A stretch of 21,181 bases of DNA, from IMG/VR virus record IMGVR_UViG_3300044451_000191, positions 1 to 21,181 of that record; one strand, given 5' to 3'. The notes beneath the pieces were generated by a model. That model was not told the origin of the DNA. It saw nothing but the letters and a program-made list of their open reading frames with translations, and did not search any database. Shown piece by piece: positions 1 through 21,181 of this stretch. Origin of the DNA: a virus. The position numbers and the translations under genes are program-made. Position 1 is the stretch's first letter. Each line of letters opens with the position of its first letter.

Positions 1-2078
1 ATTTTGAGGATTTGTTCTGGTGATGGTACTGATGCTGATATATGAAGAAGTGAAATTTTGGCAGTATTATTTACATTTGATCCAGAACTTATTGTTAAAG
101 GAGCAAAACCAGAAGATGTAAAATTAGTATTTGCAGAAGTAATATGTCTTGTCATAAAAACACCATTTCTATAAATTAACCACCCAACTCCAAACATACG
201 AATAGCGTTCCATTTTGTCCATGTTAAAGGTGATGTAGAACCTTGAGTAACTGCCCAAGTATTCCATGCACCATTTACTAATTCTACTGTATATGAGTCA
301 TATACATTGTTGGCAAAATATAATCCCCAACCAGTTCCAACATTTGGAAATCTACCGATCCAAACTTCATTTTGACTACCTGGATTATATGACCAGAAAG
401 ATACGTGAAAATTATTAGTACCAAAATCTAGTGCAGAATTATAAGGTTGTTGTAAATAATTAATATTTTCTCGAAAATTACTATAAGCAACCAAATCTGC
501 ACCAGTTGCAACCACAGATTTAGTGATTGTTCCATAAACTGCAAGACCTCTATTGTTTACACTTCTATCCAATTCCTGTACTGGTTTTAATGAAATATTA
601 TCAAACGTCCATGTATATACTGCGGGGCTAGGAAATACAAATCCAACTATAGTATTGCCAGCAGGAATAAGTATACTATACGTTCTAGGAGATCTAGACG
701 CCCCGTAAGAGGGATTTGACCACCCACCAATTGTATCAGTTACATATCCAGTTGCAGGTGCAGCATAGATTCCAAACTCACTTAGATTGCTAGCTCCTAC
801 GAATTGGAATGTAAAATAATGTGGTTTTGTGATATCCGATATTATAATATAAAATTCACAGTAATAATTTGATGTATTAGAAGTAACTACTAATTGATTC
901 GATACTACAGAAAGTGAACAATTATTAATATTAAAGTAAGAACTTAAAGTTCCATTTGAGAAATTCCCATTTGTAACCAGTTCAGTCCCAGTCGCACTTG
1001 CAGTGCTTGTATCACTCAACCACGCACCTTTGATGTTTCCATGCATCCATCCAGTATTATATGAAGTTGTTGCATATGCAACCATTCCATTACTACCGTC
1101 AGTGGCACTGTCAGTTGTATTTTCGTATAGGATAGTTAATCCAAGTGGTGATGCATGATAAAAAGTATCAGAAGATGAAACTGAACCATTTGAGTTGGGG
1201 TTTAATAAGAATAGTTTATCAAATGTAAGATTTCTTCCGTACCTTCTATTATTTCCCCATGTTACATCCGTTGTGTTTGAAACTGGTATTGGGTTTATTC
1301 TAGTTCCAAAAGATGCGTAATTATATATAACATTATTTTTATGAATAAAAGATGTAGATCTTGCCAGTGTACCACTAATGCTGGCAACCATTCCATCATC
1401 CTTAATAACACTAACACCGCCATTAGTCGCAACAGCAATCGTAGGAACTGGGAGACCAGTAGAAGGATCTATGGGTGCGTTTGGTAGCACAGTCATTGCT
1501 ACGTCGTTGATTCTACTATCAATAATTAAATAACCCTGCCCAGAAGATGCTTGTGATGCATATCCTTTACTACTATTTCTATCTGCAATATTTCCTAACC
1601 ACAATCCTCCCTCAGTAGTATGAGGGTCCATCCTTACAACTTTTTCACTGATAAAATTAATGACTGGAGAACCATAAGTATCAGTACTTTGATATTGACC
1701 TCCTACCAAGATACCATTTAAAGCATAAATCGAAGAATTAACAACAGTTTGAGCATTGAATATAGATACTCCAGACATACCATAACCAGAGGATACAAAG
1801 ATCATCCACATTGGCATATCTGGATCGTCGGCGTCGTAGATAGTTACCTTATCGCTTTGTGCAACAATCACAGCAACTGCAGGAAAATCTTTACGACTTC
1901 CACGAGTTGCAGTATTTAATGTTTCATTATACCAAGAAGTGTGCTGAGTTCTCTTTCTCCAAGCACCACCATCAGAATCTTTTCTTGTATCATAGACAAA
2001 GACATCAACTGCAGTATCGGTAATTGTAGAGCTGATACTAGCAACGTTAATTTCTCCAAGGGAACCGTAAATTGCCAT
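1..2078 (-). CDS. Adhesin-like tail fibre or receptor-binding protein, incomplete at the left edge
   Basis: The frame opens at ATG 2078 and stays open to base 1 (692 codons, no stop), so the C-terminus lies outside the window. GAGG lies nine bases before the ATG, and one base separates it from the stop of the preceding fibre gene. The first 100 or so residues contain a segment I recall from marine phage structural proteins (VFVYDTRKDSDGGAWRKRT). Residues about 150-240 have short Gly/Ser-rich strands such as PTIAVATNGGVSVI, resembling beta-propeller blades. Residues about 363-497 run from ELVTNGNF to FDNISLKP, the usual borders of a carbohydrate-binding jelly-roll module. From about 527 onward (LDFGTNNFHVSFWSY, then WNAIRMFGVGWLIYRNG) the pattern is that of a LamG/concanavalin-like domain. 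This suggests a virion surface protein that binds host glycans. Domain names come from pattern recognition only. Confidence 0.8.
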   Translation of the reverse strand, partial: MAIYGSLGEINVASISSTITDTAVDVFVYDTRKDSDGGAWRKRTQHTSWYNETLNTATRGSRKDFPAVAVIVAQSDKVTIYDADDPDMPMWMIFVSSGYGMSGVSIFNAQTVVNSSIYALNGILVGGQYQSTDTYGSPVINFISEKVVRMDPHTTEGGLWLGNIADRNSSKGYASQASSGQGYLIIDSRINDVAMTVLPNAPIDPSTGLPVPTIAVATNGGVSVIKDDGMVASISGTLARSTSFIHKNNVIYNYASFGTRINPIPVSNTTDVTWGNNRRYGRNLTFDKLFLLNPNSNGSVSSSDTFYHASPLGLTILYENTTDSATDGSNGMVAYATTSYNTGWMHGNIKGAWLSDTSTASATGTELVTNGNFSNGTLSSYFNINNCSLSVVSNQLVVTSNTSNYYCEFYIIISDITKPHYFTFQFVGASNLSEFGIYAAPATGYVTDTIGGWSNPSYGASRSPRTYSILIPAGNTIVGFVFPSPAVYTWTFDNISLKPVQELDRSVNNRGLAVYGTITKSVVATGADLVAYSNFRENINYLQQPYNSALDFGTNNFHVSFWSYNPGSQNEVWIGRFPNVGTGWGLYFANNVYDSYTVELVNGAWNTWAVTQGSTSPLTWTKWNAIRMFGVGWLIYRNGVFMTRHITSANTNFTSSGFAPLTISSGSNVNNTAKISLLHISASVPSPEQILK

Positions 2079-2079
2079 A

Positions 2080-3075
2080 TTAGTTTACCTCTTGAAGTAC
2101 GAACTTGTATTTCTTTCCATTCCTTCTATTTATCAGGAACAAATCATTCTCACCTTCTTGAATAGTATATTGACCCCAAGTACCATCTACATCATTTGAA
2201 GAACCTTCATTAGACAGTTGAATGTCAGCAGAGTAGATGTTTGCCCAGCGTTTTGTAGAAGAACCTAAATTATATGCATTATCTGTTCCAGGCTCTACAT
2301 TATTAGCTCCAGTGATTACTAAAGTTGTATTATTATTTTTTCCAATATAAAATCTATCATTTGGGTTGTCATGTAACAATCTAAAATAATTAGATGTAGA
2401 AACACCAATATCTATATAAGGATATCCACCGTCAAATAATCTAAATTTACCTGTTACTTCTAATTTCTCTGCTGGATTTGTGGTTCCGATACCAAGATTA
2501 CCAGAAACATAAGCAGAACCAGTTACCTGAAGTCTTTGTGATGCTGTTCCTGTAGAAGTTCCAGATCCTATCAGTATTGGACCATTCGTAAATGTAGAGA
2601 TACCAGAAGCATTCACTTCAGTAACACTAATACTTGGACTACCTGATAATCCAAAAGAAGTTGTAGCAAAAGATGTTGTGGATGCTGTTCCTGTTAAATT
2701 TGCAGTGATTGTTCCTGCACTAAAATTACCAGAACCATCACGAGCAACAATTGCTGATGCTGTATTTAAATTAGTTGCAGTCGTAGCAGTATTGCTAACT
2801 TTACCAGCAGTACTTATGGTTGCTAATTTAGTATCAGCAATTGCAGCACTAGCATTTATATCAGCATCAACAATAACTCCAGAAGCAATTGAAGTTACAG
2901 TTCCATTAGAAGTTATATCACCAGTAAGATTTGGTATATTAGTTGTAGAGGTAGCTGTTCCTGTTAAATTACCTACAAAACTTGATGCTGTGACTATTCC
3001 AGAAACATTAAGATTTGATATAACAACATTTCCTGTCGTATCAATACCAGCACCAGCAATTTTTGTAAATGCCAC
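2080..3075 (-). CDS. Tail fibre-like structural protein (331 aa)
   Basis: The protein is a low-complexity Gly/Ser/Thr/Asn-rich chain typical of marine T4-like phage fibres. Residues about 1-160 are short repeating beta strands (for example LTGTATSTTN and ANLTGTASTT). Residues about 195-210 carry LGIGTTNPAEKLEV, a motif common near the end of phage fibre shafts. The C-terminal 70 residues contain AYNLGSSTKRWANIYSADIQ, then GTWGQYTIQEGENDLFLINR, which I recall as a conserved C-terminal module of marine phage fibres. The start codon is GTG (3075-3073); no clear Shine-Dalgarno sequence precedes it, but a perfect TATAAATA late promoter lies 22 bases upstream. It is followed after one base by the adhesin-like gene, so the two are probably co-transcribed. 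Which fibre or baseplate position it occupies cannot be told. Confidence 0.85.
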   Translation of the reverse strand: MAFTKIAGAGIDTTGNVVISNLNVSGIVTASSFVGNLTGTATSTTNIPNLTGDITSNGTVTSIASGVIVDADINASAAIADTKLATISTAGKVSNTATTATNLNTASAIVARDGSGNFSAGTITANLTGTASTTSFATTSFGLSGSPSISVTEVNASGISTFTNGPILIGSGTSTGTASQRLQVTGSAYVSGNLGIGTTNPAEKLEVTGKFRLFDGGYPYIDIGVSTSNYFRLLHDNPNDRFYIGKNNNTTLVITGANNVEPGTDNAYNLGSSTKRWANIYSADIQLSNEGSSNDVDGTWGQYTIQEGENDLFLINRRNGKKYKFVLQEVN

Positions 3076-3096
3076 TATTTTTCAATACTTTTGAGT

Positions 3097-3104
3097 TATT
3101 TATA
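3097..3104 (-). promoter_or_regulatory. T4-type late promoter for the two fibre genes
   Basis: The minus strand reads TATAAATA, an exact match to the T4 late promoter box recognised by the gp55 sigma factor. It lies 22 bases upstream of the GTG at 3075, leaving a leader of roughly 10-15 bases. It follows the gp23 terminator, so it would restart transcription for the fibre genes. Confidence 0.7.
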
Positions 3105-3305
3105 AAAATGAAGAAGGAAATTAAAAAAGTTTTTTATCAGCATCAAGGTATTTTTATCTATAATTTTTTTGTAAATATTATTTCTTATACAAATCGAAGA
3201 TATTCAAATGGGAATGTGTATTATAAAAATGGATTTGAGAATATTAGAGTTAATAGTCCTTCCTATTATTGTATTGATGAAAATTATAATAAAAGATACA
3301 ATCGT

Positions 3306-3332
3306 AATAACATAACCCTTATGTTGTTTTTT
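3306..3332 (+). terminator. Terminator-like hairpin on the plus strand
   Basis: AATAACATAA and TTATGTTGTT form a ten-pair stem with one T-G wobble around a CCC loop, with a T-run at 3327-3332 that overlaps the end of the stem. The T-run is only on the plus strand, so it would stop plus-strand transcription. The stem is mostly A-T pairs and therefore weak, so the call is tentative. Confidence 0.4.
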
Positions 3333-3384
3333 GCGTTCCTCACTTTCTGTAAATATGTGTGGTCTTGTATATAAAATGTTGCAT

Positions 3385-3412
3385 AAAAAAAGGAGAGGTT
3401 TTACCCTCCCCC
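3385..3412 (-). terminator. Rho-independent terminator after gp23
   Basis: On the minus strand GGAGGGT pairs with ACC-CTCC (one bulged T) around an AAA loop, followed directly by seven T residues (3391-3385). It begins about 20 bases after the gp23 stop. It is the only strong terminator found in the cluster, and suits the end of a highly expressed capsid gene. Confidence 0.8.
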
Positions 3413-3434
3413 GATTATAAGTTTTATATTATAC

Positions 3435-4823
3435 TTACATTAAGTTGTCAACGCGTACACGACGATAGTAACGATTCGCATTAGCAAGAAGACGACCAGA
3501 TCCTTGAGTAGTACCTTCAGCGAATGGATTAGCAACCATACCATAACGAGTCTTAAATCCAATTTTTGGTTGGAAGGTATTCTCACCAACGGCACGTACC
3601 ATTTGGAGAGGAACATAAGGACAATAGAAGAGACCAGCATCATAAGGGGAAGAACCCTTATATCCTACAACGTAATACTGATTGGCAGATACGTTAGCAG
3701 CATATGGGTCAATATAAACACGATACTTACCTTGAAGAACACCAGCAAAGGTATTTCCAGTATCGTCAACATTCAAGTTAGCATTGAGTGCTGGGGTGTA
3801 ATCAAGAACACCAGCCATAGTCAGTGCTGAAGCAACATCTGCAGAGCAGAGAATCATATTGCCCTTTCCTCTACGAGTTCTTTGTGCGATTGCGTTTGCA
3901 TCGCGCTCGATTTGGAAAAGAAGACCCTTAAACTTCTCAACAGACCAACGACCATTAGAATCGACATCAAGATCAAAAATACCAGCAGTTGCAGTGTTTA
4001 CTGCAGCACCTTGCTCAGCAATCTTATAGATGGTACGAATAACTTCGCGGTTGATTTCGGCAAGAATCTCTGTTGAAAGAATATTTGCCAATTCTGCTTC
4101 AGCATTCAATCCATGAATTGCTTTCAAATCTTGTGCCAATTCTAAACTGTATTCTGCCTTGAGTGCTCTGGACTTTGCAGTCACAGTAACTTTCTCAATG
4201 CTGAATGCCATTTCATTAAACTGATCACCAGCACCGGCCCCAAGATTCTCAGCATCTCCTGTAACCATACCTTGACCAGTTGCATAGGTATTAGTTGCAG
4301 CAGTTCCTACCGGATTGAGAAGACCAGGATTAGAACCTGCAGGATTGGAAGTAGTACCGAAACCAGCAGCACCATCGGTGAAACCAGAAGTAAGATTAAA
4401 ACCAGAATCTTGACCAGCAAATGATGTATCTGCTTCGTTAAAGAGTGCTTCGGTTCCTGACTGATTAGTATAACGTGAACGCATTGCAAAAATGAGTCCA
4501 GTAGGACCATTCATTGGTTGTACACCAGCAAGGTCATATGCGACCAGATTTGGCATAGAACGACGAATGAGTGAAATTAATACTGGATCAAAACCTGCTA
4601 CAGGACCAGTAGCAGTAGCATTTCCAGAAAAACCACCAGACCCTGCGGCCATTGTTGGTGCTTCATAAAGGAATTGATTTTCTTCTCTTAAAAATTTTTC
4701 TTGGTTTTCTAACAGAACAGCGGTTACCATTTTGCGGTGCGAGTCTTTGATCGAATCAAGACCCTCATAATCAAGAAGTGGTGCCCACTTATCCTGCAGA
4801 CGTTCTCCATCGAACATTTGCAT
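3435..4823 (-). CDS. 23: Major capsid protein gp23 precursor
   Basis: This is the hexamer-forming shell protein of T4-like heads (462 aa here, 521 in T4). The strongest family signature lies at about residues 80-130: DPVLISLIRRSMPNL, GVQPMNGPTGLIFAMRSRYT and GTEALFNEAD. A tail with QMVRAVGENTFQPKIGFKTR and NPFAEG follows near the C-terminus. The first 54 residues form a charged propeptide ending in QFLYE before APTMAAGSGG. This fits the gp21 cleavage rule (Leu/Ile-x-Glu) and predicts a mature start at Ala55. ATG 4823 is preceded by AGAGG at a good distance, with a TATAAATC box about 33 bases upstream. It lies last in the head block, directly after scaffold gene 22, and is closed by a terminator. 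Confidence 0.98.
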   Translation of the reverse strand: MQMFDGERLQDKWAPLLDYEGLDSIKDSHRKMVTAVLLENQEKFLREENQFLYEAPTMAAGSGGFSGNATATGPVAGFDPVLISLIRRSMPNLVAYDLAGVQPMNGPTGLIFAMRSRYTNQSGTEALFNEADTSFAGQDSGFNLTSGFTDGAAGFGTTSNPAGSNPGLLNPVGTAATNTYATGQGMVTGDAENLGAGAGDQFNEMAFSIEKVTVTAKSRALKAEYSLELAQDLKAIHGLNAEAELANILSTEILAEINREVIRTIYKIAEQGAAVNTATAGIFDLDVDSNGRWSVEKFKGLLFQIERDANAIAQRTRRGKGNMILCSADVASALTMAGVLDYTPALNANLNVDDTGNTFAGVLQGKYRVYIDPYAANVSANQYYVVGYKGSSPYDAGLFYCPYVPLQMVRAVGENTFQPKIGFKTRYGMVANPFAEGTTQGSGRLLANANRYYRRVRVDNLM

Positions 4824-4855
4824 TTGTTTTACCTCTTTTGGGAAATTGTTAGTTT

Positions 4856-4863
4856 GATTTATA
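4856..4863 (-). promoter_or_regulatory. Probable late promoter of gene 23
   Basis: The minus strand reads TATAAATC, seven of eight bases of the T4 late box. It lies between the gp22 stop and the gp23 start, 33 bases before the ATG. The same octamer also occurs inside gene 20 near 8190, so position rather than sequence alone supports it. Confidence 0.5.
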
Positions 4864-4872
4864 ATTTAAAAA

Positions 4873-6105
4873 TCACTTTTTAGAAACTCGGCTCAAAGTC
4901 TGAAGATAAGATCCCATTGTTCCAGAGATATTTTCACCGTAATTCATTTCTTCAGATAATAGTTCCGAATGATCTCTTTGAGTGCTAGTATTTCTTGGGA
5001 AATAAGACTCTCTCAATGTTACTAGTTTCTCACGATAGTTTTCTTCACTTTCAAACTCAACACTTTCAGATAAGGAAGCGAGTTTATCTTTCTGTAAGGT
5101 TGATAAACCTTCAGAAATTTCACTAAAAATTACATTAGCAACCGATTCTGCTAGTCTTTGATTTAGAGCAATGTTTCTACTAATTTGCTCGTTGAGTTTT
5201 GATTCCATTTCATCAAGTTTATCTACCATACTCTCAAGTACATCATATTTTTCCTCAGGGATTGATACATAATGATCTTCAAAAAGATTCTTCATTCCTT
5301 GAAGGAATGATTCCGTCATTTCAGTTTTAATGCCTTGTTCCACAACAAGAGCATTTTCCTGTAACCATTCGTCGGCTACATACTCAAGATAAGCATCAAC
5401 TCTTTCTACAATTTGTTCTTTGATTATATTTACTTCCTCTAAAAGTTCTTCTTCATAACGATTCTCTAATGATTCGTAAATTTCAGAAATTTTAGAGTTA
5501 ATTGCTGTTTCAAAAATAAGTTTTGCTTTATCTCTAAATTCTTCTGAAAGGTCTTCACCTTCAAGAAGAGCATTTACATCCTCTTCAATGTCGATCGACT
5601 CTTTCACCTTTTTTCTTTTAGATTTACCCTCATTTTCATCATCTTCTTCATCATCATTTTCTTCATCTTCATCATCATTTTCTTCATCTTCATCATCTTC
5701 ATCTTCTTTTTTCATTTTATGATTTTCTTCCATTTTTCTATGACGAGAAGATTTTTTCTTTTCGTTTTCTTCTTCTTGATCGTATTCTTCATCCTCTTCA
5801 GTTTCTTCTTTTTTTGATCCAGAAGAAAGAGTTTGCATCGAATCGGGTGCCTTTGCTCCTTTATTTACAACATCCTTAACTTGTTTAAGTGATACTCCTG
5901 GAGTTCTAAGTTTTGAAGAATCATCATCCGAACGATAATTTTCAGGAGTAGGACCACCAAGGTCTTCCCAACTACCAGTTTGCCCAGGAGCAATACCTGT
6001 GCTTAATTTTTGCATTGGTTCTGCTGCCTGTGCGTTTGCATTTACGGCAGTTCGAGATTGGGTTGTGCCTGTTTCCATTTCTTGTAAGTTTTTACCACGG
6101 GACAT
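4873..6105 (-). CDS. 22: Prohead core scaffolding protein gp22
   Basis: The product forms the internal core on which the gp23 shell assembles and is then degraded by gp21. It is 410 aa, against about 269 in T4. Residues 1-95 are polar and disordered-looking. Residues about 99-160 are almost entirely Glu/Asp/Lys/Asn, including two perfect DEDEEND repeats. Residues about 170-360 are long charged helices likely to form coiled coils (for example LENRYEEELLEEVNIIKEQI), as expected for a scaffold. Several Leu/Ile-x-Glu sites, such as ALLEGED, could be cut by the protease. ATG 6105 has GGAGAG upstream and a perfect late box at 6142-6149. Identity rests on the helical C-terminal half and the position between genes 21 and 23; the acidic block is an expansion relative to T4. 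Confidence 0.93.
   Translation of the reverse strand: MSRGKNLQEMETGTTQSRTAVNANAQAAEPMQKLSTGIAPGQTGSWEDLGGPTPENYRSDDDSSKLRTPGVSLKQVKDVVNKGAKAPDSMQTLSSGSKKEETEEDEEYDQEEENEKKKSSRHRKMEENHKMKKEDEDDEDEENDDEDEENDDEEDDENEGKSKRKKVKESIDIEEDVNALLEGEDLSEEFRDKAKLIFETAINSKISEIYESLENRYEEELLEEVNIIKEQIVERVDAYLEYVADEWLQENALVVEQGIKTEMTESFLQGMKNLFEDHYVSIPEEKYDVLESMVDKLDEMESKLNEQISRNIALNQRLAESVANVIFSEISEGLSTLQKDKLASLSESVEFESEENYREKLVTLRESYFPRNTSTQRDHSELLSEEMNYGENISGTMGSYLQTLSRVSKK
5648..5697 (-). repeat. 21-bp tandem repeat in the acidic block of gp22
   Basis: Two perfect 21-bp copies (5648-5668 and 5669-5689) and the first eight bases of a third encode repeats of DEDEEND. The period is a multiple of three, so copy number can change without a frameshift. 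Confidence 0.85.
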
Positions 6106-6141
6106 TTGAACTCTCCGATTTACCTATATTAAATCTATATT

Positions 6142-6149
6142 TATTTATA
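6142..6149 (-). promoter_or_regulatory. T4-type late promoter of gene 22
   Basis: A perfect TATAAATA on the minus strand lies three bases after the gp21 stop codon and 37 bases before the gp22 ATG. Confidence 0.75.
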
Positions 6150-6151
6150 AT

Positions 6152-6802
6152 TTAAATATTTGAAAGAAATTCTTTAAATAGATTAATTTTATGTTCATCG
6201 AGAATTCTTTTATCTACAAGAGTATTAATTCTCTTATATGTTTTTGTTGCTGCTTTTTCTATGAGTATTCCACCGTTCCAATACCACTCTTTTCCCTCCA
6301 TAATACCTTGAATGAAAGCATCCGGAGCAGAGGGATCTGCAACAATATCAGCAGCAGTAGCCAACATAAAATCTTCGCCAACCAAAGAATATCCATCGTT
6401 AGTTCTAATTAATGAACCCACACCACGAGATGAAACTCCAAGTGTTACACCTTCACCAATTAATGATTGAGCAATTTTACCCATTGGTGTAGAAAGAAGT
6501 TGTGCTTTTCCTCTAAAATTATTTCCTTCACGAACTAATGAAATGATTTTATGAGAAACACGATCAAGATTTACTGTTGGGCCATCTGGATGTCCCAATT
6601 CTCCAAGAGCACGACCTTTACAAATAAAATTTTCATTATAACGAGCAACTTCTCTTTCCAGTGTCTTCATTTCATAAAGTCTTTTATTTCTATTTGGAAG
6701 ATTTGCTTGAAGAAAAACTCCTTCAATAAACATTTTTTTAGCAGCACCTCTTCCTTCAGTTATAAATTTGACTTTTTGTGCTTCTTCTGTGATGAGTTTC
6801 AT
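6152..6802 (-). CDS. 21: Prohead maturation protease gp21
   Basis: This serine protease of the herpesvirus-assemblin-like fold sits in the prohead core and cuts gp23, gp22 and internal proteins after Leu/Ile-x-Glu. The likely catalytic His lies in GELGHPDGP (His71) and the likely catalytic Ser in GVSSRGVGSL (Ser124 or Ser125); His84 in RVSHKI may be the third residue. I start it at ATG 6802, which gives 216 aa, close to the 212 of T4 gp21. That ATG lies four bases after the preceding stop. The frame extends 12 codons upstream to a TTG at 6838, but that would overlap the neighbour by 32 bases. It ends just before the late promoter of gene 22. Confidence 0.95.
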   Translation of the reverse strand: MKLITEEAQKVKFITEGRGAAKKMFIEGVFLQANLPNRNKRLYEMKTLEREVARYNENFICKGRALGELGHPDGPTVNLDRVSHKIISLVREGNNFRGKAQLLSTPMGKIAQSLIGEGVTLGVSSRGVGSLIRTNDGYSLVGEDFMLATAADIVADPSAPDAFIQGIMEGKEWYWNGGILIEKAATKTYKRINTLVDKRILDEHKINLFKEFLSNI

Positions 6803-6806
6803 TTTC

Positions 6807-7352
6807 TTATGCCTGTGATGCGATTTGAACTTCTGCAATATGCAAATGTGTATTATTTGACTCTCCGTATCCTTCTACCTTTACACATCTAGATACAGTT
6901 GCATTTGTAACTGTAATCACTCCAACAATTGAACTAGTATTTGCATCAACAATCATTGAATTTTCATTTGGATTAATACTTGATACTAATACAAATGAAG
7001 TATTCAACCCAGATGGTTGAGCTGAGAGAATACTTATTCTATCTCCAACAGAAAAAGGAACTCCTGTATTTTCATTAAAAGTAATTGTAGTACTAGTACC
7101 AGTTGTGATACCTAATATTTTTTGCCTAGCAACTCTAAATTTTAAAATTTCACTCGTATTTTGTGGTATTAAAAAACTACTTTCACTATTTGCGATTCCA
7201 GTGTTTATACCTTCTACTACATGAACTTGAATGTTTCCGCCAGAAGCAGTTAATCTTAAATAACCAGATTGTAAATTAATTACTCCACTTGTAGCAATTC
7301 CATTATTTGGAGGTGCTATTGCAGTAATATTTTGTACAATTTTTAAAGCCAT
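6807..7352 (-). CDS. Conserved structural protein between gp67 and gp21, possible head decoration protein
   Basis: The 181-residue product starts with ALKIVQNITAIAPPNNGI and is beta-rich and non-membrane. I recall similar N-termini in marine T4-like phages at this locus, but no assigned function. Residues about 1-75 and 155-181 (VSRCVKVEGYGESNNTHLHI) look like the conserved core. Residues about 79-155, rich in Thr/Ser/Gly/Ile, look like an inserted small beta domain (PFSVGDRISILSAQ). The ATG overlaps the gp67 stop as TAATG, with GAGG seven bases before it, so translation is probably coupled. Location inside the head operon suggests a capsid-surface or head-stabilising role; this is inference. 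Confidence 0.75.
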   Translation of the reverse strand: MALKIVQNITAIAPPNNGIATSGVINLQSGYLRLTASGGNIQVHVVEGINTGIANSESSFLIPQNTSEILKFRVARQKILGITTGTSTTITFNENTGVPFSVGDRISILSAQPSGLNTSFVLVSSINPNENSMIVDANTSSIVGVITVTNATVSRCVKVEGYGESNNTHLHIAEVQIASQA

Positions 7353-7570
7353 TAGTTTTCCTCATCATCTTCATAATCATCATCATTAAAATCATCTTCA
7401 TTATCATCTTCATAATCTTCCGTATCCTCTTCATCAAAAAGACTTGAAGCAACATAAGGTGTTGCTGTATTTATTCTTTCTGTACTTTTTGCAAAAAGAA
7501 TATTCTTAATTGCATCTGAAATTTTTGAAGGAGAATCGTCAGAAACAATCATATCTACTAAATCGTCCAT
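7352..7570 (-). CDS. 67: gp67-like prohead core protein
   Basis: The product is a 72-residue acidic protein directly after portal gene 20 and upstream of protease gene 21, the position of T4 gene 67 (about 80 residues, also acidic at the end). Residues 1-45 form a helical part (MDDLVDMIVSDDS, then ISDAIKNILFAKSTERI). Residues 46-72 are nearly all Asp/Glu/Asn/Tyr. In T4, gp67 is a core component processed by gp21 that affects head shape. No Shine-Dalgarno sequence is visible, but a perfect TATAAATA lies 29 bases upstream, so a short leader may be used. Assignment depends on position, size and charge more than on sequence. Confidence 0.75.
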   Translation of the reverse strand: MDDLVDMIVSDDSPSKISDAIKNILFAKSTERINTATPYVASSLFDEEDTEDYEDDNEDDFNDDDYEDDEEN

Positions 7571-7598
7571 AGTGTTATAATATATAATAACTATAAAC

Positions 7599-7606
7599 TA
7601 TTTATA
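7599..7606 (-). promoter_or_regulatory. T4-type late promoter of the gp67-orf-gp21 unit
   Basis: A perfect TATAAATA on the minus strand overlaps the last codons and stop of gene 20 and lies 29 bases before the gp67 ATG. Confidence 0.7.
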
Positions 7607-9293
7607 TCTCTCCGCCTTTCGGCATTTCGACTTCTGTTGCTTTTTCTGATTTTGATAAATCTGGTTCCATTATCGGTTGACCTAAATCCATTCCTTTTTG
7701 TGGTGCTTTCTCTCCTTCTATTGGCATTTCAGTATTTGGATCAGTTGCTTGTGTTGGGTCTGGTAATATTCCATCTTTGATTTCTTTTTTAATCTGCTCA
7801 TCAATTTCTTTCATTTCTGTATCAGATTGTTTTAATACTTTATTTCTAATATATTCTGCTGAAAAATATCTACCAAGATATGGTTCCATCGCAGCAACTA
7901 CTCCAAGTTGATCATTTAGTAATTCATTATTTTTTAAATCGGAAAAATGATTATCATATACAAAATCATATTGGATATGTTCTTTTAATGTTTCCCAATC
8001 TTGTGGAGTTACAATATTTTTAAGAATTAATTGAGTTTTTAACATATCGTTAAAAACTTCAGAAAATCTTTTTCTTAGTCTCCCTACAAATTTAGTAAAT
8101 TTAAGTTCATCTCTTAATATTTCAGAAGAACGTCCAAGATTAAAACCACCACCACCAATATCAATTCTACTTGATGGTACATTTAATGATTTATATAATT
8201 TTTTTTGAAAATATTCAATATCTGCAAGTTCTCCAAGATTTTGGCCTCCAGGAAGAGTTGTAATTTCTGTACCTCGTCCTCCTTCACGACGTGGTAACCA
8301 ATAATCTTCAAGCATTGCCATATATTTACGATCATCACGAATTTCTCCTGTATCTGCATTATAAACTAATTTATTACGATAACGATTCATTATATCACGA
8401 AGATATTGCTCTGCTTTAATTTTAGGAAGATTTCCAACATCAATATAAAATATTCTTCTTTCTGGGGCGCGTGAAAGACGGTAAATTACCAAAGAATCTT
8501 CAATCATACGAAGTTGATTGAGTGCTTTAATTGCCTTGTGTAGATATGAAAGAATAGATTGTTTATTGCGATCAACTAATCCTGATGTAACAAAGGTAAT
8601 TGCGTCCTTTGCTATTTTTACACTTTTGGAATCATTACGAAACGAGATAGCACCTCCAGTTCCTATCGAAGCATTTGGATCGTATAAATAATACTCTTCA
8701 ATTTTTGGTGCTTGATGTATTTCTAATGAATCTTTTCCTTTATTTAATGAAGTTATAAAATTTGCATTTGATCCAGATAACTCTGCTTTACGAATAAATT
8801 TAATTTTTAGTGGATCTATATATCTTATTTCTTGAATACCATCGGAAGGATTATTAAAATCAATAACTTTATGATAAAAAATTCTTCCATCTATATACCA
8901 ATTTCTAAAAATTTCGTGAGATTTTCTATCAAAATCCATAATTTCTTTGATAGATTTAAATTCATCACGAATAATTTGTTTTAATTTATTTGATGCATTT
9001 AGATTTGAAAGTTCAATCTCTACTGGAGAGTCATTCAAATCCGATACAATTGCTTCATTTACTATATCTTCAATTGCACTATCACATTCGGGATGAAGTG
9101 CCATCTCACGATATCTTTTTATTAGGTCTTGTTCGTTTTTATATACACCTTCGATATCTACATACTGCCCATAAAATCCACTTTGTACATAATAATCAGA
9201 TTTATCTTCTTCATTAGAAGGAACTGGAGAAATAAGTTTTTTGGACTTATTTTCTCCAGTATCTTGTATTTTGAATCCAAATAATTTAGCCAT
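7602..9293 (-). CDS. 20: Portal vertex protein gp20
   Basis: The dodecameric portal sits at one capsid vertex, nucleates prohead assembly, docks the gp17 packaging motor and later binds the neck. The 563-residue product (524 in T4) has the family pattern throughout: ALHPECDSAIEDIVNEAI near residue 75, FRNWYIDGRIFYHKVID near 130, RIFYIDVGNLPKIKAEQYLR near 300, DYWLPRREGGRGTEITTLPG near 350 and NVPSSRIDIGGGG near 390. The C-terminal 60 residues are a polar tail with Pro, Glu and Lys. I chose ATG 9293; the frame also contains a TTG one codon earlier (9296). No strong ribosome site is visible, but CTAAATA overlaps the gp19 stop about 23 bases upstream. Confidence 0.97.
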   Translation of the reverse strand: MAKLFGFKIQDTGENKSKKLISPVPSNEEDKSDYYVQSGFYGQYVDIEGVYKNEQDLIKRYREMALHPECDSAIEDIVNEAIVSDLNDSPVEIELSNLNASNKLKQIIRDEFKSIKEIMDFDRKSHEIFRNWYIDGRIFYHKVIDFNNPSDGIQEIRYIDPLKIKFIRKAELSGSNANFITSLNKGKDSLEIHQAPKIEEYYLYDPNASIGTGGAISFRNDSKSVKIAKDAITFVTSGLVDRNKQSILSYLHKAIKALNQLRMIEDSLVIYRLSRAPERRIFYIDVGNLPKIKAEQYLRDIMNRYRNKLVYNADTGEIRDDRKYMAMLEDYWLPRREGGRGTEITTLPGGQNLGELADIEYFQKKLYKSLNVPSSRIDIGGGGFNLGRSSEILRDELKFTKFVGRLRKRFSEVFNDMLKTQLILKNIVTPQDWETLKEHIQYDFVYDNHFSDLKNNELLNDQLGVVAAMEPYLGRYFSAEYIRNKVLKQSDTEMKEIDEQIKKEIKDGILPDPTQATDPNTEMPIEGEKAPQKGMDLGQPIMEPDLSKSEKATEVEMPKGGEI

Positions 9294-9315
9294 CAATACA
9301 TCAATTAGTTTCTAC

Positions 9316-9322
9316 TATTTAG
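9316..9322 (-). promoter_or_regulatory. Variant late promoter (CTAAATA) before gene 20
   Basis: The minus strand reads CTAAATA across the gp19 stop codon, 23 bases before the gp20 ATG. It matches the last six bases of the T4 late box. The same heptamer recurs before genes 15 and the 504-residue ORF at similar distances. Confidence 0.4.
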
Positions 9323-9954
9323 GAACCAGTTCCGAGTTGAGTATTTCCTGTAGGATCGAGAGCATCCCACCATTGAACTTGAAGATCCACAGTAAACTCT
9401 TGATACGTATCTGAACTATCGTATGACAAATCAATTGCACTCACCGAAGTTGGAAATGTACCATAAAATTGATATGCTTTTAAAACTGGTATTTTTGCTT
9501 CTGTTGTTGGAACAAGTCCATTCGCTTTTCCTCTACCAAATTGTTTGACTATCATATCTTTTTGATAATCTGTTGGATTCGTTTTTCCTGCAGCATCTTC
9601 GTGTTTGTTAATGAGATTCATCCATCTCTCAAATGCATTGCGAATTGAAAAATCAGTATCATTAATTACAGTAATCGTCCAAGGATCAAATGTACGATCT
9701 CCTGCCATTTTGAGGTTTCTTCCTCTAAATGGGATATCAATAATACCCAAAGTAGATGCAGGAAGATTTGCTCCTTTTACTAAAAATCTTGTCTTATCGG
9801 AAAGAGCATCATCAGTAACTCCTTCTGGTAAACAATCTGCTGGAAAATAAAGTTCACATTCAAATAAATTCGATCTTACTCCACCTCCAGACATCCTTCC
9901 CTTGAAATTTTCAAGAGTTCTGTCTTTTACGCTTGGTATGTTTAAATTGGCCAT
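9319..9954 (-). CDS. 19: Tail tube protein gp19
   Basis: Hexameric rings of gp19 stack into the inner tail tube through which DNA passes. The 211-residue product (163 in T4) contains the expected elements: SGGGVRSNLFECELYFP at about residue 22, FLVKGANLPASTLGIIDIPF near 57, a GDRTFDPWTITVINDTDFSI strand pair near 85 and a C-terminal DLSYDSSDTYQEFTVDLQVQ before WWDAL. ATG 9954 is preceded by GAGGAA ten bases upstream. It follows sheath gene 18 after 20 bases, as in all T4-like phages, which supports coordinated expression of tube and sheath. Confidence 0.97.
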   Translation of the reverse strand: MANLNIPSVKDRTLENFKGRMSGGGVRSNLFECELYFPADCLPEGVTDDALSDKTRFLVKGANLPASTLGIIDIPFRGRNLKMAGDRTFDPWTITVINDTDFSIRNAFERWMNLINKHEDAAGKTNPTDYQKDMIVKQFGRGKANGLVPTTEAKIPVLKAYQFYGTFPTSVSAIDLSYDSSDTYQEFTVDLQVQWWDALDPTGNTQLGTGS

Positions 9955-9974
9955 CTTAGAATTCCTCTATTAGA

Positions 9975-12383
9975 TTAAACATTTCCTACTACTTCTTCAA
10001 AACTTACACCTGTGCGAGTAGCAACAAAGGTAAGTCCGATAAAGTTAATAGATCTTGCGGGTTTAACGAAAATGTCAGCTTTAAATTGATTTGAATCAAT
10101 AATATCTGGAGTATTATTAGTTTCGTCGCAAATAACTACAAAATCAGAAATACCTCTTTTTGCTTTCACATCACGAAGATATGGTTCAACGATATTTATG
10201 AAATTAGATCTTGTGATTACATCATTAAATTCGAAAAGTTGTGCTCGTGCCGACCTTTCAATTGTTGCTTCGATAGTAAGAAATAAACGACGAACATTAA
10301 TTCTATCAAATGCAGAAGCATAAGAGAGTGCAGTTTTATCACCAAATAAAATAATTCCAGCACCTGGTGAAAAAATAATTGGATTGATTCTCTTTGGGTA
10401 TAAAAGATCTCTTTGCGATTGTGATGGATTGTATGCTAATTTAATTGCGTTGGATATTGTTCCTCTTGATGATCCAGCAGGTGAAAACCAAGGAAACTGG
10501 TTTATCGATGTTCTTGCCATCAATCCAGCAACATCTGCATTACAGGGAATGTATCTAAATGTGTTATTAAATCTATCGTACATATACTTATACCCACTAT
10601 CAAATATAGCATATGAAGATGAAGTAATTGGATCAAAGAAATCGATAATGTTATTGGTTTGTATATTAGTATCTGTGATATTCACAACACCAGACCTATG
10701 AGGAGAAATTACTGCAATACAATCCTTTCTCTCTTCGGCAATTGAAATCAAAGAATTTGCTTTTGCTTGCGATTCGAAAATTGATGATCCACCAGATGGA
10801 CCACAAATTAAATAGTCAATTGAATATTCTGCAGGATTTCTAAAAACTTCATAAGATGAAACTATATCAGCTAAGGTCGAATTCATTCCACCAGCATTAC
10901 TATAATTTAATCCTCCAAGTAAATTATAAGTACTATTTCCTATTCCCGCAAAAGAAACTCCTTGAGTTAATGTTCCCCAATTTCCAGTTGGTGTATTTGT
11001 ATATCCAGTAAGTGTTGTGAAATTAGTTGCAGACCCAGTGGGAGCAAATCCAGCAAAAATATAATTAGATCTATCTGCAATAATATCTTTATAATATATT
11101 GATTCGGACGGAGATATTTTTCCATCAAGAGATTTTGAGAGATTTATGTATTTTTCTACAATGTTTCCTGCAACACCAGTTACTGAACCAGTATCGTCTA
11201 CAACTGCAATATGAATTTCATCATTTCTAGAATTTCTTTCTAATGCATATTGTGATGTTGATGGTCTTTCGGCAATTGATTTCCAATATACCGTAGAATT
11301 TGTTAAACCCAAAGTTTGTTGATTATACCAATCAGTGACCGTAATTGGTGAACTTCCACTTGAGGCAAAATTAAATGCAGTTCCCGCAGGAACCAAAGAA
11401 ACAAACTCAACATTCGTTCCAACTCCAACAGAAGCTGAATCTATTAAAATTGTATTTTGACTTTGATTACCTCCGTTAATATTTGTCGTTCCAATTCCAG
11501 TAATTGTAGATTCATTCACAATTCCCGCTGTAATAGTTCTAATTTTATAACTTGCCAAAACACCAAGATTAGGAAGATCTTGCGATAATGAAATTGGATT
11601 AATAATAGTAGATCCAGAACCAATTGAACCAAAAAATCTATTTGCTTCAATTGAAGTAGAGACTCCTGATGTATTTTTTATAATATAAGATCCAGTTTGA
11701 GATGGAAATGAATTTACACTATTTTGAGAATACGATACAATACTAGAAAGTCCAGACGAATTATCGTATCTATCTGTAACTTTTACATCGATATTTTGAT
11801 TTCCAATTTTTGTGATGATACCTCTCAAATAACCAGTAACTACCGAAGCAGTTCCAACACCAGCAACTGTTGTATTTACTCCAACAGTAATTCCAAATCC
11901 AACAGATAATCCAAAAGTTCCGATTGCAATTCTTTGATCCGCAGCAGCATCAATTACACATACTTTTAAATTATTTGCCCAGGATCCTGCTGTTTTTGCT
12001 GCATAATGCCAACTCGTTGCTGTAGAATAATTATTCGTATAATCTTCGTATGATTTAATTTTAACTGTAGTAGATCCTGCACTAACTCCAGAATTTGAAT
12101 TATTTAATGTTGTTCCATCAGTTCTTACAACTCTTAGAATTCCGCCATAAGAAAGATATGATGATGCACTCATCCAATATTCATATTGAGAATCGGTAGA
12201 TAATGGTTTTCCAAAATACTTTAGTAAATCTTGTTCAGTTTCTACTAAAATTGGGTAATTTATTGGACCTTTTTCAAAGGGACCAACAATTGCTCCGACT
12301 TGATCATTTATACCATCAATTCTTCCGATTGTTAAATCGACTTCTCTTACCTTAACCCCAGGAGATACTAAATTTAACGACAT
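9975..12383 (-). CDS. 18: Contractile tail sheath protein gp18
   Basis: This protein forms the contractile sheath around the gp19 tube. It is 802 aa against 659 in T4. The N-terminus (SPGVKVREVDLT, then GAIVGPFEKGPIN) and the C-terminal third (INPIIFSPGAGIILFGDKTA, NVRRLFLTIEATIERSARAQ, SINFIGLTFVATRTG) are typical sheath core. Residues about 95-430 hold long Gly/Ser/Thr/Ile-rich segments that form the surface-exposed variable region in this family and explain most of the extra length. ATG 12383 has AGAGG seven bases before it and a perfect TATAAATA 37 bases upstream. It is the first gene after the terminase and likely opens a tail transcript with gp19. Confidence 0.97.
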   Translation of the reverse strand: MSLNLVSPGVKVREVDLTIGRIDGINDQVGAIVGPFEKGPINYPILVETEQDLLKYFGKPLSTDSQYEYWMSASSYLSYGGILRVVRTDGTTLNNSNSGVSAGSTTVKIKSYEDYTNNYSTATSWHYAAKTAGSWANNLKVCVIDAAADQRIAIGTFGLSVGFGITVGVNTTVAGVGTASVVTGYLRGIITKIGNQNIDVKVTDRYDNSSGLSSIVSYSQNSVNSFPSQTGSYIIKNTSGVSTSIEANRFFGSIGSGSTIINPISLSQDLPNLGVLASYKIRTITAGIVNESTITGIGTTNINGGNQSQNTILIDSASVGVGTNVEFVSLVPAGTAFNFASSGSSPITVTDWYNQQTLGLTNSTVYWKSIAERPSTSQYALERNSRNDEIHIAVVDDTGSVTGVAGNIVEKYINLSKSLDGKISPSESIYYKDIIADRSNYIFAGFAPTGSATNFTTLTGYTNTPTGNWGTLTQGVSFAGIGNSTYNLLGGLNYSNAGGMNSTLADIVSSYEVFRNPAEYSIDYLICGPSGGSSIFESQAKANSLISIAEERKDCIAVISPHRSGVVNITDTNIQTNNIIDFFDPITSSSYAIFDSGYKYMYDRFNNTFRYIPCNADVAGLMARTSINQFPWFSPAGSSRGTISNAIKLAYNPSQSQRDLLYPKRINPIIFSPGAGIILFGDKTALSYASAFDRINVRRLFLTIEATIERSARAQLFEFNDVITRSNFINIVEPYLRDVKAKRGISDFVVICDETNNTPDIIDSNQFKADIFVKPARSINFIGLTFVATRTGVSFEEVVGNV

Positions 12384-12419
12384 GCCTTTCCCTCTGAAGA
12401 ATCTTCATTTGTCTAATAG

Positions 12420-12427
12420 TATTTATA
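12420..12427 (-). promoter_or_regulatory. T4-type late promoter of gene 18
   Basis: A perfect TATAAATA on the minus strand lies in the 55-base gap between gp17 and gp18, 37 bases before the gp18 ATG. Spacing is the same as before gene 22. Confidence 0.78.
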
Positions 12428-12438
12428 AATTATCAATT

Positions 12439-14088
12439 TTATCTATATTCCCACATATATGATACATCACCATATTCATCAGTAAACCACCTGTCTCCAT
12501 TATTATCCACAAATGTTTTTTCGTTTTCAATTCCATCAACAATAAATCCAAATGGGGACATATCTTGCTCTATTTGTTCTTTTTGTTCTTCGTATATTCT
12601 TTTACGAACATCATTCTCAGTCATTTCTTTGAAATACTCTTGAACAATCAACCAAGAAAAGATAACTAAACACATTACCAAGTCATCATTACAACCTTCT
12701 TCTGCTTCAAACGATTGATTTTTTTGAATAAATGTTGTGAGTTCACTAATAATTTCATAATCATTAAAAACTAATTTATCATCTTCGATAATGGTTTTTA
12801 AATTTGAACATCCAACTCTTTTTACAGTTTTAGACATTTTAACTCCCAATTGAGTTTTTTTCCCAGAAAACCCTTGCCCAACAAGTTGTCCTGCTCTTCC
12901 TCTCATTGCACACATTAGAATATTATCATACTCTAAATCAAAATGAAGAATACTTGTAACTTGTTCTCCTATATCATTTACTTCTGCTAGTACAAATGAT
13001 TTGTTATATGCCTTTGCTACATCCATAATTATATTTGGAAATAGTATTGGCTTAACTTCATTATTTCTATATTTTGCTACTATTTTATAAGGAAATGATG
13101 TTATATCGAAAACAACAAATGCAGAGTAATCGTTATTTAATCCTCTTGATACATCTACTGTCATTATATAAGTATGTTCTTCTTTTGGTTCTTCATATAC
13201 ATCTAAACCAGCACTTTTTTTGATTGGTTCATCATAAACTAAAGTTTTTATTTTTGCTGGATTAATTAAAGTTCCAACAGAACCCAAAAATTCACATAAA
13301 AATTCTACAGCAAATTGTTGCTCACTTGTATTTTCAATTGTTTGTTTTTTCCACAATTCATCTCTCCCTGGAACTTCAGTCCAATGAACTTCGGTTGGAA
13401 TATATTGATTTTTTCCTCTTTCTGCATCGTGCCAAATTTTATAAAAATGGTTCATTCCGTGAGGAGTAGAAACAATAATCAATTTAGTTGATTTTCCGGA
13501 TGATATTGTTGGATAAACAGAACTGAAAAATTCATCAGCAATGTGATTTGGAACGAAGGCAAATTCGTCCAAAAATATAATATTGTAAGATCCACCACGA
13601 ACGGCAGATGCTGATGTAGATGCTGCTATAATTTTTGATCCATTTTCTAATTCTAATGAACCTTTATTCCATATCAGAACACCTTGCTGCATCCATTTAG
13701 GAAGATTTTCGTATGCTAATTGAAGTCTTCCAAGAAGGTCTCTAGCAGTAGACGCTTTATTAGCAAGAATCGCAATATTGACGTTATCATTAAATATTGC
13801 GTAATGAAGCAAATAAGCAACGACAGTGGTAGATTTGCCAGATTGCCGTGGCATTTTGCAGACGTTAAATCTGTTATCATGGAAGTTCCTAATAAGTTTT
13901 TCTTGAAACTTATACATCTTGAAAGGCACAAGACCATGATCAAGAGAAACAATTTTTATATAGTTTTTTGCAAAGTATACTGGATCTTTTTTGCATTTTA
14001 TAAATTGTTCAATATGTTCCTTACTAAATTCTATCGGCGTATTAGCCTTTTTTAGTAATGGATTGCTCAGATATTGATCTATACTCAT
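12439..14088 (-). CDS. 17: Large terminase subunit gp17 (packaging ATPase and nuclease)
   Basis: gp17 is the motor that pumps DNA through the portal and cuts the concatemer. The ATPase domain shows the adenine/arginine-finger region, Walker A MPRQSGKST (79-87, Lys85), Walker B IIFLDEF (170-176, Asp174 and catalytic Glu175) and the coupling motif VSTPHG (206-211). The nuclease domain shows the three acidic groups of the RNase H-like fold: Asp312 in TVDVSRG, Glu369 in LAEVND and Asp468/Asp469 in GCNDDLVM. All expected catalytic residues are present in 549 aa (610 in T4). ATG 14088 follows the 61-residue ORF after five bases. No clear Shine-Dalgarno sequence precedes it, so translation may be coupled to the upstream ORF. 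Unlike T4, two ORFs separate it from gene 16. Confidence 0.98.
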   Translation of the reverse strand: MSIDQYLSNPLLKKANTPIEFSKEHIEQFIKCKKDPVYFAKNYIKIVSLDHGLVPFKMYKFQEKLIRNFHDNRFNVCKMPRQSGKSTTVVAYLLHYAIFNDNVNIAILANKASTARDLLGRLQLAYENLPKWMQQGVLIWNKGSLELENGSKIIAASTSASAVRGGSYNIIFLDEFAFVPNHIADEFFSSVYPTISSGKSTKLIIVSTPHGMNHFYKIWHDAERGKNQYIPTEVHWTEVPGRDELWKKQTIENTSEQQFAVEFLCEFLGSVGTLINPAKIKTLVYDEPIKKSAGLDVYEEPKEEHTYIMTVDVSRGLNNDYSAFVVFDITSFPYKIVAKYRNNEVKPILFPNIIMDVAKAYNKSFVLAEVNDIGEQVTSILHFDLEYDNILMCAMRGRAGQLVGQGFSGKKTQLGVKMSKTVKRVGCSNLKTIIEDDKLVFNDYEIISELTTFIQKNQSFEAEEGCNDDLVMCLVIFSWLIVQEYFKEMTENDVRKRIYEEQKEQIEQDMSPFGFIVDGIENEKTFVDNNGDRWFTDEYGDVSYMWEYR

Positions 14089-14093
14089 ATTTA

Positions 14094-14279
14094 TTACATC
14101 TTAAACTCATCTAAACCAATTATTTTTAATGTCTCTTGTTGCTTAAAATATAATTTTACATAACACTTACATATATTTTTCAGATATTCAATATTTTCGC
14201 AATTATCTAAATCTCTTGATAATTTTTCATATTCAAATATTTTATTTAAATTTTCTAATTCGATAAGATTTGGGTCCAT
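14094..14279 (-). CDS. Small conserved protein between gp16 and gp17, function unknown (61 aa)
   Basis: I place the start at ATG 14279, because AGGAG lies eight bases before it. The frame also opens at ATG 14351, but that start has no ribosome site and would add 72 more bases of overlap with the previous gene. The protein begins MDPNLIELENLNKIFEYEKL and is a charged helical chain with a Cys pair in NICKCYVKLYFKQQ; there is no signal peptide or membrane segment. The start overlaps the end of the 504-residue ORF by 38 bases, and the stop lies five bases before gp17, so it probably serves translational coupling as well as coding. I recall similar small ORFs next to the terminase of marine T4-like phages but no known function. 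Confidence 0.75.
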   Translation of the reverse strand: MDPNLIELENLNKIFEYEKLSRDLDNCENIEYLKNICKCYVKLYFKQQETLKIIGLDEFKM

Positions 14280-15756
14280 TTGTTTCTCCTGTAAATAATA
14301 GTGGTTTATTTGGATCATTTGTGGTAGGATTGAATGAAAGTATAATTGCATCTGGATATACTTTTCTAATTTCTCTAGTCACTTCACTTTTTGTTGGTCT
14401 ATTAAATTGTTGAAAAAACATTTGTGTTGTAATATATTTACCTCTCCAATTAAGAAGTATAGTATATGTAGATCCACGAGATTGTATTCGTAAATAGTTT
14501 TCTTCAATATTCATCTCTTCATTTTTTGTACTATTTCCCCAATTATCAGCACCAACTCTACGGCACTTTACAAGTGCGCCAGAGGCATAGGCAGAAGGCC
14601 AAACTCTATAACGAGACTTTACTTTATGATAACAGGCATCTTTTGTTCCACTACCTTTACCTTTTTTATCTTTTGCCTCTTGAATTTCCATTGTTTCTTT
14701 TAATCCTGGTTCTGGTTTTACATAATCTTTGCTCTTTCTTCCTTTAGCAAAGGTTGGAACATTCGTTGGTTTTGCTGCTTTAGACTTTTGTGGTTGTTTC
14801 GAATCTTTTTGACGTTTACGACGAATAGCGGATTGAATTATAGATTCTCCTCTTTTGCCTTTTCTTTTTAATGCAGCAAGTCTTGCACTACTAAAACATT
14901 TTGGAGTTTTTGTTTCTCCAGGTTCATTTGCACATGGAGAACCATCTGCCTGAACCCATCCTTTTACTCTTTTTCCAGATTTAGTTATTCCACTAGAACC
15001 TTGAAACCAATGATGAAGAGAACCTGCCTCATCAATATTCACATCTTTAGATTTGGACTTACCAAACCAGTCACGAAGACCTTCTTCATTCATTTCTTTT
15101 GTTTTCTCTTTCATAGAATTAATAAATTTTCTATAAATTGCTGCCTCCGATGTTTTTCCAGCTGCTTTTGCTCTCTGTTCCATGGCAATTGCTGCTTGCA
15201 TTTTGTGAGCATGAGATCTTTTAGAATTTTTTATTTTGGAAATACTTTCTTTTGCAGTTTGAACATCTTTAAATCCAAGTCCATGAATAGTTCCTTTTGG
15301 GTTTTCATCAGTGTATAAATCAGAGTGTTTTTTAGATCTTGCTGGTTGTCCAGGTTTTCTTGGAATTCTTGGGTTATTTACTTCAACTTCTTCTACTTTT
15401 ACGCAGTTTGGATATTTTTTACCAAACATTTTTTTCATACCTTTTTTCTTATAACCTTTCCAACAAGCTTCTCCAATTTCTTGACTATCGACATAATCAG
15501 CAGCAGTATCAATATAATCTGCTGCTTTAGTGATTTTAGATTGCACCCAAGCTTTGATATTTCCTTCACCTTCCATTTTTTTACGAAGTCTTTTTGCGGC
15601 ATTTGAAATTATAGATAATTCCGAACGAGCCATAGAGTGTTCATGATCTTCTGTGGTATTACAATCTTTAGTCCCATGAGTAGGACAATATTTTCCTTTT
15701 ATTGTTTTATTACATGTAGAACTTGCTTCTTCTATAAATTCTTTAAAATTTTTCAT
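14242..15756 (-). CDS. Large basic protein with T4 internal-protein-like capsid targeting sequence
   Basis: I do not recognise a named family. The 504-residue product starts with MKNFKEFIEEA, which matches the capsid targeting peptide of T4 internal proteins (MKTYQEFIAEA in IPII and IPIII); gp21 would cut after Glu10. The rest is very rich in Lys/Arg and modular. Residues 15-40 hold a Cys/His cluster. Residues 42-92 are helical (AAKRLRKKMEGEGNIKAWVQ, KAADYIDTAADYVDS). Residues 96-120 have GYKKKGMKKMFGKKYPNC. Residues 178-212 contain SHAHKMQAAIAMEQRAKAAG. Residues 225-290 have LRDWFGKSKS and WVQADGSPC. Residues 366-407 have GSGTKDACYHKVKSRYRVWP and SGALVKCRR. A distinct domain, 420-504, ends the chain. 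Several of these modules are familiar from marine phage proteins of unknown role. It lies between the terminase genes; ATG 15756 lacks a good ribosome site. Confidence 0.85.
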   Translation of the reverse strand: MKNFKEFIEEASSTCNKTIKGKYCPTHGTKDCNTTEDHEHSMARSELSIISNAAKRLRKKMEGEGNIKAWVQSKITKAADYIDTAADYVDSQEIGEACWKGYKKKGMKKMFGKKYPNCVKVEEVEVNNPRIPRKPGQPARSKKHSDLYTDENPKGTIHGLGFKDVQTAKESISKIKNSKRSHAHKMQAAIAMEQRAKAAGKTSEAAIYRKFINSMKEKTKEMNEEGLRDWFGKSKSKDVNIDEAGSLHHWFQGSSGITKSGKRVKGWVQADGSPCANEPGETKTPKCFSSARLAALKRKGKRGESIIQSAIRRKRQKDSKQPQKSKAAKPTNVPTFAKGRKSKDYVKPEPGLKETMEIQEAKDKKGKGSGTKDACYHKVKSRYRVWPSAYASGALVKCRRVGADNWGNSTKNEEMNIEENYLRIQSRGSTYTILLNWRGKYITTQMFFQQFNRPTKSEVTREIRKVYPDAIILSFNPTTNDPNKPLLFTGETNGPKSYRIRKFK

Positions 15757-15770
15757 AAGAATTTTTTTAA

Positions 15771-16202
15771 TTATTTAGAAATATCTTCTGGACTTAATCC
15801 AGTCTTAAGAAGTTTTTGTAATTCTGCAGTGGATCCAACAAAAAGCGCATTTGTAACATTCTTTGGTCCAGTTTTTTCTTCTTTTTTAAGTTCTTTTACT
15901 TTTTGATGAATATCCATCAATTTATCCGTAGAATCTGCAACACTTTTAATCAATTGTCCGAATACCTCATACGCTCTAGGTTGTTGTCCATCCTGTGCAA
16001 GTTCCAACAAACTTGTTGCTGCTTCTTGTCCTTTTTCAATTAAATTATAAAGGGTTCCACGAATATAATCATAATCCAACTCCGAGTGATCTTTATTTTT
16101 AATATTCTTTAATTCTTTTTTTGATTTCTTAATAATTTCTTTTGCAGTAATAGTTGCCTTAATATCTAAGGTTTCATCTATTTTGTCAAAATTATTTTTC
16201 AT
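15771..16202 (-). CDS. 16: Small terminase subunit gp16
   Basis: gp16 recognises the phage DNA and regulates the gp17 motor as an oligomeric ring. The 143-residue product (164 in T4) is helical and charged. The central segment is typical: DYDYIRGTLYNLIEKGQEA at about residue 44, SLLELAQDGQQPRAYEVFGQ near 65 and LIKSVADSTDKLMDIHQKVK near 86, the likely oligomerisation coiled coil. The ATG overlaps the gp15 stop as ATGA, and AAAGG lies nine to ten bases upstream inside gp15, indicating translational coupling. Position after gp15 and upstream of gp17 agrees with the T4 order. Confidence 0.93.
   Translation of the reverse strand: MKNNFDKIDETLDIKATITAKEIIKKSKKELKNIKNKDHSELDYDYIRGTLYNLIEKGQEAATSLLELAQDGQQPRAYEVFGQLIKSVADSTDKLMDIHQKVKELKKEEKTGPKNVTNALFVGSTAELQKLLKTGLSPEDISK
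15772..15778 (-). promoter_or_regulatory. Variant late promoter (CTAAATA) before the 504-residue ORF
   Basis: CTAAATA overlaps the gp16 stop codon, 16 bases before the ATG at 15756; with the preceding T it matches seven of eight bases of the T4 late box. The AAAAAAATTCTT leader has no Shine-Dalgarno sequence. Confidence 0.4.
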
Positions 16203-17251
16203 ACATCAATACCTTTTGTTGGACTATAAGTTTTTCCATCACCATAATCATAACGATATTCAGTAAACCCAAAGTCATCATCTTGTTCAATTAAAGCATC
16301 ATCTGCATCATTAATAATATGAATATAAGAATTTTTTGTGTGTGGTACTATTATAGTATTATCTTTACCTCTAACTACTTTGATTTCATTTTCAATAATT
16401 GACGTAATTAACATCTCTTCATCTTCAATCATTATATAATCATTTTTTGATAGTAGACTGGTATCACTTACCGTAAATTCCGTAATCTTATCATCTATAT
16501 CCTGCAAAAGTATATTCGTTTGATCATTATTATAATCTCGAATAGCTCTTGGTTCAGCAACATAACGAAGTTGTCTAGATGCATTTTTGGTAATTGTATT
16601 AGTATAATAATCAACTTGAACTTTTTTGATAAGACCTTCTGTAGAATCTGGAACTGGACCAAATAAAAATGTTTTTGCTGTAAAATTTAAAGTATGAATA
16701 ATAACTCTTTTTTCTTGATATCCACTTTCATAATTATCTGTAAAATTTATATTTCCTAAAATCATAGGAATATCTCTTTTTTCGCCAATTGATGATACCA
16801 AATCGATTGTTAAGTTGAACGATGGTTGAAAAAATGGAAGTATTTGTTCTATAATTTGTAAAGAGTCATCATTATATTGAGACATCACTGAAAGTTCTAT
16901 TCCCAAATTATAAGGAACGGGCATAAAAAGTTTTTTTACTATTTTATTGTCTGTGTTGCTGAGTGCTTTAAATGTCTGCATAGTAGAAACTTTTCTACTA
17001 CCATCGTATTGAATAGATTTCAATTCAAAAGCCATTCTTGGAAGAGTTATTGCGACTCTTTTTCTTAAATCTGGTTTTTGTTCTAATCTTGCTAAAAACT
17101 TTTCTACTGGTCCATATACAATAGGAACTTTTATAATACTATAATTTGTATCATTCTGTAATTTGTGCTTAATGTCAATATTATTAAACAAAGTACCAAA
17201 GGCAATAATTGTTTTACGAATTATTTCGTGGTAGTAGTATTGGCCTAACAT
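16199..17251 (-). CDS. 15: Tail completion and sheath stabiliser protein gp15
   Basis: gp15 caps the finished tail and joins it to the neck. The 350-residue product (272 in T4) begins LGQYYYHEIIRKTIIAFGTL and continues with KVPIVYGPVEKFLARLEQKP, LPRMAFELKSIQYDGSRKVS and MPVPYNLGIELSVMSQYNDD, the conserved gp15 core to about residue 230. Residues 247-314 look like an inserted beta module (NDYIMIEDEEMLITSI, then VVRGKDNT and VPHTKNSYI), similar to an element found in many phage structural proteins. Removing it gives almost the T4 length. The C-terminal 25 residues (FTEYRYDYGDGKTYSP) return to the core. AAAGG lies nine bases before ATG 17251, and CTAAATA about 20 bases before. It is translationally coupled to gp16. 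Confidence 0.95.
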   Translation of the reverse strand: MLGQYYYHEIIRKTIIAFGTLFNNIDIKHKLQNDTNYSIIKVPIVYGPVEKFLARLEQKPDLRKRVAITLPRMAFELKSIQYDGSRKVSTMQTFKALSNTDNKIVKKLFMPVPYNLGIELSVMSQYNDDSLQIIEQILPFFQPSFNLTIDLVSSIGEKRDIPMILGNINFTDNYESGYQEKRVIIHTLNFTAKTFLFGPVPDSTEGLIKKVQVDYYTNTITKNASRQLRYVAEPRAIRDYNNDQTNILLQDIDDKITEFTVSDTSLLSKNDYIMIEDEEMLITSIIENEIKVVRGKDNTIIVPHTKNSYIHIINDADDALIEQDDDFGFTEYRYDYGDGKTYSPTKGIDV

Positions 17252-17270
17252 AATAATACCTTTTATTAAT

Positions 17271-17277
17271 TATTTAG
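17271..17277 (-). promoter_or_regulatory. Variant late promoter (CTAAATA) before gene 15
   Basis: CTAAATA, preceded by T, lies in the gap between the gp14 stop (17280) and the gp15 ATG (17251), 20 bases before the start codon. Confidence 0.4.
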
Positions 17278-17279
17278 AT

Positions 17280-18695
17280 TTAATAATCTCCAAAAGGATT
17301 ATCTTGACTAAAATCCAAAATTATATCTGCTTCTGACTCGATAGAAATATTATCTGCATTATCATTTAATTCATCTTGTTTGTTGATTGAATGTATCTTA
17401 TAACTTGCATTTGAACCACCAAATGATGTTCCTATCCCAACAATAGTTTCTCCTACAGCAAAACTTCCACTTACTACTTTTACTTGAAGAATTCTTGTAT
17501 CATAATCCCAATTATTTACGTGAGCAGTTGTTCCCGTAGAAACACCTCGCACAACCTCATTGAATACATAATTACCAGTAGAAACACCAATAGGAGATGA
17601 TAGAGTTATTGTAGGGGCCTGTGTGTATCCTATACCAGCATTTATGTAACAAATTGAAGTCACAATACCAGAAGAATTGATAAATGCTTGTGCGGATGCA
17701 CTTGTTACGCCAACTGAAGCAGCAGATATCGAAACAACAGGAGCAGAAGAATATTTAAGTCCTTCATCTATAATAGTAAACGGACTCAAAGAACCACTTT
17801 CAATGATTGCAGTTGCAATACCACCCGTGCCACTATTACTCTTAATTGTGACTATTGGGGGAATTGTATATCCAATTCCAGGGTTAATAATTAATATTTT
17901 ATCAATTGAACTTCCGGTTTGTCCTGAACGATGAGTCATTATTGCTACTGCAGTAGCATTTATTCCTCCGGTTGGTGCTGTGGATATTGATACAATTGGT
18001 GGAGACAAATATCCAGTTCCATCATTAATTAAATCTATTCTTTCTACTGATTTTCCTCCAATTTCAGAAAGATTTGATGCAAGTTGAACTACAGCAGTTG
18101 CAGTTTCTGCATATGCATTGGTCATTTGTATAGTTTGTATATAACCAAAATCCTGAACTGATTTATCAACTTCATCAATTGAAGTTTCTATACTATCATC
18201 TGCCTCAAAATCCATTACTTCGCATCTCAATTCATAAATGTATAAATTATTTAATTGATAAAATGGTTTTTTTCCCTCTACATATTTTATTTCAAAAATT
18301 GTATTATCTAAAGGAAAATAAATTAAATCTCCTTCTTGTGGTCTAGATGATAATTCAATATTTGAATCATTAGAAAGAAAAGGTGAAATAAAATCTTCAT
18401 ATTTTTCTTTTGATATTACAAAGGTAACTTCGTCCGTAGTTTTGACTCCAAATTTTGATAGAATGTCACCACCACCACCAAAACCTTCATAGTTGATTAA
18501 ATATGCCTCAAGTCTAAATGCATCATCAAATTTTGATGCTGTTATTTCTCTTAATACTGTTTTTTTGTTATATATTTTTCTTGGAAGATATACAACATCT
18601 TGCCCATACATTTTCAATTGCTCATTAATTAAATCTTGAATCAATCTTTGTTCACTTGCAGAACCTTGAAGAAAGTATGGGTTTAATGGGGACAT
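17280..18695 (-). CDS. 14: Neck protein gp14 with an inserted beta-repeat region
   Basis: With gp13, gp14 closes the head after packaging and forms the tail attachment site. Residues 1-205 are clear gp14: MSPLNPYFLQGSASEQRLIQ, DVVYLPRKIYNKKTVLREIT, FRLEAYLINYEGFGGGGDIL and SRPQEGDLIYFPLDNTIFEI. The last 30 residues (ADIILDFSQDNPFGDY) are also typical of the family end. Between them, residues about 218-366 hold four repeats of the form INxGxGYxxPPxVxI spaced 41-48 residues apart, followed by a Gly/Val-rich part up to about 435. This raises the length to 471 from 256 in T4. AGGA lies eight bases before ATG 18695, and only four bases separate it from gp13. Confidence 0.95.
   Translation of the reverse strand: MSPLNPYFLQGSASEQRLIQDLINEQLKMYGQDVVYLPRKIYNKKTVLREITASKFDDAFRLEAYLINYEGFGGGGDILSKFGVKTTDEVTFVISKEKYEDFISPFLSNDSNIELSSRPQEGDLIYFPLDNTIFEIKYVEGKKPFYQLNNLYIYELRCEVMDFEADDSIETSIDEVDKSVQDFGYIQTIQMTNAYAETATAVVQLASNLSEIGGKSVERIDLINDGTGYLSPPIVSISTAPTGGINATAVAIMTHRSGQTGSSIDKILIINPGIGYTIPPIVTIKSNSGTGGIATAIIESGSLSPFTIIDEGLKYSSAPVVSISAASVGVTSASAQAFINSSGIVTSICYINAGIGYTQAPTITLSSPIGVSTGNYVFNEVVRGVSTGTTAHVNNWDYDTRILQVKVVSGSFAVGETIVGIGTSFGGSNASYKIHSINKQDELNDNADNISIESEADIILDFSQDNPFGDY
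17598..18044 (-). repeat. Four-fold GxGYxxPPxVxI protein repeat inside gp14
   Basis: Copies begin at residues about 218 (DLINDGTGYLSPPIVSIS), 266 (ILIINPGIGYTIPPIVTIK), 307 (FTIIDEGLKYSSAPVVSIS) and 348 (ICYINAGIGYTQAPTITLS). Third and fourth copies are more diverged. Spacing of 48, 41 and 41 residues suggests repeated beta subunits. Confidence 0.8.
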
Positions 18696-18699
18696 TTTA

Positions 18700-19515
18700 T
18701 CATCCTATAAGGTCCATTGGAGGAAGTTCATATTCAGTTTTTAATTGTTTTTCTGTTTCTTCTATTTCTCGAATTGCATCCTCATATATTTGTCTTCCAT
18801 TTAACTGAACACCACCAGGAAGTAGCACTCCCTGAAATTTAATCATATTCTGTCCCCATTGTTTCTTAATAGTTGCAGTTAGATATTTTTTTAACCACCA
18901 ATCATTATATACATCAGATGCATTTGCCGGATTCACTAACCTATAACAATCAAATATAAGATAATTAGTGGGACCCATTTGATTCCAATCAATATCTAAA
19001 TATAATCTATGATTTTTTTTATTAAATCTAATTTGAATATCAGGAGTTATAATTCGACTTAAATCTTCTAAATATGTTTTAACCATTGCATAATTTAAAA
19101 TATCAAGTGCTCCATAGTAATATAAATCATTTAAAAATAATTGATATTTGATGTTAAATAATCCACTTGAAATTGTACTAGAATCTACTTTAAATACATT
19201 ATTTACACCAATTACATGATCTGGAAGTTGTAAAAAATTATTACTTTCTGTGTAAGAGACTGTTGTTATACCAACACTAGAATTTGCAATTGAAGTAGTG
19301 ATTCCAGTTTTTATTTTATCTAATTCATTTTGTGTCAGTTGATGCTTTAGGAATACTTTTTCAATTCCATCATAATGCCTTTCATTATAATACTGAATTG
19401 CATCATCAACCAAATCTTCAATTTGATCGTCATCAACATTAATTTCAATTACCGGATATCCAAGTTTTCTTAAACAATAATCTATTAGTCCCTGACGAGA
19501 TGATGGTTGAGCCAT
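18700..19515 (-). CDS. 13: Neck protein gp13
   Basis: gp13 binds under the portal in the filled head and, with gp14, prepares it for the tail. The 271-residue product (309 in T4) opens MAQPSSRQGLIDYCLRKLGY, followed by DDDQIEDLVDDAIQYYNERH and FLKHQLTQ, a strong family signature. Later conserved parts are QLPDHVIGVNNVFKVD near residue 100, YQLFLNDLYYYGALDILNYA near 130, NHRLYLDIDW near 170, YRLVNPANASDVYNDWWLKK near 190 and FQGVLLPGGVQLNGRQIYED near 230. The ATG lies two bases after the preceding stop; the nearest GAGG is about 14 bases upstream. A GATAAATA box lies 21 bases upstream, inside the previous ORF. Confidence 0.96.
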   Translation of the reverse strand: MAQPSSRQGLIDYCLRKLGYPVIEINVDDDQIEDLVDDAIQYYNERHYDGIEKVFLKHQLTQNELDKIKTGITTSIANSSVGITTVSYTESNNFLQLPDHVIGVNNVFKVDSSTISSGLFNIKYQLFLNDLYYYGALDILNYAMVKTYLEDLSRIITPDIQIRFNKKNHRLYLDIDWNQMGPTNYLIFDCYRLVNPANASDVYNDWWLKKYLTATIKKQWGQNMIKFQGVLLPGGVQLNGRQIYEDAIREIEETEKQLKTEYELPPMDLIG

Positions 19516-19517
19516 TT

Positions 19518-19760
19518 CTAAAAACTTGCCTCTTCGTATTTATCTTCTTCTTTTGTAATTTTTTTTGTTTTATTTTTAATTAATTCATCATACTTTTTTT
19601 GAAGTTCTAAATTATTCATTAATAATTTATTTTTTTCGGTTTCATAATCTTGAGCAAATGATTGTATTTTTGCCTCTAATAAAATGTTTTGATTTGTTAA
19701 TGTTGAAATTTTTTGATGATATAGATTAACTAAAATATTTACATCAACTTCACTATTCAT
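19518..19760 (-). CDS. Small coiled-coil protein upstream of gp13, function unknown (80 aa)
   Basis: The product is a short, charged and almost fully helical chain. Residues about 8-65 carry regularly spaced Leu/Ile (NILVNLYHQKISTLTNQNIL, then LELQKKYDELI), consistent with a coiled coil; the last 15 residues are Lys/Glu-rich. No signal peptide or membrane segment is visible. ATG 19760 has GGAGGG about 12 bases upstream, inside the end of the fibre gene, and the stop is two bases before gp13. Similar small helical ORFs occur next to gene 13 in marine T4-like phages as I recall, without an assigned role; an assembly chaperone for the preceding fibre is possible but unsupported. Confidence 0.7.
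   Translation of the reverse strand: MNSEVDVNILVNLYHQKISTLTNQNILLEAKIQSFAQDYETEKNKLLMNNLELQKKYDELIKNKTKKITKEEDKYEEASF
19536..19543 (-). promoter_or_regulatory. Possible variant late promoter (GATAAATA) before gene 13
   Basis: GATAAATA, seven of eight bases of the late box, lies 21 bases before the gp13 ATG but within the coding sequence of the small coiled-coil ORF, so chance is possible. Confidence 0.3.
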
Positions 19761-19762
19761 AA

Positions 19763-21181
19763 TTAAAATTGCCCTCCATCTATTGTATCAGTCCAAACAG
19801 GAACATTTGAATCATCTGTTGTTAAAATATAATTTGAGGTACTTGCATATCCAACTTCTGGAGTATTAGTACTTATTAATTTTCCATTAGAATCAAAATA
19901 TGCAGAACCTCTGGTGCTAATTCCAGATGATACAAAATTGAGATATAATGCTCCAATATCAAGTGTTCCTTTTGTTCCAGTTACGACACTACCATTAATA
20001 GTAGCATCTTGAATATAAGTGAAATAACCAGTGCTATCTTTATATCCAAAAAACCCTTTCTTATTATTTGCTATACCTGAGCTTGTATTGTAATCAAATG
20101 AAATACCTCTATCGGTATTCGTATCAAAAGCATGTATAAACGTTAATTGTGTAGTTGAAGAAATACCAGCAGTTGTTGTACCAGCAATTGAAACTATTTT
20201 AGTTCCAGTATTATAAGAAACAATAGTTCTATCGCCACTACTTGCAGGCAATCCTGCGATACCTATATTGCTTATTACATCGCCGGTATTGATTCCTACA
20301 ACAGAATCTATTGAAATTTGATTTGTTCCTACTCCAACGGATGACATTACAGTTCTAATACTTGTAACATCACCAATGTTAAATATTACTTCATTTACAC
20401 TTACATTATTTGAATTTACAGTAGTTGTAGTACCATCTATTTGTAAATCACCCTTAATGACAACTGTACCTTCATTACTTAATCCATCGGGGTATGGATC
20501 AATATAAAGCGTATTTCCTCCACCAGACTTTGTGGAAATTACGTTTGAACTAATGCCAATATTATCAATTATTACTCCGCCAATATTAGTAAATAATCCA
20601 GACTGAGTAATACTTCCAGTAAAAGATGTAATTCCAGTAACTAAAAATAAATCACTACCAGAATCGCCTAAAGTTGTATTTCCTTGTACTGTTAGATTTC
20701 CAGTAATGGTTTGATTTGATCCTATATTTAAAATTCCACCAATAAACACATCATTCGCAATTCCAACACCACCGGCAACTCTTAATGCACCAGATGTTGT
20801 ATTAGTTGCATTTGTAGTTGCAGCAATCGAAACAAAGGAAGTGTTTGGAGTGCTTTGAAAATTGACACTTGTTGTATTGGATGCTGCACCAAGATTTAAT
20901 GTAGTCGCATTTGGAACACTTAAAGTTTGATTACGAATGGTTGCAATTCCAGAAGTAGCACCAACGTTAAGTGCTGTTGCAGCACCAGCAAAGTTTAGAT
21001 TGGTTGCTACAGTATTATAAAGATTTTGTGTTGCTTGAGTACCAACAACTGTTGGATTACCAAAAGTTAAAGTTCCACTATTTGCACCAACATTAAGTTC
21101 TGTTGCAGCACCAAAAGCATTTACTGTTGTTGCTACAGTATTATAAAGATTTTGTGTTGCTTGAGTACCAACAACTGTTGG
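19763..21181 (-). CDS. Large fibre or baseplate-associated structural protein, N-terminus beyond the right edge
   Basis: The reading frame is open from base 21181 to the stop at 19763 (472 residues), so the Met at 20749 is internal and the true start is outside the window. The upstream part holds two 42-residue repeats beginning PTVVGTQATQNLYNTVAT, then TLSVPNATTLNLGAAS and SGALRVAGGVGIANDVFIGG, a motif typical of marine phage fibre shafts. Next come beta-strand units (ITGNLTVQGNTTLGDSG, VVIKGDLQIDGTTTTVNSNN). A globular C-terminal part follows with DRGISFDYNTSSGIANNKKG, FFGYKDSTGYFTYIQDATIN and GTKGTLDIGALYLNF. Position before gp13 suggests a virion tail or baseplate fibre; which T4 counterpart, if any, is unclear. 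Confidence 0.85.
   Translation of the reverse strand, partial: PTVVGTQATQNLYNTVATTVNAFGAATELNVGANSGTLTFGNPTVVGTQATQNLYNTVATNLNFAGAATALNVGATSGIATIRNQTLSVPNATTLNLGAASNTTSVNFQSTPNTSFVSIAATTNATNTTSGALRVAGGVGIANDVFIGGILNIGSNQTITGNLTVQGNTTLGDSGSDLFLVTGITSFTGSITQSGLFTNIGGVIIDNIGISSNVISTKSGGGNTLYIDPYPDGLSNEGTVVIKGDLQIDGTTTTVNSNNVSVNEVIFNIGDVTSIRTVMSSVGVGTNQISIDSVVGINTGDVISNIGIAGLPASSGDRTIVSYNTGTKIVSIAGTTTAGISSTTQLTFIHAFDTNTDRGISFDYNTSSGIANNKKGFFGYKDSTGYFTYIQDATINGSVVTGTKGTLDIGALYLNFVSSGISTRGSAYFDSNGKLISTNTPEVGYASTSNYILTTDDSNVPVWTDTIDGGQF
21003..21055 (-). repeat. 53-bp direct repeat, copy nearer the gene end
   Basis: This 53-base segment is identical to 21129-21181 and lies exactly 126 bases (42 codons) from it. 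It encodes PTVVGTQATQNLYNTVAT, the start of a 42-residue fibre repeat. Confidence 0.9.
21129..21181 (-). repeat. 53-bp direct repeat, copy at the window edge
   Basis: Identical to 21003-21055. It reaches the window edge, so the repeated segment may be longer and more copies may follow outside. Confidence 0.9.

Follow-up and report, generated by a model that had tools for sequence, protein, structure and literature searches.

A putative T4-type capsid targeting leader on a mosaic basic protein and on other proteins of marine T4-like phages

Internal proteins of T4 and the leader of the window protein

The internal proteins (IPs) of phage T4 open with a capsid targeting sequence (CTS), in which residues 4 and 7 serve targeting and residues 8 and 10 serve processing; the IPs are not conserved among T4-like phages (PMC9026906). 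In published T4 work, the prohead protease gp21 cuts after L/I-x-E. IPII and IPIII open with MKTYQEFIAEA and IPI with MKTFKEF, as read from AF158101. The head-carried ADP-ribosyltransferase Alt has an N-terminus (MELITELFDED) that fits a relaxed form of the leader pattern, and is cut near its C-terminus as well (PMC9026906). The leader is thus already known in T4. Our survey of the open-access literature found no paper tying a capsid targeting sequence to cyanophages beyond one T4 review. Within that literature, the leader as a general cargo tag of cyanophages appears to be new, as does its presence on a core cytidylyltransferase, on other virion enzymes and on a shuffled module protein.

The window, the whole stretch of 21,181 nucleotides analysed here, is a block of late genes from a marine T4-like phage. 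Its minus strand encodes, in order, gp13, gp14, gp15, gp16, the ORF 14242-15756(-), a small ORF, gp17, gp18, gp19 and gp20, followed by a gp67-like acidic protein, a DUF7243 protein, gp21, gp22 and gp23 (Table 1); gp13, gp14, gp18 and gp19 were assigned from position and S-SM2 homology. Because gp23 and gp17 are nearest to those of Kyanoviridae cyanophages (82% and 78% identity, respectively), the phage is, judged by these identities, a member of the Kyanoviridae or a near relative. The DUF7243 protein (6807-7352(-)) sits between the gp67-like ORF and gp21.

Table 1. Features of the window and of its 504-residue basic protein (a slash marks a cleavage site, here and in the text)
Feature	Position	Strand	Remarks
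504-aa basic mosaic protein, T4-GC119 / phrog_727 family, between gp16 and gp17	14242..15756	(-)	phrog_727, E=8e-63
CTS-like leader, residues 1-10, MKNFKEFIEE	15727..15756	(-)	predicted gp21 cut E10/A11
Cys/His-rich segment CNKTIKGKYCPTHGTKDC, residues 14-33	15658..15717	(-)	similar segment behind the leader in L476
Module HEHSMARS, residues 35-93	15478..15654	(-)	
Module CWKGYKKKG, residues 97-124	15385..15468	(-)	IGE/A before it at 96/97
Module NPRIPRKPGQP...KSEAAIYRKFINSMKEK, residues 125-225	15082..15384	(-)	
Modules GLRDWF / SLHHWF, residues 226-345	14722..15081	(-)	IDE/A at 243/244
Module DACYHKVKSRY, residues 366-415	14512..14661	(-)	IQE/A before it at 360/361
C-terminal module M6, residues 418-504	14245..14505	(-)	predicted beta-beta-alpha-beta core; near IEE/N 419/420
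gp16 small terminase, upstream neighbour of the ORF	15771..16202	(-)	
gp17 large terminase, downstream neighbour of the ORF	12439..14088	(-)	
gp21 prohead protease (Peptidase_S77), presumed processing enzyme	6152..6802	(-)	5e-34
gp22 scaffold (T4_CASP), presumed leader receptor in the prohead core	4873..6105	(-)	6e-76
gp23 major capsid protein	3435..4823	(-)	FLYE/AP aligns with the T4 gp23 cleavage site FLTE/AE

The 504-codon ORF starts 14 nt after the gp16 stop. Its translation opens with MKNFKEFIEEASSTCNK, and the N-terminal stretch of the protein reads MKNFKEFIEEASST. The initial annotation had aligned the first residues to IPII and IPIII without gaps and placed the cut site at the same position, and both points hold: MKNFKEFIEE/A shares 7/11 identities with the T4 leader, with I8, E10 and A11 in register as in IPII/IPIII. 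The four residues with a mapped function in T4 are all present (F4, F7, I8 and E10), followed by A11. The leaders of the close relatives read MKNFKEFIEEA, MKSFKQFVVET, MKSFRQFVLET and MKNFKEFIDET, in which M1, K2, F4, F7 and E10 are invariant. The strongly basic remainder described in that annotation is likewise confirmed, as the protein has a pI of 9.9 with 75 K + 30 R vs 20 D + 36 E, and its downstream modules mostly have a pI of 9.6-10.8; the first predicted fragment is near neutral.

Similar to the T4 IPs, the window protein combines an N-terminal MKT[FY]xEF-type leader and a gp21-type site with a basic body, and gp21 and gp22 are encoded alongside it. By contrast, it is a 57 kDa module mosaic, compared to the small single-domain IPs (8-20 kDa), and its gene is placed between gp16 and gp17. 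It resembles Alt in being large, but is without a detected enzymatic domain. Residues 1-10 are very likely a working T4-type CTS, by which the window protein would be drawn into the prohead core and trimmed, the basic rest being kept with the DNA. Packaging and trimming are very likely, and we infer that the basic part associates with DNA. By analogy with T4 IPI and Alt, the protein might also be ejected with the genome and might have an anti-defence role; it would then be a candidate host-takeover factor as well, as the initial annotation proposed.

The GC119 family between gp16 and gp17

The window protein belongs to phrog_727 and is the counterpart of S-SM2 T4-GC119 (SSM2_109), which also lies between gp16 and gp17. 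It shares family and locus with GC119 proteins but differs in module order, and most members either are leaderless or have the leader on an abutting small upstream gene. Among 91 GC119-type loci, the leader heads the GC119 protein itself in about 5 and the abutting upstream ORF in about 20, and is absent from both in the rest; these counts exclude three false MKKYCRLC 'own CTS' rows and one upstream row (L139) that is a GC190 gene. In most cases, the tagged upstream ORF runs four bases into the start of GC119, and in S-SM2 and Bellamy it is this neighbouring gene that supplies the leader. The tagged upstream protein of S-SM2, SSM2_108 (L002 5573-6001), reads MKTLKQFLKE/TPTNSVGNGGYTSAGGQ, and after Glu10 it resembles gp23 just past its predicted cleavage site, MIAE/QPTNAVGNGGYTSSGGQ; this likeness places the cut after Glu10 independently. 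L171, L174, L210, L217 and L438 likewise have a gene that overlaps the GC119 start by four bases and in which the leader precedes a stretch like the N-terminus of mature gp23.

Two relatives bear on how these proteins reach the virion. In the annotation of S-SM2, 18 genes, nearly all of them known virion parts, carry the note 'similar to Synechococcus phage S-SM1 protein', and the noted set covers the clusters that S-SM2 has in common with the virion proteins of S-SM1 named in the paper (PMC3037559). Since S-SM2 GC119 bears this note, typical of virion genes, GC119 was apparently detected in S-SM1 virions, as far as the record notes indicate. S-CREM2 ORF137, which occupies the gp16-gp17 slot, shares module M6 with the window protein (27% over 66 aa, E=1e-6) and, like S-SM2 GC119, has DUF6321; it is in the S-CREM2 virion list with four peptides (PMC10665884). 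Both S-CREM2 ORF137 and S-SM1 GC119 are without leader yet apparently in virions, so family members can enter without it. The initial annotation had named homologues lacking the first ten residues as grounds for refutation, and this counts in part against it: most GC119 relatives are leaderless, and the leader is not the sole entry route of the family.

These leaderless virion proteins, together with the location of the gene among head, neck and packaging genes, would fit a window protein that is a structural part of the head or neck, entering via other virion parts and bearing the leader as a dispensable add-on. We consider this unlikely: leader residues 1, 2, 4, 7 and 10 are kept although the segment directly after them is exchanged in one close relative, the upstream neighbour supplies the leader in S-SM2 and Bellamy, and the GC119 proteins are mosaics with 61 module orders in 84 distinct ORFs, a degree of shuffling unusual for a fixed structural part. 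Even less probable is an unpackaged protein that aids terminase DNA packaging in the infected cell. Synteny with gp16 and gp17 and the strongly basic character agree with such a helper; however, the gp16-gp17 interval is known as a variable-gene hot spot (PMC3037559), two family members are in virion lists (that of S-SM1 by the inference above), and S-SM2 GC119 bears the virion note, whereas gp16 and gp17 do not.

Leader-tagged proteins in genomes and virions

The cyanophage-core cytidylyltransferase T4-GC190 resembles the window protein in its leader form, MKxFxxFLxEA, but its body is an enzyme domain unrelated to the basic modules of the latter. It was detected in S-SM1 virions (PMC3037559), and the cytidylyltransferase was also detected by mass spectrometry in S-CREM2, making it a virion protein in two phages. 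The leader (MKKFSAFLNEA in S-SM1) is of the MKSFFQFLxEA type and nearly universal in the family. Leader frequencies from a first locus scan, which had MKNFKEFI among its baits, are biased upwards; 64 GC190 loci were fetched by internal peptides instead. In these loci, positions 1, 2, 7, 8 and 10 are invariant, position 4 is F or L, position 9 is free and position 11 is A in 63; on this alignment, the conserved positions match those mapped in T4. At one locus (L482 6113-7393(-)), a leader-tagged fusion links a cytidylyltransferase domain to a zeta-toxin-like P-loop kinase.

The strongest independent test of the leader pattern is the virion proteome of S-CREM2 (PMC10665884 Table 3; genome OR473000). 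Searching the whole genome in six frames with the relaxed pattern gave four matches, all of which are starts of virion proteins detected by mass spectrometry: the SAM hydrolase (MKDFDSFLEE), the cytidylyltransferase (MKNFSSFLTEA), ORF13 (MKDLHSFLTEQ, a single-peptide detection) and ORF136 (MQTFSMFFSED), which sits in the gp16-gp17 slot as does the window protein. The probability of this outcome is about 0.003 given 52/219 proteins detected, and about 0.0004 among non-structural proteins (28/195 detected). The virion kinase ORF14 opens with MKRFDAFLTEE from its annotated start and is absent from the ATG-scan matches; counting it gives 6e-4 and 4e-5. The virion Cas9 (ORF12, L597 7704-10313(-)) has a leader-like element, LRFASFMAEA, some way in from the N-terminus, near residue 20; Cas9 and ORF14 were spotted after viewing the virion list and carry lower weight. 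The family matched by the SAM hydrolase is that of the S-AdoMet lyases, and anti-restriction activity is known from this class. Such activity is also argued in the S-CREM2 paper (PMC10665884).

A null model of position-specific frequencies gave per-gene probabilities of 1.7e-7 for the exact form MKx[FY]xxFIxEA and 1.1e-4 for the relaxed strict form. The initial annotation had suggested a pattern search of other marine T4-like phages; in eight such genomes, 12 of 1444 gene-like ORFs have strict leader starts, against 0.155 expected, and internal Met codons fit the pattern once per about 6045. DNA encoding MKxFxxFIxEA in viral contigs yielded 83 matches in 80 loci kept. All 83 have an in-frame stop or contig end at most 27 codons upstream, so the pattern behaves as a gene-start signal, and 82/83 stay open for at least 30 codons. 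Other T4-core genes are also encoded on 60/80 of these DNA pieces. As a positive control, the relaxed pattern in six frames of T4 recovered IPII, IPIII, gp24, Alt and gp61.1 plus two unannotated ORFs; the first four are known gp21 substrates in T4. The hypothetical protein gp61.1 (54 aa; AF158101 18966-19130(-)) opens with MKTFKEFIKED, a strict leader match, and is a candidate unrecognised T4 internal protein. Although the motif is short, at ten residues, chance resemblance of the window leader to that of T4 is rejected as extremely improbable by three independent nulls. The exact-form probability, the 83/83 matches at gene starts and the S-CREM2 matches, all in the virion list, speak against it.

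Sequence and statistics together uphold the identification of the window leader as a T4-type CTS. In the mechanism we propose, the leader would draw the newly made protein into the gp22-based prohead core, where gp21 would cut after Glu10 (I-x-E/A) and perhaps also between modules; the basic remainder would stay in the head with the DNA and exit with it. The leader probably marks cargo packed with the genome. It would act as a portable tag on many late cargo proteins of marine T4-like phages, including a cytidylyltransferase, a SAM hydrolase, a kinase and small Cys/His-rich and basic proteins, and the window protein would be one such cargo, put together from small basic modules through fusion and shuffling. 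Cyanophage virions hold enzymes and hypothetical proteins with an unexplained entry route, for which the leader offers a simple rule. With it, the proteins packaged by an abundant family of ocean viruses could be predicted from sequence and checked through N-terminal peptides. The leader also suggests a tag for packaging in cyanophages, comparable to the use of the T4 tag in T4.

Modules of the window protein and other tagged proteins

The [IL]xE motif of the window protein occurs at module borders (10/11, 96/97, 243/244, 360/361 and 419/420), with an extra LKE at 354, six residues ahead of the 360 site. Across the family, [ILMV]xE accounts for 44% of Glu just upstream of modules vs 23% of other Glu. 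For the gp21 motif followed by A/G at P1', the odds ratio at joints is 4.4, with p-values that are optimistic because the sequences are related, which inflates significance. Internal leader copies inside GC119 proteins number three, too few to count. Some modules are found alone behind a leader, namely DUF6321 (L489) and CxxGxYxC (L525, L514), and a tagged ORF of L527 has a GNKSGD segment like that ahead of the LRDWF module.

Searches of the window protein against Pfam, NCBIfam and PDB sequences gave no function (two sub-threshold Pfam matches were ignored), and a phmmer search of PDB chains returned no match at E<=1, so that no likeness to the mature part of the T4 IPs emerged from it. The predicted fold of M6, whose core has a pLDDT of about 90, matched no PDB entry with E <0.001. 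Processing of the window protein into several pieces is plausible. We put forward only tentatively, as somewhat doubtful, that it is a head-delivered polyprotein, with one leader taking a series of small basic and Cys/His-rich modules into the prohead, gp21 cuts at [IL]xE sites between them and the pieces acting as separate effectors in the next host. If so, tagged modules would be shuffled, fused and split, and the gene slot would be a changeable injected arsenal.

Among the other leader-tagged proteins, three small ones (L527 1085-1591, L477 3736-4149 and L491 1211-1858) have a YHGT...GF...YxTPS pattern; an assignment of this family as an ADP-ribosyltransferase like T4 Alt was dropped, Pfam being silent and the model pLDDT 32. 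Contig pieces L527, L477 and L520 each have two tagged genes, in tandem with a one-base overlap in L527 and L477, which suggests cassettes of packaged proteins. Two tagged proteins of the L467-L544 set match DUF5872 weakly; an algal giant virus has DUF5872 listed as well (PMC12085832). In S-SM2, the tagged 193-aa protein SSM2_065 (L083 49522-50000), MKTLGQFLAEAYDKDVMGSSQIRR, adjoins a gene annotated as a restriction enzyme, and similar tagged basic proteins are found at L467, L471, L473, L479, L492 and L536.
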